Shown here: in pieces, positions 1 to 64,000 of the stretch
Numbering within the stretch: the stretch's first letter is position 1
Layout of the letters: the number at the start of each line of letters is the position of its first letter
From: Vaginimicrobium propionicum
GTDB lineage: Bacteria > Actinomycetota > Actinomycetes > Propionibacteriales > Propionibacteriaceae
Direction: 5' to 3'
DNA: 64,000 nucleotides
NCBI RefSeq assembly: GCF_900155645.1
Contig: NZ_LT706985.1
Location: forward strand, 124,001-188,000
Position numbers and translations under genes: made by a program
Notes under the pieces: generated by a model
What the model was told of the DNA's origin: nothing
The model's database searches: none
Seen by the model: the letters and a program-made list of their open reading frames with translations, nothing else

Positions 1-429
1 CAAGAGAATGCCGAAAAAACTGTTGATGATGCAGACGCTCTGGAACAGAAGTGGAAGGATGAGGGTAAGAAATATGCCGAAGCTAATGGGATTTCAACAT
101 CTTTTGTCGGCCCGACTTTCACTACCTTTTCTTCGGACACAATCGAGAGCTACCGCTACTATCTGAATGCTAATGACGACTGGAAAGCTGGCGATAAAGT
201 AAAGATTGATTTTTACTGCCAGACTGTGGAACCAGCCGTTATCAAAGTGTGGGTTGCCCCAGATACGGACGAGCAAAAGGGTCAGCTGACGGAAGTTATG
301 TGCGGGGTAGATACTCCTGCTCACGCCTCTTGGGAGTACACCCTATCTGCAGACACAAATAACTTGCTGATCTCTCGGCACCAGGTGCCGGTTGAGGGCT
401 TTATGATTACCGACTACACGAAGATGTAG
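1..429 (+). CDS. C-terminal part of an unrecognised protein (5' end outside window)
   Basis: The reading frame is open from base 1 to a TAG at 427-429, so this is the last 142 codons of a gene that begins upstream of the window. The visible part is hydrophilic, begins with a charged, probably helical segment and then becomes beta-rich. It contains two cysteines (around residues 76 and 101 of the visible part) and no membrane segment. A methionine at 226 could start a shorter product, but the upstream frame has the same character and no stop, so a truncated gene is more likely. I do not recognise the family; an extracytoplasmic or lipoprotein-like protein is possible but cannot be shown without the N-terminus. 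A strong hairpin follows directly. Confidence 0.6.
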   Translation, partial: QENAEKTVDDADALEQKWKDEGKKYAEANGISTSFVGPTFTTFSSDTIESYRYYLNANDDWKAGDKVKIDFYCQTVEPAVIKVWVAPDTDEQKGQLTEVMCGVDTPAHASWEYTLSADTNNLLISRHQVPVEGFMITDYTKM

Positions 430-440
430 TCTTGAGTCGA

Positions 441-473
441 ATAACCCAGGCAATCTTGGATTGCCTGGGTTAT
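441..473. terminator. Rho-independent terminator, probably bidirectional
   Basis: A perfect 15-bp inverted repeat (441-455 and 459-473) encloses a 3-nt loop (TTG) and is followed by TTCT. It lies 12 bp after the stop of the plus-strand gene and about 60 bp beyond the stop of the convergent minus-strand glycosylase gene, so it can serve both. Confidence 0.85.
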
Positions 474-536
474 TTCTAGCTCACCCGAAAATAGGGGTTA
501 CTAAGGTTGAGAATTCCTCCAAAAGCGACCCTCATT

Positions 537-1190
537 TCACATCATCTTTCGAGCGGAGGCAGTGATCATCGGCCAGTAGATTTCCCAACCACCTGATATG
601 CGGGCGTCTTTTCCGGCTTGGACGATGAGCCCATGCAGCAACCCGAATTCGCTGACGCTGAAGTTTTCGGCGCGAATCGTCTCGTCGCAAGCTTTTCTGG
701 CTTGAGCGTAAGTGTGGTAATTGCCCCACTCGGCGGCTTTCAGCAGCCGGCGCGCGTAGGCGTCATAAATGAATAGGCCACGGTTATAGGCGTAGAGGGC
801 AATATCGTCAGCAGTTTCTTCACCAACCCCGCGAACGGCAAGTAAAGACTTGCGTAAATTTTGATCGCTCATTTTTGAGCTTTGGTAATCGTTTTCGCTA
901 AACCAAGTGGCGATAGCTTTTAGATATTGAGTTTTCGCGCGCCAATAGCCCGAGGGTTTAATGGCTTGTTGGATTGCGGTATCTGGCCCATCAATAAGGG
1001 ATTTTGGGTTCAATAAATCAAAGTTTTTAAGGTTGGTTATCGCTTTTTCTACGCTTGTCCAGGTGGTGTTTTGGGTTAATACTGCGCCCACCAAAATCTC
1101 GAATCGGCTCTGTGATGGCCACCAAACGTCAGTTTTTGGTACTGCAAGTCGAAGTATCTCCATGATTTTGCGCATTGGTAATCGGTTCAC
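537..1190 (-). CDS. HhH-GPD family DNA glycosylase (endonuclease III-like, resembles MagIII)
   Basis: This is a base-excision repair DNA glycosylase of the endonuclease III superfamily (217 aa). The N-terminal helix carries the family signature GAVLTQNT (residues 35-42). The helix-hairpin-helix is at about 117-130 (LAVRGVGEETADD), and D143 in IYDAYARR matches the catalytic aspartate position. The four-cysteine iron-sulfur loop of Nth/MutY is absent; I see one cysteine in the protein. Short length, missing cluster and the LTQNT signature resemble the MagIII 3-methyladenine glycosylases. The substrate (alkylated purines versus oxidised pyrimidines) is inferred. The GTG at 1190 is preferred because AGAGGTGG lies about 7 nt upstream; an ATG at 1175 is the alternative. 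Confidence 0.85.
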   Translation of the reverse strand: MNRLPMRKIMEILRLAVPKTDVWWPSQSRFEILVGAVLTQNTTWTSVEKAITNLKNFDLLNPKSLIDGPDTAIQQAIKPSGYWRAKTQYLKAIATWFSENDYQSSKMSDQNLRKSLLAVRGVGEETADDIALYAYNRGLFIYDAYARRLLKAAEWGNYHTYAQARKACDETIRAENFSVSEFGLLHGLIVQAGKDARISGGWEIYWPMITASARKMM

Positions 1191-1306
1191 GGGTACACCA
1201 CCTCTTAGCTAATGTATTGCATCGCTAGAGTTACCTACCATCGGCAACCGTGGTGCCTGTGTGATTTGCCAACGTCTGCTACAACTGCAAAACTTATATC
1301 TCACTT

Positions 1307-1382
1307 GGCCCCGTAGTGTAGTGGCCTAGCACGCGGCCCTCTCAAGGCTGTAACGGCAGTTCGAATCTGCTCGGGGCTACCA
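1307..1382 (+). tRNA. tRNA-Glu (anticodon CTC)
   Basis: The 76-nt cloverleaf has a 7-bp acceptor stem (GGCCCCG with CGGGGCT, one G-U pair) and a 3-bp D stem. A 5-bp anticodon stem holds the loop CTCTCAA, giving anticodon CTC. The T arm contains TTCGAAT and the 3' CCA is encoded. It stands alone between the glycosylase gene and the M23 peptidase gene. Confidence 0.95.
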
Positions 1383-1432
1383 AGTTTATTGACGTTTTTC
1401 TAACGTTATATTTTTGTATATGGCAAAGTCTC

Positions 1433-1483
1433 AACGATAGCTTTGGGGTAGATGGGATTTTAAGGCCTTCACAAGCTATCGTT
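1433..1483 (+). repeat. Inverted repeat in the leader of the M23 peptidase gene
   Basis: AACGATAGCTT (1433-1443) and AAGCTATCGTT (1473-1483) are exact 11-bp inverted repeats separated by 29 bp. They lie 40 bp before the peptidase start codon. They could form a stem in the leader RNA or a spaced operator. I see no T-run after the right arm, so it is not a classical terminator for the tRNA. Confidence 0.6.
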
Positions 1484-1522
1484 AAGTCATTAGAGCGATT
1501 TGGTGGTAGGGGATTAAGCTCT

Positions 1523-2584
1523 ATGAGGCGGACAAATTTCAGCGCGGCACTCGTCAGCTTCTTAGCTAGCGTGGCTTTTTTGGCGATGTCAGCTGTAGGG
1601 CCAGGCGTCTTTGCGCAGGCGAATGCCTCGCTAAATTCTAGGTTATGGACAGCTCCCTCAGCCTCCAGCGTCTTTATGGCTAATCAGCGCGCCAAGGTGC
1701 AAGCAGAAGAAGCCTCGCGCTCCAAGGAGCCAGAGCCAGTCAAGACCCCTGAGGTGGCTGACACTGGCCACGCTGACAATGGTAAATGGGAATGGCCGCT
1801 AGATTCTAGGATTCAAACCTCGCCTTTTGGCTTTAGGACGGATCCAATTAATGGTTCTGCTGGTTTCCATACTGGCCTAGACATCGGGGCGGCTTGCGGC
1901 AGTGACGCTTACGCTAGTCGGGAGGGTCAAGTTTCGTTCGCTGGTGTTGCTGGCGGCTACGGCAATCGCATCGTCATTCTGCACTCCAATGGTGTGAGTA
2001 GTTCATATAACCACCTTCAAGAAATTCTGGTGAAGGTTGGTGACCAGGTGAAACAAGGCCAAGTAATCGCCAAAGTTGGGACTACTGGTAATTCAACAGG
2101 CTGCCATCTGCATTTCGAGATAATGATTGATGGCAAGTTCACCGACCCGCTGCCTTTCTTAAACGGCACGGCGGGCGCCAACCCCAAAACATACGGCTAT
2201 GCAGGCTATCAGAGCGGCTCACCAACCCCCAATGCGGAGCAGTCAAAACCAGGTGAGGTGTTGGTTTGCGAAACTGATCAGCAATCAGCTCAAGCCTACG
2301 GCGGTAATATCCCTAGTGGTAGCGCTAATTGCGTCTCCAAGAAAGTGCCTGAGACGCAAAATAAACCTGCCGACTCGCCGTCCGAATCGCCAAATCCAAC
2401 CCAGATGCCTAACCAGCCAACACCAGGGGTTGAGGATACGCCCGCTACGCCTAATCCGAGCGAAGATGGCGATAGTCCGTCGCCTACGCCAGGTGCTGAT
2501 TCCCAGACACCAGCCGCCCCTGAACCTGATGTCTCGGCTTCGCCTGATCCGGTAGCCAACTCCCCAGCCGAACAAAACAATTAA
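1523..2584 (+). CDS. Secreted M23-family peptidoglycan endopeptidase with Pro/Ser/Thr-rich tail
   Basis: This protein probably cleaves cell-wall peptide cross-links outside the membrane. The 353-aa product has a signal peptide (basic MRRT, hydrophobic core, likely cleavage near residue 31). An LytM/M23 domain follows at about 90-220 with zinc ligands H116 and D120 (HTGLD) and the HLH pair H195/H197 (HLHFE). After about residue 270 there is a low-complexity tail rich in proline, serine, threonine and acidic residues, without an LPXTG sorting motif, so it may be a flexible wall-spanning segment. No second catalytic domain is visible. Its TAA stop overlaps the stop of the convergent IclR gene. 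Confidence 0.9.
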   Translation: MRRTNFSAALVSFLASVAFLAMSAVGPGVFAQANASLNSRLWTAPSASSVFMANQRAKVQAEEASRSKEPEPVKTPEVADTGHADNGKWEWPLDSRIQTSPFGFRTDPINGSAGFHTGLDIGAACGSDAYASREGQVSFAGVAGGYGNRIVILHSNGVSSSYNHLQEILVKVGDQVKQGQVIAKVGTTGNSTGCHLHFEIMIDGKFTDPLPFLNGTAGANPKTYGYAGYQSGSPTPNAEQSKPGEVLVCETDQQSAQAYGGNIPSGSANCVSKKVPETQNKPADSPSESPNPTQMPNQPTPGVEDTPATPNPSEDGDSPSPTPGADSQTPAAPEPDVSASPDPVANSPAEQNN

Positions 2585-3321
2585 GGTTTAGTTGGCTTGT
2601 CGTCGGCTGTTGATTTACGCAAAATATCCGTCAAATATTCGGCGGCAGCTATTACCGCTGGAGCATGCAATCTGCCCGGCTGTCGAGTTAACCGTTCTAT
2701 TGGGCCTGAAACTGACATTGCCGCAATGACTTTTCCAGCAGGAGAACGCACTGGGGCGCTGACGGATGCCACCCCCGCTTCGCGTTCAGCCACCGATTGT
2801 GCCCAGCCTCGGCGTCTAACATTCGATAACGCGACGGCAGAAAAATCGGCGTGTTCTAACTCGCGGGCAAGGCGTTCTGGCTCTTCCCAGGCCATCAACA
2901 CTTGGGCTGCTGATCCTGCGGTTAACGCTAGTTGGGCGCCGACGGGGATAGAGTCACGCAATCCAGACGGGCGATCAGCTGCTGCGATGCATACCCGAAC
3001 TTCGCCCTGGCGGCGATATAACTGAGCCGATTCGCCAGTAATATCGCGCAACCGTTCTAGAACGGGGCCAGCCTTAGTCAGCAACTTGTCCTCTCCGGCG
3101 GCGGCCGCTAATTCCACCAGTCGAGGACCCAACACGAATCGACCCTGCAAATCTCTGGCAACTAGACGGTGGTGCTCTAAAGCGACTGCTAGTCGATGAG
3201 CAGTTGGCCTAGCTAATCCAGTCATTTGCACTAGGCCAGCCAAGGTTGCTGGGCCGGCCTCCAAAGCTGAAAGCACTTGAGCGGCTTTATCTAGCACGCC
3301 AACGCCAGAAGATTGTCCCAT
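2581..3321 (-). CDS. IclR-family transcriptional regulator (NdgR/LtbR type)
   Basis: 246 aa. The N-terminal winged helix-turn-helix (about 8-70, including LAGLVQMTGLARPTAHRLAVAL) is followed by the IclR effector-binding domain with the usual VRVCIAAADRP and GSAAQVLMAWE stretches. An IclR gene divergent from leuCD is the standard arrangement in actinobacteria, where LtbR (Corynebacterium) and NdgR (Streptomyces) control leucine biosynthesis and related genes. That role is inferred here from position and family. The ATG at 3321 sits only 4 bp from a perfect palindrome, which suggests autoregulation. The gene converges on the M23 gene with overlapping stop codons (2581-2584). Confidence 0.9.
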   Translation of the reverse strand: MGQSSGVGVLDKAAQVLSALEAGPATLAGLVQMTGLARPTAHRLAVALEHHRLVARDLQGRFVLGPRLVELAAAAGEDKLLTKAGPVLERLRDITGESAQLYRRQGEVRVCIAAADRPSGLRDSIPVGAQLALTAGSAAQVLMAWEEPERLARELEHADFSAVALSNVRRRGWAQSVAEREAGVASVSAPVRSPAGKVIAAMSVSGPIERLTRQPGRLHAPAVIAAAEYLTDILRKSTADDKPTKP

Positions 3322-3325
3322 AAGC

Positions 3326-3341
3326 TGAGATTATCATCTCA
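3326..3341. promoter_or_regulatory. Palindromic operator between the IclR gene and leuC
   Basis: TGAGAT-TATC-ATCTCA is a perfect 6-4-6 palindrome in the 50-bp divergent intergenic region. It ends 30 bp before the leuC ATG and starts 4 bp from the IclR start codon, where a single bound dimer could block both promoters. Assignment to the IclR protein is inference from position. Confidence 0.65.
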
Positions 3342-3371
3342 ACACGCGGACAGCTAGTGCATACTCTTCAT

Positions 3372-4769
3372 ATGGGAAAAACGCTGAGTCAAAAGATCTG
3401 GGACGACCATGTCGTCAGAGCTGAAGATGGCCAACCAGACTTGCTCTATATAGATTTGCAGTTATTGCACGAGGTGACTAGCCCACAGGCTTTTGAGGGG
3501 TTACGGCTAGCTGGCCGCAAAGTGCGCCGTCCGGAGCTGACCCAAGCTACCGAGGATCACAACACGCCTACCTTGGATATCTTTGCCCCAATTAGTGACC
3601 CAATCTCTAGAGCACAGATTGATACCTTGCGTGCTAATGCCAAAGAATTTGGTCTACCAATTTTTTCTCTCGGCGATATAAATCAAGGTGTAGTCCATAT
3701 CATTGGCCCAAATTTGGGTTTGACTCAACCTGGTATGACGATTGTCTGCGGTGATTCCCACACCGCCACCCATGGCGCTTTTGGTGCGCTTGCTTTCGGC
3801 ATCGGCACTTCCGAGGTGGAACATGTCCTGGCCACCCAGACGTTAACCCAAAATAAAATGCCCAGCATGGCTGTCAATATCGTTGGCGAACTAGGCGATG
3901 GTGTCAGCGCTAAAGACGTTATCTTGGCGTTAATAGCGCAAGTCGGAACGGGTGCCGGCTCCGGCTATATCGCTGAATATCGCGGCCCGGTTATCGAGGC
4001 GATGTCGATGGAAGAACGCATGACAATCTGCAATATGTCTATCGAATGGAGTGCCAAAGGTGGGCTAATTGCTCCAGATCAAACCACTTTCGATTATTTG
4101 AAGGGCAAGCCCTATGCGCCGAAGGGCGCTGATTGGGATGCTGCGCTTGAATACTGGCAGACTTTACGTAGCGACGAGGATGCCGCCTTTGACAAAGAGA
4201 TCACCTTAGACGTTAGCGATCTAACCCCGTTCGTTACGTGGGGCACCAACCCCGGTCAAGGTGTTGAGCTTAGCGGTGTGGTACCAAACCCCGAAGATTT
4301 CCATGCTGAAGTTGATAAGAACGCTGCCAAGCGTGCACTGCAATATATGGATTTAGTGCCCGGCACCCCAATGCGCGACATCAAGATTGACACGGTGTTC
4401 CTAGGCTCGTGCACAAATGGTCGAATTGAGGATTTGCGAGCCGCAGCCAAAGTGCTTAAAGGCAAAAAAATTCATTCGGGTTTAAGAATGTTGGTCGTCC
4501 CCGGTTCGGGTACAGTTCGTCAACAAGCAATGGATGAGGGTCTAGACAAGGTCTTTACCGATTTTGGTGCTGAATGGCGTTTTGCTGGTTGCTCAATGTG
4601 TTTGGGAATGAACCCTGATCAATTGGCCCCTGGCGAGCGTTCGGCTTCTACCTCTAACCGTAATTTTGAAGGTAGGCAAGGCAAAGGTGGGCGAACTCAC
4701 CTAGTCAGCCCTCAAGTAGCAGCTGCCACCGCAATAGCCGGGCACCTGGCTTCGCCAGCAGATATTTAA
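3372..4769 (+). CDS. leuC: 3-isopropylmalate dehydratase large subunit
   Basis: With LeuD it isomerises 2-isopropylmalate to 3-isopropylmalate in leucine biosynthesis, using a [4Fe-4S] cluster. The 465-aa product has the aconitase-family [20 protein letters not shown] segment and cluster ligands at about C347 (GSCTNGR), C407 and C410 (GCSMCLGM). It ends with the substrate-binding [12 protein letters not shown] region. Start: ATG 3372 gives [15 protein letters not shown], which matches family N-termini; a GTG at 3357 would add five residues. CATACT at 3360-3365 lies 7 bp before the ATG, so the transcript may be leaderless. leuD follows after 11 bp. Confidence 0.96.
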
Positions 4770-4780
4770 GGAACACAGTG

Positions 4781-5380
4781 ATGGAAAAATTTCAGACTCA
4801 TAGCGGCGTTGCCGTGCCATTGCGCCGCTCAAATGTTGACACTGACCAAATCATTCCGGCGGTTTATCTTAAGCGAATTACGCGTAGCGGTTTCGAGGAT
4901 GGTTTATTTGCCTCTTGGCGAGTTGACGACGAATTCGTGTTGAATAAGTCAAGCTATAAGACAGGCTCCATCCTTATCGTCGGTCCAGATTTTGGTACCG
5001 GTAGCTCCAGGGAACACGCTGTTTGGGCACTGCAAAATTACGGGTTTAAAGTAATTATTGGCACCAGATTTGGACCTATTTTCAAAAATAATGCTGGTAA
5101 AGCGGGGTTGCTGATCGCTGTAGTGACCGACGATGTGGTTAAAGAACTTTGGGAATATACCGAAGCCAACCCAGGGGTGAAATTAACTGTTAACCTAGCT
5201 GACCAATCCATTTCAGCTGGTGAGCAGGTTTTTTCTTTCGAAATTGATGCCTATACCAAGCAGCGCCTACTTGCTGGTTTAGACGATATTGCTGCCACTT
5301 TGCGCCACGAGGACGAGATCGCCGCTTTTGAGGCCAAACGTCCGGTGTGGAAATTGCGAACACTACCAAAACAGGTCTAG
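4781..5380 (+). CDS. leuD: 3-isopropylmalate dehydratase small subunit
   Basis: This is the swivel-domain partner of LeuC (199 aa, normal for the family). Diagnostic segments are [16 protein letters not shown] near the N-terminus and [17 protein letters not shown], which closes over the active site. Two adjacent starts exist, GTG 4778 and ATG 4781. AAGGA lies about 10 nt before the ATG, which is preferred. It forms an operon with leuC. The next gene starts 27 bp after its stop. Confidence 0.96.
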
Positions 5381-5407
5381 TTAGCGGCTGAGCGTTAAGC
5401 TGAGGCA

Positions 5408-6169
5408 ATGGCAAAAACTTGGGGAAGGTTGCGTCGACTCAACCCAACAAAGACTAACTCGTTGGCTTTGGCTGCGTTATCTCCGTTGGTTAAACCCCTA
5501 CTTAGTCCGCTGATTAAATTTCGTTGGGCGGGAGGGGTTTTCGTCCCGAAAAGTGGGTCAGCCATTTTGGTGGCCAACCATATTTCCAGTCTCGACCCAG
5601 TGTTACTCGGGTTGTTTCTGGCTCACAACGGACGTTGGCCGCACTACCTGGCTAGGGCAAACCTTTGGGATAATCGACTGCTTCGTCACCTCTTGGAAAC
5701 TTCCGGCCAGATTCCGGTTTTTCGCGACAGTGATCAGGCATCAGACGCTTTGAGGCAGGCCAAAGCTAGTTTAGCTAGCGGTAATACGGTAATTATTTAC
5801 CCCGAAGGCACGATTACATTTGATCCGCAAGAATGGCCGATGACCATTCACACTGGCGTTGCCCGATTAGCGATTGCTACTGGGGCGCCCGTTATTCCAG
5901 TAGGGCAGTGGGGAGCTAATTTCGTATTACCGCCGCGGAAAATTCGTCCCTTAAAATTACGCCGCCATTTGGTAACTACGGTGGCTGGTGAGCCGCTAGA
6001 AATACCAAGGGGTGAGGAAGAAGATCGCGAACTTGTTGCCCGTGTTAGCAAACAAATTTTTGACGCTATCTGGCGTCAAACCTGTCTGGCTCGTGGCGAA
6101 TCTGGTCCTGACACTATTTGGAGTCAGCGTTTTAACAAGAGGGTAGCCTGTGACGACGTTTTGTATTAG
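5408..6169 (+). CDS. 1-acyl-sn-glycerol-3-phosphate acyltransferase family protein (PlsC-like)
   Basis: A membrane-associated acyltransferase of phospholipid synthesis (253 aa). It has the NHxxxxD box (NHISSLD, about residues 56-62) and the YPEGT box (about 134-138) that bind acyl donor and phosphate in this family. It lies before ddl and thiL, as in many actinobacteria. A glycerol-3-phosphate dehydrogenase gene (gpsA), often found between plsC and ddl, is absent here. The C-terminus (after about 235) is not conserved in a way I recognise. The exact acceptor, lysophosphatidate or another lysolipid, cannot be told from sequence. Confidence 0.88.
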   Translation: MAKTWGRLRRLNPTKTNSLALAALSPLVKPLLSPLIKFRWAGGVFVPKSGSAILVANHISSLDPVLLGLFLAHNGRWPHYLARANLWDNRLLRHLLETSGQIPVFRDSDQASDALRQAKASLASGNTVIIYPEGTITFDPQEWPMTIHTGVARLAIATGAPVIPVGQWGANFVLPPRKIRPLKLRRHLVTTVAGEPLEIPRGEEEDRELVARVSKQIFDAIWRQTCLARGESGPDTIWSQRFNKRVACDDVLY

Positions 6170-6210
6170 TTGGGTGCAGTAATCTAGTCGAGAACAGACG
6201 AAGGATACCG

Positions 6211-7320
6211 ATGAAAACTATCGCACTTATTTTTGGTGGCCAATCTAGTGAGCACGAAATTTCGTGTCTGACAGCTGGGGAAGTTGTCAAAGCGATTGAC
6301 GAAACAAAATACCGCGTTGTCGGTATCGGGATTACGCGTTCAGGGGTTTGGCAACGTTATGAGCCAGCCGAGGTTGCTGCTCTAAAGACGGTGGCTAAAA
6401 AATTGCCTTCATTGTCTGAAGATCATCGCCACGCAGTCGTGTTACGCAGTGGTACTGGCTTACAAATTGCCACGCGGCAGGGCGACGCATTCTCAGATGT
6501 GATTGATGTCGATGTGGTGTTCTCGCTCATTCACGGCACCTATGGCGAGGATGGCACGCTACAGGGAATGTTAGAAATGTTCCACTGCCCCTACGTTGGC
6601 TCTGGTGTGGCCTCTAGCGCTATCGGTATGGATAAACACTTTATGAAAGTGGCACTACAAGCAGCCGGTATCCCTAGCGGATCTTATCGCGTTATCAGGC
6701 CTGCACTCTGGGAAAATAATCGTGAGCTAGCACTAGCTAGAGTAGGTGAATTACAGTTTCCGATCTTTGTTAAACCCGCCAGAGGTGGCTCGTCTGTAGG
6801 TATAAGCCGCGTTGCAGATTTAAGTGGTCTTGGACAGGCCATCGAAGTGGCAAGACAATACGACCCGAAGGTAATTGTTGAGCAGGGCATCACTGATGCC
6901 CGGGAAGTTGAATGTGCGGTGCTTGGCCCACTCGCGGGTGGCCAGCCGCGAGTGTCTTGTCCCGGTGAGATAGTCGTTCATACTGGCGATGCCTTCTACG
7001 ATTACGAAGCTAAATATTTACCTACTGATGGCGAGGTTGATCTAAACATTCCGGCTGATTTGCCCCCCGAAATTAGTGCCAAGGTGCGCGATTTAGCTCG
7101 TCGCAGCTTTGAAGCTTTAGATTGTGAGGGTCTAGCCAGAGTTGATTTATTCGTTACTGCTCAAGGTGATGTGCTGGTCAATGAAGTCAATACCATGCCA
7201 GGTTTCACCAAACTATCGATGTTCCCGAGTTTGTGGCAGGCAAGTGGTATTAGCTATCGCGAATTGCTGACTGATTTGATCGAACAAGCTTTAGCTAGGC
7301 CAGTCAATGTGAATAGGTAG
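6211..7320 (+). CDS. ddl: D-alanine--D-alanine ligase
   Basis: A cytoplasmic ATP-grasp enzyme that makes the D-Ala-D-Ala dipeptide for peptidoglycan. The 369-aa product starts with IALIFGGQSSEHEISC. It contains the ATP-grasp segment KPARGGSSVGIS, the omega-loop motif YDYEAKYL with the tyrosine typical of D-Ala-D-Ala (not D-lactate) ligases, and the metal-binding end NEVNTMPGFT. This predicts normal, vancomycin-susceptible precursors, which is inference from the loop motif. GAAGGA lies about 7 nt before the ATG. thiL starts 4 bp after the stop, so the two genes are co-transcribed. Confidence 0.96.
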   Translation: MKTIALIFGGQSSEHEISCLTAGEVVKAIDETKYRVVGIGITRSGVWQRYEPAEVAALKTVAKKLPSLSEDHRHAVVLRSGTGLQIATRQGDAFSDVIDVDVVFSLIHGTYGEDGTLQGMLEMFHCPYVGSGVASSAIGMDKHFMKVALQAAGIPSGSYRVIRPALWENNRELALARVGELQFPIFVKPARGGSSVGISRVADLSGLGQAIEVARQYDPKVIVEQGITDAREVECAVLGPLAGGQPRVSCPGEIVVHTGDAFYDYEAKYLPTDGEVDLNIPADLPPEISAKVRDLARRSFEALDCEGLARVDLFVTAQGDVLVNEVNTMPGFTKLSMFPSLWQASGISYRELLTDLIEQALARPVNVNR

Positions 7321-7324
7321 TTTT

Positions 7325-8272
7325 ATGAGCCAAACAGTGTCAAATTTGGGGGAATTTGGGTTAATCAACCGCATAACTAGGGATTTGCCGACCTCTCCTG
7401 CAGTCTCGGTAGGTCCAGGTGACGACGGTGCTGTCTTTTTAGTGAATGGCTCTGTCGTGTCTACAGTGGACATGCTCGTCGAAGACGTCCACTTCAAACG
7501 TTCCTGGTGCTCTGGCCAGGATGTTGGACGCAAACTTGTCGGCGCTAACGTTGCCGACTTGGAGGCTATGGGGGCTAAACCGGTTGCCTTAGTGGCAGCG
7601 GTTTCGCTACCAAAAGATCTGGAAGAGTCCTGGGTACGAGAGTTTGCTACGGGGCTGCGTGATGAAGCGACACTGGCTGACGCGTCATTGGTGGGCGGGG
7701 ATATAGTTACTGGCGAAAAAATTGTGGTTTCGTTGACTGCTATCGGTCAAACTGATGGTCTTCAACCCATTCTGCGATCTGGTGCGCGAGTTGGTGACGT
7801 GGTGGCCATACGTGGAAGACTAGGTTGGTCATCGGCCGGTTTAGCCACTTTGACTAGGGGTTTTCGTTCTCCTCGCACCGTCATAGAGGCCTATCGTTAT
7901 CCGCAAGTACCCTATGGTGCTGGCCGCCAAGCTGCTCTAGCGGGTGCTTCAGCAATGATTGATATCTCTGATGGTCTACTCGCTGATTTGGGTCATATAT
8001 GCCAGCAATCTAATGTTTCTATAGATATAGACGCCGCCAGGCTAACGATTGCTGAGCCGGTTGCCACCGTTGGTGCCGCTTTAAACACTAACCCGCTGGA
8101 TTACGTTCTGACGGGTGGGGAAGACCATGCGCTAGCCGCTACCTTCGCTGTTGGCAATGTGCCTGACGAATGGGACGTTATTGGGGTTGTCGAAGCCCCA
8201 TCGGAAGGCTCATCGGTGACGGTGGATGGGGCAGCTTGGCAAACCGAGAATCTGGGTTGGACGCATTTCTAA
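7325..8272 (+). CDS. thiL: Thiamine-monophosphate kinase
   Basis: It phosphorylates thiamine monophosphate to the active cofactor thiamine diphosphate, which the phosphoketolase and transketolase further along this window need. The 315-aa product is of the PurM/ThiL fold. Visible motifs are GPGDDGAVF near residue 36, STVDMLVEDVHFKR (Mg/ATP binding), GANVADLEAMGAKP and IDISDGLLADLGHI. No other thiamine gene is near; pairing of thiL with ddl is common in actinobacteria. Confidence 0.94.
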   Translation: MSQTVSNLGEFGLINRITRDLPTSPAVSVGPGDDGAVFLVNGSVVSTVDMLVEDVHFKRSWCSGQDVGRKLVGANVADLEAMGAKPVALVAAVSLPKDLEESWVREFATGLRDEATLADASLVGGDIVTGEKIVVSLTAIGQTDGLQPILRSGARVGDVVAIRGRLGWSSAGLATLTRGFRSPRTVIEAYRYPQVPYGAGRQAALAGASAMIDISDGLLADLGHICQQSNVSIDIDAARLTIAEPVATVGAALNTNPLDYVLTGGEDHALAATFAVGNVPDEWDVIGVVEAPSEGSSVTVDGAAWQTENLGWTHF

Positions 8273-8332
8273 TCAACACAGCTGCGGCGTGGAGAGGTAG
8301 CTGTTGTGCTTTAGCCAACTAAACTGACCCAT

Positions 8333-10750
8333 ATGGCTTCTCGCGTGTCTTCCCCTTCGCGCACGACGACTAAAAAGGCGGTTGCCTCTCGAAAAGGCAG
8401 AGGCAAATCTAGCAGGTCGGCGAGCGCGTCAAAATCCACTGCACCTGGCCTAATAAAGCGGGCTGGTGGCGCTATAGCGCGTGGGCTAGGCAATGGGGTG
8501 CGCAAAATTGGCCAAGGTGCTAAGGATATGGATCCGGCTTTCCGTCGTGACGGGGTAGGCCTTACATTGCTATTTCTAGCCGTAGCGCTGATCGCGGTGT
8601 TTTGGTTCGCCATGCCTGGCTTATTAGGTAAATGGTTGCGGATAGCAGTGTCGACGGTATTCGGAGTTTCAAGCTATATTCTGCCGTTGCTGTTATTGAT
8701 AATGACCTGGCGCACTTTACGAAATCCGCAAGCCAATGGGCCTGGTGGGCGTCAATTGGTTGGCTGGTCGCTGGCTTTTCTTGGCGGACTAGGAGTCATT
8801 AACCTGACCCACAACCCGCTGCCGCGTCCGGCTGACTTGGCGGCAATGCAATCAGCGGGAGGATTCGTTGGCTACCTATCTTCTTCTATGCTCGTCCAGC
8901 TGATGCCGGTGTGGATTTCCGCATTTCTGCTTACTTTGGTCACGTTGTTTGGGGTTGTCATCATCGTTGGGCGGCCAATTCATCAACTAATCGAAGATGC
9001 CAAAGCATGTGCAGCAAAAATCGCAGAATTCTTTCTTGGACGCAAAGCTAACCGCGAAAAGCTATCTTTCGGTGTTGATAAAGCTTACGATTCACCATTG
9101 GTTGAAGAAAATAGTCTGCACTCTGCTATTGAAGCCGACTATTTTGCTGATGAGGATGCCGATGATGAACCTGATAAGGCAGAGGCCAGTCAGAAGGCAG
9201 AGCCGTTACAACCAGAATTACCGGCTCCCGACCATACGCCGGCACCTGATCGAGCGGAACAATTGCAACTATCTGGTGATATCCAATACTCGCTGCCGCC
9301 AGCCGAATTACTGAAAGCCGGTACAGTACCACGAGCACGCACAGCGGCCTCAGATGAGCTAGTTCATCGGTTGCAGGAAGTTTTTCAAGAATTCGAGGTG
9401 GACGCGCAAGTTACTGGCTATACCCGCGGCCCCACAGTTACCCGCTATCAAGTTGAGGTTGGTGCTGGCACAAAGGTTGAGAAGGTTACCAATCTGTCAA
9501 AGAATATCGCCTATGCGGTTGGTTCTGCAGATGTGCGCATTCTGGCTCCGATTCCTGGCAAATCTGCCATTGGGGTGGAGATTCCAAACCGCGACAAAGA
9601 AGTGGTGTCGCTAGGCGATGTGCTGCGCTCCCAGAAAGCCCGCAATGATCAGCATCCGCTAATTGTTGGTTTAGGCAAAGACGTTGAGGGTGGCTATGTG
9701 ATTGCCAATGTGGCAAAAATGCCGCACCTACTGGTGGCGGGCGCCACTGGGTCTGGTAAATCCAGCTTCGTTAACTCACTCATTACCTCGGTGATGATGC
9801 GTTCTACCCCCGACGAGGTGAGGATGCTGCTGGTCGATCCAAAGCGGGTGGAACTAAATCATTATGAGGGTATCCCGCACCTAGTCACGCCCATTATCAC
9901 GAGCGCTCAGAAAGCTGCCGACGCCCTGGGCTGGGTGGTTGCTGAAATGGATCACCGCTATGACGATTTGGCGGCTTTCGGATTCAAACACATTGATGAT
10001 TTCAACAAGGCAGTACGTGCTGGTCAGGTGAAGCTACCTGAGGGTTCAGAACGCGAAATTGCCCCATATCCTTATCTGCTAGTTGTAGTGGACGAGTTAG
10101 CTGATTTAATGATGGTCGCCCCACGTGATGTGGAATCGTCCATCGTGCGTATCACCCAATTAGCGCGCGCGGCCGGTATTCATTTGGTTTTGGCTACTCA
10201 GCGTCCATCTACGGATGTGGTTACCGGCTTGATTAAAGCCAATGTGCCATCCAGGCTGGCCTTCGCCACCTCGTCAATGACGGATTCTAGGGTTATTCTC
10301 GACCAGCCCGGAGCAGAGAAACTGGTCGGTCAAGGTGACGGGCTCTTCTTGCCGATGGGCGCCTCGAAACCGATGCGTGTGCAAGGCTCTTGGGTTACCG
10401 AGTCGGAGATCCGTGAAGTTGCGGATTTCTTGAAGCAACAGATGGCACCTGAATATCGAGAAGACGTTGCTCAAATCAGTGCGAAGGCTACCCCGAAAGT
10501 GGCCGAAGATATTGGTGATGACCTTGAGTTAGTGCTGGAAGCGGCCACCCATATTATCGAATTGCAGCTTGGTTCTACGTCCATGCTGCAACGCAAATTG
10601 CGTATCGGTTTCGCTAAAGCCGGTCGGATTATGGACATTTTAGAGTCCCGCGAGATAGTTGGTCCAAGTCAAGGGTCGAAACCGCGCGAGGTGCTGGTTG
10701 GTCCAGACGGTTTGGACGATGCACTGGCTAAATTATCTGGCGGACAGTGA
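8333..10750 (+). CDS. ftsK: DNA translocase FtsK (SpoIIIE family)
   Basis: A septum-located hexameric pump that clears chromosomal DNA during division and activates dif recombination. 805 aa. After a basic Ser/Lys/Arg-rich tail (1-65) come four membrane segments (about 75-215), then an acidic linker of about 80 residues. The RecA-like motor has Walker A GATGSGKSS (about 471) and Walker B LLVVVDELADLM. The C-terminal gamma winged helix (about 735-790, including MLQRKLRIGFAKAGRIMD) reads KOPS sites. The linker is short compared with enteric FtsK. A pair of imperfect inverted repeats (8278-8304) between thiL and ftsK is too weak to call a terminator. Confidence 0.96.
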   Translation: MASRVSSPSRTTTKKAVASRKGRGKSSRSASASKSTAPGLIKRAGGAIARGLGNGVRKIGQGAKDMDPAFRRDGVGLTLLFLAVALIAVFWFAMPGLLGKWLRIAVSTVFGVSSYILPLLLLIMTWRTLRNPQANGPGGRQLVGWSLAFLGGLGVINLTHNPLPRPADLAAMQSAGGFVGYLSSSMLVQLMPVWISAFLLTLVTLFGVVIIVGRPIHQLIEDAKACAAKIAEFFLGRKANREKLSFGVDKAYDSPLVEENSLHSAIEADYFADEDADDEPDKAEASQKAEPLQPELPAPDHTPAPDRAEQLQLSGDIQYSLPPAELLKAGTVPRARTAASDELVHRLQEVFQEFEVDAQVTGYTRGPTVTRYQVEVGAGTKVEKVTNLSKNIAYAVGSADVRILAPIPGKSAIGVEIPNRDKEVVSLGDVLRSQKARNDQHPLIVGLGKDVEGGYVIANVAKMPHLLVAGATGSGKSSFVNSLITSVMMRSTPDEVRMLLVDPKRVELNHYEGIPHLVTPIITSAQKAADALGWVVAEMDHRYDDLAAFGFKHIDDFNKAVRAGQVKLPEGSEREIAPYPYLLVVVDELADLMMVAPRDVESSIVRITQLARAAGIHLVLATQRPSTDVVTGLIKANVPSRLAFATSSMTDSRVILDQPGAEKLVGQGDGLFLPMGASKPMRVQGSWVTESEIREVADFLKQQMAPEYREDVAQISAKATPKVAEDIGDDLELVLEAATHIIELQLGSTSMLQRKLRIGFAKAGRIMDILESREIVGPSQGSKPREVLVGPDGLDDALAKLSGGQ

Positions 10751-12147
10751 TATTTTTAGCCATGAAAAAACCAACGGTATGCCTAGTCACATTAGGTTGT
10801 GCTAGAAACGATGTTGATTCTGAAGAGTTAGCTGCCAACCTGGACGCTGGCGGTTTCACCTTGGTTACCGACGCAAGTGAAGCTGAGGTCATTGTCGTCA
10901 ATACCTGTGGGTTTATTGACGCTGCGAAAAAGGACTCAATTGACACCCTGCTAGCTGCAAGTGACGCCAAGGTTTCGGGTAAAGCGAAAGCTGTTGTGGC
11001 TGTTGGTTGCATGGCTGAACGCTACGGCGGCGAGCTTGCTCAAGCCTTGCCTGAGGCGGATGCAGTGCTAGGTTTCGATGATTACGAGGATATTGCCGCC
11101 AGGTTACGAAAGATTCTGGGCGGCGAGCAGCTGCCAGCCCCTACCCCTATTGACCGACGCACGCTTTTACCGCTAGCCCCGATTAAACGATCCGTTAGAC
11201 AAGTAATGCCCAAGCGACGACGGCGCCTAGATACTGGTCCCTATGCGCCATTAAAAATCGCTTCCGGCTGTGATCGACGGTGCGCTTTTTGCGCTATCCC
11301 CAGATTTCGAGGTGCATACCTATCTAGAGCGGTAGCTGAGATCACAGATGAAGCTGCTTGGCTAGTAGATAACGGTGTACGTGAAATCATGCTGGTTTCA
11401 GAGAACACTTCGAGTTACGGAAAAGATTTCGGTGACAGGCAAGGATTAATCCCCTTACTTAAAGAATTGAATCAACTCGATGGTTTAGAAAGAATACGTG
11501 TCTCATATCTTCAACCAGCGGAGATATACCCGGGTTTAATAGAAACAATGTGTTGCCTAGAACACGTGGTGAATTATTTTGATATCTCTTTTCAACATGC
11601 TGCCCCCACAATATTACGCAGAATGCGTCGATTCGGTGATCCAGATAACTTCATGAGCCTAATTGACAAGATCCGTCAGTTGGCGCCTGAAGCTGGTATT
11701 AGATCGAATTTTATTGTTGGTTTTCCCGGTGAAAGCGACGAAGATTACCGCATTTTGCGGGATTTTGTTCAAGAGGCAAACCTAGATGTGGCTGGCGTTT
11801 TTGGCTATTCCGATGAAGAAAATACGGAAGCCTACAATTTGTCTGACCATATAAGTGATGAACTGATCGCGGAAAGAGTCGAAGATCTCAGCGAGTTAGC
11901 CAATCACCTAGTTGACCAACGCGCTAGCCAACGTATTGGTCAACGGGTGCGCGTCCTTGTTGAGCGGGTTGCAGACGGGCAAGCAGTGGGGCGCAGCGAA
12001 CATCAAGGCCCCCAAGTAGATGGCGAAACAACATTGCCAACTGCATCTCTTGGGGTAGGCGATATTGTTGAAGCCGAGGTGACCGATAGCTTCGGTGCGG
12101 ATTTGATAGCTAATAACATTGTTAATGTCATTGATCGGAGACCTTGA
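10747..12147 (+). CDS. rimO: Ribosomal protein S12 methylthiotransferase
   Basis: A radical-SAM enzyme that adds a methylthio group to an aspartate of S12. Domains in order: UPF0004 with VTLGCARNDVDSEELA, radical SAM with CDRRCAFC (CxxxCxxC), and a C-terminal TRAM domain from about residue 390. The RN-DSEE signature separates RimO from MiaB. Start is uncertain: GTG 10747 overlaps the ftsK TGA and has GGCGG 5 nt upstream. ATG 10762 gives a shorter N-terminus (MKKPTVCLVTLG) closer to the family but has no clear ribosome-binding site. Confidence 0.94.
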   Translation: MIFLAMKKPTVCLVTLGCARNDVDSEELAANLDAGGFTLVTDASEAEVIVVNTCGFIDAAKKDSIDTLLAASDAKVSGKAKAVVAVGCMAERYGGELAQALPEADAVLGFDDYEDIAARLRKILGGEQLPAPTPIDRRTLLPLAPIKRSVRQVMPKRRRRLDTGPYAPLKIASGCDRRCAFCAIPRFRGAYLSRAVAEITDEAAWLVDNGVREIMLVSENTSSYGKDFGDRQGLIPLLKELNQLDGLERIRVSYLQPAEIYPGLIETMCCLEHVVNYFDISFQHAAPTILRRMRRFGDPDNFMSLIDKIRQLAPEAGIRSNFIVGFPGESDEDYRILRDFVQEANLDVAGVFGYSDEENTEAYNLSDHISDELIAERVEDLSELANHLVDQRASQRIGQRVRVLVERVADGQAVGRSEHQGPQVDGETTLPTASLGVGDIVEAEVTDSFGADLIANNIVNVIDRRP

Positions 12148-12803
12148 TGGTAGACAGGCCGAGACTTGGCTTTGAGCTGAACGTTCCAAATATCTTGACG
12201 CTGCTTCGCATAGTGTTGGTGCCGGTATTCTTGGTTGTCTTTCTGATTGATCCGAATGACCAAAGCATGCGTCTATTGGCGACCGTTATTTTCTTGATTG
12301 CGATATTGACTGACTTATTCGACGGAAAAATAGCTCGCAAATACAATTTAATTACTAATTTCGGGAAAATCTGGGACTCCATTGCAGATAAAGCATTAAC
12401 TGGTGTCGGTTTTATTGGGCTATCCATAGTTGGCGAGTTGCCATGGTGGATGACAATAATCATCCTTATCCGCGAATGGGGTATTACCGCTATGCGGTTC
12501 GCTATATTGAAATACGGGGTAATGTCAGCCAACCAAGGCGGAAAATTAAAGACGGTTATTCAATCAGTAGCATTAATAATGTTCTTGCTGTGGCTACCTG
12601 AGTTGGGAATATGGTGGGTTATTGCTAAGTGGGCAGTTATGATTGCCGGTTTTATTCTCACTGTAATAACTGGAATTGACTATCTACTAGAGGCTGACCG
12701 GTTACGAAAAGCGTCCAAGGCAGCCGGTGAGCCAGTAGATATTTCCACCGTCGAACGAGTTCCGTGGTATCTAACGCCATTCGTTAAACGGGACAAGAAA
12801 TGA
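12147..12803 (+). CDS. pgsA: CDP-diacylglycerol--glycerol-3-phosphate 3-phosphatidyltransferase
   Basis: A membrane enzyme that makes phosphatidylglycerol phosphate, the first committed step to phosphatidylglycerol and cardiolipin. The 218-aa protein has about five membrane segments and the CDP-alcohol phosphotransferase motif D-G-x2-A-R-x8-G-x3-D-x3-D at about 58-80. NVPNILTLLRI at the N-terminus is typical of PgsA. ATG 12147 overlaps the rimO stop by one base; a TTG three bases earlier is less likely. Its stop overlaps the next start as ATGA. Confidence 0.94.
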   Translation: MVDRPRLGFELNVPNILTLLRIVLVPVFLVVFLIDPNDQSMRLLATVIFLIAILTDLFDGKIARKYNLITNFGKIWDSIADKALTGVGFIGLSIVGELPWWMTIIILIREWGITAMRFAILKYGVMSANQGGKLKTVIQSVALIMFLLWLPELGIWWVIAKWAVMIAGFILTVITGIDYLLEADRLRKASKAAGEPVDISTVERVPWYLTPFVKRDKK

Positions 12804-13294
12804 GCGAGATAGCTCAAATAGGTGTCAAGCTCATTAAGCTGCTTGAGGAAAAATCCCTCACCTTGGCCACCTGTGAGTCGCTAACGGGTGGTGGAATCGG
12901 CGCCACCTTAACTGCTATTCCAGGCGCCTCAAAGGTTTATCGGGGCGGGTTTATCACCTATGCCTCTGATCTAAAGGTGTTATTGGCTGGGGTAGATGCT
13001 GCGCACGTGGCTGCCCATGGCGTCATAAATGCTTTAACAGCTGAACAGATGGCGATAGGGGTCGCAAATAATTGTCGGGCAGATATTGGGCTGGCAGTTA
13101 CCGGAGTAGCTGGCCCGGACAGCCAAGACGGTGCCCCAGTGGGTGAAGTATGGATCGGGTTAGCTAGGCGAGATGACCCGACTAGCGCTCGTGCTAAAAA
13201 GGTGAATCTTGACGGTGATCGCACCGCAATCAGGCGACAAACCATTCAAATTGCCTTGGAGTGGGTACTGCAATTTTTGGCAAATCACGCATAG
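12800..13294 (+). CDS. pncC: CinA C-terminal-domain protein, nicotinamide-nucleotide amidase type
   Basis: A 164-aa protein consisting only of the CinA C-terminal domain, which deamidates NMN to nicotinate mononucleotide in NAD recycling. Visible signature: LATCESLTGGGIGATLTAIPGAS near the N-terminus (catalytic serine and lysine region), then GGFITYASDLK and LAVTGVAGPD. The N-terminal MocF-like domain of full-length CinA is missing, as usual for the PncC form. The pgsA-cinA pair often precedes a Cro-like regulator and recA in actinobacteria, but not here. Confidence 0.9.
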   Translation: MSEIAQIGVKLIKLLEEKSLTLATCESLTGGGIGATLTAIPGASKVYRGGFITYASDLKVLLAGVDAAHVAAHGVINALTAEQMAIGVANNCRADIGLAVTGVAGPDSQDGAPVGEVWIGLARRDDPTSARAKKVNLDGDRTAIRRQTIQIALEWVLQFLANHA

Positions 13295-13321
13295 TTGAAC
13301 TAACCGAAGTAGATTGCCCAC

Positions 13322-15451
13322 ATGAATGAAACTCGTCCATGGCAAGATCAGTCCAAGTCGCCGCGCGAGCGCGCTGAAGCGCTCGTAGCAGCGATGAACC
13401 TGGAACAGAAAATCGAACAACTACATGGGGCTATGCACACCATCGACATTTATTCGATGGGCAATGACGTAGCAACAGCCGAAGAAATGGAGCAACTGGC
13501 TGCCCAGATTCGGATCGAACGCCACGTCAAGGCAATAGATGAATTGGGTATTCCGCGTTTCCGGATTACTAACGGGCCAGTCGGTGTTGGCATGGGGGAT
13601 GGCACGCCCAGCCCGCCAGCGACCGCCCTACCAATGACAATCGGCGTGGCCGCGTCTTTCGATACCGAAGTCGCAAAAACCTATGGCGATGTTATCGGTT
13701 CAGAAACAGCTACTTTAGGGCAACACGTTTTGGAAGGGCCAGCCGTCTGTCTGCACCGCACCACAATTGCTGGACGTAACTTCGAGTATTTCTCCGAAGA
13801 CCCCTATCTGTCCGGCGTTATGGGTATTGAGGTGACCGAGGCGATTCAAGCTCACAACATCATCGCTATGGTCAAGCACTATGTGCTAAATGACCAAGAG
13901 ACGGAGCGTTTCCGCAACAGCGTTGAATGTGACGAGAACGTGTTGCGCGAAATGTACCTGCTGCCTTTCGAGATGGTTATTAAGGACGCTGATGTTGCTT
14001 CTGTGATGAGTGCCTACAACCGTGTTCGTGGGGTTTATGCTACCGAAAATCACTATTTCCTAACGAATATCCTGCGCGACGAATGGGGATTCGAGGGCTA
14101 TGTGCAGTCAGACTTCTGGTCATGTCGCTCGGCAGCCCCGGCCATTAACGCCGGTCTTGACCACGAAATGCCAGACGCCAAGTGGCTAAACGAAGAAAAC
14201 GTCAAGGCAGCCTTGCATGATAATAGCCTCGAAATGAAAACCATTGATAGAGCCTTGATTAGGCGCTATACACAGATGTTCAGGTTCGGTCAATTCGATC
14301 GCCCCTACAATCCAGGTGAAATTGATGCTAAGGCGCACGGCAAGATTTCTCGTGACTTGGGTGGACAGATGGCTGTCCTATTAAAGAATGATGATGGGCT
14401 GCTGCCAATCACTGATCCTAAGGGCAAGATCGTTATTATCGGCCAGCAGAAATTCGCTGGCCAGGCTTGCCAGGGCGGCGGCGGCTCTTCCAAGGTGGAT
14501 CCGCTCTACACCGTTGACCCGCTGCCAGGCATGCGTGACGTCCTTGCTGATATGGGTGCCGATGCCAGCGCTGAGTTGGTCGTGGTTGCCGATGATTTAT
14601 CCAACCTGGACGAGGCGAAACAAGCCGCTAAGGACGCCGACACTGTGGTGTTGATGGCAGGTCTGGTGGCCACTGAGGGTGCTGATATGCCAGACGCCAA
14701 CATGTTCAACGACCAAAACAAGATGTTGGACGAGCTGCTGGGTGTTAACCCGCGCACTGTGCTGGTAATGAAAGATTCAGCTCCGGTGCTCATGCCTTGG
14801 GTAGATAAGGCGCCAACGATCCTAGAGGTTTGGAACCAAGGAACAGAGGATGGCCACGTGGTAGCCGACCTGCTGTTCGGGCTGGTAAACCCCTCCGGCA
14901 AGGTGCCGACAACCTATCCGGCTAGGGAAGAAGATACCCTCTATTACGGTCACCCAGAACGTTATCCAGGTGTTGATGAGGGCGCCGGATATCCAGTGAT
15001 TCGCTACTCTGAGGGTCTTGAGATGGGCTACCGGTGGTTCCAGGCCAATAACATCAAACCTCTTTTTGCTTTCGGGCATGGGCTGTCCTATACCACCTTC
15101 AAGGTCAGCGATATTAGTGTTGACGCAACCCAGATTTCGGATAAACCGATAACTGTTAGCGCAACGGTAACGAACACTGGCCAGCGCAAGGGTGCTGAGG
15201 TCATTCAGACTTACCTGGGTATTCCGGTTGACGGTCAGCCACCAAAGCGTTTGGTCGGGTTCGCTAAAGCTGAACTTGAACCAGGCGAATCGAAGCGTGT
15301 CGAGATTGTTATTGACCCTGCTGCCACCAACCACCCATTCAGTGTTTGGTGCAATGGCGCCCATGACTTCGTTATTCGTGACGGACAATACCGGCTATAT
15401 GTCGGCACGTCCTCTGAAGATGAACAAGCTGTCATCACGCTAACCAAATAG
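13322..15451 (+). CDS. Glycoside hydrolase family 3 beta-glycosidase
   Basis: A cytoplasmic beta-glycosidase (709 aa, no signal peptide). The order is N-terminal TIM barrel, alpha/beta sandwich, then a C-terminal fibronectin III-like domain (about 590-690, with VTNTGQRKGAEVIQTYL). The predicted nucleophile is D264 in VQSDFW. KHYVLNDQE is the conserved substrate-binding loop. Layout and length resemble bacterial BglB-type enzymes. The substrate, beta-glucosides or beta-xylosides, cannot be fixed. No transporter or regulator is adjacent, so it stands alone between pncC and a strong terminator. An ATG at 13322 starts the frame 27 bp after pncC. Confidence 0.92.
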   Translation: MNETRPWQDQSKSPRERAEALVAAMNLEQKIEQLHGAMHTIDIYSMGNDVATAEEMEQLAAQIRIERHVKAIDELGIPRFRITNGPVGVGMGDGTPSPPATALPMTIGVAASFDTEVAKTYGDVIGSETATLGQHVLEGPAVCLHRTTIAGRNFEYFSEDPYLSGVMGIEVTEAIQAHNIIAMVKHYVLNDQETERFRNSVECDENVLREMYLLPFEMVIKDADVASVMSAYNRVRGVYATENHYFLTNILRDEWGFEGYVQSDFWSCRSAAPAINAGLDHEMPDAKWLNEENVKAALHDNSLEMKTIDRALIRRYTQMFRFGQFDRPYNPGEIDAKAHGKISRDLGGQMAVLLKNDDGLLPITDPKGKIVIIGQQKFAGQACQGGGGSSKVDPLYTVDPLPGMRDVLADMGADASAELVVVADDLSNLDEAKQAAKDADTVVLMAGLVATEGADMPDANMFNDQNKMLDELLGVNPRTVLVMKDSAPVLMPWVDKAPTILEVWNQGTEDGHVVADLLFGLVNPSGKVPTTYPAREEDTLYYGHPERYPGVDEGAGYPVIRYSEGLEMGYRWFQANNIKPLFAFGHGLSYTTFKVSDISVDATQISDKPITVSATVTNTGQRKGAEVIQTYLGIPVDGQPPKRLVGFAKAELEPGESKRVEIVIDPAATNHPFSVWCNGAHDFVIRDGQYRLYVGTSSEDEQAVITLTK

Positions 15452-15459
15452 TTAACTTA

Positions 15460-15495
15460 AGTTTTGGCTCTGGCAGTTTTGCCAGAGCCAAAACT
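15460..15495 (+). terminator. Rho-independent terminator after the GH3 gene
   Basis: A perfect 15-bp stem (15460-15474 with 15481-15495) around the loop AGTTTT, starting 8 bp after the GH3 stop. The A/T ends of the stem give a T-rich 3' arm in both directions. Confidence 0.8.
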
Positions 15496-15585
15496 ATGCC
15501 CCCATCGGTTGATGTGTAGTGATCTGTAGCGTTTGCAAGACCTAAACTTGCCCTTAGATCAGTGGCTTGTGGCAAGCTAATTGTT

Positions 15586-16473
15586 ATGCCGCAGAACACT
15601 GCCGAACTTGTTGATTTGTTGACCTTAGAAAAATTTGGCGAGGCTAAATTTATTGGCTCACACCCAAATACCTTGATGCAGCGTACCTATGGTGGACAGG
15701 TACTAGCCCAAGCCCTGATGGCTGCCTACAACACTGTCAATTCAGATCGTTGGATTCATTCTATGCACGCCTATTTTCTTCGTCCTGGTGATGCCCACAA
15801 AAATATTGTCTATACGGTTGACAATCTGCGTGACGGTCGCACTTTCAACACCAGGCGGGTAGACGCTTCGCAAGACAGTGACATTTTCGGCATGTCAGTT
15901 TCTTTTCATCGGCTAGAGGATTCCAATCTAATGCACCAGGACACCCCGCCTGGGCCAGTAGCTGACCCAGACCGCTGCCCGCGACTGGTAGACGTCATGC
16001 GTAAGGCGTTCGGAGATCTGCCGATGTTGCACGAATGGGATGCGCTAGATGTGCGTTTTGTTGGGGATTCTGCCGGCACGGGGGAGCCGTTCTTGCAGAA
16101 GATTTCAGTGCATTCCCACAGTGCTCATATGCGAGTGTGGGTGCGCACCGAAGACAAATTGCCTGAAGATCAACGTATTCACCAGGCGATATTGGCTTAT
16201 CTGTCTGACTTGACCTTGCTATCTGTAAGCACCGTCCCGCATTCGGTGGCTTTCATGTCGAATAAAATCCAAACCGCCTCAGTAGACCACGCGATGTGGT
16301 TTCACCGCACAGCTCACGTAGACCGTTGGCTGCTTTATGACATGATTTCCCCATCGGCCAATCATGCTTTGGGATTCGCTACTGGACGGATCTTTCAGGA
16401 TGGCAAATTGGTCGCCTCCTGCGCTCAAGAGGGTTTGGTGCGTGAGGTGGACAACCGTCCTATTTTGAGCTGA
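15586..16473 (+). CDS. tesB: Acyl-CoA thioesterase II (TesB family)
   Basis: It hydrolyses acyl-CoA to free acid and CoA. The 295-aa double-hotdog protein shows TYGGQVLAQALMAA near residue 33 and SMHAYFLRPGD near 60. RRVDASQD follows, and the second hotdog carries the conserved aspartate in SVDHAMWFHR. ATG 15586 is chosen because the family N-terminus begins shortly before LVDLLTLEKF; a GTG at 15562 would add eight residues. The stop is directly abutted by the stop of the convergent zinc-finger gene. Confidence 0.92.
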   Translation: MPQNTAELVDLLTLEKFGEAKFIGSHPNTLMQRTYGGQVLAQALMAAYNTVNSDRWIHSMHAYFLRPGDAHKNIVYTVDNLRDGRTFNTRRVDASQDSDIFGMSVSFHRLEDSNLMHQDTPPGPVADPDRCPRLVDVMRKAFGDLPMLHEWDALDVRFVGDSAGTGEPFLQKISVHSHSAHMRVWVRTEDKLPEDQRIHQAILAYLSDLTLLSVSTVPHSVAFMSNKIQTASVDHAMWFHRTAHVDRWLLYDMISPSANHALGFATGRIFQDGKLVASCAQEGLVREVDNRPILS

Positions 16474-16791
16474 TTATGAAGCGTGTTTGATGCACAATGT
16501 TGACCACGGACGAAAATCAAGGCGTTGTGGGTTTATTGGTTGCCCGCAAGTATCGCACTTGCCGTACGTGCCCTCAGCCAGTTTTGCTTGAGCGCGCCAC
16601 ACCTCGTCTAACATGAGCTGAATATTTTGGGCGCTAGAAGCGTTAGCCATAGCTTGGATGGCCTGGCTAGTGCCATCCCCTATGCGTTTACCAAAGCCGA
16701 TGACTTCATCTGCGCTAACCGGTTGAGTTAACAAACGAAGCTGGGAACGTAATTGTTCTTCGCGTTCTGCTAGGCGCGCCTCAATATCCAT
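16474..16791 (-). CDS. DksA/TraR-type zinc-finger protein with CCCH ligands
   Basis: 105 aa with the DksA layout: an N-terminal coiled-coil region, the linker LAEGTYGKCDTCGQPI and a C-terminal zinc finger. The finger reads CDTC, 17 residues, then CIKH, so the fourth ligand position is histidine, not the usual cysteine. Actinobacterial DksA-like proteins are thought to act on RNA polymerase or its regulators; the role here is inferred. Its stop immediately follows the tesB stop with no spacer. Only 11 bp separate its start from the region upstream of the amino-acid ABC operon (which starts at 16917). Confidence 0.85.
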   Translation of the reverse strand: MDIEARLAEREEQLRSQLRLLTQPVSADEVIGFGKRIGDGTSQAIQAMANASSAQNIQLMLDEVWRAQAKLAEGTYGKCDTCGQPINPQRLDFRPWSTLCIKHAS

Positions 16792-16916
16792 TCCGCAAGT
16801 CTATGTCCTTGGTATTAGATAGGCGTCAAACAAGGGGTTTCTCACCAGGTAATCCGTTTGTGAACTTTTCGAAGATGATGGATATAGTGAATGTATATCG
16901 ACTGAGAGGAATTATT

Positions 16917-17834
16917 ATGCGTCGTCGAATTCTTGCGGCAAGCTTATTGGCCGCCCTTGCTTTGACCTCTTGTAGTGCCGGCGGTACTGCGGATTCACAA
17001 GGCTCTAAAGCCCAAACCGGCACTGACCGCAGCTATGATGTCTCCGCCATCGCCAAAGATGACACCATCGCCGCAATGCTGCCTAAGGAGGTAGCAGATA
17101 GTGGAAAACTCGTGATTGGTGCAGCTATTGATTATGCGCCAGCTGAGTTTCGTGCAGATGATCTGCAAACCGCAATCGGCTACGACGTTGATTTAGGTAA
17201 AGCTCTAGGCAAGGTTTTGGGATTGGAAAGTGAAGTCAGCGCTGCTGAATTTGCATCCCTACTACCTGGGATGGGTACCAAATACAATATCGGCATTTCC
17301 TCTTTTACTGTCTCTGCTGAACGCACGGCCTCGTACAACATGGTTGCCTATATCAAGGTTGGCTCATCATTTGCTGTGCAAAAAGGTAACCCGTCAGGTT
17401 TTGACCCTGATGATGTTTGTGGCAAGAATATCGGCGTCCAGACTGGCACCTCTCAAGAGGATCAGCTCAATGTCATGACGAAAGAGTGTGCTGCTGCTGG
17501 AAAACCAGAGATTCAGATTTCCAGCTATGGAAAACAAACCGACGCGACTACTAACCTAGCTGGCGGCAAGCTAGAAGCATTGTATGCAGACTCGACAGTC
17601 GCTGATTACGCGGTGGCTATGACCAACGACCAGCTAGAGGTTATTGGTGGTATCCGCGATTCAGCCCCACAAGGCATTGTGGTATCTAAAGATGACCAGC
17701 AGCTTACCGATGCCATTCAAGCAGCAATGCAAAAGCTGATGGACGATGGCACCTGGAAGAAGATTCTTGATTCCTGGGGTGTCAGCAGTGATGCTGCCAT
17801 GGATAAAGCAGAACTAAACCCAAAGGTTGACTAG
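16917..17834 (+). CDS. Amino-acid ABC transporter substrate-binding lipoprotein (family 3)
   Basis: The extracytoplasmic receptor of a polar amino-acid importer (305 aa). The lipoprotein signal is MRRRILAASLLAALALTSC, with the lipobox cysteine at residue 19. The bilobed SBP_bac_3 fold follows with KLVIGAAIDYAPAEF, GYDVDLGKALG and the hinge segment KNIGVQTGTSQED. ATG 16917 is chosen because AGAGGA lies 7 nt upstream and because the lipobox falls at the right distance. The ligand is not determinable. The permease starts at the next base after its stop. Confidence 0.93.
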   Translation: MRRRILAASLLAALALTSCSAGGTADSQGSKAQTGTDRSYDVSAIAKDDTIAAMLPKEVADSGKLVIGAAIDYAPAEFRADDLQTAIGYDVDLGKALGKVLGLESEVSAAEFASLLPGMGTKYNIGISSFTVSAERTASYNMVAYIKVGSSFAVQKGNPSGFDPDDVCGKNIGVQTGTSQEDQLNVMTKECAAAGKPEIQISSYGKQTDATTNLAGGKLEALYADSTVADYAVAMTNDQLEVIGGIRDSAPQGIVVSKDDQQLTDAIQAAMQKLMDDGTWKKILDSWGVSSDAAMDKAELNPKVD

Positions 17835-18773
17835 GTGTCGAATATTCCTCAACCAATTAATGCCCGCTCGCACCCGCGTCCAAGTGTGTGGGTGTGGGCA
17901 GCGATAGTGCTGGTGTTGCTGGCCATGTTTATTCATGGCCTGCTCACTAACCCGAATTACCACTGGGATGTTGTCGCCCAATACCTAGTGGATCCAAGGA
18001 TTGTGCGGGGGGTCGGATGGACCTTACTGCTCACATTCGCTGCGATGACCATAGGCATCACCCTTGCCGTAACGACAGCGGTAATGCGAATGGGTACGAA
18101 CCCTATTTTGCGAGGGGTCGCCTGGGGGTATATCTGGCTATTTAGGGGCACGCCTATTTATACCCAGCTGGTTTTCTGGGGGTTGTTGCCCGTCCTTTAC
18201 CCCAGGTTGAGCCTAGGGGTGCCTTTCGGGCCAGAATTTTGGGTGTTCACCACAAAAGACGTTATCAACGCCGGGGTGGCGGCATGTTTGGGGCTGGGGC
18301 TAAATGAAGGCGCATATCTTTCAGAGATTGTGCGCACAGGTTTGCTGTCTGTTGATAAGGGTCAAACAGAGGCTGCTACTGCGCTAGGAATGCGTCAAGG
18401 TCAAGTGCTTCGACGAATAATAATTCCGCAGGCTATGCGCGTCATCGTGCCGCCAACCGGAAACGAAACCATCTCCATGCTTAAAACTACGTCACTGGTT
18501 ACCGCTGTGCCCTTCACATTAGAGTTGACCTTCGTTACCAATGCGATAGGTAACCAAACGTTCTTGCCAGTACCACTGCTGATGGTGGCAATGATTTATT
18601 ACCTGGTGATTACCTCGGTTCTGATGGTGGGGCAATACTACTTAGAGCGTTACTATGGGCGTGGCTTTGACGACGAACCAGCTGCAAATAATAGTAAAGG
18701 TAAAGGCAGACAACGGGCGATAAACGCCTCCAAGACCGTACGTGAAGATATCAACCTGGATGTGACACCGTGA
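17835..18773 (+). CDS. Amino-acid ABC transporter permease (HisM/GlnP type)
   Basis: The inner-membrane channel subunit (312 aa). It has about five or six membrane helices and the EAA loop [20 protein letters not shown] that contacts the ATPase. The chain ends in a basic cytoplasmic tail of about 45 residues that is longer than usual. The gene starts with GTG directly after the TAG of the receptor gene and overlaps the next gene as GTGA. A single permease gene implies a homodimeric channel. Confidence 0.93.
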
Positions 18774-19552
18774 CAGATACCCCAATGGTCAAAATGGTTG
18801 GCGTGCATAAATCGTTTGGTGATCTGCACGTCCTAAAAGGTATCGATCTTACTGTTGAAACTGGCGAGGTCTGTGTAGTGCTGGGACCTTCTGGGTCCGG
18901 TAAATCCACGCTGATTCGCTGCGTAAATGAGATGGAGCGGATAGACGCCGGGCGAATTTGGGTTGCCGGCGAGCTGATGGGTTTGCGTGAAAAGACGGAT
19001 AAATCCGGCAAAACCCAGCTTTATCGGTTAAGTGACGAGGACATTGCTAAACAACGTTCAAAAATTGGGATGGTATTTCAACGCTTCAACCTTTTCCCGC
19101 ACATGACGGCCTTAGAAAACGTGATGGAAGCACCGGTGCAGGTTAAGAAAATGAGCAAAGCTAGCGCCAAAGAATTAGCTTTGCAGCAATTGGAAAGGGT
19201 TGGGTTATCTGATCGGGCAGACCATTACCCCAGTCAGCTTTCCGGTGGGCAGCAACAGCGGGTAGCTATCGCGCGAGCGTTGGCGATGCAACCAGAATTG
19301 ATGCTCTTTGATGAGCCAACCTCTGCACTCGACCCAGAGCTAGTCGGTGAAGTGTTAAATGTCATGCGTGAACTAGCTGAAGAGGGCATGACGATGATTG
19401 TGGTCACCCATGAGATAGGTTTCGCTCGTGAGGTGGGTGACAAGCTAATCTTCATGGATCAAGGTGTTATCGTCGAACAAGGCGATCCACGTCAAGTCAT
19501 TGAGAATCCTCGCCAAGAACGCACCCAAGAGTTCTTGGGTAAAGTGCTCTAA
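18770..19552 (+). CDS. Amino-acid ABC transporter ATP-binding protein (GlnQ type)
   Basis: The ATPase subunit (260 aa) of the same importer. It has Walker [10 protein letters not shown] (about 43-51), signature [15 protein letters not shown] and Walker [15 protein letters not shown], followed by the H-loop in VVTHE. An insert of about 17 residues (near 78-94, with [10 protein letters not shown]) interrupts the region before the Q-loop; such inserts occur in some actinobacterial homologues. GTG start overlaps the permease stop by 4 bp. Confidence 0.95.
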
Positions 19553-19589
19553 CCTTTGTGCCTAGCGGCTAGAACATAGAATTGTCCAA

Positions 19590-20528
19590 GTGTTAACAGC
19601 GTTAAGCGGGTTCTTCGTCATCTGGGTCGTGATCGGCGTCGGATGGCTGTTGGCGCACTTAAAAATAATGGACGACAAGGCGCAAGCCTACTTGGCGCGC
19701 GCGGCGTTCTTTGCTGGATTGCCTTGTTTGCTGTTCAACGCGATGTTGCATGCTAAGTTGTCCAGAGTTTTCTCTACGAATGTTATTGTCTCAGTGCTGA
19801 CGATATTTTGCGCTGCGGCCGGTTATCTCATCGTTGCGCGCATGGTGTGGAAGCCTAGCCCAGGACGCATGGTTATCGGGGCGTTTGGATCCTCATATGT
19901 CAACGCAAATAACATGGGTGTGCCAATAACTTTGGCTGTCCTCGGTGATTCATCGTGGGTGGCACCGGTGCTACTCGTCCAGGTCATCTTTTTGCAGCCT
20001 TTAGGCTTGGCGCTATTGGACGTGCAACGGGCAAAACGAGAAGGAAAACAAACGTCTTGGCGGACCTATCTGGTGGCTCCTTTTCAAAACCCGATGACAA
20101 TAGCTGTTTTGTCTGGGATTTTGTGCAATATCCTTAACCTTTCGATCCCCGCAATCGTAATTGACACTGTCGAAATCATTGGTGGTCTCGCGGTGCCAGC
20201 GATGTTAATTGCTTTCGGTATTTCACTGCGTTTGGGGCCTTTGCCTGGTTCCAAAGATGTTGGGCAAACTTGGTTCATTGCCGCCATGAAAACAATCATC
20301 ATGCCAGCGATTGCCATAGGCTTAGCTTTACTCTTCCAGCTGGATAAAGAAACTGTTTTGGCGGTAACGGTAATGGCAGGATTGCCGTGTGCCCAAAATG
20401 TTTTCGTATTCGCAATGCGGGGTAAAGAATCATTGACTTTGGCCAGAGATGTTATTTTCATCACGTCTTTCGCATCTATCCCGATGATTACCGCCTATAC
20501 CGCTCTGTTGCACGCCGTTTTGCCTTAG
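19590..20528 (+). CDS. AEC family (auxin efflux carrier-like) transporter
   Basis: A membrane transporter of 312 aa with about ten hydrophobic helices. Family features include the N-terminal helix pair with GWLLAHLKIMDDKA and the repeat-half motif YVNANNMGVPITLAVLGD. The second half has LPCAQNVFVFAMR. Members export or import organic acids or small metabolites; the substrate here is unknown. It starts with GTG 37 bp after the ATPase gene and may be read through from that operon, since no terminator is visible between them. Confidence 0.87.
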   Translation: MLTALSGFFVIWVVIGVGWLLAHLKIMDDKAQAYLARAAFFAGLPCLLFNAMLHAKLSRVFSTNVIVSVLTIFCAAAGYLIVARMVWKPSPGRMVIGAFGSSYVNANNMGVPITLAVLGDSSWVAPVLLVQVIFLQPLGLALLDVQRAKREGKQTSWRTYLVAPFQNPMTIAVLSGILCNILNLSIPAIVIDTVEIIGGLAVPAMLIAFGISLRLGPLPGSKDVGQTWFIAAMKTIIMPAIAIGLALLFQLDKETVLAVTVMAGLPCAQNVFVFAMRGKESLTLARDVIFITSFASIPMITAYTALLHAVLP

Positions 20529-20690
20529 AAAAACGGTTAATTAACAAAAGAAAACTTGCGGTTAACTGATTAAAGACTTCAGTTCGATTGAATAGTTGAG
20601 CCTCATACTGTGGTCTTTTTTAATACTTTATTCGGATTTTTGTGGCACCTATCTGTAACGTTTTTGTGGGGGTTGACGTAGCCTGGACTC

Positions 20691-23141
20691 ATGTCACGTG
20701 TGCCTGAATTAACCAAAGACGAAATGCTTGCCGTGGACGCCTGGTGGCGTGCCAACAAATACTTGACGGTAGGCCAAATCTACTTACAAGAGAATCCGCT
20801 GTTGCGCGAGCCGCTATCTCCTGACGATATTAAGCCGCGCCTGCTCGGCCACTGGGGTACTAGCTCCGGCCTAGCTTTCATCTATGCGCACCTAAATCGA
20901 CTGATTAAACGTACTGGTCAAGACATTATTTATATTGCTGGTCCTGGCCACGGCGGTCCAGCCCTGGTTGGGGCGTCATATTTGGAGGGCAGCTATACCG
21001 AATGCTTCCCGAATGTGACCCTAGATATCAAGGGTCTGCGCCGGCTATTCCGCCAGTTCAGTGCGCCGGGTGGTATTCCTTCGCATGCTTCGGTTACCAC
21101 TCCAGGATCAATCCATGAGGGCGGCGAGCTGGGATATGCGCTTTCGCACGCTTTCGGTGCCGCCTTCGACAACCCGGATTTAATCGTTGCTGCCGTAGTC
21201 GGTGACGGGGAGGCTGAGACCGGCCCGCTAGAGGGCAGCTGGAAGGGCATCTCTTATCTAAGCCCAGAACATGATGGTGCTGTACTACCGATTCTGCACC
21301 TCAATGGTGCCAAGATTGCTTCACCTACCGTGTTGGCGCGTAAAGACCCCGCCGAAGTGGACGCTTTATTCAGTGGCTACGGCTATGAGGTTGTTTGGGT
21401 TGAAGGCGATGATCTGCCGTGGATGCATGAAAGGTTCGCCGCCGCACTGTCATATTGTTATGACCGGATCAAGGACATTCAAGAAGAAGCCAGGTCAGGG
21501 GATTGGGACGGCGAGCGTCCGCAGTGGCCAATGATTATTTTGCGTACCCCTAAAGGTTGGACTGGCCCGCACATCGTTGATGGCAAGGTGGTTGAGGGTA
21601 CTTGGCGTTCTCACCAGGTGCCGTTTGCTGGGGTGAAAGAGAATCCAGACCACCTACACCTACTCGAGACCTGGTTGCGCTCCTATATCATTGACGAGCT
21701 ATTCAATGAGGACGGCAGCCCGAGCGATTTAGTGCGAGCCAATAATCCTGAGGGTGAACACCGGATGTCGGCTAACCCACATGCCAACGGTGGGCTGCTA
21801 ACCAAGGATTTAGATTTGCCTGATTACCGTCAGTATGCCGTCGAAGTTAGCCCTGATACTCGCGCCACTGACAAGTTGGAGTCCACCCGTAAATTGGGTG
21901 AATTGATGCGTGACATTTACGTCAAGAACCCGACAAACTTCAGGCTATTTTGCCCTGACGAGACTAACTCGAACCGTATTGGTGCCGTCTTTGAGGTATC
22001 GGATCGAGCCTTTATGGAACGTACCAATATCATCGACGAAAAGCTGTCGGTTAAGGGTCGAGTCATGGAGACACTGTCCGAGCACAACTGTCACGGCTGG
22101 TTAGATGGCTATAACCTGTCGGGTCGGCATGGTCTATTCGCCTCCTATGAGGCATTCGGTATGGTTTCGGCGTCTATGACGATGCAAGCCGGCAAATGGC
22201 TGCAGGAAGCTAACCAGTTAGAGTGGCGCGCCAAGGTGCCGTCCACCAATATCTTGCTCAGTTCAACCTGCTGGCGTAACGATCACAACGGTTTCAGCCA
22301 CCAGGCGCCAGAGTTGCTCCAAGTCGTGCTGAATATGCGTGGCGAGGTTGGGCGAATTTATTTGCCGCCGGATGCTAACTCGCTGCTAGTTATTGCTGAC
22401 AAGGTGTTCCGTTCTAAGAACCAGGTGAACCTGATTATCCAGGATAAGCAACCGCAACCGCAGTGGATGAGCATGGACGAAGCCATCGAACACTGCACGC
22501 GTGGCTACGGCGTTTGGGATTGGGCTGGTACCGAAGGTCTAGGCGACGAAAAGCCAGACATTGTGGTGGCTACTGCTGGGGACGTCGTCACTATTGAGGC
22601 TGTGGCAGCCGCCGAAATTGTTAAGGCGGTCTGTCCTGAGATCAAGATTCGTTTCGTTAATGTGGTTGATTTGACTTGCCTCTACCGCAAGAAGGATCAC
22701 CCCAATGGCATGAGCAGTCAGCACTTCACGGACATGTTTACTGACGATGTGGATGTGATTTTTGCTTTCCACGGTTACCCAGGCGCTATTCATCAGTTAG
22801 TGCATGGACGCCCAGACGCTGATCGATTCCGCGCTCGCGGTTTCAAAGAGCAGGGCACCACGACAACACCTTTCGACATGGTGGTGCGTAACGATATTGA
22901 CCGCTACCACTTGGTGATGGACATTTTGAATAATGCCCGTCAGGTACCAGCTAATGCGGTCAAACTTTATCGTTGGTGCCAGTCGCAGTTGAACCGTCAC
23001 GAGGAATATATCGTTGAGCATCTAGAAGATATGCCCGAGATTCGGGATTGGCAGTTAGGCAGCTTTGTTGCCCCAGATCTGGATGCCAACCCCAACCGCT
23101 CTCAGGCTCACGTGGCACGCCCACCGCTGCCTGAACGCTAA
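20691..23141 (+). CDS. xfp: Xylulose-5-phosphate/fructose-6-phosphate phosphoketolase
   Basis: A thiamine-diphosphate enzyme that splits xylulose-5-P (and probably fructose-6-P) with phosphate to acetyl-phosphate plus glyceraldehyde-3-P or erythrose-4-P. 816 aa, the usual length. Visible motifs: GHWGTSSGLAFIYAHLNR, GPGHGGPALVGASYLEG, the TDP site VGDGEAETGPLEGSW and HLNGAKIASPT. The C-terminal half has GRHGLFASYEAF and DANSLL. It indicates a phosphoketolase route for pentoses, and possibly a bifid-type shunt. The 162-bp upstream region holds a palindrome GTTAATTAAC (20536-20545). TAGCCT 7 bp before the ATG, with no clear Shine-Dalgarno sequence, suggests a leaderless start. Confidence 0.97.
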   Translation: MSRVPELTKDEMLAVDAWWRANKYLTVGQIYLQENPLLREPLSPDDIKPRLLGHWGTSSGLAFIYAHLNRLIKRTGQDIIYIAGPGHGGPALVGASYLEGSYTECFPNVTLDIKGLRRLFRQFSAPGGIPSHASVTTPGSIHEGGELGYALSHAFGAAFDNPDLIVAAVVGDGEAETGPLEGSWKGISYLSPEHDGAVLPILHLNGAKIASPTVLARKDPAEVDALFSGYGYEVVWVEGDDLPWMHERFAAALSYCYDRIKDIQEEARSGDWDGERPQWPMIILRTPKGWTGPHIVDGKVVEGTWRSHQVPFAGVKENPDHLHLLETWLRSYIIDELFNEDGSPSDLVRANNPEGEHRMSANPHANGGLLTKDLDLPDYRQYAVEVSPDTRATDKLESTRKLGELMRDIYVKNPTNFRLFCPDETNSNRIGAVFEVSDRAFMERTNIIDEKLSVKGRVMETLSEHNCHGWLDGYNLSGRHGLFASYEAFGMVSASMTMQAGKWLQEANQLEWRAKVPSTNILLSSTCWRNDHNGFSHQAPELLQVVLNMRGEVGRIYLPPDANSLLVIADKVFRSKNQVNLIIQDKQPQPQWMSMDEAIEHCTRGYGVWDWAGTEGLGDEKPDIVVATAGDVVTIEAVAAAEIVKAVCPEIKIRFVNVVDLTCLYRKKDHPNGMSSQHFTDMFTDDVDVIFAFHGYPGAIHQLVHGRPDADRFRARGFKEQGTTTTPFDMVVRNDIDRYHLVMDILNNARQVPANAVKLYRWCQSQLNRHEEYIVEHLEDMPEIRDWQLGSFVAPDLDANPNRSQAHVARPPLPER

Positions 23142-23151
23142 CTGTTGAGAA

Positions 23152-23187
23152 AATTAACCCGTCTAGGTTTTCCTAGGCGGGTTAATT
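23152..23187 (+). terminator. Rho-independent terminator after xfp
   Basis: A 16-bp stem (23152-23167 with 23172-23187, one G-U pair) around a TTTT loop, 10 bp after the xfp stop. The A/T-rich base of the stem supplies the T-rich end. Confidence 0.85.
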
Positions 23188-23210
23188 GTATGTTTAAGGC
23201 AGTTCAGCAC

Positions 23211-23224
23211 ATATCAAATGAGCA
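23211..23224. promoter_or_regulatory. Candidate SorC-type operator upstream of the xylulokinase-like gene
   Basis: ATATCAAATGAGCA matches 10 of 14 positions of the operator TGCTCAAATGAGCG seen at 25803-25816. The shared core is TCAAATGAGC. It lies about 116 bp before the kinase start codon, just downstream of the xfp terminator. The left half-site is degenerate. Confidence 0.5.
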
Positions 23225-23339
23225 ATAAAACTGCATTATTCTTCTAGAATTGCCGAAAAAACCTGTTATTACGTATCAGATGTGCAAAATGTGTGTAATG
23301 TCTTAATGGGCAAAGTTTGTTTATGAAAGGGGAATAACT

Positions 23340-24833
23340 GTGGCGCGGCTGGTCATGGGCGTTGATTCTTCTACGCAGTCATGCAAGGTGGAAATTCGTA
23401 GTGCTGTTAATGGGGAGCTTGTTGCTTCAGGTCAGGCGCCGCACCCAAAGACTAATCCTCCGTGTAGTGAGCAGAATGCCAATGATTGGTGGGTGGCTCT
23501 TCAGAATGCTTGTCATGAGGCTCTGGAGACGCTTCCGGATGGAGCTAATCCCAGTGATGTGATAGCTCTGTCAGTTGGAGCGCAGTGTCATGGTTTGGTG
23601 ATTCTGGATGAGCAAGACCGAGTGATTCGTCCAGTAAAACTTTGGAATGACACTACAAGCTTTTCTGACAATGAGAGATTGTGTGATCAGATTGGTGTTA
23701 GCAAATGGATTTCTGCTATTGGCTCTTTGCCCACGTCTGCCTTCACGATTTCTAAGATTGCCTATGTTGCTCGAACAGAGCCAGAGATTTGGCATCATGC
23801 CAAAACAATCCTTTTGCCACACGATTGGCTGACTTTTAAATTATGTGGTGAATATGTCACAGATCGTTCAGAGGCTTCAGGAACGGGCTATTACGATTCT
23901 GTTAATAACCGGTACCGTCGAGACTTTCTTGATACAGCTATCGGGGCTGGTTTCCGACCAGCCAGTCAGCTCAATCTGCCTAGAGTCTTGGGGTCTAGTC
24001 AGGTAGCTGGTCGATTAACCGCTGATGCTGCTCGATATCTTGGCCTCAGGCCAGGAATTCTAGTCGGAGCCGGTGGTGGCGACCAACATTTAGGCGCTTT
24101 GGGATTGGGTATGCGCCCCAAGGAATTGGCCATCTCTTTGGGCACATCTGGAGTAGTCTTTACGACCAGCCAGACTCCGGTTGTGGATTTGACTGGTCGG
24201 GTCAACTCGGTAGCTGATGCAGCAGATGGGTGGTTGCCACTGACATGTGTCTTGAATTGTGCGAAAGTTTTTGATGTGGCTGCCAAATGGTTGGATGTAA
24301 GCCTTGGTGAATTAGATGAACTTGCTTCCAGTGGAAGAGGTAGTTTGGATAGGCCTATCTTTGTGCCCTACCTCGATGGCGAAAGGACGCCCAATCTTCC
24401 ATTAGCCACAGGGAGTTTTCTTGGATTAAGTGGCGACACTACTCGCGCAGAGCTTGCGTTAGCAATGGTTGAGGGAGTTGCTTTCGGCTTGAAGGATGGT
24501 TATGAAGCCTTGTGCGATGCGGGAGTGGTTACAGAAGGCTCAATTCAGGTAACCGGTGGTGCTGTTGGGTCGCGTTGCCTGCTTAATTCTCTGGCCGATT
24601 TGTTTGGACGCGATATTGTGCATTCGGATGTTAAGCAAGCGGTGTGTCGCGGTGCTGCTGTTCAAGCAGCAGCTATAACGGAGGGAACCGATGTGGCAAG
24701 TGTTCGCGAGGCTTGGCGGATGGAAACGCGTACAGTAGCGCGTCCAAATAGGCATGCTCGGATAAATGAGCTCTTGCCAAGATACCGGGCTGGGGCCGAC
24801 AGCCGTGTTGGGGATCGGGTATTAGTGGCGTAA
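23340..24833 (+). CDS. xylB: FGGY-family carbohydrate kinase, xylulokinase-like
   Basis: It phosphorylates a ketose, most likely D-xylulose, to feed phosphoketolase. The 497-aa protein has the FGGY phosphate loop MGVDSSTQSCKVEI, SEQNANDWW, and ALSVGAQCHGLVILD. LLPHDWLTFKLCG and ASGTGYYD follow, then the C-terminal ATP motif VTGGAVGSRCLLNSLADLFG. These are xylulokinase signatures, but FGGY specificity is hard to read, and gene context (RPE-like epimerase, aldolase) leaves other ketoses possible. GTG start with AAAGGGG 7 nt upstream. The 3' end overlaps the convergent regulator by 12 bp. A candidate operator shared with the ABC operon lies upstream. Confidence 0.87.
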   Translation: MARLVMGVDSSTQSCKVEIRSAVNGELVASGQAPHPKTNPPCSEQNANDWWVALQNACHEALETLPDGANPSDVIALSVGAQCHGLVILDEQDRVIRPVKLWNDTTSFSDNERLCDQIGVSKWISAIGSLPTSAFTISKIAYVARTEPEIWHHAKTILLPHDWLTFKLCGEYVTDRSEASGTGYYDSVNNRYRRDFLDTAIGAGFRPASQLNLPRVLGSSQVAGRLTADAARYLGLRPGILVGAGGGDQHLGALGLGMRPKELAISLGTSGVVFTTSQTPVVDLTGRVNSVADAADGWLPLTCVLNCAKVFDVAAKWLDVSLGELDELASSGRGSLDRPIFVPYLDGERTPNLPLATGSFLGLSGDTTRAELALAMVEGVAFGLKDGYEALCDAGVVTEGSIQVTGGAVGSRCLLNSLADLFGRDIVHSDVKQAVCRGAAVQAAAITEGTDVASVREAWRMETRTVARPNRHARINELLPRYRAGADSRVGDRVLVA

Positions 24834-25751
24834 CAGCTGTTGTAACTGTTCGGCAAGCGTGATGTCGGTTATGAGGACGTTGGCTAGTCTGGAGCGAATT
24901 GCTGCTAATATGGTCGCTGCTTTTGCACTGCCGTCTGCGAGGATAATCTTCGTTTCAACCGCTCTCAACTGTGAATCGTTTATTCCAATCATGCGCTCCC
25001 TGACTGGGGTATTTAGCGGTTGACCACCTTTATCTAAAAAGATGCCAGCTATCTCCCCAACAACTTTCTGATGCTCTAGCTCAGCGCGCTCATCAACAGT
25101 TAGATAGTTGACTAATTGACTTGTTTGCGGTTGCCAGGAGCCCACCGACAAGATGGCAACACTTAAGTCGCTGAAACAGGAAAAAGTTCTTTTGACGTCG
25201 GTTTGGTTACGAATAGTTTCAGCGGCTTTTGCATTCTCTGCCATTAACGGCGCCACGATAGTCTCTGCTGGCCCTCCAGAGATCATCAAGATATTTCTGA
25301 GAACTTCAAATGGTGATATTGGAAGATCGTTGCCCACCGACCCATTGATTTGTACAGCTTTGATAGGCGGCAGGTATGACAGCCCGTTTGTCATAGCTGC
25401 TAGCGTGCGCCCCCACGAAAATCCAACGATGTCTGTTGGTGTGAGCTCTGTGGTTAAATATGCGCCGCCGATAGCTGCCACATATTGGCGGGCGTTTCCC
25501 CATGTACCAGAGTCAACAACGGTGCAATCTCTCAGGTTGAGTCTTTTCCTTAGCTGAGCAGCAAGTTCGCTGGCTTGGCTAGTGGATCGCTGTACCTTTA
25601 CGGTGACCAGTCCGTCATTCAAGGAATGTTCTAATATTCGAGCAACTTTAAATCTAGAGATGCCCATTTCTTTGGCGATCTGTACTTTGGATTGTCCATC
25701 AATGAAGTAACGGTAAGCGACCGCACGTTCCAAGCCTAACGAACTAGCCAT
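24822..25751 (-). CDS. SorC-family sugar-responsive transcriptional regulator
   Basis: 309 aa. The N-terminal helix-turn-helix is at about 19-42 (KVQIAKEMGISRFKVARIL). From about 60 a SorC/DeoR sugar-binding domain follows, with VGFSWGRTLAAMTNGL and the late GIFLDKGGQPLN segment. Members bind phosphorylated sugars and act as repressors or activators. It is divergent from the ribose-type ABC operon and convergent with the kinase gene. Two near-identical palindromes in the divergent region are its likely binding sites. The effector is probably a phosphorylated intermediate of the imported sugar (inference). Confidence 0.9.
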   Translation of the reverse strand: MASSLGLERAVAYRYFIDGQSKVQIAKEMGISRFKVARILEHSLNDGLVTVKVQRSTSQASELAAQLRKRLNLRDCTVVDSGTWGNARQYVAAIGGAYLTTELTPTDIVGFSWGRTLAAMTNGLSYLPPIKAVQINGSVGNDLPISPFEVLRNILMISGGPAETIVAPLMAENAKAAETIRNQTDVKRTFSCFSDLSVAILSVGSWQPQTSQLVNYLTVDERAELEHQKVVGEIAGIFLDKGGQPLNTPVRERMIGINDSQLRAVETKIILADGSAKAATILAAIRSRLANVLITDITLAEQLQQLLRH

Positions 25752-25802
25752 GGAGCAAGCATACTTTACTCGCTTTTTGATCGGCGGTTACTGCCCGTTA
25801 GA

Positions 25803-25816
25803 TGCTCAAATGAGCG
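25803..25816. promoter_or_regulatory. Operator O1 of the SorC-type regulator
   Basis: TGCTCAAATGAGCG contains the 12-bp palindrome GCTCA-AA-TGAGC. It lies 22 bp upstream of the -35 hexamer of the ABC operon and 51 bp from the regulator start codon. It is the exact reverse complement of O2. Confidence 0.75.
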
Positions 25817-25837
25817 GTAACGATTTGCTAACATCGC

Positions 25838-25866
25838 TTGATAAGCGCTGTGAATCTGATTAATGT
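25838..25866 (+). promoter_or_regulatory. Promoter of the sugar ABC operon
   Basis: TTGATA (25838-25843), a 17-bp spacer and TAATGT (25861-25866) form a good sigma-70-type promoter. Predicted transcription start is near 25873. O1 lies upstream and O2 just downstream of it. Confidence 0.65.
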
Positions 25867-25888
25867 ATCTTTGTATTCAAAAGCGAAG

Positions 25889-25902
25889 CGCTCATTTGAG
25901 CA
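25889..25902. promoter_or_regulatory. Operator O2 of the SorC-type regulator
   Basis: CGCTCATTTGAGCA, the exact reverse complement of O1, is placed about 16-29 bp downstream of the predicted transcription start. The centre-to-centre distance to O1 is 86 bp, close to eight helical turns, which would suit a DNA loop. Confidence 0.75.
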
Positions 25903-25921
25903 CTCGATACAGGGAGGTGTC

Positions 25922-26944
25922 GTGAAGAAAAGATTGAAGCTGCCCGACGAATTAGGCATTCTGGGAGTCCTGCTCTTGATCGTGATTGTTATGTCAGTCT
26001 TGTCGTCAAGTTTTCGCAGCCCCGGTAACCTTACGGTGCTGCTTGAGAATGGCACCGTCGTCGCGTTTCTGGCGCTAGGGCAAACCTTCGTTCTACTTAC
26101 TGGTGGCATTGATCTGTCGGTTGGCTCGAATATTGCTCTAACTGGCATGCTTGCAGCCTTAGCAATGAATGCTGGGCTGCCTTGGTGGGCTGCGGTCATA
26201 GTAGCTATCATTGCCGGCGTAGGGATTGGTCTATTTAATGGTTTAGCGGTTCATTACGTTAAATTGCCACCTTTTATCGTGACATTCGCCACATTTGGCA
26301 TAACTGCTTCGATTCCAAAAATCCTAACTAATGCTCAATCCGTTAACGTGGCGGATCCGATGTTTGCTGTCATCGGTCGAGGATCCATGCTCGGCATTCC
26401 AACGCCCGTGTGGATGCTGCTAGTCGCCTTAATAATATGCGTATTCGTGTTGCATCGAACGCCTTATGGTGTGCAGCTCTATGCGTTGGGTGGCAACGAA
26501 GAAACAAGCCGGTTGGCCGGTATTAATATCGCGCGGATAAAGATATCCACCTACGTAATCAGTGGGGTTTGCGCCGCTATAGGCGGTTTGATTACTACTA
26601 GCAGACTAATGGTTGGTTATCCCAGCGCAGGTTCCGGTAACGAGCAGTTTTATTCCATCGCTTCTGCAGTCGTTGGTGGAGTGAGCTTATTTGGCGGTGT
26701 CGGCACGGTTCTCGGTGCTTTCATCGGATCAATCCTAATCGCCACTGTTTCTAATGGAATGAATGTGCTTGGCGTGCAGAGCTTCTGGCAGCCACTAGTC
26801 ATCGGCGTGATCATTCTTGTTGGTGTAGCTCTCGACGGATATCGACGATCTGGTGGGGGTTCAGCTAAAAAAGGGATCCTAAGCAAATCGCGGGCAGGAG
26901 ATAGCAATAGTCCCTCGATGGCTTCTAAAAGGCGTTCAGACTAA
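25922..26944 (+). CDS. Sugar ABC transporter permease (RbsC type)
   Basis: The channel subunit of a ribose/allose/xylose-class importer (340 aa). It has eight or more hydrophobic helices, with the family motifs GGIDLSVGS (about 64-72) and VYALGGNEETSRLAGI-like QLYALGGNEETSRLAG. PSAGSGNEQFYSIASAVVGG lies near 265. GTG 25922 is chosen because AGGGAGG lies 4 nt upstream and because it gives the usual short cytoplasmic N-terminus. Order in the operon is permease, receptor, ATPase, which is unusual since the ATPase is most often first. Confidence 0.92.
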   Translation: MKKRLKLPDELGILGVLLLIVIVMSVLSSSFRSPGNLTVLLENGTVVAFLALGQTFVLLTGGIDLSVGSNIALTGMLAALAMNAGLPWWAAVIVAIIAGVGIGLFNGLAVHYVKLPPFIVTFATFGITASIPKILTNAQSVNVADPMFAVIGRGSMLGIPTPVWMLLVALIICVFVLHRTPYGVQLYALGGNEETSRLAGINIARIKISTYVISGVCAAIGGLITTSRLMVGYPSAGSGNEQFYSIASAVVGGVSLFGGVGTVLGAFIGSILIATVSNGMNVLGVQSFWQPLVIGVIILVGVALDGYRRSGGGSAKKGILSKSRAGDSNSPSMASKRRSD

Positions 26945-27016
26945 CTACATGTCAGGCATGAAACATTAAAAATTCAGTTAAAGACCGAAAAAGGTGTCAG
27001 AAAGAAAGAAGGAGAA

Positions 27017-28036
27017 ATGAAACTCAAAAAACTGTCAATTGGGGTAGCAGTTGCTGCCTTGGCGCTGAGCGGTTGCAGCACAGGTGTGGGGAATTCGACT
27101 CAGGCATCTGGTCAAGCTAGCGGGAATGCGGAAGGTATCTACCAGACTGATATACCACGCCCCGCATCATGCGATGATGAAACCCCCTATATCGCTGTGT
27201 CGTTACCGAACTTGACGAACCCTTACTACGTGTACATGAAAAAAGGGTTTGAAGATCAGGGGAAAGAGGCTGGCTTCAACGTTGAGGTTCAGGTGGCAGA
27301 CGATGATGATGCTGCGCAGTTGGCTCAGGTTACTGCCATGATTCAGAAAAAACCATGTGCAATTGGGTTGAATGCTGTTAAATCGGCTCCGGCCGCAGCC
27401 ATTGTCAAAGCAGCCAATGATGCTGGCATTCCGGTTTTTACCGTAAATGTCAATGTGGATCCTGACTCGTTGGCTTCTCAGGGAGGTCAAGTTGTACAGT
27501 ATCTGGGCGCAGACAATGTCCAAGGTGGAAAGCAAGCAGCCGAGTTGGTACTTAACGATTTCGGCAAAGATGCTGAATTGAATATCGGCTTAGTGACGGA
27601 ACCAGATGAAGGTCCAACGGTTGCTCGAGATGAAGGCTTCAAAGAAGGTATTTCGGTGAATCCAAATGCCAAGGTGGTCGCTGAAGTTGATGGCAATGTC
27701 AAACCAGATGATAGTTTGCGTGTTACTCAAGAGATGCTGCAAGGCAACCCGAATATTAATGCTATCTTCACTTCTACGGGGCCCGCTGCTTACGGTGCAA
27801 TCCAGGCGTTGGCTGGGTCAGGCCGTGACGTAAAAGTTTATGGTTTCTGTGCTGAAGGTGAATCGCTGACCGATGTTTACCCTGGGTGTGTCGCTCAGGA
27901 ACCAGAGCTCTACGGACAGCTGGTGGTTAAAGAAATCCGGGCTTGGCTTGATGGGGCGAAACCTGAACACGAGAAGTTAATGCCGCTCAAGACCTTCGTT
28001 ACTGGCGAAAAACCAGCCGAAAACGAGATCGGCTAA
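27017..28036 (+). CDS. Sugar ABC transporter substrate-binding lipoprotein (RbsB type)
   Basis: 339 aa. A lipoprotein signal with lipobox ALALSGC places the modified cysteine at residue 20. A Ser/Gly/Gln linker and the periplasmic-binding type I fold follow (IAVSLPNLTNPYYVYMKKGF, then IVKAANDAGIPVFTVNVN). Four more cysteines (about 54, 115, 275 and 285) may form disulfides, which is uncommon for RbsB. Ligand unknown; ribose, allose, psicose or another ketose is plausible from the operon. AAGGAG precedes the ATG by 5-6 nt. Confidence 0.92.
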   Translation: MKLKKLSIGVAVAALALSGCSTGVGNSTQASGQASGNAEGIYQTDIPRPASCDDETPYIAVSLPNLTNPYYVYMKKGFEDQGKEAGFNVEVQVADDDDAAQLAQVTAMIQKKPCAIGLNAVKSAPAAAIVKAANDAGIPVFTVNVNVDPDSLASQGGQVVQYLGADNVQGGKQAAELVLNDFGKDAELNIGLVTEPDEGPTVARDEGFKEGISVNPNAKVVAEVDGNVKPDDSLRVTQEMLQGNPNINAIFTSTGPAAYGAIQALAGSGRDVKVYGFCAEGESLTDVYPGCVAQEPELYGQLVVKEIRAWLDGAKPEHEKLMPLKTFVTGEKPAENEIG

Positions 28037-28056
28037 GACGGAAGGGGGAGATCGAC

Positions 28057-29574
28057 ATGCCGAATAGCAAGGGTTGGCAAGCAAACAATTTAGTCAAAAT
28101 CTATGGCGACAATACTGTGCTTAAGGGAGTGTCGATCTCCCTTAAGCCTGGGGAGGTAATAGGTCTAGTAGGACACAATGGAGCAGGTAAATCGACTCTA
28201 GTCAAGTGCTTGAGTGGAGCTATTCAGCCTGAAGATGGGGAACTTATTTTGGATGGTGAGCCAGTAAAATTCACTAGTCCGCAAGAAGCCATACGCGCTG
28301 GAGTGTCCACTGTTTATCAGGAACTAGCCCTATTATCTAATCTTTCTTTGACCGAAAATATCTTTTTAGGGAAAGAAATAACACGTCACGGTGTTTTAGA
28401 TAAGCGCGCCATGCAAGAGGAAGCGCAAAAACTTGTTGACGAATTCAACTTGGATGTAGACGTCAATAAGAAGCTGGTTCATTATCCGGTTGCCACGAGG
28501 CAGCTTTTAGAGATTGCTGTCGCGACTCACCGTAAGTGCAAATATCTGCTACTGGATGAGCCGACAACTGCTCTGGAAGCAGGCCAGATTGATAATGTGC
28601 TCGAGCTTATCCGGGATTTAGCCAAGCAACGAGGCATCGGTATTGTCTTCATCGATCATAAATTAAGTGAGTTGTATGCGGTTGCTGATCGGATTTTAGC
28701 CTTAGTAGATGGGCAGGTTGTTATCGATGCGGACGCCAGCGAGGTCGCTCAAGAAGATGTTATTAAAGCAATCACGGGCAAGGAAGAAATTGGCACGTCC
28801 AACGATTATGTGGGAAGAGCTTCGGCCTTATCAGCAGATATAGAATCCGCCACAGCTTTGCAAGTTGAACACTTAAAATCTGAAGCCGTTGGCGACGTTT
28901 CTTTTATCGCTCGTGAGGGGCGCATACTTGGCATATATGGCTTGGTCGGTGCAGGACGCTCGGAGACGCTGCGAGTTATCGCGGGCATAGACAAGATGAC
29001 AGGCGGAAAAATGACGCTGTTTGGAGATGCCTACGAACCAAAGCGTCCTATTGACGCAATTAAGAAGCAGGTGGCATTCGTAACCGAGGAGCGTAAGCAG
29101 GACGGCATTGTGCCGCTAATGAATAGCGCCGAAAACGCCACCTTGCCAATTCTTTCGAATTTTACAAAAGGTTTCTACATAGATGTGCGCCAGATGAAAC
29201 AAGCTGGCAGTGAGCTTATGGATCAGGTGAGCGTTCGCGGTGACCGAAATGCGCCAGTAGCTAGCTTATCTGGTGGTAACCAGCAAAAGGTTTTACTCGC
29301 TAGAGCTTTGGGTCAAAAGCCACGCCTACTATTGCTAGACGAACCTACTAAAGGTGTTGACATCGGCGTGAAAACAGAGATTCATGCGATGCTTCGTTCT
29401 TTAGCACACGATCGCGGTTTATCGGTTGTTGTGGTGTCCTCTGAGGAGGAAGAAATTCTAGCTCTCGCTGACGATGTAGTTATTTTCCAAAATGGAACAT
29501 GCGACGGGATGACGAGGCCTGTCGAAGATATGTCTATCGCTGGGCTGCGAGAAGCTGCTTGGTCAACACAATAG
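28057..29574 (+). CDS. Sugar ABC transporter ATP-binding protein with two ATPase domains (RbsA type)
   Basis: 505 aa with tandem ATPase domains. The first has Walker A GHNGAGKST and LLLDEPTTALE. The second has a degenerate P-loop GLVGAGRSE, signature LSGGNQQKV and LLLLDEPTKGVDIG, the classic RbsA/AraG pattern in which the second site is altered. GGGGGAG stands 6 nt before the ATG. The next gene starts 8 bp after its stop. Confidence 0.94.
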   Translation: MPNSKGWQANNLVKIYGDNTVLKGVSISLKPGEVIGLVGHNGAGKSTLVKCLSGAIQPEDGELILDGEPVKFTSPQEAIRAGVSTVYQELALLSNLSLTENIFLGKEITRHGVLDKRAMQEEAQKLVDEFNLDVDVNKKLVHYPVATRQLLEIAVATHRKCKYLLLDEPTTALEAGQIDNVLELIRDLAKQRGIGIVFIDHKLSELYAVADRILALVDGQVVIDADASEVAQEDVIKAITGKEEIGTSNDYVGRASALSADIESATALQVEHLKSEAVGDVSFIAREGRILGIYGLVGAGRSETLRVIAGIDKMTGGKMTLFGDAYEPKRPIDAIKKQVAFVTEERKQDGIVPLMNSAENATLPILSNFTKGFYIDVRQMKQAGSELMDQVSVRGDRNAPVASLSGGNQQKVLLARALGQKPRLLLLDEPTKGVDIGVKTEIHAMLRSLAHDRGLSVVVVSSEEEEILALADDVVIFQNGTCDGMTRPVEDMSIAGLREAAWSTQ

Positions 29575-29582
29575 GAGTCGAT

Positions 29583-30251
29583 ATGGAATTAAATGATAGT
29601 GAACTTGAAATCATTAAAGATAGAGTTCGGAATGAAGCTCAGGCGGTTGCGAAGATGTCGGACTATCTCGATGAAACTTTCGTGTTGACTGCCAGGTTCT
29701 TATTTGGATGTCAGGGGAAAGTGTTCGTCGCGGGATCAGGCACGTCGGGTACTGTCGCTCGCCGGATGGCGCATCTTTTCTCCGTTTCTGGTACGCCAGC
29801 GGTTTTTATTCAGCCGATGGATGCCTTACACGGTAGCTTAGGTGCAATCACTGAAAAAGACATTGTGATAGTCATTTCCAAGGGTGGAGGATCATCCGAG
29901 ATCAATGATCTAGCTGTACGTTGCAAGGGACTCGGTGCTGGCGTGGTCGCTCTAACTTGTACTGCAGGTACACCGTTGTGTGAGATCGCTGATATTAGTG
30001 TGGTAACTCCTTTGCCCTCAGATGCTGATATGGGTGGTGTGTTGGCGATGGGCTCGACTTTGGCTCATGGAGCTTGGGGAGATGCCATGGCTTGCCTTCT
30101 CATGCATGCTCGGGGCTATAGCTGGCGGACGGTTCTTTATTCGCATCCGGGCGGGGCTGTGGGCGCCCGTACAGAAACCCCGGACGAAGTTTCGAGAATC
30201 CAACTAACCCCACTGAGCCGAAGTGAGCTTGAGAACACGTGCAACAGATAG
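29583..30251 (+). CDS. SIS-domain phosphosugar isomerase-like protein
   Basis: 222 aa consisting mainly of one SIS domain (about 15-190). It shows KVFVAGSGTSGTVARRMAHLF (substrate phosphate loop), FIQPMDALHGSLGAI and VIVISKGGGSSEINDL. Related proteins are arabinose-5-P isomerase (KpsF/GutQ, without the CBS domains) and 6-phospho-3-hexuloisomerase, so an aldose-ketose phosphate isomerisation is likely. ATG 29583 is preferred: it follows the ATPase stop by 8 bp and the SIS domain starts shortly after. The last 13 bases overlap the next gene. The exact sugar cannot be told. Confidence 0.85.
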   Translation: MELNDSELEIIKDRVRNEAQAVAKMSDYLDETFVLTARFLFGCQGKVFVAGSGTSGTVARRMAHLFSVSGTPAVFIQPMDALHGSLGAITEKDIVIVISKGGGSSEINDLAVRCKGLGAGVVALTCTAGTPLCEIADISVVTPLPSDADMGGVLAMGSTLAHGAWGDAMACLLMHARGYSWRTVLYSHPGGAVGARTETPDEVSRIQLTPLSRSELENTCNR

Positions 30252-30886
30252 CTCCTTGGGTACTCGCCTCTGAAAAAAAGATTGGCGCTAGCATCTACGC
30301 AGTTCCCAGTTCTGAGCGTATCGAGGTAGCTGAGGTGGCAGACGCAGCTGGGTTATGGCTCCACTGCGACATGATTTTGAGTCAGAAAGGCTCGAAGTTC
30401 TCCAATACAGGAGTCAGTGTGGTAGACATCGTTGCCATTTCAAAAATGTTGCCACGCGCCAGAATTGATGTGCACGTTATTGCAGAAAATCTTCATAACT
30501 ACTCTGACGCTGTTCAGGCGGTGAGTACAGCTTTGAGAGATGCTCATATCTGTCGTTGGTCAGCTGAAGCAAAAATTCTGACAAAACTAATGGGTTTACG
30601 TCACAGCTCCAATCAATTTTTTCAAGAAATATGGGCTGGGCGTGCAGGAGATGGTCAGCTGATTCCCGAAGCTGATGGGGGACTAGGCATGCTGATTAGG
30701 CCTGGGAGTAAAGATGAAGCTAACCCTGATTTGGCAATTAAATATAGAGAAATTGTTCACAATAAATCATTAGGTTTCGATGGAGGGATTACTTCAGCTG
30801 TAGCAGAGCGGCTTAATGAAGTTAAACCAGACTATTTAGTGATTGGGCGTGCACTATTTTCAAGCAATTCATCCAACAATTGTTGA
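30239..30886 (+). CDS. Ribulose-phosphate 3-epimerase-like protein
   Basis: 215 aa, a divergent TIM-barrel epimerase. It begins IAPWVLASEKK (RPE: IAPSILSAD). It keeps the four metal-ligand positions: H42 and D44 in LHCDM, H79 in DVHVI, and D181 in DGGIT. The glycine-rich phosphate loop near the end (VIGRALF) is present. LHCDM replaces the HxDxMDG block of true RPE, and the allulose-6-P epimerase AlsE is an alternative identity. Together with the SIS and aldolase genes it suggests breakdown of a rare ketose phosphate. GTG start lies within the end of the SIS gene. Confidence 0.8.
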   Translation: MQQIAPWVLASEKKIGASIYAVPSSERIEVAEVADAAGLWLHCDMILSQKGSKFSNTGVSVVDIVAISKMLPRARIDVHVIAENLHNYSDAVQAVSTALRDAHICRWSAEAKILTKLMGLRHSSNQFFQEIWAGRAGDGQLIPEADGGLGMLIRPGSKDEANPDLAIKYREIVHNKSLGFDGGITSAVAERLNEVKPDYLVIGRALFSSNSSNNC

Positions 30887-30895
30887 AAGGTTGAA

Positions 30896-31567
30896 ATGAG
30901 CGATAAAGTTCCCGTCGAATTGTATTTGGACACCGCAGACAGAGCCGATGCTGAACCGTGGTTGGCTACCGGGCTGTTTCGCGGGCTTACTACAAATCCT
31001 AAACTTCTGGATCAGGCCGGGCTTGGCGTAAATGATATAAGTACAGTGTATGAATGGGCTGGCTCCAGTACCCGAACTGTGTTTTTTCAGGTTTGGGGAC
31101 GTTCTCTAAAGGAAATGACTGAGGCTGCCTACCATCTGCTGGAAATGGCTCCTAGAGCCGGTATTAAGATCCCATGCACGCAAGATGGTATCAAGCTAAC
31201 GAAACGCCTAAGCGGTGAAGGCGTTACCACGTTATTAACTGCAGTTTATGCATCGAAACAAATGTTCGCGGCTAGTGTCGCTGGCGCATCCTACGTTGCC
31301 CCATATTTCAATCGCGCTTTTCTTGCTGGCCGGCCAGTGCTGGATGAGCTATCCAAAATGGTAACAATTTGCCCGCAAGACGGGAGTGGTCCACTGATCC
31401 TGGCGGCATCCATCAAATCTGCTAACCACATGGTGGAGATGGCGCTATCAGGTGTGCGATGCTTCACCATCTCCACTCAAGTCGCGGCTGATATTATCCA
31501 AGACGAATTATCCGTCCGAGACACGTTGGATTTCGAAAATCACATGGCAAAAGTGTTGTCGCGTTAG
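30896..31567 (+). CDS. Transaldolase/fructose-6-phosphate aldolase-like protein
   Basis: 223 aa, the size of the short FSA/TalC class. It has ELYLDTADRAD (FSA: LYLDTSD), GLTTNPKLLDQAG, and the Schiff-base lysine K91 in IKIPCT. Later come TAVYASKQMFAASVAGASYVAPYFNR and ILAASIKS. The reaction should be aldol cleavage or dihydroxyacetone transfer on a ketose phosphate. It is the last gene of the ABC operon, 9 bp after the epimerase. Its stop lies 3 bp from the stop of the convergent VOC gene. Confidence 0.87.
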   Translation: MSDKVPVELYLDTADRADAEPWLATGLFRGLTTNPKLLDQAGLGVNDISTVYEWAGSSTRTVFFQVWGRSLKEMTEAAYHLLEMAPRAGIKIPCTQDGIKLTKRLSGEGVTTLLTAVYASKQMFAASVAGASYVAPYFNRAFLAGRPVLDELSKMVTICPQDGSGPLILAASIKSANHMVEMALSGVRCFTISTQVAADIIQDELSVRDTLDFENHMAKVLSR

Positions 31568-31570
31568 TTC

Positions 31571-32116
31571 TTACCAGTACAGTCTTGAGAAGACGGTGCG
31601 TTTCATGATTCGTCCAACCATATTGCCGAAGAACTTCAGCGGTAATCGGTTGGCGTGAAGATCGATAATCTCGATTAAGTTGCCGTCTGGGTCTTTCATA
31701 AACGCCCAGTGGGCTCCTCCCATGAACTGCACATCGGTAACGAATTGGACGCCTTTGGCCTCTAGTTCAGCTTTGACGCGCGGCACATCGCGAACAGCAA
31801 TCGCAACATGCTGATAGCCAGGCCGGTTCCACACCGTGTGGTCTAGCTCAGGTTGCGTCGGTGAAAACTCGAAGATCTCCAACATCGCTGAAGACTGGGT
31901 CGCCAAAAAGCCGAGCCTGATTTCTAGACCTTCTTGGCCGTACAGGCCGGCTAGCTCATTAGCTTTTTCGCCATCGACTTTTAGCTCGTTGACTAGGTGA
32001 AAGCCGAACATTTCATGGTACCAATTCACAGCTTCTTCAAAAGAAGAAACTGTAACGCCAGCATGATGTAAACCGTGCAAATGGGCGCGCCGGTTAAGCG
32101 AATCCAGAATGCTCAT
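31571..32116 (-). CDS. VOC-superfamily protein (glyoxalase/epimerase-like)
   Basis: 181 aa with two beta-alpha-beta-beta-beta modules. The likely metal ligands are present: histidine in LHHAGVTV, glutamate in MLEIFEF, histidine in YQHVAIAV and glutamate in NLIEIID. This His-Glu-His-Glu set occurs in glyoxalase I and methylmalonyl-CoA epimerase. The reaction here is unknown. The tail after about 155 is basic and aromatic and outside the domain. It is the last gene of the minus-strand operon and overlaps the preceding SCP2-like gene as ATGA. Confidence 0.8.
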   Translation of the reverse strand: MSILDSLNRRAHLHGLHHAGVTVSSFEEAVNWYHEMFGFHLVNELKVDGEKANELAGLYGQEGLEIRLGFLATQSSAMLEIFEFSPTQPELDHTVWNRPGYQHVAIAVRDVPRVKAELEAKGVQFVTDVQFMGGAHWAFMKDPDGNLIEIIDLHANRLPLKFFGNMVGRIMKRTVFSRLYW

Positions 32117-32931
32117 TTCGCGTAGCCTCCTACTAACAGCATGAGATCACCCAACTCAGCACCGTATTCGGGAGCACCTTCCATGATGATCTTCGACTGG
32201 ACGGTCGACTCGATCATGTCGTCAACATCGAGCAATATACCTAGCGCCGAGCGAGGGGAGTCGAAAGCCATCGCGAAGAACGGTTGCGAACGGGTATAAC
32301 GTCCGCGCACCGCTTTCGTGCGTCCGCCCTTTACCCGAATATAGGCTGCCAACTCGTCATCACCATTGACCCTTAGCTCATAAACCCGATCTGGTTGTTT
32401 CTTAGCCCAAGTTTTAATAGTGGGATGACCCGCTTTATTTAACTGCGAGATTCCCGTAGTCAACAGGTAGAACATACATTTGACTAGGAGGCGCTGATCC
32501 TCCACATTCTCAGGTGGGGTAGTGGCACCCAGCAACTTAGACATGGTCAGCAAGGCTTTCACTGTAGCTAGTAGCAGTGGCCCAGCGGCCAGAATTCCGC
32601 GAATCTTGGGCAGATTCATTTTCCCGGTGAAGAAATCGTTGAGTTTCTCACGAGAGGGGAACTCAATCTCTACATTTGGTGCCGGATGGGAGCCTAATTT
32701 AACAGTTATCTCGCCATCATCAACGATCAGATGAGTAGCCAACCTAGGTGGGCGTCCGTCTACCGAGGTGCCACCAGCGGCAAGAGCGCAGATCTGCACG
32801 ACCCCGTTCTTGCCGCTGAAGGCTTTAGCTAGCCCCTCGGTGGACTCGATGATTGGTTTAAGCACCGGCACGACTGCATTCAAGAAAACGGTCGTTTGAT
32901 ACTTGGCCTCATCTCCACTCAAACTAGCCAT
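32113..32931 (-). CDS. Tandem SCP2-like domain protein A (unknown function)
   Basis: 272 aa without signal peptide or clear membrane helix. Two regions look like sterol-carrier-protein-2-like folds. The first has DDGEITVKLGSHP, then IEFPSREKLNDFFTGK (about 65-107). The second has AAYIRVKGGRTKAVRG and AMAFDSPRSALGIL (about 190-230). It resembles the product at 36108-36860 in the same operon, so the two are probably paralogues. SCP2 domains bind lipids, CoA esters or other hydrophobic ligands; the ligand here is unknown. Position between transketolase and VOC genes suggests a role in the same pathway. It starts 2 bp after the transketolase C gene. Confidence 0.6.
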   Translation of the reverse strand: MASLSGDEAKYQTTVFLNAVVPVLKPIIESTEGLAKAFSGKNGVVQICALAAGGTSVDGRPPRLATHLIVDDGEITVKLGSHPAPNVEIEFPSREKLNDFFTGKMNLPKIRGILAAGPLLLATVKALLTMSKLLGATTPPENVEDQRLLVKCMFYLLTTGISQLNKAGHPTIKTWAKKQPDRVYELRVNGDDELAAYIRVKGGRTKAVRGRYTRSQPFFAMAFDSPRSALGILLDVDDMIESTVQSKIIMEGAPEYGAELGDLMLLVGGYAK

Positions 32932-32933
32932 TG

Positions 32934-33941
32934 CTATACCTCATCGTCCCAGTCGTCATCTTCTTCAACTTCTACCCTCATCAGGTCGCGAGCAGTTTGA
33001 AGAATGCCATTCTCGTCATAGCCGTAGTGGGCAAACAGATCCTCGGGTTGACCAATCATCGCCCACTCATCGGGAACGCCCAATTTACGGAATGCGAAAC
33101 CTTTGCCGGTGGTTGCTGCTACTGCTGCTACCGCTGTGCCCAAACCTTGGGCGGTATTAGCGTCTTCGACGGTGATGATGCGTCTTGTTTGGGTGACGGC
33201 GTCCTTGATGGCCTGTTCATCCAGCGGCTTTAATGAATACAAGTCTATGACGCGGGCTTGGATACCGTCCTCGTTGCGTAGCCGTTCGGCGGCTTGAGCG
33301 GCACGCCAAACGCCAGATCCGGTAGCCAAAATAGCTAGGTCATTGCCGTCAGCCAGAGTATGTGAGCCGCCTACTCTAAAGTCCGGTATCGGTTCGGTAT
33401 AAACCTTCTGATCAAACCCACGGTTGATTCGAATATAGAACGGACCAGGTGTCTCAAAGGCGCATTCGACAGCTTGCATGGTGGCCAGGCCGTCAGCCGG
33501 GCACATCGAAACAAGGTTAGAAATCGAACGCAGAATGCCAATGTCTTCTGGGCTTTCATGGGTAGAACCGGCAGTCCCGAAGCTTAAACCGGAATGGGTT
33601 GCAATCACTTTGACATTCGCGTTGCCGTAGCAAATGTCGGTACGCAACTGTTCCAGCGCGCGCATGGTAGCGAAAGCTGCGAAAGTGGAGACGAACGGTA
33701 CGAAACCGCACTTGGCCATGCCGGCAGCCATGCCGAACATATTTTGTTCAGCAATACCAACATTGAAGAAACGATCAGGGAATTCGGTTGCTAGTAGGCC
33801 AATTTTTGTTGATTTAGCTAGGTCGCCAGAGAATCCAACAATCTCGGGATGTTGGTGAGCTAATTCGACGAGTGTACGGCCATAAACCTCAGCAGTGGCC
33901 AGGTCGGTGCCATCCAGCATCGTATAAGTCAAGCCTGCCAT
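32934..33941 (-). CDS. Transketolase C-terminal subunit (split transketolase)
   Basis: 335 aa corresponding to the pyrimidine-binding and C-terminal domains of transketolase. The conserved glutamate that activates thiamine diphosphate lies in NVGIAEQNMFGMAAG. FVSTFAAFA, FIRINRG and the C-domain with VIDLYSLKPLDEQAI follow. It must pair with the N-terminal subunit encoded directly upstream (2-bp gap). The short acidic C-terminal tail (EVEEDDDWDDEV) is unusual. Two-gene transketolases are common for specialised pathways and in archaea; housekeeping actinobacterial transketolase is normally one chain. Confidence 0.92.
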   Translation of the reverse strand: MAGLTYTMLDGTDLATAEVYGRTLVELAHQHPEIVGFSGDLAKSTKIGLLATEFPDRFFNVGIAEQNMFGMAAGMAKCGFVPFVSTFAAFATMRALEQLRTDICYGNANVKVIATHSGLSFGTAGSTHESPEDIGILRSISNLVSMCPADGLATMQAVECAFETPGPFYIRINRGFDQKVYTEPIPDFRVGGSHTLADGNDLAILATGSGVWRAAQAAERLRNEDGIQARVIDLYSLKPLDEQAIKDAVTQTRRIITVEDANTAQGLGTAVAAVAATTGKGFAFRKLGVPDEWAMIGQPEDLFAHYGYDENGILQTARDLMRVEVEEDDDWDDEV

Positions 33942-33943
33942 TA

Positions 33944-34807
33944 TCAGTTCTCCTTAATCTTGGCTAAGCGCGCCTGGTAGTGCTGGTCTATTGACTCGCG
34001 AGCTTTGTCGGCTTTGTCTCCACCGAAAGAGCCATAGTGCCATTTGTAGTCACCGGCGATAAAGTCAATGCCCTCGCCTTTGACAGTGTTAGCAATAACC
34101 ACGCTGGGCTGATCTTTAGTTGCCTTGGCTTCGTCAAATGCCTCAACGATGGCTGGGATCGAAGAACCATCAATATCGATAACATGCCAGCCGAAAGCAC
34201 GCCACTTATCAGCGAATGGCTCTAGCGCCATGACAGTTTCTGTCGGTCCATCAATCATCGCCTGGTTACGGTCAACGATGGCAACTAGATGATCTAGCTT
34301 GAAGTGGTGAGCAGCCATGGCGGCTTCCCAAATTGAGCCTTCATTGCATTCACCGTCACCCATCATGCAGTAGACCCAAAAGTCGCGCCCAGAAAGTCTG
34401 GACGCTGCTGCCATGCCAGCCGCGATAGACAGCCCGTGTCCTAGGGAGCCAGTTGATACTTCAACACCAGGCACTTTCTTAGCGTCTGGGTGGATGCCAA
34501 GTGGAGAGCCAGTGTGGTTATATTCCTTCAACCAATCTTTCGGGAAGCAGCCTAAGTCAGCTAATACCGGCGCAAAACCGACGCCTGCGTGCCCTTTAGA
34601 TAACACGAACCGATCACGGTCCGGGTCATCCATCTGTTCAGCTGAATAATTCATGGTGTGGTGGTACAGCACAGTGAGAACATCCATAGCAGACAATGAT
34701 CCGCCGATATGTCCTGAACCTGCCCAAATAACAGTTTCTAGGGTTAACCGACGTAACTCGTGTGCTTTGTCCTCTAGGCGCCGCCACAAAGCGGCATCAA
34801 TACTCAT
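33944..34807 (-). CDS. Transketolase N-terminal subunit (split transketolase)
   Basis: 287 aa with the diphosphate-binding domain. It has SGHIGGSLSAMDVLTVLYHH, FVLSKGHAGVGFAPVLADLG, and the TDP/metal motif GDGECNEGSIWEAAM followed by VAIVDRNQ. It transfers a two-carbon ketol unit together with the C subunit. The donor and acceptor are not readable. The ATG overlaps the stop of the upstream aminotransferase gene by one base (TAATG), implying coupled translation. Confidence 0.92.
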   Translation of the reverse strand: MSIDAALWRRLEDKAHELRRLTLETVIWAGSGHIGGSLSAMDVLTVLYHHTMNYSAEQMDDPDRDRFVLSKGHAGVGFAPVLADLGCFPKDWLKEYNHTGSPLGIHPDAKKVPGVEVSTGSLGHGLSIAAGMAAASRLSGRDFWVYCMMGDGECNEGSIWEAAMAAHHFKLDHLVAIVDRNQAMIDGPTETVMALEPFADKWRAFGWHVIDIDGSSIPAIVEAFDEAKATKDQPSVVIANTVKGEGIDFIAGDYKWHYGSFGGDKADKARESIDQHYQARLAKIKEN

Positions 34808-36090
34808 TAAATATCCTTTCCGAGAATCTTGTTAATACGTGGACGAACAGCTTTGTACGCCTGATCGGCGACTTCTAATGCTCGCTCGATGTCAGCGTCG
34901 CTAACCGACGCATTCATAAACAGATTGTGGTGGTTGACGAAGAAAACTCCGCGTCGCACACATTCAGCGACGAAAGCTTGGTGGATCTTAAAATCATTGT
35001 CAACGCGATCTTCGAAAGCGGTGGTGCGCATGTACCACATGGCTGGCTCTCCACTAACTTTCAGTGTAAAACCGTTGTCCTTAGCGACCTGCACCAGACC
35101 GGAAGTTAATTCCTTGCCTTTTTCGGTGCAAATCTTTGCCACATCAATTTCGCGCATTTTCTTGATACAAGCTAACGCAGCTGCCATAGGGACAGCAGAT
35201 AGCCAGTAAGAGCCGGTGTAGAACACTGAAGCCGCAGCCTCTTTGAGCTCTTCCTTGCCGGTTAGCGCCGAGATATTCCAGCCATTCGCTAGCGCTTTGC
35301 AATAGCAGGCCAGGTCAGCTTCAAACCCGTAGTGGACGTCAGAACCGCGCACGTCCAACCTGAAGCCGCAACGTACATCGTCGATAATCAAGACGACGCC
35401 TTCTTGGTTGCATAACTGGCGAACTTTTTGCCAGTAACCATCAGGCGGCAGCATATTGTCTTCAAAAATGGGGTGATGATATGGGGTGGCGATTAGACAA
35501 GCCACATTGCCCTTATGCTGAGCGAAAGTCCTCTTTAAGGCGGTGATATCACCGAATTCGGTGTACACCGAGTCGGCAATGTCGTTCATTGTGATACCGG
35601 CATAGCCGCCCTTTTGGGTCCAGCCTGCAACACCGTGGTAGCTGCCTCTAAACATCACGATTTTGTCGCGTCCCGTATAAGCGCGGGCGGTCATTACAGC
35701 CATAGTGGTCACGTCGCCGCCATTTTTGGCGAAGAACGCCCAATCCGCGCTGGAGACCGTCTCCGTTAAAAGCTCTGCCAACTCCACCATCTTTGTGGAC
35801 GGCAGCACTGTGCAGTTTGAAATATTCATCTGCTCGGTGACTGCGGCATTAACGTCTGGGTCGTTGTAGCCGAGGATGTTTGGTCCATAGGCAGCAGTGA
35901 AATCGAGATATTCGTTGCCGTCAACGTCCCAAAAGTGGCTGCCTTGAGCATGATCTAGGTAGAGCGGATATGCCGAGATTGGCATAAAGCAGCCTTCGGC
36001 AGGCCCAAGATGGCCGTAAATGCCACCAGGGATGACTTTGGTGGCTCGTTCGAACCACTCCGAACTTTTTGGGTGTTCATATATGTCCAT
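34807..36090 (-). CDS. Class III PLP aminotransferase, glutamate-1-semialdehyde aminomutase-like
   Basis: 427 aa. The fold-type I order is clear: SSEWFERATKVIPGG at the N-terminus, the cofactor phosphate region FFAKNGGDVTTMA, then the PLP-ring aspartate D237 in LIIDDVRCGFR. K265 in CYCKALANG is the Schiff-base lysine. In HemL-like enzymes the DEV motif has glutamate after the aspartate; here it is a second aspartate (D238). It is unlikely to be the haem enzyme because no haem gene is near. It may interconvert an amine and an aldehyde or ketone used by the transketolase or the neighbouring aldehyde dehydrogenase (inference). Confidence 0.85.
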   Translation of the reverse strand: MDIYEHPKSSEWFERATKVIPGGIYGHLGPAEGCFMPISAYPLYLDHAQGSHFWDVDGNEYLDFTAAYGPNILGYNDPDVNAAVTEQMNISNCTVLPSTKMVELAELLTETVSSADWAFFAKNGGDVTTMAVMTARAYTGRDKIVMFRGSYHGVAGWTQKGGYAGITMNDIADSVYTEFGDITALKRTFAQHKGNVACLIATPYHHPIFEDNMLPPDGYWQKVRQLCNQEGVVLIIDDVRCGFRLDVRGSDVHYGFEADLACYCKALANGWNISALTGKEELKEAAASVFYTGSYWLSAVPMAAALACIKKMREIDVAKICTEKGKELTSGLVQVAKDNGFTLKVSGEPAMWYMRTTAFEDRVDNDFKIHQAFVAECVRRGVFFVNHHNLFMNASVSDADIERALEVADQAYKAVRPRINKILGKDI

Positions 36091-36107
36091 GAGATTCCTA
36101 TCGCTAT

Positions 36108-36860
36108 TTAGGCCTGCAGGTAACGCGGAACCAAGCTCAGTAGCTTGTTGAATTCGTCGAGAAGGGGCACGAAACCGCCTAATTCAATATCGTGATGGCC
36201 AATTGCTTCGTAGCTGCCGATTTCCCCTCGCAGCACCTGACCGGCAACGTCGATATTCGAGAAAATCATCTTTGCGCGCGCTGCAGGGTTTAATCCTTCA
36301 ACAATTTTTACTTTGTGACCACGCACCCGCGCTATTAGCCCAGAGCCATCTCTAACGGCTACCTGCAGATCTCCGTCGGGCATTCTGGCAGCAATCTGGA
36401 CGCCCAGCGGATCCGAATTTGCGATCTCCGCTAGCGCAAATACGGCAACATACAAGGTCATCACCGCGTTAGCACGGGAAAAATCTTGGTTTTTTAAGTC
36501 TTCAGCGCTAGGAGCCAAATATTTAGTTAGTTGGTCAGTCAGCTGAGTGAATGGGCCTTTAAGGAAATCGATCTTACGCAAACCCTTCAGCGGGATGGGG
36601 TTACCTGTCCCGGCAAACATTTTGTTGACTGCCTTAGCGCTCGGGAAGCCGAGGTTTATAGTATTTCTTCCGGCGCCCAAGTGATGAGTGATTTCTCCAT
36701 CGTTAATAGCTAGCCGCACCGTTGCTGCCGGACTAATCAACTGGATGATCTCGTGAACTCCGTCGATTATTCCTTGAGAAACCGAGTCATATTTTGGCAG
36801 CTGTTCCAAGGTGCGAAGTACGGCGTTCAGGTTTACCCGTGCCATAGTTGTTTCGTCCAC
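36108..36860 (-). CDS. Tandem SCP2-like domain protein B (unknown function)
   Basis: 250 aa, first gene of the six-gene minus-strand operon. Like protein A it has two SCP2-like regions. One has INDGEITHHLGAG and LGFPSAKAVNKMFAG (about 51-82). The other has IARVRGHKVKIVEGLNP, AKMIFSNIDVAGQVLRGE and a final LLSLVPRY. Matching blocks occur in the same order in protein A. No catalytic residues are evident. GTG 36860 is chosen because GGGGAGG lies 5 nt upstream; an ATG at 36845 is the alternative. The promoter must lie in the 87 bp shared with the divergent dehydrogenase gene. Confidence 0.6.
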   Translation of the reverse strand: MDETTMARVNLNAVLRTLEQLPKYDSVSQGIIDGVHEIIQLISPAATVRLAINDGEITHHLGAGRNTINLGFPSAKAVNKMFAGTGNPIPLKGLRKIDFLKGPFTQLTDQLTKYLAPSAEDLKNQDFSRANAVMTLYVAVFALAEIANSDPLGVQIAARMPDGDLQVAVRDGSGLIARVRGHKVKIVEGLNPAARAKMIFSNIDVAGQVLRGEIGSYEAIGHHDIELGGFVPLLDEFNKLLSLVPRYLQA

Positions 36861-36947
36861 TTGCGCCTCCCCGTCGAGATGAGTGAATTTATTTGCGAGT
36901 CTAGTCTGCGTGAAGTTTTTTAGCTGATTTGCGCGTAGATTGGGTTC

Positions 36948-38498
36948 ATGGATTTTGCAGCATCAGCCCTTATCGAACGGATAAATATCCCAGCCTGGCA
37001 GCAAGACCACTCAGCTCGTGCCAGCCAAGACATAATTAACCCAGCCAGTGGGGCAAATATTATTTCAGTACCTGTCGGAAATGCTGATGACGTTAGCTTG
37101 GCTTTCAAGAATGCTCGTCGAATCCAAGCCGATTGGGCGCTAACACCGCCATCCGAGCGCGCGCTGGTGCTCAAGAAATTTGCTGATTTAGTTCACCGCC
37201 ATCGTGAACAGATCCTTGACTTGATTCAGTTAGAAACTGGCAAAGCTAGATTCCATGCTTTAGATGAATTAATGGACGTGCTTCTGGTGGCTCGTTATTA
37301 CGCAAAGAAAGGTCCGATGTGGCTTAGAACGCGCAATGTTCCAGGTGCCATTCCCGGTGCTACTAAAGCCAGAGTGATGCGTTTTCCGGTGGGGGTAGTT
37401 GGAATAATCGCCCCCTGGAATTACCCGCTTAGTTTGGCTATAACTGACGGATTGGCAGCAATAATGGCGGGTAACGCTATCGTCCAAAAACCAGATTCAC
37501 AAACTCCATTAGCAGCCTTAGCTGGAGTCGGTTTGCTGGAAGAAGCTGGAATGCCTAAAGGATTATGGCAGATCGTTACTGGTCCTGGTGGTCAAGTAGG
37601 TTCTGCGATTGCAGATAGTTGCGATTTCCTGATGTTTACTGGTTCTTCAAAGACTGGCCAGGCCTTAGGCGGCCAGATCGGCAATAGATTAGTTGGTTAT
37701 TCGGCAGAATTGGGCGGTAAAAACCCGATGGTTGTTGGTGAGGGCTGTGACTATAACCGTGTTGCTGAGATAGCCACCAGAGCATGTTTTGCTAATGCTG
37801 GTCAGCTGTGCATTTCGATAGAGCGGGTCTACGCTGTCGGCTCGGCCTATGAAGATTTCTCTAAGGCGTTTGCTCGTCGGATTTCGAAGATGAAATTGGG
37901 TGTCGATGATTCATGGGAGACTGAAATGGGCACGCTATCTGGACCATCTCAATTTGAGACTGTTTGTGCTCACGTTGATGATGCCGTCGCCAAAGGCGCA
38001 AAAGTGCTTATTGGGGCGAAAGCCAGGCCAGATATTGGTCCCTTCTTCTACGAACCTACGCTGTTGGCCGATGTGCCAGAGGGTGCGCTTTGTCGGCGGA
38101 ATGAAACCTTCGGGCCGGTTGTTTCCATCTATCCGGCAACCAGTCTTGAAGACGCTGTCGCCCAAGCTAATGACACAGATTATGGGCTAAACTCCTGCGT
38201 ATTTTGTGCAGAAGATAAAGATGCCCAATGGGTTGCTGAACGACTCAATAGCGGCATGGTCACCGTAAATGAGGGCTATGCCCCCACCTGGTCGGCGCTG
38301 GACGGGCCTTCAGGAGGATGGGGGATATCCGGGATAGGTTCTCGTCACGGCCAGCAAGGCTTGCTGAAATATACCAAAGCCAAAACCATTGGCTCGATGG
38401 CGTCCTGGTTGCACATGGGCGGACCAGCATGTATGAGTAGAAACGTTTGGGCGCCGATGTTAGAACAGGCAACTAATGCTATGAAGTGGATGCCGTAG
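36948..38498 (+). CDS. NAD(P)-dependent aldehyde dehydrogenase, succinate-semialdehyde dehydrogenase (GabD2) type
   Basis: 516 aa. It oxidises an aldehyde to the acid. It shows the cofactor loop GIIAPWNYPLSLAI, FTGSSKTGQALG, the catalytic glutamate in AELGGKNP and catalytic C288 in NAGQLCISIER. The last block is characteristic of GabD2-like succinate-semialdehyde dehydrogenases. The substrate may be different here, given the divergent aminotransferase operon. TAGATT lies at 36936-36941, 6 bp before the ATG, with no Shine-Dalgarno sequence, so a leaderless transcript is likely. The 3' end overlaps the hrpA frame. Confidence 0.9.
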   Translation: MDFAASALIERINIPAWQQDHSARASQDIINPASGANIISVPVGNADDVSLAFKNARRIQADWALTPPSERALVLKKFADLVHRHREQILDLIQLETGKARFHALDELMDVLLVARYYAKKGPMWLRTRNVPGAIPGATKARVMRFPVGVVGIIAPWNYPLSLAITDGLAAIMAGNAIVQKPDSQTPLAALAGVGLLEEAGMPKGLWQIVTGPGGQVGSAIADSCDFLMFTGSSKTGQALGGQIGNRLVGYSAELGGKNPMVVGEGCDYNRVAEIATRACFANAGQLCISIERVYAVGSAYEDFSKAFARRISKMKLGVDDSWETEMGTLSGPSQFETVCAHVDDAVAKGAKVLIGAKARPDIGPFFYEPTLLADVPEGALCRRNETFGPVVSIYPATSLEDAVAQANDTDYGLNSCVFCAEDKDAQWVAERLNSGMVTVNEGYAPTWSALDGPSGGWGISGIGSRHGQQGLLKYTKAKTIGSMASWLHMGGPACMSRNVWAPMLEQATNAMKWMP

Positions 38499-41400
38499 GC
38501 TTGGCAGATGTGTCGTTGCCGCCGATTAATTTTGATCCAACACTGCCGATAAGTTCTCATTCAGAAGAGATTGTGCAGCTTATCCGCGATAACCAGGTGG
38601 TTATTGTCGCTGGCGAGACTGGCTCTGGTAAAACCACGCAGTTACCCAAAATGTGTCTGTTGGCGGGTAGAAAGCATATTGCTCACACTCAGCCCAGGCG
38701 TATTGCTGCACGCAGTGTCGCCGAACGGATAGCTAGCGAACTGCGGGTAGAGCTGGGGGATTTAGTTGGCTACCAGGTGCGTTTCACTAAACAAGCTGGT
38801 CGCCAAACCAGAATCAAACTGATGACGGATGGCATTTTGCTAGCCGAAATCACTGGCGATCGTGAGTTACGCCGCTATGACACGATCATCATCGACGAAG
38901 CTCACGAGCGTAGCTTGAATATTGATTTCCTTCTCGGCTATGTCAAACAGCTATGTACAAAGCGTCGCGAGTTGCGGGTAATCATTACCTCGGCAACCAT
39001 CGACACTCAGCGTTTTTCAACCCATTTCGACAATGCGCCAATCATCCAGGTATCTGGGCGAGGTTTCCCGGTCGAAGTTCGTTACCGTCCACTCGACCAA
39101 GATGATGAACAAGCTGACGGCATAGTGGCAGCCGCGCGAGAGTTGATGGCTGAAGGTCCGGGCGACATCCTGGTTTTTTGTTCTGGTGAACGCGAAATCC
39201 AAGACGGCATAGCAGCTTTAGAAGCGCAGAAATTCTCTAACGTGGAAGTGCTAGCGCTCCACTCGCGGCTATCAGCCATCCAGCAACACCAGATTTTCCA
39301 AGCCCACCAGAGTCGGCACATTATTTTGGCGACAAATATCGCCGAAACTTCCCTAACGGTGCCCGGCATCCGGTATGTCATTGACGCTGGCACGGCACGG
39401 ATTTCGCGCTATTCAACGCGAACTAAAGTTCAACGACTACCGATTGAACCGATTTCGCAAGCCTCCGCTAATCAGCGATCTGGACGCTGTGGGCGTATTG
39501 GGCCAGGGGTGGCGATTCGTCTTTATAGTGAAGAAGATTTCTTAAGCCGTGACGAGTTCACTGAACCAGAGATATTGCGCACGAATTTAGCGTCCGTAAT
39601 TTTGCAGATGGCAAAAGCAAGACTCGGTGACATTAAGAAATTCCCATTCATTGAGGCACCAGACTCTTCGCAGATTGGTGATGGGATAAGGCTACTGACC
39701 GAGCTAGGGGCAATAAAAGGTGGTGATGGTCAACGACTAACCCGTGTCGGTCATGCGATAGCAGAAATTCCAGTAGACCCAAGACTCGGGCGAATGTTAA
39801 TTGAGGCTAATCGCCGTCATTGCCTGCGAGAAGTCCTAGTCATAGTGTCTTTCCTTGGCATTCAAGATATTCGCGAGCGGCCATTTGATCACCGCCAACA
39901 AGCTGACCAGTTACACGCCAGATTTTTTAGCGACGAATCCCTAGCTGCTGCCCACAAGCCACTATCTGACCGGCACGAACGAAGCGGCAAATATCAGAGC
40001 GCACCAGCACGCTACACCCCACACACTTTGAGGAGTCAACGCTTTAACGCTAACAATGCGAGGAATACAAAACCGTCTGCAGGTGGCGATTTGGATGCTG
40101 TTTTGCGTCTTTGGGGATATTTACGAGCTAAAAGACGTGAACTGACCGGTAATCAATTTCGTAAGATGTGTCGGGCAGAATTCTTAAATTATTTACGTAT
40201 TCGCCAATGGCAGGATTTGCATTCCCAATTACGAGGCATCTGCAAACGACTAGGAATGAAACGTAATCTAGAGCCAGCTGATCTTGATGATGTGCTGATC
40301 AGTCTGCTCTCGGGTTTACTGTCGAATATTGGAATGCAGCTGCCAGCCCCGGAAAAACCAAAGAAAGGCAAGCGCGCGCCCAGGTCTAGTCGCCAAGAGT
40401 TTCTCGGGGCGCGGGGCATAAAGTTTGCTATTCAACCTGGGGGTGCACTAGCTAAAAAACCGCCTGAGTTAGTGATGGCAGTCGAATTAGTAGAAACGTC
40501 TAGGCTTTGGGCGCGTATGGTAGCTGGGATTAAGCCCGAATGGGTTGAGCAAGTTGGTAAGCATTTATTGCGGCGAAATTATGGTCAGCCACACTTTTCA
40601 GTATCTAGAGCTAATGTGGTGGCGCGCGAAAAAGTGACGCTGCTTGGGGTGCCAATAATTGTTGACAGACTTGTGAATTACGGCAAAATAAACCCCGCCC
40701 AGGCTCGCGAGATATTTATTCAAACGGGTCTAGTTGAAGGCGAATGGCTTCCTGATGAAACTCATGCTAACCATGATTTCCTAAACCACAACCGGCAGGT
40801 TATTCAACAGGCTGAAAGTGTGGCTGATAGAGCCAGAACAGGTTCAATCATTGATGACCGCGATATCTTCGAATTCTATGACGTACGTCTACCGAGTGAA
40901 ATACACTCTGGTTCCACTTTCGATAAATGGTGGAGGAATCACCCTGACAAGGGATTTCTTGAATTTGATTTGGATTATTTCACTGACACCTTAGATCTGG
41001 AAAAAACCCGCGAACAATTCCCTGACCGCTGGCAGATTGGTGGGCTGAATTTTCCGGTGCAATATGTTTTTGAGCCAGGCAGCTCACATGATGGGGTGAG
41101 CGTTCGAGTGCCGATGGCTCAGCTTAACCAGATAACGACTCAAGAGTTTAGCTGGCAAGTGCCAGGTTTGCGGCTAGAGACAGCCACCGAATTAATTCGC
41201 GGACTACCAAAAAATGTGCGCACCAATTATATTCCAGCAGCTGACTATGCGCGACGTGCATTGGCGTGGTTAGAAACGCACCACTCAGATCACTCCAAAC
41301 GGTTCTGTGATGAGCTTGGACGGGCTTTGGCAGCAATATCTGGTGTGCAGCCTGAATCAAATGATTGGCGTCCAGACGAATTGCCAACGCACCTTAAAGT

Positions 41401-42364
41401 AGGCTTTGAGGTTACCAAACCGGGTAAAAACGCTGAGTACAGCAGGGATTTGACTGCACTAAAGCAGGAATTATCTCAACAAATTTCTGACACTATTACG
41501 GCTACAGCACCGGTAAGCCGGTCAACAACTTGGACTTTCTCGGATATTCCACAACAAGTTAATCTGCGTCGCTTAGGAATGACAGTTATCGGTTATCCGG
41601 CTTTGCAAGATGGTGGCGACGGTGTATCCCTGGTTTATGAAGAAAGTCCTGCGCGACAATCCCAAACTCATCGCGGTGGGGCGAGACGGCTAATAATGCT
41701 GAACATCCCTGACCCAACTAGATGGGCGGTAGCGCATATGAGCAATGATGAGAAGTTGGCGCTTCCTAAAGGGCCATACTCAGATGTTAAAGCGTTATTA
41801 GCTGACTGTCGTCTAAAGGCGATTGAACAAGCCGCCAATAAGGTTGGTGGCTTGGAAGTCCGTAGTGAAACAGACTTTGATCGGCTAGTTTTGGCAGTTC
41901 GTCAAGAGCAAGCTGGCCAGATGAGTCACGTGTTATCTGTTGCGGCAGAAGTGTGCGACTTGGCAGCTCGAGTTAGAAGGTTGGCCGAATCTAGCCCAAT
42001 TGGCGACGAGGTAGTAGAGCAATTGGATGATCTGGTATTCGAGGGATTTATTGCTTTTATTAGAGATCCTTGGTTCGATCAATTGCCAAAATACTGCCTG
42101 GCGATGATTGAGCGGTTGACGAAGTATCCGGCCAACCCAGCCCGCGATAATCAGCAAATGGAAAGTATCTACCAGCTTCTAGATGACTACGAGTCGTTAT
42201 GTGAGCACTTGCCTTCTGGTCGATTACCAGACGAGGTTGACGACATTGCTTTCATGATTGAGGAGTTAAGGGTGCAATTTTTTGCTCAGCGCTTAGGCAC
42301 CCGGCTAACAGTCTCCCCTAAACGTATCCGCAAAGCTATTGGAGCTGCTAGGCCGGAACCATGA
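38486..42364 (+). CDS. hrpA: ATP-dependent RNA helicase HrpA
   Basis: A DEAH-box RNA helicase of 1292 aa, the usual HrpA length. The helicase core has Walker A GETGSGKTT, IIDEAHERS (DEAH), SAT in motif III and QRSGRCGR in motif VI. Helicase-associated and OB-fold domains follow. The C-terminal DUF3418 domain occupies about 700-1290. E. coli HrpA resolves stalled ribosomes; the role here is assumed similar. The start is uncertain: GTG 38486 overlaps the dehydrogenase gene by 13 bp. Later TTG/GTG codons (38501, 38510, 38516) are possible. The 3' end overlaps the convergent gene by 17 bp. Confidence 0.94.
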   Translation: MDAVGLADVSLPPINFDPTLPISSHSEEIVQLIRDNQVVIVAGETGSGKTTQLPKMCLLAGRKHIAHTQPRRIAARSVAERIASELRVELGDLVGYQVRFTKQAGRQTRIKLMTDGILLAEITGDRELRRYDTIIIDEAHERSLNIDFLLGYVKQLCTKRRELRVIITSATIDTQRFSTHFDNAPIIQVSGRGFPVEVRYRPLDQDDEQADGIVAAARELMAEGPGDILVFCSGEREIQDGIAALEAQKFSNVEVLALHSRLSAIQQHQIFQAHQSRHIILATNIAETSLTVPGIRYVIDAGTARISRYSTRTKVQRLPIEPISQASANQRSGRCGRIGPGVAIRLYSEEDFLSRDEFTEPEILRTNLASVILQMAKARLGDIKKFPFIEAPDSSQIGDGIRLLTELGAIKGGDGQRLTRVGHAIAEIPVDPRLGRMLIEANRRHCLREVLVIVSFLGIQDIRERPFDHRQQADQLHARFFSDESLAAAHKPLSDRHERSGKYQSAPARYTPHTLRSQRFNANNARNTKPSAGGDLDAVLRLWGYLRAKRRELTGNQFRKMCRAEFLNYLRIRQWQDLHSQLRGICKRLGMKRNLEPADLDDVLISLLSGLLSNIGMQLPAPEKPKKGKRAPRSSRQEFLGARGIKFAIQPGGALAKKPPELVMAVELVETSRLWARMVAGIKPEWVEQVGKHLLRRNYGQPHFSVSRANVVAREKVTLLGVPIIVDRLVNYGKINPAQAREIFIQTGLVEGEWLPDETHANHDFLNHNRQVIQQAESVADRARTGSIIDDRDIFEFYDVRLPSEIHSGSTFDKWWRNHPDKGFLEFDLDYFTDTLDLEKTREQFPDRWQIGGLNFPVQYVFEPGSSHDGVSVRVPMAQLNQITTQEFSWQVPGLRLETATELIRGLPKNVRTNYIPAADYARRALAWLETHHSDHSKRFCDELGRALAAISGVQPESNDWRPDELPTHLKVGFEVTKPGKNAEYSRDLTALKQELSQQISDTITATAPVSRSTTWTFSDIPQQVNLRRLGMTVIGYPALQDGGDGVSLVYEESPARQSQTHRGGARRLIMLNIPDPTRWAVAHMSNDEKLALPKGPYSDVKALLADCRLKAIEQAANKVGGLEVRSETDFDRLVLAVRQEQAGQMSHVLSVAAEVCDLAARVRRLAESSPIGDEVVEQLDDLVFEGFIAFIRDPWFDQLPKYCLAMIERLTKYPANPARDNQQMESIYQLLDDYESLCEHLPSGRLPDEVDDIAFMIEELRVQFFAQRLGTRLTVSPKRIRKAIGAARPEP

Positions 42365-43028
42365 TGATTGTTAGGTGAGTCGCAGTGCGTATATCAGCTA
42401 AAACAATTTGAGTAGGTCCATGGGTTTTGTTGAATGTCACGAAGCCGCTAATGTGCTCGCCAGCCCGCAATTCGCCCGTGCAAATCTGGTTGTTGTTTAT
42501 TGAATCGTTGCACTCAGTTATGTCGCCGCTTTGCTTATCCATGGCTCGAAATAGGTAATTGAGGTTGCCTTTGCTGATCTTAATCTCGACATGAGCCACT
42601 AGCTGATCGCCATTCCATTCGGCGCTAGATACAGTGAATGTGCCGACTAGATTATCGTGGTTAAATTCGTTAGTAGTCGGCAGTCCTGGAGATTTTGGGG
42701 TAGCTGGACCGCGAGTTTGGGTGGGTGTGGGGGAGTTAGTTACGTCAACAACCTTCTCAGGTCTGGTTCCGAAATAAATTAACCCCAAGATGAGGGCGAC
42801 AATCGTTATCGGCAACAAGACGGTGGCTATGGGGTTGCCTCGATGTTTTTTCAGTTTCGAGCCGCTTGACTGGTTAGGTGTTAATGACTGTTTTGGTTGC
42901 GATTTTGGGGCAAAGTTGACTGCCGGTCTATTAAATTGAAGCGGGTCGGCTGGCTCAGGCAAATCCCCATAAGGATATTGGGTGTAGAGGTCTAATGATT
43001 CCTCTGGTGGATTCGTCGGCTCGCTCAT
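42348..43028 (-). CDS. Membrane-anchored protein of unknown function
   Basis: 226 aa. It has a proline-rich cytoplasmic N-terminus (1-65) ending in a basic patch (KLKKHRG). One membrane helix follows at about 67-87 (ATVLLPITIVALILGLIYFG). Then come a Thr/Pro linker and an extracytoplasmic beta-rich domain (about 125-226). Two cysteines (about 178 and 187) could form a disulfide. The lone-helix architecture resembles the DUF4352 or LpqH-like extracellular proteins, but I cannot assign a family. It overlaps the end of hrpA by 17 bp on the opposite strand. Confidence 0.75.
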   Translation of the reverse strand: MSEPTNPPEESLDLYTQYPYGDLPEPADPLQFNRPAVNFAPKSQPKQSLTPNQSSGSKLKKHRGNPIATVLLPITIVALILGLIYFGTRPEKVVDVTNSPTPTQTRGPATPKSPGLPTTNEFNHDNLVGTFTVSSAEWNGDQLVAHVEIKISKGNLNYLFRAMDKQSGDITECNDSINNNQICTGELRAGEHISGFVTFNKTHGPTQIVLADIRTATHLTIIMVPA

Positions 43029-43157
43029 AGTGGCTTACAGTGTAATCGTTTGTCAGTTTTTGCTCGAGTGTCTCTTATAGCTTAGGCAGTGTTTTCTGAG
43101 AATCGTTTATTGTTGGCCATTTGAGGCAAACTCTCATGTGGTCTTCATGTTGAATAC

Positions 43158-44174
43158 ATGACGATTCCTTTAACGCACATGATTGCGCCAAAAGTACGAT
43201 TGCGAAGTCACGATGATGCGCTGGCTATCGTGCCAGCTTTATTGGGTTTTCAACCAGCAGAATCTTTAGTGCTAATGGTGGTTACTAATGCCAAAGTGCA
43301 AGTCAGTGCCAGGGTTGACCTTTTCCACTGCCAGCCGGCTCGGCTGCAATCCTTACTCGCGGCGTTGAAACTGAGATATCCTGACGCGAAATTCTTTGTG
43401 GTTATCTATTCGGCCAACTATCGCTTAGCAAACCAGGTAGCTCAGCAGCTGGAGTCATATATCGGCATCGAAGACATCTTAGATTCATTGATTAGTGACG
43501 GGAAACGATATTGGCCCAGGCTCTGTGATGACCCCAGATGTCAAAGCCCGCAAGGTCTTGCGATTCCAGAACCAAATACGGCAGTTTTAGCTGAAGTAGT
43601 AGGTGCTGGGCTAGGGATTTTATCTTCCCGTGAAGAGTTAGCGAATTTAGTTAGCGCCCCTAATGGATCAGAAGCTGAGATTGCTGAAGATCGCTATGAA
43701 CAAGCCAGTCATCAACTGCTTGGTTTAGAAGATGATGAGAAAGCTTGCCTATTAGACGAGTTACTAGATGATTTAGAAAACCAGATATTTGACTCAAACT
43801 TTGACGCGATCAAGCTCGTCACTTTGGGAGTGCTGGTTGCTGAGCACTGGCGACGAAATCATGCACTTATTCGGGTGAATCAACGCAATGCTGCCCGTCA
43901 GTGTCTTATTTGGCAGGCGGTTGTGCGCGCCATGCCAGTCAGTCAATCAGTACCAGCATTAACTATTTGTGCTTTGAGTGCTTGGGTGAGTGGTGATGGT
44001 GCATTACAGATGATTTGTGTTGATCGTGCACTGGAAATCGACCCAAAATATTCCTTAACTTATCTGTTGATAGCTATCCATGAAGATCTGCTGCCGCCAA
44101 CCTATTGGAACAAGTTGCGTTGCGAAATGGTGAGCAAATATTCACAAATACCAACTGCGACAGCAACGGGTTGA
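43158..44174 (+). CDS. DUF4192-family protein
   Basis: 338 aa. The N-terminal half shows the DUF4192 pattern: RSHDDALAIVPALLGFQPAESLVLMVV, then ARVDL, YPDAKFFVVIYS and DGKRYWPRLCDDPRCQSPQG. The family is restricted to actinobacteria and has no established function. The C-terminal part is helical with a TPR-like look (CALSAWVSGDGALQMICVDRALEIDPKYSLTYLL). The protein is soluble by appearance. ATG 43158 directly gives the conserved start. Confidence 0.85.
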   Translation: MTIPLTHMIAPKVRLRSHDDALAIVPALLGFQPAESLVLMVVTNAKVQVSARVDLFHCQPARLQSLLAALKLRYPDAKFFVVIYSANYRLANQVAQQLESYIGIEDILDSLISDGKRYWPRLCDDPRCQSPQGLAIPEPNTAVLAEVVGAGLGILSSREELANLVSAPNGSEAEIAEDRYEQASHQLLGLEDDEKACLLDELLDDLENQIFDSNFDAIKLVTLGVLVAEHWRRNHALIRVNQRNAARQCLIWQAVVRAMPVSQSVPALTICALSAWVSGDGALQMICVDRALEIDPKYSLTYLLIAIHEDLLPPTYWNKLRCEMVSKYSQIPTATATG

Positions 44175-44233
44175 TCAGTGTGGGCACTGTTTAGCTTGGT
44201 CGGCTAGACTTTGGCTCGGTTCGCTGTGCAGTT

Positions 44234-44245
44234 AAACGATCGTTT
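44234..44245. repeat. 12-bp perfect palindrome upstream of leuS
   Basis: AAACGATCGTTT lies 42 bp before the leuS start codon. It could be an operator or chance. No T-box signature is visible in the 113-bp leader region. Confidence 0.45.
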
Positions 44246-44287
44246 TAGCCCTAAATGCGAACCTAGGGGCTATCTGAGGAGAACATA

Positions 44288-46777
44288 GTGCCAGGCGACA
44301 ATAGTGAAATCTCTCGTAGGGGCTACGACATTGTTGAGGCTCAAGAGAAATGGCAAAAGTTCTGGGAAGAAAACGCTACCTTCGCTACTTGCGACGACGG
44401 CTCTCGTCCGCGCCGCTATGTCCTCGATATGTTCCCTTACCCCTCTGGCGATTTACACATGGGGCACGCGGAAGCCTACGCCATGGGGGATGTGCCGGCC
44501 AGACTTTGGAGAATGCAAGGCTTCGATGTCATGCACCCAATTGGGTGGGATTCTTTCGGTCTGCCGGCGGAAAACGCGGCGATTAGAAATAACGAACACC
44601 CAGCTCAGTGGACTTATGAGAATATCGACACCCAGAAACGTTCTTTCAAGCGCTACGGTTTGAGCTTGGATTGGTCGCGGGAACTGCACACCTCCGACCC
44701 TGAGTACTACCGCTGGACGCAGTGGTTATTTCTGCGTTTTTATGAGCGGGGTTTAGCCTACCGAAAAGACTCGTATGTCAATTGGTGCCCGAAAGATATG
44801 ACGGTGTTAGCCAATGAACAGGTTGTCAATGGTGAATGTGAACGTTGTCACACTCCGGTGACTAAACGCAAGCTAAATCAGTGGTATTTCAAGATCACTG
44901 AATATGCTCAGCGACTACTAGACGATATGTCCAAAATCGAAAAAGGTTGGCCGGAGAGGGTTCTGGCCATGCAGCGTAACTGGATAGGTCGCTCCGAGGG
45001 TGCCCTTGTCGACTTCAAAGTGGATGGTCGCCAAGATCCAATCACTGTTTTTACTACCCGTCCAGACACTCTATACGGAGCCACTTTCATGGTGGTTGCA
45101 CCCGATTCCGAGTTGGCTAACGAATTAGTTTCGGACTCTCAGCGTCAGGCTTTCGAAGAATATCTTGAGCAGGTTAAGAAACATACTGAAATTGAGCGTC
45201 AGGCAACCACCCACGAGAAGACCGGTGTTTATCTTGGGGTAAACGCGACCAATCCGGTGACTGGTGAAAAGATTCCCATGTGGGCTGCTGACTACGTCCT
45301 TTCTGATTATGGGACGGGTGCGATTATGGCTGTGCCAGCTCACGATCAGCGTGACTTGGAATTCGCTTTGAAATATGGGTTGGAAATACGAGTAGTTATC
45401 GAGACCGGCGAGGAAGACCCAGCGACAAGTGGTGTCGCCACTGTCGGTGACGGACGTTATGTGAACTCTGGACCTCTAAACGGTCTAGATAACAAGGCCG
45501 AAGGTGTGGCAAGAACCGTCAAGGTGCTTAAAGAGCGCGGTACTGGAGAAGCCACCGTAACCTATCGGCTAAGAGACTGGCTGCTTTCTAGGCAGCGTTT
45601 CTGGGGCTGCCCAATTCCTATTATTCATTGTCCTAACTGCGGTGAAATCCCGGTAGCAGATGATCAGCTTCCGGTGTTATTACCAGATTTGCGCGGTGGG
45701 GATTTAAACCCCAAGGGCACTAGTCCACTGGCTGGTGATGCGGCTAGCCAGTGGCGCAATGTCGAGTGTCCGCGCTGTGGAGCAGATGCTCAGCGCGATA
45801 CAGACACCATGGATACTTTCGTGGATTCATCTTGGTACTTCTATCGCTACTGCTCTCCCAGCTACGAAGATGGCCCATTTAACCCAACAGATGTGGCTCG
45901 CTGGATGCCTGTTCAGCAATATGTAGGTGGGGTAGAACACGCTATTTTACACCTGCTCTATATGAGGTTCTTTGCGAAAGTACTGCATGATATGGGGCTC
46001 ATCGAATTCGATGAGCCTATGGAACGCCTACTAAATCAAGGCCAGGTGATAAACGACGGCAAAGCCATGTCGAAATCACTAGGTAACGGGGTCGATCTTG
46101 GCAAACAAATTGACGAATATGGCGTTGATGCTGTGCGTTTGACAATGGTTTTCGCCGGTCCGCCAGAGGATGATATTGACTGGGCAGAGCTTTCTCCAGC
46201 CTCCTCACTACGGTTCTTGCAGCGAGCTTGGCGCATAGCGGCTGATGTGACTAGTGAGGTTGGTCTAGATCCGGCCAATGGCGACCAAGCACTGAGGAAG
46301 ATATCGCATAAGACCGTTCACGATATTGCCGAATTGGTTAGTATCGGCCGATTCAATGTTGCAGTAGCCAGAGTCATGGAGTTGGTTAACGCCACTAGAA
46401 AAGCTATCGATAAGGGGCCTGGTGGTGGCGACCCAGCAATTCGAGAAGCAGCGGAGTTTGTTGCTCAATCTCTGAGCTTGGTGGCTCCTTATGTCGCTGA
46501 AGAGATGTGGGAGATGCTCGGACATACTCCATCAGTGGCTAATTCGACCTGGCCAAAGGCTGACCCGCAACTATTGGTTGCTGAATCAGTGACCTTAGTC
46601 GTCCAGGTGCAAGGAAAGGTGCGTGCGCGCCTGGAAATTAACCCGAATGTCAGCGAAGAGGATGCTTTGGCTGCGGCATTGGCAGACGAGAATGTTCAGC
46701 GGGCGTTGGGTGAGCGTGAGATAGCTAAGACCATCATTCGCTTACCGAAGATGATTTCTATCGTTCCCAAAAAATAG
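44288..46777 (+). CDS. leuS: Leucine--tRNA ligase
   Basis: 829 aa class I synthetase. The HIGH motif is HMGH in [19 protein letters not shown]. The editing (CP1) domain carries [18 protein letters not shown] and the editing aspartate region in [14 protein letters not shown]. The zinc-binding loop has CPNC and CPRCGAD. The KMSKS motif reads AMSKS in [17 protein letters not shown] 44288 is the start; TGAGGAG lies about 6 nt upstream. Confidence 0.97.
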
Positions 46778-46847
46778 CTTGTTAGCCGATTCAACCTAGA
46801 TGTTGTCCGGTTGAGGAATTTGGCTAAGCCAAAGGCATATTAAGGGC

Positions 46848-47660
46848 GTGCCTAAGTCCTCGGCTGCTACAGACGTCAGGTTGCGTCAGCTTATAGCTGA
46901 CGCAACCCCTAGGCGTGCCCTGCGATTAAGCGGTGATCAGGAGAGTCAGGAAGACTTCGAGTCAGTTGATGAGAGACTTGAAGCCGAACTTGACGAAGCC
47001 TATGCTGTCCGCGCCCGAAAATTAGCCAAACCATTGCCTAACCCTCGCGAATCTAAACTGTGGGAATTTGGGAAAAGTCACCTTGCCGGTGTGGCGGTAG
47101 TACTTATAACTGCTGTTATCTTTGTGGCATTCCAAATCAATCGTGCCCAATCCGCCCCGATACCTGAGATTCAACCATCAGTGGTGGTTTCCTCAGCCAC
47201 ACCAACCTCAAGTGCTAGTACTAAACAGTTTCGCATCCACATTTACGGCCAGGTAACAAATCCAGGAGTTATCTCATGCTCAGAAGGTAGCCGGGTCATA
47301 GATGTGGTCGACAAAGCGGCGGGTTTTACTGACCAAGCCTGGCTTGGAGAATTAAATTTGGCTGAGCCAGTGCCTGATGGGGCACAAATCTATGTGGGCA
47401 CCGGTCCTAACGACCCTAGTCAGCTTCGTGGGGCGAATACAGAAAGCCAATCTAGCCAAAACCCAAGCTCGAAAATCAATCTAAATACCGCTACCCAAAG
47501 CCAGCTAGAGACTCTGCCAGGGGTCGGGCCAGCAACTGCTCAAGCGATAATCAATTACAGAGATACTAACGGGACGTTTTCAGACATTACGCAACTACAA
47601 AATGTTGATGGTATCGGGGCAAAAACCTTCGCCAAACTCTCTGGCCTGGTGACCGTGTGA
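46848..47660 (+). CDS. comEA: Competence protein ComEA-like DNA-binding protein
   Basis: 270 aa. A cytoplasmic N-terminus of about 85 acidic/basic residues is followed by one membrane helix (about 83-103). An SLBB domain comes next (about 125-185, with IHIYGQVTNPGVISC). The C-terminus has two helix-hairpin-helix motifs (about 210-270, INLNTATQSQLETLPGVGPATAQAII). The protein should bind double-stranded DNA outside the membrane and pass it to ComEC. GTG start with AAGGG just upstream. It overlaps comEC as GTGA. Confidence 0.93.
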   Translation: MPKSSAATDVRLRQLIADATPRRALRLSGDQESQEDFESVDERLEAELDEAYAVRARKLAKPLPNPRESKLWEFGKSHLAGVAVVLITAVIFVAFQINRAQSAPIPEIQPSVVVSSATPTSSASTKQFRIHIYGQVTNPGVISCSEGSRVIDVVDKAAGFTDQAWLGELNLAEPVPDGAQIYVGTGPNDPSQLRGANTESQSSQNPSSKINLNTATQSQLETLPGVGPATAQAIINYRDTNGTFSDITQLQNVDGIGAKTFAKLSGLVTV

Positions 47661-49915
47661 ACGATTTGCGGACATTGCCGTTGGCTATCTTGGCTTGGGG
47701 TGGAGCAGTAGCTGGAATCAGCGAAAAGACTTGGCCTATCGCACTGTTGCTAGCTGTAGTAGCTGCGCTAATACATTTTGGTCAAAAAGGTGCTCGTCGA
47801 ATTTTGGTGGCGGCAGCTTTAGTAGGTTTGGTCTCATTTGGGTTAGCAGCCACGACATCTTCTCTAATCCACCAAGGGCCGCTGGCCAAAGCCGGTCAAG
47901 AACATGCTGCCTTGAGCGTGCAAGCGCGAATAACGTCTGATCCCGTAGTCAAAGGTGCTGAAACGAGATTTGTTCACGTTAGTGCACCCGTTATGATCAC
48001 GAAAATTTCTGGGAAAGAAAACTATCGAACCAATACCCCGGCAGAGCTGATAAGTGCAGATCAGGATTTAATTAGTCAACCCGTTGGACAAACTATTCAG
48101 GTCGTTGTGAAAGCTGCACCTGGTAGGCCAGCCACTAAGGTAGCTGCCAGACTGGCGATAAAGGGCACTATCAAAGTGGTGAAACCGCCTGACGCGCTTG
48201 CGACACTAACTAACAAGTTGCGAGCCGGGCTTAGAAATGCGATGGCAAATTCATCGTCGGGGCCGGCAGGATTAGTGCCCTCTTTTGTGGTAGGAGATAC
48301 TTCTCATCTTGACGAGAATATTAAGGATGATTTCAAAGCTACTGGCTTAACGCATTTGACGGCAGTTTCAGGAACTAATTTGACCTTACTCTTGGGATTC
48401 GTTTTACCGCTGCTACGGCTGGTAGGTGTTAGAGGGCGGTGGCTTCACCTAAGTGCAGCTTTTTGTGTAGCGATTTTTATTTTGGTATGTCGCGGTGAAC
48501 CTAGTGTATTGCGTGCCGGAGTAATGGGAATCGTCGGGTTAGCTGCTCTTGGACGAAATGCCGGCGCTAAACGTGGGTTGCGTCATCTGGGTACTGCAGT
48601 GCTTGTCTTAACCATTATTGACCCGTGGTTGGCGCTCTCTTTTGGGTTTGGGTTATCTGTTGTTGCTTGTGGCGCAATATTGTGGTGGGCCAGCGCTTGG
48701 CAACTAAAGCTTAGAACATGGTTGCCTGGGTTTTTAGCAGAAGCTATCGCCGTACCGTTGGCCGCTCAGATTGCCACTCAGCCGATCATTACTTATCTGG
48801 GAGGTGAAATAAGCTCAGTTGGTTTGTTAGCTAACGGATTAAGCGGGCCATTCGTCGGTCCAGTCACTGTGCTTGGCATGACTACAACCCTTATCAGTCT
48901 GGTTTCCCCATCGTTAGCCTTATTGACCGGTCAGCTTGCCGGGTGGTTCGTGCAGCCGATAATTTTGATCGCCCATTTTCTCGCCACGCTGGACGGGGCA
49001 CGCTGGCAATGGCCAGCCTCACCACTTTCAATAACCGCGTTGACTATATTTTGTTTGCTAATTGGCTGGGCTATCGGTTGGTTGCTAACCCAGCCGACTT
49101 TAGTTGGGTTGCTGGCTCTAACGCTTATAGCGGCAATGGTATTTTCACCCGTCCAGTTAGGGGTGCCAAGCCAGTGGCTGATGGTCACATGTGACGTTGG
49201 CCAAGGCGATGCCCGCATAGTTCGTACGGGCCCAGGCTCAGCCATTTTGATTGATGTTGGCGTTGAGCCTTCCTCGGTAATGACTTGTCTAAGGACTTTC
49301 CATGTTAACGAGTTGTCGGCAATTTTCATCACCCATCGCCACGCCGATCATATTGGGGGATTGGCTCAAGTAGTGGCCAAGTTTCCGCAAGCTCCGGTAT
49401 ATGCCATGAGCCCACTAAAACAAACTCAAAGCACGGCTTTAGGTGTTGGGGACGAATTAAGAATCGGCGATGCGACTTGGCGTACTCTTGGTGGACAGTC
49501 TTTGGGAAGTTTTAACCAAGGAGAGGATGCGAACGAAAATGACGCATCAATGGTTGGGCTGGTAACAGTAGACGGGGTAAAGATTCTATTTCCTGGCGAT
49601 TTAGAAGAGGATGGTCAACGTCGTCTGGTAGCCGATCAGCCAGATCTAAAAGCTGATTTATTAGCTATGCCGCACCATGGTTCGGCAAAGCAATATGAGC
49701 CGTTTTTTGCGGCAGTTGGCGCTAAGGCGGTGGTGATTTCAGTCGGGCGCCATAATGAATTTGGGCACCCAACAGCTAGCGCCTTACACCTAGCCAATAC
49801 CCATGGAATGGCCATATATCGCACTGATGAATCCGGTTGGGTGGCCTTTAGTAAGGATAAAGAGCGGCTAGTTGCCACTACTGGACGTCAAAGTCATGAA
49901 AAACTAGCTAAGTGA
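47657..49915 (+). CDS. comEC: ComEC/Rec2-type DNA uptake channel
   Basis: 752 aa. The N-terminal membrane helices and OB-like domain precede the Competence core (about 215-480, starting VVGDTSHLDENIKDDFKATGLTHLTAVSG). The C-terminal metallo-beta-lactamase domain (about 510-740) has its metal motif intact (THRHADHIGG, then GDLEEDGQ and MPHHGS). This suggests an active nuclease that degrades the non-transported strand. No pilus or comF genes are nearby, so natural competence is possible but unproven. Its stop overlaps holA. Confidence 0.94.
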   Translation: MNDLRTLPLAILAWGGAVAGISEKTWPIALLLAVVAALIHFGQKGARRILVAAALVGLVSFGLAATTSSLIHQGPLAKAGQEHAALSVQARITSDPVVKGAETRFVHVSAPVMITKISGKENYRTNTPAELISADQDLISQPVGQTIQVVVKAAPGRPATKVAARLAIKGTIKVVKPPDALATLTNKLRAGLRNAMANSSSGPAGLVPSFVVGDTSHLDENIKDDFKATGLTHLTAVSGTNLTLLLGFVLPLLRLVGVRGRWLHLSAAFCVAIFILVCRGEPSVLRAGVMGIVGLAALGRNAGAKRGLRHLGTAVLVLTIIDPWLALSFGFGLSVVACGAILWWASAWQLKLRTWLPGFLAEAIAVPLAAQIATQPIITYLGGEISSVGLLANGLSGPFVGPVTVLGMTTTLISLVSPSLALLTGQLAGWFVQPIILIAHFLATLDGARWQWPASPLSITALTIFCLLIGWAIGWLLTQPTLVGLLALTLIAAMVFSPVQLGVPSQWLMVTCDVGQGDARIVRTGPGSAILIDVGVEPSSVMTCLRTFHVNELSAIFITHRHADHIGGLAQVVAKFPQAPVYAMSPLKQTQSTALGVGDELRIGDATWRTLGGQSLGSFNQGEDANENDASMVGLVTVDGVKILFPGDLEEDGQRRLVADQPDLKADLLAMPHHGSAKQYEPFFAAVGAKAVVISVGRHNEFGHPTASALHLANTHGMAIYRTDESGWVAFSKDKERLVATTGRQSHEKLAK

Positions 49916-50871
49916 GTGTGTTTGCGACATGTGTGTTGATAACCAGTAATGAGACGCTATTAGCTGATCGGGCAGTAGCGGCTAGAGTTCGCGAAGCGCT
50001 TGGTGAATGTCCAGAAGCAGAGCTTTATGATTTATTTGCCACGAGCCTGGATGCGTCCCAATTTGTCCAAATTACTGGCGGTTCGCTTTTAGCAACCCAT
50101 TCCGTCGTAACGATAAGAAATCTTGGTGACTTACCTGCCGAATTACATGAACGAATAGTTGACGAAGCTAAGAATCCTCACCTAGAACTGTGTCTCACCC
50201 TCGTTCACGAAGGTGGCAATAAAGGAAGCGGACTTGTCAATAAGCTGCGCAAAGCTAAGGTGCCAATCCAAAAGATTGAATCACCTAAAGTGTGGGAACT
50301 ACCGGATTTCGTTATGACAGAAGCTAGAGCTGCCAATGTCAAGATAACCCGTGACGGCGCCCAGGAAATCGTTGATGCGCTAGGTACTGATATGGCTAGT
50401 TTGGCGTCGGCTGTTGCCCAGCTAGCAGCCGACTGGCCAGGTAGTTCATTGACTACCGACGTTATTAAGCAATACTTTAAATCGCGCGCGAAAGTTAATA
50501 CCTTTTCAATTTGCGATGACGTGTTAAATGGTCATACATCCCAAGCATTAGAGAAAATCAGATGGGCTAATCAGATCGGGGTAAGCCCGGTGAAAGTAGT
50601 CTCCGCCTTTGCTTCTGGTCTAAGGAGCTTGGGTAAGTATCTAGATGCTAGGGACATAAACGCTCCAGATAGCCAAATCGCCAAAATGGTAGGCGTTCCG
50701 CCTTGGAAACTTCGTGATCTATCGCGCCAAGCTCGTTATTGGAAACCTTCCGGAGTAGCTAGCGCAATAATCGCCGTAGCTAAGGCAGATGCCGAAGTTA
50801 AAGGGGCAGGAGTGGACCCACAATACGCGCTAGAAAAAATGGCGCTAACGGTCGCCAGCGCAAGGAATTAA
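49912..50871 (+). CDS. holA: DNA polymerase III delta subunit
   Basis: 319 aa. It opens the sliding clamp within the clamp loader. The position immediately after comEC and before rpsT is the standard actinobacterial order. Visible blocks: ITGGSLLATHSVVTIRNLGDLP, GADMASL-like LGTDMASLASAVAQLAADW, then FSICDDVLNGHTSQALEKIRWANQIGVSPVKVVSAFASGLRSL. These match the DnaX-binding helical domains. GTG start overlaps the comEC stop by 4 bp. Confidence 0.9.
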   Translation: MSVFATCVLITSNETLLADRAVAARVREALGECPEAELYDLFATSLDASQFVQITGGSLLATHSVVTIRNLGDLPAELHERIVDEAKNPHLELCLTLVHEGGNKGSGLVNKLRKAKVPIQKIESPKVWELPDFVMTEARAANVKITRDGAQEIVDALGTDMASLASAVAQLAADWPGSSLTTDVIKQYFKSRAKVNTFSICDDVLNGHTSQALEKIRWANQIGVSPVKVVSAFASGLRSLGKYLDARDINAPDSQIAKMVGVPPWKLRDLSRQARYWKPSGVASAIIAVAKADAEVKGAGVDPQYALEKMALTVASARN

Positions 50872-50884
50872 CATACAACAAAAC

Positions 50885-50901
50885 GCCAGCCTGGCTATGG
50901 C
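50885..50901 (-). terminator. Possible weak terminator after rpsT
   Basis: In the minus direction GCCATAGCCAGGCTGGC can form a short imperfect stem followed by GTTTTGTTG. It lies about 65 bp past the rpsT stop and 14 bp past the convergent holA stop. Stem quality is low. Confidence 0.3.
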
Positions 50902-50965
50902 TAAAAACCGGGCGCTTCTCGTGGAAGTAATGGAGATAAACTCGCTTACTTGGAGATAACCTCTC

Positions 50966-51226
50966 TTATAGCGCGGCAGCTTGCTTAGAGATTGACGACT
51001 TGCGGTTAGCGGCCTGGTTCTTGTGAATGACACCCTTGCTTACGGCGCGGTCGAGGGCGCGGTTAGCGATTCGCGCCGCCTCGGTAGCCTTGTCCTTGTC
51101 CCCAGCTTCTACGGCCTCATGGAAATTACGGACGTAAGTACGCAATTCCGACTTAACTGCCTTATTGCGCAAACGTGCCTTCTCATTAGTGAGAATGCGC
51201 TTTTTCTGGGACTTGATATTCGCCAC
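50966..51226 (-). CDS. rpsT: 30S ribosomal protein S20
   Basis: 86 aa, basic and almost wholly helical. It starts with [21 protein letters not shown] and has the conserved [13 protein letters not shown] segment near the end. S20 binds 16S rRNA during early 30S assembly. The gene is divergent from lepA, as in most actinobacteria. The leader contains a perfect GC-rich hairpin (51261-51277), which could take part in control of translation. Confidence 0.97.
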
Positions 51227-51260
51227 TATTCCTAGCCTTTGCTGTCGTTAAACTGTTTTG

Positions 51261-51277
51261 GCGCCGAATACCGGCGC
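51261..51277 (-). other. GC-rich hairpin in the rpsT leader
   Basis: GCGCCG and CGGCGC form a perfect 6-bp stem with a 5-nt loop, 35 bp upstream of the rpsT start. No T-run follows it in the minus direction, so it is not a terminator. A role in S20 autoregulation is speculation. Confidence 0.45.
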
Positions 51278-51368
51278 ATAATGCGATCTACGGCGCGACG
51301 AATCAGTCTAGCAGCGTGTCCGCCGCCTAACCAAATATGACCCTACGCGTACTTTCCACTGCCACTTT

Positions 51369-51398
51369 TTGACACAACGTGCGAAGATAGTTGATGGT
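51369..51398 (+). promoter_or_regulatory. Candidate lepA promoter
   Basis: A consensus -35 TTGACA (51369-51374) is followed by an 18-bp spacer and GATGGT (51393-51398). It lies about 60 bp before the lepA ATG. The -35 is strong, the -10 only fair. Confidence 0.4.
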
Positions 51399-51457
51399 AC
51401 GCATCCGCGTTCCCATCGCCTGCACCGCGATTCGGTGCCTTCGACTCCAGAGAGTAT

Positions 51458-53305
51458 ATGCCTGCCACACCCGGACGCACCAAACCAGAGTTGATTCGCA
51501 ATTTTTGCATAATCGCTCATATCGACCACGGTAAATCGACTCTTGCTGACCGCATGCTTCAATTGACTGGCCTAGTGGATGAACGAACTATGCGGGCTCA
51601 ATATCTGGATCGTATGGATATAGAACGCGAGCGCGGCATAACCATTAAATCCCAAGCAGTACGAATGGGTTGGCGAACAGGGTCCCAAGATTATGTTTTG
51701 AATATGATCGACACCCCAGGCCACGTTGACTTTACCTATGAGGTCTCACGTTCATTAGCTGCTTGTGAGGGAGCCATCCTGGTTGTCGATGCCGCCCAAG
51801 GTATCGAGGCTCAAACACTTTCAAATCTCTATTTAGCCATTGGTGCAGATCTGACCATTATCCCGGTGCTGAATAAAATTGATTTGCCCAATGCTAACCC
51901 CGACAAATTCGGCGCCGAAATTGCCTCCATCATCGGCTGCGATCCGGACGAAGTGCTTAAGGTCAGCGCAAAAACTGGTGAAGGCGTAGCGGAACTATTA
52001 GATACGATAGTTAACCAGGTGCCGCCCCCTACGGGTGATCCACAGGCTGCTCTTCGGGCTATGATTTTCGACTCTGTATACGACTCCTATCGTGGTGTGG
52101 TGACCTATATCAGGGTCGTGGACGGCAAGATTAACCAACGTGATCGAGTCTTGATGATGGCAACCAAAACCAATCACGAGGCGTTAGAGCTGGGGGTCAT
52201 CTCTCCAGAGCCATCTCCTGCTAAAGGCCTAGCGGCTGGCGAAGTTGGATACCTAATCACGGGCGTAAAAGATGTACGTCAGTCTAGAGTGGGTGACACA
52301 TTGACGTTAGCGGCCAATCCGGCAAAGGAGCCATTGGCTGGCTATCGAAATCCGGTTCCGATGGTTTTCTCGGGTATCTATCCGATAGACGGGGCTGCCT
52401 TTCCAGACCTACGTGAAGCACTCGAAAAACTCCAATTAAATGACGCGGCACTAACCTATGAGCCAGAGACCTCAGCGGCGCTAGGTTTTGGGTTCAGAGT
52501 TGGGTTCTTAGGCCTGCTACATATGGAGATTGTTAGGGAACGCTTAGAAAGAGAATTTAATCTTGATTTGATCTCTACCGCACCTAACGTCCATTACGAT
52601 GTGCGCTTAGAAGACGGTACGAACTATCTAGTAACTAACCCATCAGAGTTTCCTGAGGGTAAAATTGCGGAAATTTATGAGCCGATGGTGACTGCTACCA
52701 TCCTGACGCCGGCAGATTACATTGGTACGGTCATCGAGTTGTGCCAATTACGGCGGGGTCAGCAGACAGGTATGGACTACCTATCTCAAGACCGTGTAGA
52801 ACTGCGGTATCGATTACCGCTGGCCGAAATCGTATTTGATTTTTTCGATGCTTTGAAATCTAAGACTAAAGGCTATGCCTCTTTGGACTACCAAGCTGAC
52901 GGCGAGGAAGTGGCTGATCTAGTCAAGGTTGATATTTTATTGAATGGCGATCCAATTGATGCCTTCAGCGCGATTGTCCACCGAGATAAGGCTTACGCCT
53001 ATGGTGTTGCGATGACCAAGAAGCTGAAAGAGTTGATTCCACGTCAGCAATTTGAGGTGCCAGTTCAGGCCGCCATTGGCTCTAGAGTTATCGCTCGTGA
53101 AACTATTCGCGCCCTACGCAAGGACGTATTGTCTAAGTGCTACGGCGGTGATATCACGCGCAAACGTAAGCTGCTCGAGAAGCAGAAGGAAGGCAAGAAG
53201 CGCATGAAGATGGTAGGCAGCGTGGAAGTGCCTCAAGAGGCATTCGTAGCTGCCCTATCTACTGGCGAATCTGCCAAAGATATTAAAGGCAAAGAACGGG
53301 GCTAG
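51458..53305 (+). CDS. lepA: Elongation factor 4 (LepA) GTPase
   Basis: A ribosomal back-translocase/30S-maturation GTPase of 615 aa. G1 is AHIDHGKST. The switch region has [14 protein letters not shown], with DTPGH in G3 and NKIDLP in G4. The LepA-specific C-terminal domain ends near [25 protein letters not shown]. All expected blocks are present. It ends directly against the stop of pknB on the other strand. Confidence 0.97.
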
Positions 53306-55132
53306 CTAACCCTCATTTGGTTGCGGTTCATTCTGGTGATTGGTGGGGTTATCGCTTGGCCTAGCTGGCGTACTAGCTGGTGGGGTGTAGCGAGCCACTG
53401 TTAAGGTGATTGATGCTGTCCTTGGCTGTATTGAATTACCTTCAGGATTTTGTCTAATTACCTTGTCTTTTTCAGATTCATTTGTGGTGTTGTCTTCCCA
53501 GATAGCTACATTGGTGAATCCAGCTGATGCTAATGCTTGTTGAGCCTCAGCTTCGCTCATCCCGACGACCCTCGGCAAACTAGATTTTCCAGTGGCCAGA
53601 TATAGCGTTATCTGAGCGTCCGTGGTCACCGCGGTTCCCGACGCGGGGGAGACATCCACTACCGTGTCAGCGGCCATATCTGGGGTTTCTTTGGTGGCTG
53701 GGGCATCCATAGTGACAATGTCTTTGAAACCAGCATCATTAAGAATCTTGCGGGCTTCATCTTTCGTTGCCCCGATGAGGCCATCTGGTAATTCAACCAG
53801 CTTAGGGCCGCTGTTTACCGTCAAATTGACGGTAGATGATACCTCTACGCGTTGTCCAGCTTCTGGGTCTTGCTTAACAACTCGACCTTTTGTTTCCTCT
53901 GGGCCTTCCTCATAAACCACATTGGGCACTAGCTTTGCATTAGAAATCGCGGTGCGAGCAGATTCCTCAGTAGTGTCTATAACAGCTGGTACGGACACCA
54001 GATTCGCGTCTGGATCGCTGGCCGTCAATTGATAGAAGAAGAAACCCAAAGCTCCCAAAAGCAAAACTAAAAGAACTATCAACACGATGGATGCTGGCCC
54101 TAATTTTCTTTTCTTCTTAGGTGCATCTTTGGTTATTTGTGCCAACTCTTCATCGCTCTCCAGTGCTCTAGCTGGTCGAGTGCGTTGAGCGGTGGGCTCA
54201 GTTTCAATGGCAACAGCATCTAATGTTTTTGTAGCGTCAGCGTTATTGGAGGGTGTCGTCACTGGGGCCAGTACAGCAGTGACCTGATCTCCATTCAGCA
54301 AGCGCGTACAGTCATTGCGCATCTCTTCAGCGCTCTGATAGCGGTCAGATGGGTCTTTGGCTAGCGCTTTTAAGACGATGGCGTCCATTTGAGTGGTCAC
54401 CATCACATCTAATTTACTGGGTGGGGTAGGAACCTCGCGGACGTGCTGATAAGCAACTGATACTGGCGAATCGCCCTTAAAAGGTGGACGCGAAGTTAGC
54501 AATTCATAGAGTAGGCAGCCGGTCGAATATAGATCCGAACGAGAATCGACTGTTTCGCCTCTGGCTTGTTCAGGGGATAGATACTGTGCGGTACCGATAA
54601 TGGCGGCAGTTTGCGTCATTGTTGCTGAGGTGTCTGCGACAGCACGGGCAATCCCGAAATCCATCACCTTAATCTGGCCAGAAGCAGTCAGCATGACATT
54701 TGCTGGCTTGATGTCGCGGTGAATAATGCCGTGGCGATGTGAATATGCCAGCGCATCTAATATGCCGCAGGTGTAGCGGAATGCTGTTGCTGGGATGAGT
54801 TTCTCGCCGGATTTCAAGATATCCCGCAAGGTGCGTCCTTGCACCAATTCCATGACGATGTAGGGGACTGTCACGCCGTTTTCGTTGAGCTGAGATCCAG
54901 TGTCGTAGACGGAGACGATATTAGGATGGTTTAGACCGGCTGCCGCCTGAGCCTCTCTGTTGAAGCGCGCCTGGAAAGTTGAATCTGTGGCCAAATTAGT
55001 GCGTAGCTTTTTCACTGCCACTTCACGGTCTAGGCGTTCATCTTGGGCTCGCCATACCTCGGCCATTCCGCCAGCGCCGATCATCTCTATGAGACGGTAG
55101 CGTCCAGATAGTAGCGACTGTTCGTTACTCAT
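53306..55132 (-). CDS. pknB: Serine/threonine protein kinase with three PASTA domains
   Basis: A transmembrane kinase that senses cell-wall precursors (608 aa). The kinase domain spans about 8-265. It has glycine loop IGAGGMAEV, the invariant lysine in VAVKKL, catalytic HRDIKPANV and DFG in VMDFGIA. A basic stretch (KKKRKLG) and one helix (about 350-370) lead to three PASTA repeats (about 378-580) and a Pro/Asn tail. The usual sister kinase gene pknA is missing from the cluster. ATG 55132 is preferred over the TTG at 55135, because GGAGG lies 7 nt upstream. It is the last gene of the fhaA operon, 69 bp after pbpA. Confidence 0.95.
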   Translation of the reverse strand: MSNEQSLLSGRYRLIEMIGAGGMAEVWRAQDERLDREVAVKKLRTNLATDSTFQARFNREAQAAAGLNHPNIVSVYDTGSQLNENGVTVPYIVMELVQGRTLRDILKSGEKLIPATAFRYTCGILDALAYSHRHGIIHRDIKPANVMLTASGQIKVMDFGIARAVADTSATMTQTAAIIGTAQYLSPEQARGETVDSRSDLYSTGCLLYELLTSRPPFKGDSPVSVAYQHVREVPTPPSKLDVMVTTQMDAIVLKALAKDPSDRYQSAEEMRNDCTRLLNGDQVTAVLAPVTTPSNNADATKTLDAVAIETEPTAQRTRPARALESDEELAQITKDAPKKKRKLGPASIVLIVLLVLLLGALGFFFYQLTASDPDANLVSVPAVIDTTEESARTAISNAKLVPNVVYEEGPEETKGRVVKQDPEAGQRVEVSSTVNLTVNSGPKLVELPDGLIGATKDEARKILNDAGFKDIVTMDAPATKETPDMAADTVVDVSPASGTAVTTDAQITLYLATGKSSLPRVVGMSEAEAQQALASAGFTNVAIWEDNTTNESEKDKVIRQNPEGNSIQPRTASITLTVARYTPPASTPARPSDNPTNHQNEPQPNEG

Positions 55133-55201
55133 CAATTACCTCCAAGGTGGCTAACGCATCCACTGGATTATTGCTTAGAAATCTGAAATGAATCTGAGAG
55201 C

Positions 55202-56605
55202 TCACCGCAAGGCCTCCAAGACTGGTCGCGCTAGAGGAGTCGCCCAGTCGTTGCCTGGCTCCGCTAAGAATACGGCGATGGCGATGTGGGACGACTTCAT
55301 ATAGCCAGTGAACCATGAGAAGCTCTGGTCGGTTGCATTCTCTGCCGTTCCTGTCTTGCCGCCGATTTCTTCCCCAGCAATCTGTACGGGAGTAGCTGTT
55401 CCTTCGCTAACCACATGTTGCATCATGGTCTGCAAAGTTGCCGCATTCTCTAGGCTCATGGCGTCACCAAATTTTTCTGGTTCAACGCGACGAATGACCC
55501 GCTGATTAGAGTCTCGAATTTCTGACACTATGTGCGGACGCATGACTACGCCATCGTTGGCGATGCTGCCAGCCACTACAGCCATCTGCATAACTGAAGC
55601 TGAGACATTGAATTGCCCGATAGAAGCCATCGCTAATTCTGCCTGGCTCATTTCGTCAGGGTATTTACTGGCAACGTCTCCAATATCGATTCCCAGACGC
55701 TCACCAAATCCAAATTTCTCCGCTTGTGAGCGTATTTTGTCAGCGCCTAAGGCCATCCCAAGATTAGCGAATGTGGTGTTGCAAGACAGCTGTAAAGCTC
55801 TATCCAAGGTCTGCTGGCTATTACCACATGGCGTCGAGTTTGGTAGAACGTTATTGGACTGCGGTAACTGCAATTGAGCTGGGGTATCAATCAACTGATC
55901 TGGGGTGTAGCCATTAGCCAATGCAGTGGCGGTCACAACCAGCTTAAATGTCGAACCTGGCGGATAGATTTCGCGGGTTGCCCGGTCTGCCATCGGGTTA
56001 TTCGGGTCACTGGATAGCTGTTCCCAGGCTCCAACAGTTGAATCGATATCAGTGCTAGCAAGCGCACCTGGATCATAACTGGGGCTAGATACCCATACCT
56101 TGACTTCACCTGTGGTGTAGTCATATGCGAAAATACCCCCTTTTCGCCCACCCAGTGCGTCCCATGCTACTTGTTGAGCATTCGGGTCGATGGTGGTCAG
56201 AATGTTGCCGCCCTGGGGCTCGCGTCCAGAGAGCGTATCTAATATGCGGGCTATAAATTGAGAATCGGCCTGCCCAGTAAGGACGTCGTTATAAGTCATC
56301 TCCAGGCCGGAGTAGCCGTAATTATAGGAATAAAATCCCGTTATTGGTGCGTAGAGTGGCCCGTTGGCGTAGGTGCGTTGATTCAAGAAAGGACGCACTC
56401 CCAGGTATTCGTTACCGGCAATCGGGGTGTTGCCAGCTAATATATCGCCGCGGTGAGCGCCGAATTGGGCATCTCGTACTCGAGTATTCTTCGGGTCTTG
56501 AATTAAAGAATCCGTTCTGACTACGTAAGAAGCAGTGACGTTGGCTAATAGGGCAAAAAACATTAGGCCAAGCACTAGCGACAAATATCTCAGTGGTTTA
56601 TTCAT
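55202..56605 (-). CDS. pbpA: Penicillin-binding transpeptidase (PbpA/FtsI family)
   Basis: A class B PBP of 467 aa. An N-terminal membrane anchor (about 5-27) precedes the dimerisation and transpeptidase domains. The active-site serine lies in PGSTFKL (SxxK), the second motif is SCN and the third is KTG in GGKTGTAEN. It cross-links peptidoglycan, probably together with the RodA encoded just upstream, whose stop overlaps its start by 8 bp. It is shorter than FtsI and matches the mycobacterial PbpA in context. Confidence 0.94.
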   Translation of the reverse strand: MNKPLRYLSLVLGLMFFALLANVTASYVVRTDSLIQDPKNTRVRDAQFGAHRGDILAGNTPIAGNEYLGVRPFLNQRTYANGPLYAPITGFYSYNYGYSGLEMTYNDVLTGQADSQFIARILDTLSGREPQGGNILTTIDPNAQQVAWDALGGRKGGIFAYDYTTGEVKVWVSSPSYDPGALASTDIDSTVGAWEQLSSDPNNPMADRATREIYPPGSTFKLVVTATALANGYTPDQLIDTPAQLQLPQSNNVLPNSTPCGNSQQTLDRALQLSCNTTFANLGMALGADKIRSQAEKFGFGERLGIDIGDVASKYPDEMSQAELAMASIGQFNVSASVMQMAVVAGSIANDGVVMRPHIVSEIRDSNQRVIRRVEPEKFGDAMSLENAATLQTMMQHVVSEGTATPVQIAGEEIGGKTGTAENATDQSFSWFTGYMKSSHIAIAVFLAEPGNDWATPLARPVLEALR

Positions 56606-57980
56606 CGCTAGCCACCTTTATTAACTGAGTTTTTTCATCTTCAAGATCAGCTATTGGTTCTACAGATATCGGCTGTTTAGGACGGCGTGCGCAGTGGCTG
56701 ATAACCATTATGATGCCGATAATCACCCAATTGCACACTAAAGATGAACCGCCTTGGGACACGAACGGGGTTGTTAGACCCGTTAGCGGTAGTAACCGCG
56801 TTACGCCGCCGATGATAGCGAAAGTTTGAAGCCCGAAAACGAAGCTGAAACCTGCAGCAAGAAGTTTGCCAAAATCATCTTGGATAATTAGTGCGCTACG
56901 CATTCCTCTGCTGACTAGCAATAGATATAGCAGTATTAGAGCCATCAACCCGGCCAAACCTAATTCTTCACCGATTGCAGCTGAGATAAAATCTGAGCTG
57001 GCGACCGGAATTTGCTGCGGTCTTCCTAGTCCAAGGCCACGACCAAATAGCCCACCCCAAGCCATCCCGTACTGTGCTTGGATTATTTGGTAGTTGGTGT
57101 CAAAATCCGAGAATGGGTCTAACCAAGAACTAATGCGAGTGCGCACGTGTGCCAACTGCATAGCACCAATCGCAGCAAATATGAACATTGCTAGCGAAAT
57201 GATTATCCAACGTAATTGGTTAGTGGCGACATAAAGCAGCATTATAAATAGGCCAAAAAACAGCAGCGAGGTGCCTAGATCATTCTCGAAAACTAGCACC
57301 ACTAATGCTGCCGCCCACATAATGATTACCGGAACTAGATCACGCATTCTCGGGAATTGAATTTTCCCGATTCGAGGCCCTGCCAAGGTTAGCAAATCTC
57401 GGTGCTCAGCTAGATAAGATGCGAAAGCTATCGCTAAAACAATTTTTGCCAATTCAGCCGGTTGAAAGGAATATCCAGCTACCGAAATCCAAATTTGTGA
57501 ACCATTTTGGACGTTCATTGGGCTTGCTAAAAAAGGTACCAAAGGTAAAAGCAGCAGAATCATCCCGGCAATAAACAGTACGTAAGAAAGGCCGTCTAGG
57601 CGCCGATAGTCTTTTAGTAACGCCAACACTAGGGAAAACAGCACTATCCCAGCTATCGTCCAAATAAATTGGCTTAGCGCTTGACTAGTTGACAAGCTCA
57701 TATCTAGGCGGTGAATCATGGCCAGGCCAAGACCATTTAATGTCAGCACGATTGGCAGAACCGCAGGATCCGCGAAGGATGCAAATTTTCTGACGCTTAA
57801 ATGAGCGCCAAGACAAATTACTGCCCAGGCTATGCAAAAGTAGATGATCGTTTTTGGTAATGCACCGTCGCGAAACAAGTGAGTGATTATTGTTGCGCCT
57901 GCACCGATGAGTATGGCGAATATTATGCCGACCAATTCGATGTTGCGGCGTTTGCGATAGACAATCACGTTGCCACTCAT
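56598..57980 (-). CDS. rodA: SEDS-family peptidoglycan glycosyltransferase RodA/FtsW
   Basis: 460 aa with about twelve hydrophobic helices. The SEDS features include ENDLGTSLLFFGLF (glutamate/aspartate pair needed for polymerisation) and FISAAIGEELGLAG. The final block is TGLTTPFVSQGGSSLV. It polymerises lipid II and normally works with the adjacent PBP. ATG 57980 overlaps the pstP stop as ATGA; the GTG at 57986 is less likely. Confidence 0.95.
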   Translation of the reverse strand: MSGNVIVYRKRRNIELVGIIFAILIGAGATIITHLFRDGALPKTIIYFCIAWAVICLGAHLSVRKFASFADPAVLPIVLTLNGLGLAMIHRLDMSLSTSQALSQFIWTIAGIVLFSLVLALLKDYRRLDGLSYVLFIAGMILLLLPLVPFLASPMNVQNGSQIWISVAGYSFQPAELAKIVLAIAFASYLAEHRDLLTLAGPRIGKIQFPRMRDLVPVIIMWAAALVVLVFENDLGTSLLFFGLFIMLLYVATNQLRWIIISLAMFIFAAIGAMQLAHVRTRISSWLDPFSDFDTNYQIIQAQYGMAWGGLFGRGLGLGRPQQIPVASSDFISAAIGEELGLAGLMALILLYLLLVSRGMRSALIIQDDFGKLLAAGFSFVFGLQTFAIIGGVTRLLPLTGLTTPFVSQGGSSLVCNWVIIGIIMVISHCARRPKQPISVEPIADLEDEKTQLIKVASDE

Positions 57981-59353
57981 CGGCACTCCTGGCTGGTAGC
58001 GTTTGGGCTGGGTGAGGTAGACGTGCTTGGTGATGCAGAACTAGCTGGAGCAGGATTGGCCTGCTCACCTTTCCCGGCTAATTCCTTTTGGCATTTCGCG
58101 GATAGCTCTTCTAGCAATTCAAACTGGTAGAGAGCATCTTCTTCTAAGGTGTAGCCACGCAAATCGCGGTTTGTTACTTGTTGGCGCTGATAGCTGGGCA
58201 GGTACTGCACTTCTTGGGGGCTGGTTTTCTCCAGCTCGTAGAGTTTGTGCCCAAACAGTTCGTAATCTACCCCGTGATAGAGAGCAATTTTTTCTTGGTT
58301 AGTGCCAATGAAATAACGACTATTGACGAAGTCTTTACCAAGGGCGTATCCGCTGGCAGTAATTAGCGCCAAAACTATAACAAGAATAATTAACCAGGGA
58401 ATCCAACGGCGACGCTTTGAGCGAAGTCTTGGCTGGTAGCGGATAGCTTCGAACGCGTCTGGGTCGATAAGCCCTTTAGGGGCATCAGCAATGTTAAGGC
58501 TTGGAGGTGGTGGAACGGGTGGCAGGTTGCTAGTTGGTTCCTTGAGGTTAACGTCTGGAATTTTGACGCTCGCGGCAGCGCCCAACACTTTGGGTTCGAC
58601 GGCGTCCAAGGCGTCACTTTGTTCAACGACATCAGAAACGATCAAGGTGATATTGTCGCTCCCACCCCCGCGATATGCCGCCATGCACAGATCTCGTACC
58701 GCTTTAGCTGGGTCTTTAGTGCCCAATAGATCATGGATAGTTTGGTCATCAACCATCCCACATAGACCGTCAGAGCAAAACAGCAACCGGTCGCCCAATT
58801 GCAAGTCCACTATCTGGAAATCTGGCTTGTGGGTGGGCTGGCCATTCAGCACTTTCAACAGTAGTGAACGATGTGGGTGGGTTGTTGCCTCTTGGGCAGA
58901 AATTTTACCCTCATCAACCAGAGACTGCACCCAGGAGTGATCGTGGGTTAGTTGAGTTAATGTGCCATCGCGCAACAGATAACCTCTGGAATCACCGATG
59001 TGGGCAATGCCCAAACTTGAGCCATCGAAATATCCACCACAAACGGTGGTGCCCATGCCTTGTAGCGCATGATTTTGGCTAACTAGGTCAGCTAACATCT
59101 CATTGGCTTTGCTTAAAGCCTCGCCCATAGCCTCAGTCACTTCAGTGTCTGCCAGGCCATTAGTTTCCCTGGCTTTTTCATCTATGTGGCGCAGTTCGCG
59201 GATAGCAACAGCCGAAGCTAAATCTCCAGCCGCAGCGCCGCCCATCCCATCAGCTACAACCAGCATGGTGGGGGAGTAGAAAGCGGAATCTTGGTTATTT
59301 GTGCGTACCAAACCGATTTCGCTATGGGCGTTCGTCTTTAGGCTGAAACTCAA
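57977..59353 (-). CDS. pstP: PP2C-family protein phosphatase
   Basis: It reverses PknB phosphorylation. 458 aa. The metal-dependent phosphatase domain covers about 1-240, with RTNNQDS, VVADGMGGAAAGD, GMGTTVCGG, HIGDSRGYLLRDG and SDNITLIV. A proline-rich linker and one helix (about 318-340) anchor it. A small extracytoplasmic part ends in Ser/Pro/Thr repeats. The start codon is TTG (59353), 3 bp after the fhaB stop, with GGAGG 8 nt upstream. Confidence 0.93.
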   Translation of the reverse strand: MSFSLKTNAHSEIGLVRTNNQDSAFYSPTMLVVADGMGGAAAGDLASAVAIRELRHIDEKARETNGLADTEVTEAMGEALSKANEMLADLVSQNHALQGMGTTVCGGYFDGSSLGIAHIGDSRGYLLRDGTLTQLTHDHSWVQSLVDEGKISAQEATTHPHRSLLLKVLNGQPTHKPDFQIVDLQLGDRLLFCSDGLCGMVDDQTIHDLLGTKDPAKAVRDLCMAAYRGGGSDNITLIVSDVVEQSDALDAVEPKVLGAAASVKIPDVNLKEPTSNLPPVPPPPSLNIADAPKGLIDPDAFEAIRYQPRLRSKRRRWIPWLIILVIVLALITASGYALGKDFVNSRYFIGTNQEKIALYHGVDYELFGHKLYELEKTSPQEVQYLPSYQRQQVTNRDLRGYTLEEDALYQFELLEELSAKCQKELAGKGEQANPAPASSASPSTSTSPSPNATSQECR

Positions 59354-59356
59354 AAC

Positions 59357-59860
59357 TCACACCTCCAATGCCAGATGAGTTCGGCCGATTCTGATTGAGT
59401 CTTTGGTTGAGATGATCGTTGGCTGAGAAATTTGTTGGCCATTTATGAATGTGCCGTTAGTTGAGTCCAGGTCTTCAATGACCCATACTCCGTTGTGATC
59501 GTAGACCCTAGCGTGCCTGCTAGAGGCGTAGTCGTCAGCAATATCTATAGTTGCCTGAGTTGAGCGTCCTATCAGTACAGCTCCCGTAGCTGGAAGTGGA
59601 GCCCAAATGCCAGCTGCTTGCCCGTCAAGCACAGTGATCTTAGTTGCGTGGTGTTTATCACTTTTTTGTTTGTGCTTTTTCTTTGGTTTCGGCTCTGGAG
59701 TTCTTGTTCCATTAGCTTGTGCAGAAGCGCCAGCTAGCTCTGCGGCACTGACGGCGCGTCCAAAAATATCGCCTCGAATGACTTGGGCGATGAAGAAAAT
59801 AAATAGCCAGATTAGGATAAGGAAGGCGATCTTTAGGGCTATTAGCGTCAGAGTTGACAT
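59357..59860 (-). CDS. fhaB: FHA-domain protein FhaB (FipA/CwlP-type position)
   Basis: 167 aa. An N-terminal membrane helix (about 6-28) leads to a basic linker with a Lys-rich run (PKPKKKHKQK). The C-terminal FHA domain (about 90-167) has IGRST, SSRHARV and DSTNGTFING, which recognise phosphothreonine. It should bind phosphorylated PknB or RodA partners. ATG 59860 shares one base with the fhaA stop. Confidence 0.93.
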   Translation of the reverse strand: MSTLTLIALKIAFLILIWLFIFFIAQVIRGDIFGRAVSAAELAGASAQANGTRTPEPKPKKKHKQKSDKHHATKITVLDGQAAGIWAPLPATGAVLIGRSTQATIDIADDYASSRHARVYDHNGVWVIEDLDSTNGTFINGQQISQPTIISTKDSIRIGRTHLALEV

Positions 59861-60573
59861 CACAGACCAGCCGGTGAATGGACAAGCATCCGGGTATTGC
59901 CTATCTCAATACGCGAACCATCTTCAAGGCTAACTTTTGTCACGCGCTCGCCCCCAACGTTAACACCATTGGTAGAGCCAAGGTCTTCAATACTGACGTG
60001 GATTTCACCATCAATATCTTGGACTTCTATCCGGGCATGCAGTCTAGATATTCCCGGATCGTTGATTCGTAAGTCAGCTTCCGAGCCTCTTCCGATAGTA
60101 AATCCTGGCGGGGCTAGCGGGTGGCGGACGCCGTTGACCTCTAACACTAGCGGGGCACGACGAATGGCTGTTGTTGATGCAGAGCCGCCAGCTTCAGCCA
60201 CGGTAGCTACTGCCTCAGACTTAACGTTAAATCGTCCCACTGGAAGTTGCTCGTCAAGCTCATAGTCAATGCTGACGGGGCCATTAAAAACGTAGGAGTG
60301 TTCGCCGGCGTGTCGACGTAGCTCTGGGATTATCTGCCCATTTATCGCTTGCGACATGGGCGCTAATTCATCGAAATCATGTTTTGACAGATAAACCCGG
60401 AAATTATTGGGTACTAATAGACGATCTCTGCTTAACAGTTTTGCCTCGGTGTCGAGCTCTTTTTGTAGCCGTGTGGCAATCTCAATGGGCTCGACGTCCC
60501 CACGGAAAGTGCGTGAGAAAACGCTACTAACTACGTTATCTATTTTGCGTTCGACGTTTCTTAGCCAACCCAT
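59860..60573 (-). CDS. fhaA: FhaA, DUF3662 and FHA domain protein
   Basis: 237 aa. The N-terminal DUF3662 domain starts MGWLRNVERKIDNVVSSVFSRTFRGDVEPIEIA. The C-terminal FHA domain (about 150-237) has FTIGRGSEADLRI, ISRLHARIE and DLGSTNGVNV. In mycobacteria FhaA binds phosphorylated MviN at the growing pole. The linker between the domains is short (about 30 residues). ATG 60573 is chosen over the upstream TTG because GGAGG lies 8 nt before it. It is the first gene of the six-gene operon. Confidence 0.94.
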   Translation of the reverse strand: MGWLRNVERKIDNVVSSVFSRTFRGDVEPIEIATRLQKELDTEAKLLSRDRLLVPNNFRVYLSKHDFDELAPMSQAINGQIIPELRRHAGEHSYVFNGPVSIDYELDEQLPVGRFNVKSEAVATVAEAGGSASTTAIRRAPLVLEVNGVRHPLAPPGFTIGRGSEADLRINDPGISRLHARIEVQDIDGEIHVSIEDLGSTNGVNVGGERVTKVSLEDGSRIEIGNTRMLVHSPAGL

Positions 60574-60594
60574 CGGTACCACCTCCAAAATCCG

Positions 60595-60624
60595 AATTTA
60601 GCGGTAAAGAACAAATGCCATCAA
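60595..60624 (-). promoter_or_regulatory. Candidate promoter of the fhaA operon
   Basis: Reading the minus strand, TTGATG (60624-60619), an 18-bp spacer and TAAATT (60600-60595) precede fhaA. The -35 hexamer lies inside the arm of the trxA terminator hairpin. Confidence 0.45.
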
Positions 60625-60649
60625 CCGAATCTTAGTCGGTCGATGGCAT
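60615..60649 (-). terminator. Rho-independent terminator after trxA
   Basis: ATGCCATC-A-ACCGA and TCGGT-C-GATGGCAT form a 13-bp stem with one mismatch and a 7-nt loop. In the minus direction it is followed by TTTGTTCTTT. It lies 45 bp after the trxA stop. Confidence 0.8.
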
Positions 60650-60694
60650 CCAACTACAGTCAAAGCCTATTTTGTGGCTCAAAACAGGTACTAA

Positions 60695-61096
60695 TCAGTC
60701 GCTTTGAGTAGCAGTTTGATCCGCATGGGCGGAAGCTTTCTCAGCAGCAGCTGCTTGCTTCTTTACTTCTTCCATATCCAGCTGCCTAACCTGCTTAATC
60801 AAATCATCTAGAGCGGACTTGGTAATAGCGCCTGAATGTGAAAAGACTGGAATCGTTTCGCGGAAAATCATAATGGTGGGAATAGCCGAGATCCCAGCTG
60901 CTGCTGCCAGTTGTTGTTCATCTTCAGTGTTTACTTTTCCGAAAACTACGTCAGGGTGAGACTGGCTGGCGGCCTCGAAAATCGGGCCGAACTGTTTACA
61001 AGGACCACACCAAGGCGCCCAAAAATCCAGGATCACTATGTCGTTATTACTCAGCGTAGGGTCTAGGTTTTCGGTGGTTATCTCGATTGTTGCCAT
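60695..61096 (-). CDS. trxA: Thioredoxin
   Basis: 133 aa. The redox site is WCGPC in DFWAPWCGPCKQFGP (about residues 30-36). The cis-proline lies in ISAIPTIMIF. After the normal end near 108 there is a charged, alanine-rich helical extension of about 25 residues (EEVKKQAAAAEKASAHADQ) not needed for the fold. The start ATG 61096 gives the standard N-terminus. A candidate small RNA with its own terminator lies upstream on the same strand. Confidence 0.95.
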   Translation of the reverse strand: MATIEITTENLDPTLSNNDIVILDFWAPWCGPCKQFGPIFEAASQSHPDVVFGKVNTEDEQQLAAAAGISAIPTIMIFRETIPVFSHSGAITKSALDDLIKQVRQLDMEEVKKQAAAAEKASAHADQTATQSD

Positions 61097-61157
61097 ATTC
61101 GTCCTCTCAGTAGAACCGGTTTATATAAGGCTAGCTAACCGGGAAATATTCCACTAG

Positions 61158-61249
61158 AAAAAGCTTGACCGAGACCCGTATACCAACCCCTGGAACGCGA
61201 GTCTCGGTCGTGTTGTGCATCGGCAGCCGGGGGAGCCGCCGGAATCAAC
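61158..61249 (-). ncRNA. Candidate small RNA of about 92 nt upstream of trxA
   Basis: The 337-bp region 61097-61433 holds no gene. On the minus strand it has -35 TAAACA (61284-61279), a 17-bp spacer and -10 TATATT (61261-61256). Hairpin 1 follows, with a 7-bp stem (61241-61235 with 61227-61221) and loop TCCCCCG. Hairpin 2 has a 9-bp perfect stem (61209-61201 with 61175-61167), followed by AAGC and TTTTT. Size, C-rich loop and two-hairpin shape recall the actinobacterial 6C RNA family, but only one loop has the C-run, so the family is unproven. It could instead be a trxA attenuator. A weak plus-strand promoter for the SDR gene may lie at 61379-61406. Confidence 0.5.
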
Positions 61250-61300
61250 AAGACAAATATAGCAGTTAATGGCCAAAATGTTTACTGACAGCCCAAGTTT

Positions 61301-61318
61301 ATTTAGGGTTACCTAAAT
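61301..61318. promoter_or_regulatory. Palindrome resembling a metalloregulator (DtxR/IdeR-like) site
   Basis: ATTTAGG-GTTA-CCTAAAT is a perfect 7-4-7 palindrome. Aligned to the DtxR/IdeR consensus TWAGGTWAGSCTWACCTWA it agrees at 15 of 19 positions, with a poor left half. It lies 17 bp upstream of the -35 of the candidate small RNA and 115 bp before the SDR gene. Confidence 0.4.
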
Positions 61319-61433
61319 TGTGTAAGAGAATCTTGGTCGAAGTGAGTACAGGTATCTTGGCTAGGTGCTACTTGAGTCTTGAATGAATAAACCTACGCAA
61401 TATTTCACCGTGCAAAATTCGTTTTAGGCTCAA

Positions 61434-62393
61434 GTGGACTGCAAAACTTGGCATGTGCCTACCGTTTTATTGACGGGAGCCACCTCGGGGGTGGGCTTCC
61501 AGACAGCTAAGTCTCTGTCACAGGCAGGCTACAACTTGATTCTTCCTGTGCGCGACTTGAAAATCGGGAAACAGCTGCGCCATGAATTTGGTCAAGTCAA
61601 AGTTGATTTCGTCGAATGTGATCTGGCTGACATGTCCTCGGTAGCGGCGGCAGGATGCGATATTCGCGTATTGGTGTCTGGTGGTACTGCGTTAAAAGCG
61701 ATAATTTTTAATGCTGGCATATATCCAGGCGCACAATTGCGCACTACGGCTGATCGAATAGAAGAAACTTTGGCAGTAAATGTACTTAGCCAGTTCTTGC
61801 TTTATCGAGAACTTGAGTGGGTAATGTCAACGAATACCCGAATAATCACTTTGGGTTCGGAAGCGCATCGGTTAAAGAGTGGTTGGCTAGGCAAAAAAGG
61901 CCCAGAAATAACTGATCCGGCAACTCTTTTTGAGCCGAATCTGCAGGGGAAGCTAAACCGTTTCGAGAAAAATCCACAAGCGCGCTATGCCACCTCGAAG
62001 CTATTTTGTATTCAGCTCGCCTACCAAATTCAACGTCGTGGTAGAGCTCGTGGCATAACTGGCTTTGCAGTGGATCCTGGAATAGTTACTGGTACCCGAA
62101 TTTTTCGTAATTATCCGGTAGCTATTCGCTCCGCCTATCAGGTGGCCGCCCCGGTAATAAAAGGGTCAGCGGCGAAAATGTCAGCTCTAAGTGCCGGCAA
62201 AGATTTGGCTTGGGTTGCGGTTGATAAAGGGGCTGAGGCTTTGGCTGGAAAGTACATTTCACATCGTCAGGCTGTGGCTAGTTCGCCTGAAAGTTACAAT
62301 CTGGAGCTTTCCGACGCTGTTTGGCGCGCGTGTATGAGATTGACCGAGAATCATGTGTCTGCTCAAACTAGAGGCCGTCAACGTAATCGTTGA
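61434..62393 (+). CDS. Short-chain dehydrogenase/reductase
   Basis: 319 aa NAD(P)-dependent oxidoreductase. The Rossmann motif is TGATSGVG (about 14-21), FNAGIYPG is the NNAG-like motif, and the catalytic YxxxK lies in YATSK. The active-site serine is in TLGSEAHR. The extended loop after it and the C-terminal helices resemble the retinol dehydrogenase/WW-domain oxidoreductase-like subgroup; the substrate is unknown. GTG start; no good Shine-Dalgarno sequence is seen. It stands alone between divergent trxA and the convergent ABC genes, and its stop codon lies within a hairpin. Confidence 0.88.
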   Translation: MDCKTWHVPTVLLTGATSGVGFQTAKSLSQAGYNLILPVRDLKIGKQLRHEFGQVKVDFVECDLADMSSVAAAGCDIRVLVSGGTALKAIIFNAGIYPGAQLRTTADRIEETLAVNVLSQFLLYRELEWVMSTNTRIITLGSEAHRLKSGWLGKKGPEITDPATLFEPNLQGKLNRFEKNPQARYATSKLFCIQLAYQIQRRGRARGITGFAVDPGIVTGTRIFRNYPVAIRSAYQVAAPVIKGSAAKMSALSAGKDLAWVAVDKGAEALAGKYISHRQAVASSPESYNLELSDAVWRACMRLTENHVSAQTRGRQRNR

Positions 62394-62397
62394 CGGC
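62374..62397. terminator. Hairpin at the end of the SDR gene, probable bidirectional terminator
   Basis: GCCGTCAACG-TAAT-CGTTGACGGC is a perfect 10-bp stem that contains the SDR stop codon (62391-62393). It lies between convergent genes. T-runs are weak on both sides, so function as an intrinsic terminator is only likely. Confidence 0.55.
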
Positions 62398-62423
62398 TCC
62401 CTCTAGTGTCAGTAGTGCGGCAG

Positions 62424-63254
62424 TTAGCTAAGAGATACTTTCTTATTCCAGGAGTAAGCCGTTCGAACAGCCAAAATAATGGCCAGTATAGGCACAATTA
62501 GGAAGGCCGTTAGTGGCATTACGGGATTGGCTCCTTGGATGAAGTCCCCAATGGAATAAGTAACTATGCTTCCAACAGTACCTGGTTCAAGCGAGATGCC
62601 CAGTCGTAACACGTAGATTGATATCACCCCAAGGAGTTGGCAGACCACATAGTAGCCGACCCAAGTCACTATTGGGCCTCCGAATTTGCCTAATCTCCTT
62701 GCCCAGGCCTCGAAACCTACTGAGATCGAGAAATATAGGGGGATGATCTCTGTTAGAACGAGAATTATTAGATAACAGATGATTGCCACCATCAGCCCGC
62801 CTGGAAGCATAGACCATATTTCGTGAAGAACACTGAAAGTACTGCGAACGGGTGCGCCGAATCCGCCGTGTCCTTTAATGATTCCAAAAATCGCCAACAG
62901 CCAAACAATGCTGGCTAATGTCAGGCCTGCCGAAATGAAAAGTGTTATGGCTGACCAGAATAGTTTCGTCCAGTATTTAGTTGCGCCTGGAGCTGGAATA
63001 GTTTGAGTCAAGTAGCCGGTTGTCGTGTAATTGGTTCGCCAATAGTCGACTACTAGATAGGCGACAGGGCCGATGGCTACAACTGCTATGCCTAGTAGAT
63101 CCAGCAGGATAAAGAATCCCGAAATGCCGGCTGATTGGCTGGTTAGCCACATACCCAGGCTGGCAAGTAGCTGGACAAGGAAGCCAATGCCGATAAATAC
63201 CAGCAGTGGCTTAGTGGTTCGCTTTATTTCGTATTTCATTAGTGTTGCGACCAT
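62424..63254 (-). CDS. ABC transporter permease (ABC-2 type)
   Basis: 276 aa with six hydrophobic helices spread along the chain and no extracytoplasmic domain. It pairs with the ATPase encoded just upstream. The pattern, including the N-terminal LMKYEIKRTTKPLLVFIGIGF, fits YtrC/BcrB-like exporters, whose substrates are mostly unknown (peptide antibiotics in some). ATG 63254 is chosen because GGGAGG lies 7 nt upstream, even though it overlaps the ATPase gene by 16 bp. An ATG at 63239 is the alternative. Confidence 0.85.
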   Translation of the reverse strand: MVATLMKYEIKRTTKPLLVFIGIGFLVQLLASLGMWLTSQSAGISGFFILLDLLGIAVVAIGPVAYLVVDYWRTNYTTTGYLTQTIPAPGATKYWTKLFWSAITLFISAGLTLASIVWLLAIFGIIKGHGGFGAPVRSTFSVLHEIWSMLPGGLMVAIICYLIILVLTEIIPLYFSISVGFEAWARRLGKFGGPIVTWVGYYVVCQLLGVISIYVLRLGISLEPGTVGSIVTYSIGDFIQGANPVMPLTAFLIVPILAIILAVRTAYSWNKKVSLS

Positions 63255-63952
63255 GAGTAAACCTCCCTGAAAATCTGGTCGATGCTCTTTTGGTGTTCCG
63301 CGCGTAGATTGTCCACCTGGTCTGCCAGTAATGTCTTTCCGTAACGCATCATTACGACGGCGTCTAGCACCGGCTCTAAGTCGTGAATGAGATGGGTGGA
63401 GATGAGCACTAAAGAGTCGTCGCTGATGCCGCGCAAAATGCCGTCCATAATGACTTGCCTAGCTGCTGGGTCTACGCCAGAGATAGGTTCATCGAGTAAG
63501 AACACCTTTGCATTGCGTGCCAGGGTTAGGGCGATTTGGACTTTTTCTCCCATACCTTTGCTCATTTGATTCAATTTCATTTGCTTGTTTAATCCAAAGA
63601 AGCCGATTAGATCGTTGGCTTTTTCGGTGTCAAAGTCAGTAAAGAAATCGTTGAAATAAGAAATTAGTGAGATAACTGTTGCCGAGCGTGGCAAAAAGTC
63701 AGCGTCAGGCAAGAAAGCCACGTGAGCTTTGGATTCGGTTCCTGGGGTAAAACCGGCTATCTCTACGTCCCCGCTGTAGTCGTACATGAGACCGGCGAGA
63801 ATTTTTAGCAAAGTAGTTTTTCCGCAGCCATTTTCGCCTAATAAACCAACTATTTGGCCATAAGGCAGGCTCAAATTGAGCCCATCTAAGGCTGCGATTG
63901 GGCCGTAATTCTTATGGACATTTACGGCTCTGATAGCTGTGTCGTTGTTCAT
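63239..63952 (-). CDS. ABC transporter ATP-binding protein (YtrB type)
   Basis: 237 aa. Walker A is GENGCGKTT, the signature reads MSKGMGEKVQIAL in place of LSGGQ, and Walker B is VFLLDEPISGVDP. The degenerate SKGM signature is normal in the YtrB/EcsA-type exporters. ATG 63952 has AAGGA 8 nt upstream. ATG 63961 overlaps the stop of an upstream frame as ATGA and is a real alternative. The pair probably forms an export or cell-envelope stress system. Confidence 0.9.
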   Translation of the reverse strand: MNNDTAIRAVNVHKNYGPIAALDGLNLSLPYGQIVGLLGENGCGKTTLLKILAGLMYDYSGDVEIAGFTPGTESKAHVAFLPDADFLPRSATVISLISYFNDFFTDFDTEKANDLIGFFGLNKQMKLNQMSKGMGEKVQIALTLARNAKVFLLDEPISGVDPAARQVIMDGILRGISDDSLVLISTHLIHDLEPVLDAVVMMRYGKTLLADQVDNLRAEHQKSIDQIFREVYSWSQH

Positions 63953-63957
63953 TGTCG

Positions 63958-64000
63958 TCATCCTTTCTTTGGCCAACGTTGTTCAATAAGTTCAAGCGCT
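63958..64000 (-). CDS. C-terminal fragment of a gene running off the right edge
   Basis: On the minus strand the frame ending in TGA at 63960-63958 is open to the window edge and encodes 13 residues, ALELIEQRWPKKG. YtrB-type ABC pairs are commonly preceded by a GntR-family (YtrA) regulator, so this may be its end. The visible length is too short to prove that it is coding. Confidence 0.35.
   Translation of the reverse strand, partial: ALELIEQRWPKKG

What the first reader, a model, noticed from the sequence alone, without database searches (positions are those of the whole stretch)
31571..36860. Six-gene operon combining two tandem SCP2-like proteins, a class III aminotransferase, a split transketolase and a VOC protein
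Seen: six minus-strand genes with gaps of 17 bp or less, several overlapping as TAATG or ATGA, so they are almost certainly one transcript. A split transketolase and an aminotransferase are bracketed by two paralogous proteins with SCP2-like blocks. Known: SCP2 domains bind hydrophobic or CoA-linked ligands, and transketolase moves a two-carbon ketol group. I do not recognise this combination as a described pathway. One hypothesis is that the aminotransferase makes or consumes an aldehyde or ketone, the transketolase extends or shortens it, and the SCP2 proteins hold a hydrophobic intermediate. A rare-sugar or aminosugar pathway is equally possible.
Basis: partly seen in the sequence, partly recalled or inferred. 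Interest (0 to 1): 0.72.

Follow-up and report, generated by a model that had tools for sequence, protein, structure and literature searches.

The report
Likely sphingoid-base breakdown operon
A widely conserved but apparently undescribed set of bacterial genes looks like a machine that removes nitrogen from the backbone of sphingolipids (fats of animal cell membranes) and cuts off its two-carbon head with a sugar enzyme, holding the greasy molecule in two lipid-carrier proteins.

Summary
The six-gene operon is real. Both flanking proteins are double SCP2-fold lipid carriers. The set is no local oddity: 60 of 80 loci found with the aminotransferase carry SCP2-A, aminotransferase, TK-N, TK-C and SCP2-B in the same order, in Actinomycetota, Spirochaetes and Clostridia. 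Three lines point to sphingoid bases. (1) The aminotransferase's nearest solved relative is FumI, which deaminates the sphinganine analogue hydrolysed fumonisin (306 bits, against 183 for glutamate-semialdehyde aminomutase); it shares 41 conserved residues with FumI only, 10 with the aminomutase only. (2) The transketolase lost two sugar-contacting residues: Asp is Ala in 64 of 64, Arg is never Arg, while 10 of 10 ordinary split transketolases keep both. (3) Genomes with the aminotransferase tend to hold full-length neutral ceramidase: 7/8 against 0/51, 6/6 against 0/70, 3/6 against 5/72. Proposed route: sphingoid base to 1,3-dihydroxy-2-ketone (transamination), then fatty aldehyde plus a C2 unit moved to a sugar phosphate (transketolase). 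The chemistry is inferred. The window's own genome lacks this ceramidase, as do 38 of 50 cassette genomes.

The parts
36108..36860 (-). SCP2-A: double SCP2-fold lipid-carrier protein, first gene, beside the aminotransferase in 78 of 80 loci; proposed to present the sphingoid base to it
   Evidence: AlphaFold pLDDT 95.4; Foldseek SCP2/UbiJ domains E about 2e-4; VIA Z 11 over residues 129-246; Pfam SCP2 in 17 of 38 aligned sequences; halves duplicated; loci
34807..36090 (-). FumI-like class III aminotransferase; proposed sphingoid-base : 2-oxoacid aminotransferase
   Evidence: 6HBS FumI 306 bits vs 183 bits for the best GSAM; 154 of 395 aligned residues identical to FumI, 117 of 393 to GSAM 4E77; 41 FumI-only vs 10 GSAM-only conserved positions in 81 sequences
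33944..34807 (-). Transketolase N-terminal (ThDP-binding) subunit
   Evidence: Pfam Transketolase_N 168 bits; 6YAK split TK 260 bits
32934..33941 (-). Transketolase C-terminal subunit with altered substrate site (Ala17 and Ala124 in place of Arg and Asp)
   Evidence: Pfam; 6YAJ 233 bits; active-site comparison
32113..32931 (-). SCP2-B: second double SCP2-fold carrier, next to the transketolase; proposed to hold the ketone or aldehyde
   Evidence: AlphaFold pLDDT 93.2; Foldseek SCP2 E about 1e-4; VIA Z 12 for residues 147-270 and 9.4 for 15-134; paralogue of SCP2-A
31571..32116 (-). VOC/glyoxalase-fold protein with a complete metal-ligand set, optional in the cassette (21 of 80 loci); possibly an alpha-carbon epimerase/isomerase of the hydroxyketone
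   Evidence: Pfam Glyoxalase 63.5 bits; H18/E80/H103/E149 conserved in 21, 21, 21 and 20 of 21 (one sequence cut short); loci
36948..38498 (+). Divergent aldehyde dehydrogenase (SSADH-like, NCBIfam PRK09407); possible fatty-aldehyde oxidiser, adjacent also in L004, L008 and L017; membership in the pathway is inferred
   Evidence: NCBIfam 687 bits, above its cut-off of 521; neighbours

Best explanation
A catabolic operon for sphingoid bases (sphinganine, sphingosine or close long-chain 2-amino-1,3-diols). SCP2-A presents the base to the FumI-like aminotransferase, which moves the 2-amino group to a 2-oxoacid (pyruvate, by analogy with FumI) and leaves a long-chain 1,3-dihydroxy-2-ketone. That ketone carries the same HOCH2-CO-CH(OH)- head as a ketose. 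The split transketolase, helped by SCP2-B, cuts between C2 and C3, releases a fatty aldehyde and hands the two-carbon ketol unit to a sugar phosphate, which feeds the pentose phosphate pathway. The VOC protein, where present, may epimerise C3. An OYE/FadH-like reductase (5 loci) may reduce unsaturated products, a TetR protein (13 loci) may regulate, and an aldehyde dehydrogenase may oxidise the aldehyde. In many carriers a neutral ceramidase would supply the base from ceramide. Shown by computation: operon, conserved cassette, folds, FumI affinity, altered transketolase site, ceramidase co-occurrence. Inferred: substrate, direction, donor and acceptor, roles of VOC, OYE, TetR and ALDH.
For: Conserved order in 60 of 80 loci; 8 of the other 20 are cut by contig ends. 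FumI is the closest solved relative by a wide margin and shares replacements of GSAM motifs (YGH 25-27, D238/R240, W296, HN 388-389) in 77-81 of 81 sequences. TK-C: Ala at the canonical Asp in 64/64, never Arg at the canonical Arg (Ala in 57/64), two active-site His kept in 64/64; control: 10 of 10 ordinary split TKs keep Arg and Asp. SCP2 fold of both carriers. Full-length neutral ceramidase in aminotransferase-bearing against other genomes: 7/8 vs 0/51, 6/6 vs 0/70, 3/6 vs 5/72 (Fisher p 2e-8, 5e-9, 0.013, kinship not corrected). In one genome (G067) ceramidase and cassette lie on one contig.
Against: The window's own genome has no PF04734 match. Full-length ceramidase is in only 12 of 50 cassette genomes; the 5 spirochaete genomes tested, Mobiluncus curtisii and Mobilicoccus caccae lack it, and the Clostridia, two Vallitalea excepted, show weak partial matches or none. 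6 of 56 relatives of the window genome, none with SCP2-B, have full-length ceramidase without the cassette. Related genomes are not independent. 11 loci have only SCP2-A plus aminotransferase, and 10 of those genomes lack a cassette-type TK, so the TK step is not universal. VOC is in 21 of 80 loci. Identity to FumI is 39%. From recall, TK normally handles 3S while natural sphinganine is 3R. The neighbouring ALDH is best named succinic semialdehyde dehydrogenase. No biochemical data; I could not read whether FumI accepts sphinganine (paper not held).
Confidence: 0.62

Rival explanations
1. The same chemistry runs forward: the transketolase adds a C2 ketol unit to a fatty aldehyde and the aminotransferase aminates the ketone, which makes a sphingoid base without serine palmitoyltransferase.
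For: All steps are reversible in principle; the cassette is found in three phyla; the Clostridia other than Vallitalea and all five spirochaetes tested have no full-length ceramidase. An unassigned protein of about 430 aa follows the cassette in 5 loci (L045, L050, L052, L055, L059) and was not identified, so a lipid-modifying partner is not excluded.
Against: Association with a ceramide hydrolase in three clade samples; patchy distribution (only G000 of 57 relatives has SCP2-B), as expected of an accessory trait; FumI, the closest relative, is used in the deaminating direction (PMC4845651 passages; PMC9858248 first part and passages). No acyltransferase or head-group enzyme was recognised among the neighbours scanned (40 proteins of 469 neighbour ORFs counted and others).
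Confidence: 0.15
2. A steroid side-chain pathway like DesAB: the split transketolase cleaves a C2 ketol side chain from a steroid and the SCP2 proteins carry the steroid.
For: DesAB shows that a split transketolase can be assigned to a hydrophobic ketol (PMC3735941, PMC12876203, passages); SCP2 folds bind sterols (recalled); the OYE in 5 loci has bile-acid BaiCD as best NCBIfam hit, below cut-off.
Against: No hydroxysteroid dehydrogenase was recognised beside the cassette; single dehydrogenase-like neighbours do occur (an NAD-epimerase family protein in L082, a 2-hydroxyacid dehydrogenase in L032). A FumI-like aminotransferase has no evident role in side-chain cleavage. Carriers include Vallitalea, Oceanirhabdus and spirochaete assemblies whose titles name no animal host.
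Confidence: 0.06
3. A rare-sugar or aminosugar pathway.
For: A sugar-ABC/SIS/epimerase/transaldolase cluster lies next door on the other strand. In 7 Clostridia loci a second, divergent class III aminotransferase or a double class II aldolase lies upstream.
Against: The window's sugar cluster is convergent, and its transaldolase, epimerase and SIS genes were not matched in the neighbour rows printed; loss of the canonical sugar-contacting Arg and Asp; two SCP2-fold carriers.
Confidence: 0.05
4. The cassette degrades another long-chain amino alcohol (1-deoxysphinganine-type, capnine-like or fungal sphinganine analogues such as hydrolysed fumonisin) rather than host sphingoid bases.
For: FumI itself acts on hydrolysed fumonisin (PMC4845651, passages); many carriers come from ruminant and other gut samples (record titles); full-length ceramidase is missing in 38 of 50 carriers.
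Against: The ceramidase association in three clade samples. A C2 ketol transfer needs a 1-hydroxyl, which 1-deoxy compounds and fumonisins lack (recalled structures).
Confidence: 0.12

Closest known systems
FumI, aminopentol aminotransferase of fumonisin detoxification (PDB 6HBS/6HBV)
   Same: Closest solved relative of the aminotransferase (306 bits); shared residues where GSAM differs; acts on a long-chain 2-amino-3-hydroxy compound
   Different: 39% identity (154 of 395); I know of no transketolase or SCP2 partner for FumI (recalled, not searched); its substrate has no 1-hydroxyl (recalled)
DesAB steroid-17,20-desmolase (split transketolase)
   Same: Split transketolase assigned to a hydrophobic C2-ketol substrate, with the C2 unit thought to enter the pentose phosphate pathway (PMC3735941 abstract and passages)
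Split transketolase of Carboxydothermus hydrogenoformans (6YAJ/6YAK)
   Same: Same two-subunit layout; nearest solved relative of both halves
   Different: Keeps the canonical Arg and Asp that the cassette enzyme lacks
Pseudomonas aeruginosa sphBCD sphingosine metabolism
   Same: Bacterial route for host sphingosine, with a ceramidase in the same regulon (PMC3900636, passages; PMC11893366, passages)
   Different: Needs a periplasmic oxidase and cytochrome c (plus a predicted, dispensable aldolase); no transketolase or SCP2 protein is described in the passages seen
UbiJ-SCP2 of ubiquinone synthesis
   Same: SCP2 fold matched by both models; holds a lipid intermediate for enzymes (recalled)
   Different: Single SCP2 domain; unrelated pathway

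Membership tests
FumI-type sphinganine-analogue aminotransferase | Closer to FumI than to GSAM over the full length | tested here: met
   306 vs 183 bits; 154/395 vs 117/393 identical residues; 41 vs 10 exclusive conserved positions
FumI-type sphinganine-analogue aminotransferase | Deaminates a long-chain 2-amino-3-hydroxy compound with pyruvate | not testable with these tools
   No assay; FumI activity from PMC4845651 and PMC9858248 (passages and first part)
Glutamate-1-semialdehyde aminomutase (HemL) | Reaches the NCBIfam equivalog cut-off | tested here: not met
   TIGR00713 218 bits against a cut-off of 527; the own genome has a separate homologue (429-aa frame) with a GSAM-like SPVRA motif
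Transketolase | ThDP-binding N domain plus pyrimidine and C-terminal domains, active-site His residues | tested here: met
   Pfam hits above cut-off; TK-C His116 and His128 in 64 of 64; TK-N His33, His73, His106 and His257 among positions conserved in at least 62 of 64
Transketolase acting on sugar phosphates | Canonical Arg (human 318) and Asp (human 424) at the substrate site (numbers recalled) | tested here: not met
   Arg in 0 of 64, Asp in 0 of 64; ordinary split TKs keep both, 10 of 10
DesAB steroid desmolase | desAB adjacent to a hydroxysteroid dehydrogenase (desC or desE) | tested here: inconclusive
   None recognised among the neighbours scanned, but most of the 469 neighbour ORFs were not annotated; no DesAB sequence was at hand
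SCP2 | SCP2 fold | tested here: met
   Foldseek and VIA-align; Pfam SCP2 in 17 of 38 and 1 of 36 aligned sequences, though not in the window proteins themselves
VOC epimerase/glyoxalase superfamily | His/Glu metal-ligand set of the VOC fold | tested here: met
   H18, E80, H103, E149 conserved (that these are the ligands is by analogy, recalled); best solved matches are glyoxalase-family proteins, 33 bits
Sphingolipid-degrading gene set | A ceramidase in the same genome | tested here: inconclusive
   Strong association in three clade samples, but absent from the window's own genome and, as a full-length match, from 38 of 50 cassette genomes

The most novel reading that the evidence does not exclude
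An oxygen-independent route for sphingoid-base breakdown: transamination at C2, then a lipid-specific split transketolase that salvages the C2 head group into sugar phosphates and releases the chain as fatty aldehyde, with a dedicated tandem-SCP2 carrier for each enzyme. It needs neither sphingosine kinase, nor sphingosine-1-phosphate lyase, nor oxygen, and it spans Actinomycetota, Spirochaetes and Clostridia of animal and marine habitats.
Probability: 0.55. Interest if true: 0.87.

Novelty: new variant of a known kind. Interest (0 to 1): 0.74.

Why it matters
How anaerobic bacteria of gut, urogenital tract and skin might consume sphingoid bases, which are abundant host signals and antimicrobial lipids, is not known to me, and my searches found no transaminase or transketolase route (open-licence PMC papers only). 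If right, it gives marker genes for microbial sphingolipid removal, shows a transketolase re-tooled for lipids, gives SCP2 proteins a defined bacterial role, and offers a large new pool of FumI-like enzymes that may detoxify fumonisins.

Tried and rejected
Searching the window's two SCP2-like proteins singly against Pfam and NCBIfam gave nothing; profiles of A1 and A2 against PDB sequences gave nothing useful; only fold comparison and single relatives showed SCP2.

Neighbours beyond the cassette were tested for an extra recurrent enzyme. 469 neighbour ORFs (up to four on each side, 90 aa or more) were clustered. Families in three or more loci exist, most of them confined to loci that look closely related (for example a nucleoside phosphorylase-family gene in 9 loci, RmuC in 10, a glycine-transporter family gene in 7, a double class II aldolase in 7, an unassigned 430-aa protein in 5). 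Spread over different phyla are only TetR (13 loci), OYE (5 loci) and, in Actinomycetota, the aldehyde dehydrogenase (L004, L008, L017 and the window); a family of ABC ATPases (12 loci) I took as a common gene class. Pfam was run on 40 neighbour proteins, three of them beside the second split transketolase and not the cassette; several had no match, so a further partner is not excluded.

Weak PF04734 matches (about 19-43 bits, partial, one to six per genome) in Clostridia were not counted as ceramidase: similar weak matches occur in relatives without the cassette. In one search presence of ceramidase means a full-length or nearly full-length match (above 300 bits, E <= 1e-50 as requested; G169 covers profile positions 68-509). 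G112 has a 33.9-bit partial match and was counted as lacking it. The tool's own tallies at the family cut-off are 29 of 50, 17 of 57 and 8 of 59. In those tests the aminotransferase (for the window's relatives, SCP2-B) stands for the cassette; the other genes were not checked in each genome.

First ORF-based count of complete cassettes was 56 of 80; tblastn gave 60 of 80, since my ORF caller lost TK-N in L007, L010 and others. L027 lacks a recognisable SCP2-A by tblastn.

No promoter-like or terminator-like site was found on the operon strand at 36700-37100 by consensus scan.

DesAB, GSAM and aminosugar readings: see rivals and membership test. Paper searches that found no description of this gene set; PMC open-licence papers only, so this is not proof of absence.


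Full report
The observation. Pfam and NCBIfam name the VOC protein, both transketolase halves and the class III aminotransferase but neither SCP2-like protein. The host genome is a single 2.01-Mb contig. Its name is not given; the pattern of relatives suggests Propionibacteriales, which is my inference only.

The cassette is widespread. A scan of genome contigs with the aminotransferase gave 80 loci, from Arcanobacterium, Trueperella, Mobiluncus, Mobilicoccus, Austwickia, spirochaetes and many Clostridia (575 relatives were found, the best 80 kept). By tblastn, 60 of 80 hold SCP2-A, aminotransferase, TK-N, TK-C and SCP2-B within 8 kb, on the same strand and in that order; VOC is near in 21 of 80. 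Of the other 20, eight are cut by contig ends, one (L027) lacks a recognisable SCP2-A, and eleven have only SCP2-A plus aminotransferase, one of these (L068) also cut short. Among 57 relatives (the window genome included) only the window genome itself has SCP2-B, so the cassette is patchy.

Two modules. The eleven genomes with the short form were searched for TK-C: one has a cassette-type gene elsewhere (G295, 50% identity, Ala at the Asp position), the best matches of the other ten are ordinary split transketolases. SCP2-A therefore goes with the aminotransferase and SCP2-B with the transketolase. This fits one carrier per enzyme, but it also shows that the transketolase step is dispensable in some hosts.

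The carriers. Models of SCP2-A (pLDDT 95.4) and SCP2-B (93.2) match SCP2 domains, including UbiJ and a mosquito SCP-2 with bound C16 fatty acid (VIA-align Z 11-12 for the C halves, 9.4 for the N half of SCP2-B). Pfam SCP2 hits 17 of 38 aligned sequences of A and 1 of 36 of B. Each protein is two SCP2-like halves: A-N matches A-C (E 7e-7) and B-N (1e-11), A-C matches B-C (1e-8); B-N and B-C do not match directly (E 0.3).

The aminotransferase. By sequence its nearest solved relative is FumI, the aminopentol aminotransferase of fumonisin detoxification (306 bits; the best GSAM 183 bits); 154 of 395 aligned residues are identical to FumI, 117 of 393 to that GSAM. Over 81 aligned sequences (80 loci and the window), 131 positions are at least 95% conserved: 50 shared with both FumI and GSAM, 41 with FumI only, 10 with GSAM only, 30 with neither. 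FumI-only positions include YGH at 25-27, where GSAM has an SPVR stretch, D238/R240, W296 and HN at 388-389, where GSAM has Glu-Ala (substrate roles of Arg and Glu in GSAM are recalled). FumI deaminates hydrolysed fumonisin B1, a sphinganine analogue, to the 2-keto compound (PMC4845651, passages; related enzymes assayed with pyruvate in PMC9858248, first part and passages).

The transketolase. Nearest solved relatives of the two halves are those of the split enzyme of Carboxydothermus (260 and 233 bits). In 64 cassette TK-C sequences (63 loci and the window) the Asp of the GEDG motif (human 424, E. coli 469, numbers recalled) is Ala in 64 of 64, and the Arg of the ATR motif (human 318, E. coli 358, recalled) is Ala in 57, Ser in 4, Gly in 2 and Thr in 1, never Arg; His116, His128, Ser44 and Arg174 are kept in 64 of 64. 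Ten of ten ordinary split transketolases from other Clostridia and the two full-length ones of the own genome keep both Arg and Asp. From memory, E. coli Asp469 variants prefer non-hydroxylated aliphatic aldehydes. This is the substitution one would expect for a lipid chain in place of a sugar chain.

Ceramidase. I used neutral ceramidase (PF04734) as an independent marker of sphingolipid use. Among 59 genomes around Arcanobacterium ihumii, 8 have the aminotransferase; 7 of those 8 and none of the 51 others have a full-length ceramidase (one of the 51, G112, has a 33.9-bit partial match). Among 76 around a Vallitalea, the same 6 genomes have both and none of the other 70 has ceramidase at E <= 1e-50. 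Among 78 around Austwickia the counts are 3 of 6 against 5 of 72. Pooled over 189 distinct genomes: 16 of 19 against 5 of 170; with the 57 genomes added, 16 of 20 against 11 of 226. The Fisher p-values (2e-8, 5e-9, 0.013) treat kin as independent and are therefore too small. In L015 a ceramidase with both domains lies about 5 kb upstream of the cassette, with asparagine-related and permease genes between.

Against. The window's genome has no PF04734 match. Of 50 cassette genomes only 12 have a full-length one; the five spirochaetes tested have none, and the Clostridia other than the two Vallitalea have weak partial hits or nothing. Those hosts would have to live on free sphingoid bases or use another amidase, or their substrate differs. 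Full-length ceramidase also occurs without the cassette (6 of 56 relatives of the window genome; 5 genomes).

Neighbours. Beyond the cassette, TetR (13 loci) and an OYE/FadH-like reductase (5 loci) recur in Clostridia and spirochaetes. Other recurring neighbours appear mostly within groups of similar Clostridia loci; among them are a double class II aldolase (7 loci) and an unassigned 430-aa protein (5 loci) that could matter. Most neighbour ORFs were not annotated.

Mechanism, marked. Shown by computation: operon, cassette, folds, FumI affinity, re-tooled transketolase, ceramidase association. Inferred: sphingoid base plus 2-oxoacid gives 1,3-dihydroxyalkan-2-one plus amino acid; that ketone has the head of a ketose, so transketolase can cut C2-C3, giving a fatty aldehyde and a ketose phosphate. 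Natural sphinganine is 3R while transketolase normally handles 3S (recalled), so an epimerase at C3 would be useful. The VOC protein keeps the H18/E80/H103/E149 set, and its superfamily contains metal-dependent epimerases and glyoxalase (recalled); as it is in only 21 of 80 loci this is a guess. The OYE/FadH-like enzyme (nearest solved: NCR and 2,4-dienoyl-CoA reductase) could reduce unsaturated products of sphingosine, and the aldehyde dehydrogenase beside four cassettes (window, L004, L008, L017) could oxidise the aldehyde; its best NCBIfam name is succinic semialdehyde dehydrogenase, which is a point against that role.

Known comparators. Pseudomonas sphBC (a periplasmic cytochrome c and oxidase) promote sphingosine metabolism (PMC11893366 and PMC3900636, passages). 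DesAB is a split transketolase assigned to steroid side-chain cleavage (PMC3735941 and PMC12876203, passages). Neither is described with this gene set in the passages seen. Paper searches for a sphingoid transaminase or a transketolase route found none (open-licence PMC papers only).

Verdict. A real, conserved and apparently undescribed cassette, best read as a transamination/transketolase route for sphingoid bases; confidence 0.62 in the substrate class and direction.

Noticed in passing
G000:C1:302711-304572 (L088:7712-9573): Second split transketolase pair in the own genome (about 40% and 38% identity to the cassette pair), followed by an MFS transporter; it lacks the canonical ATR and GEDG motifs in yet another way. 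A candidate for a DesAB-like or other special transketolase.
   Followed up: partly
27017-31567: Plus-strand sugar-uptake cluster (substrate-binding protein, ABC ATPase, KdsD/GutQ-like SIS isomerase, divergent ribulose-phosphate epimerase homologue, FSA-like transaldolase) convergent with the operon, 3 bp apart. ABC genes aside, its genes were not matched in the neighbour rows.
   Followed up: no
36948-38498: SSADH-like aldehyde dehydrogenase, divergent from the operon in the window, in a Trueperella locus (L004) and in two Mobilicoccus loci (L008, L017), 56-58% identical to the window's.
   Followed up: partly
L042, L045, L050, L052, L055, L059, L070, upstream of SCP2-A: Divergent pair: a second class III aminotransferase (23-28% identical to the cassette's) and, in all seven loci, a protein with two class II aldolase domains. 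A parallel aminotransferase-plus-aldolase unit, or unrelated.
   Followed up: no
L045, L050, L052, L055, L059, downstream of SCP2-B: Three same-strand genes (about 430, 245 and 313-329 aa) without a Pfam match at 1e-5 follow the cassette in five related loci.
   Followed up: no
Clostridia genomes: Many carry one to six weak, partial PF04734-like proteins (mostly in frames of about 450-650 aa, about 19-43 bits); function unclear, similar weak hits occur in genomes without the cassette.
   Followed up: no
L060, L065-L069, L072, L073, L077, L080, L081: Short form of the cassette: SCP2-A plus aminotransferase only; in 10 of 11 of these genomes the best TK-C match is an ordinary split transketolase.
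   Followed up: partly
L035:6842-10069: A protein that joins glycoside hydrolase 3 domains to an endonuclease/exonuclease/phosphatase domain near a cassette; that last fold class also holds sphingomyelinases (recalled).
   Followed up: no
G070:C4:16526-17797: Aminotransferase match with one in-frame TAG; may be an assembly error or a decayed gene.
   Followed up: no
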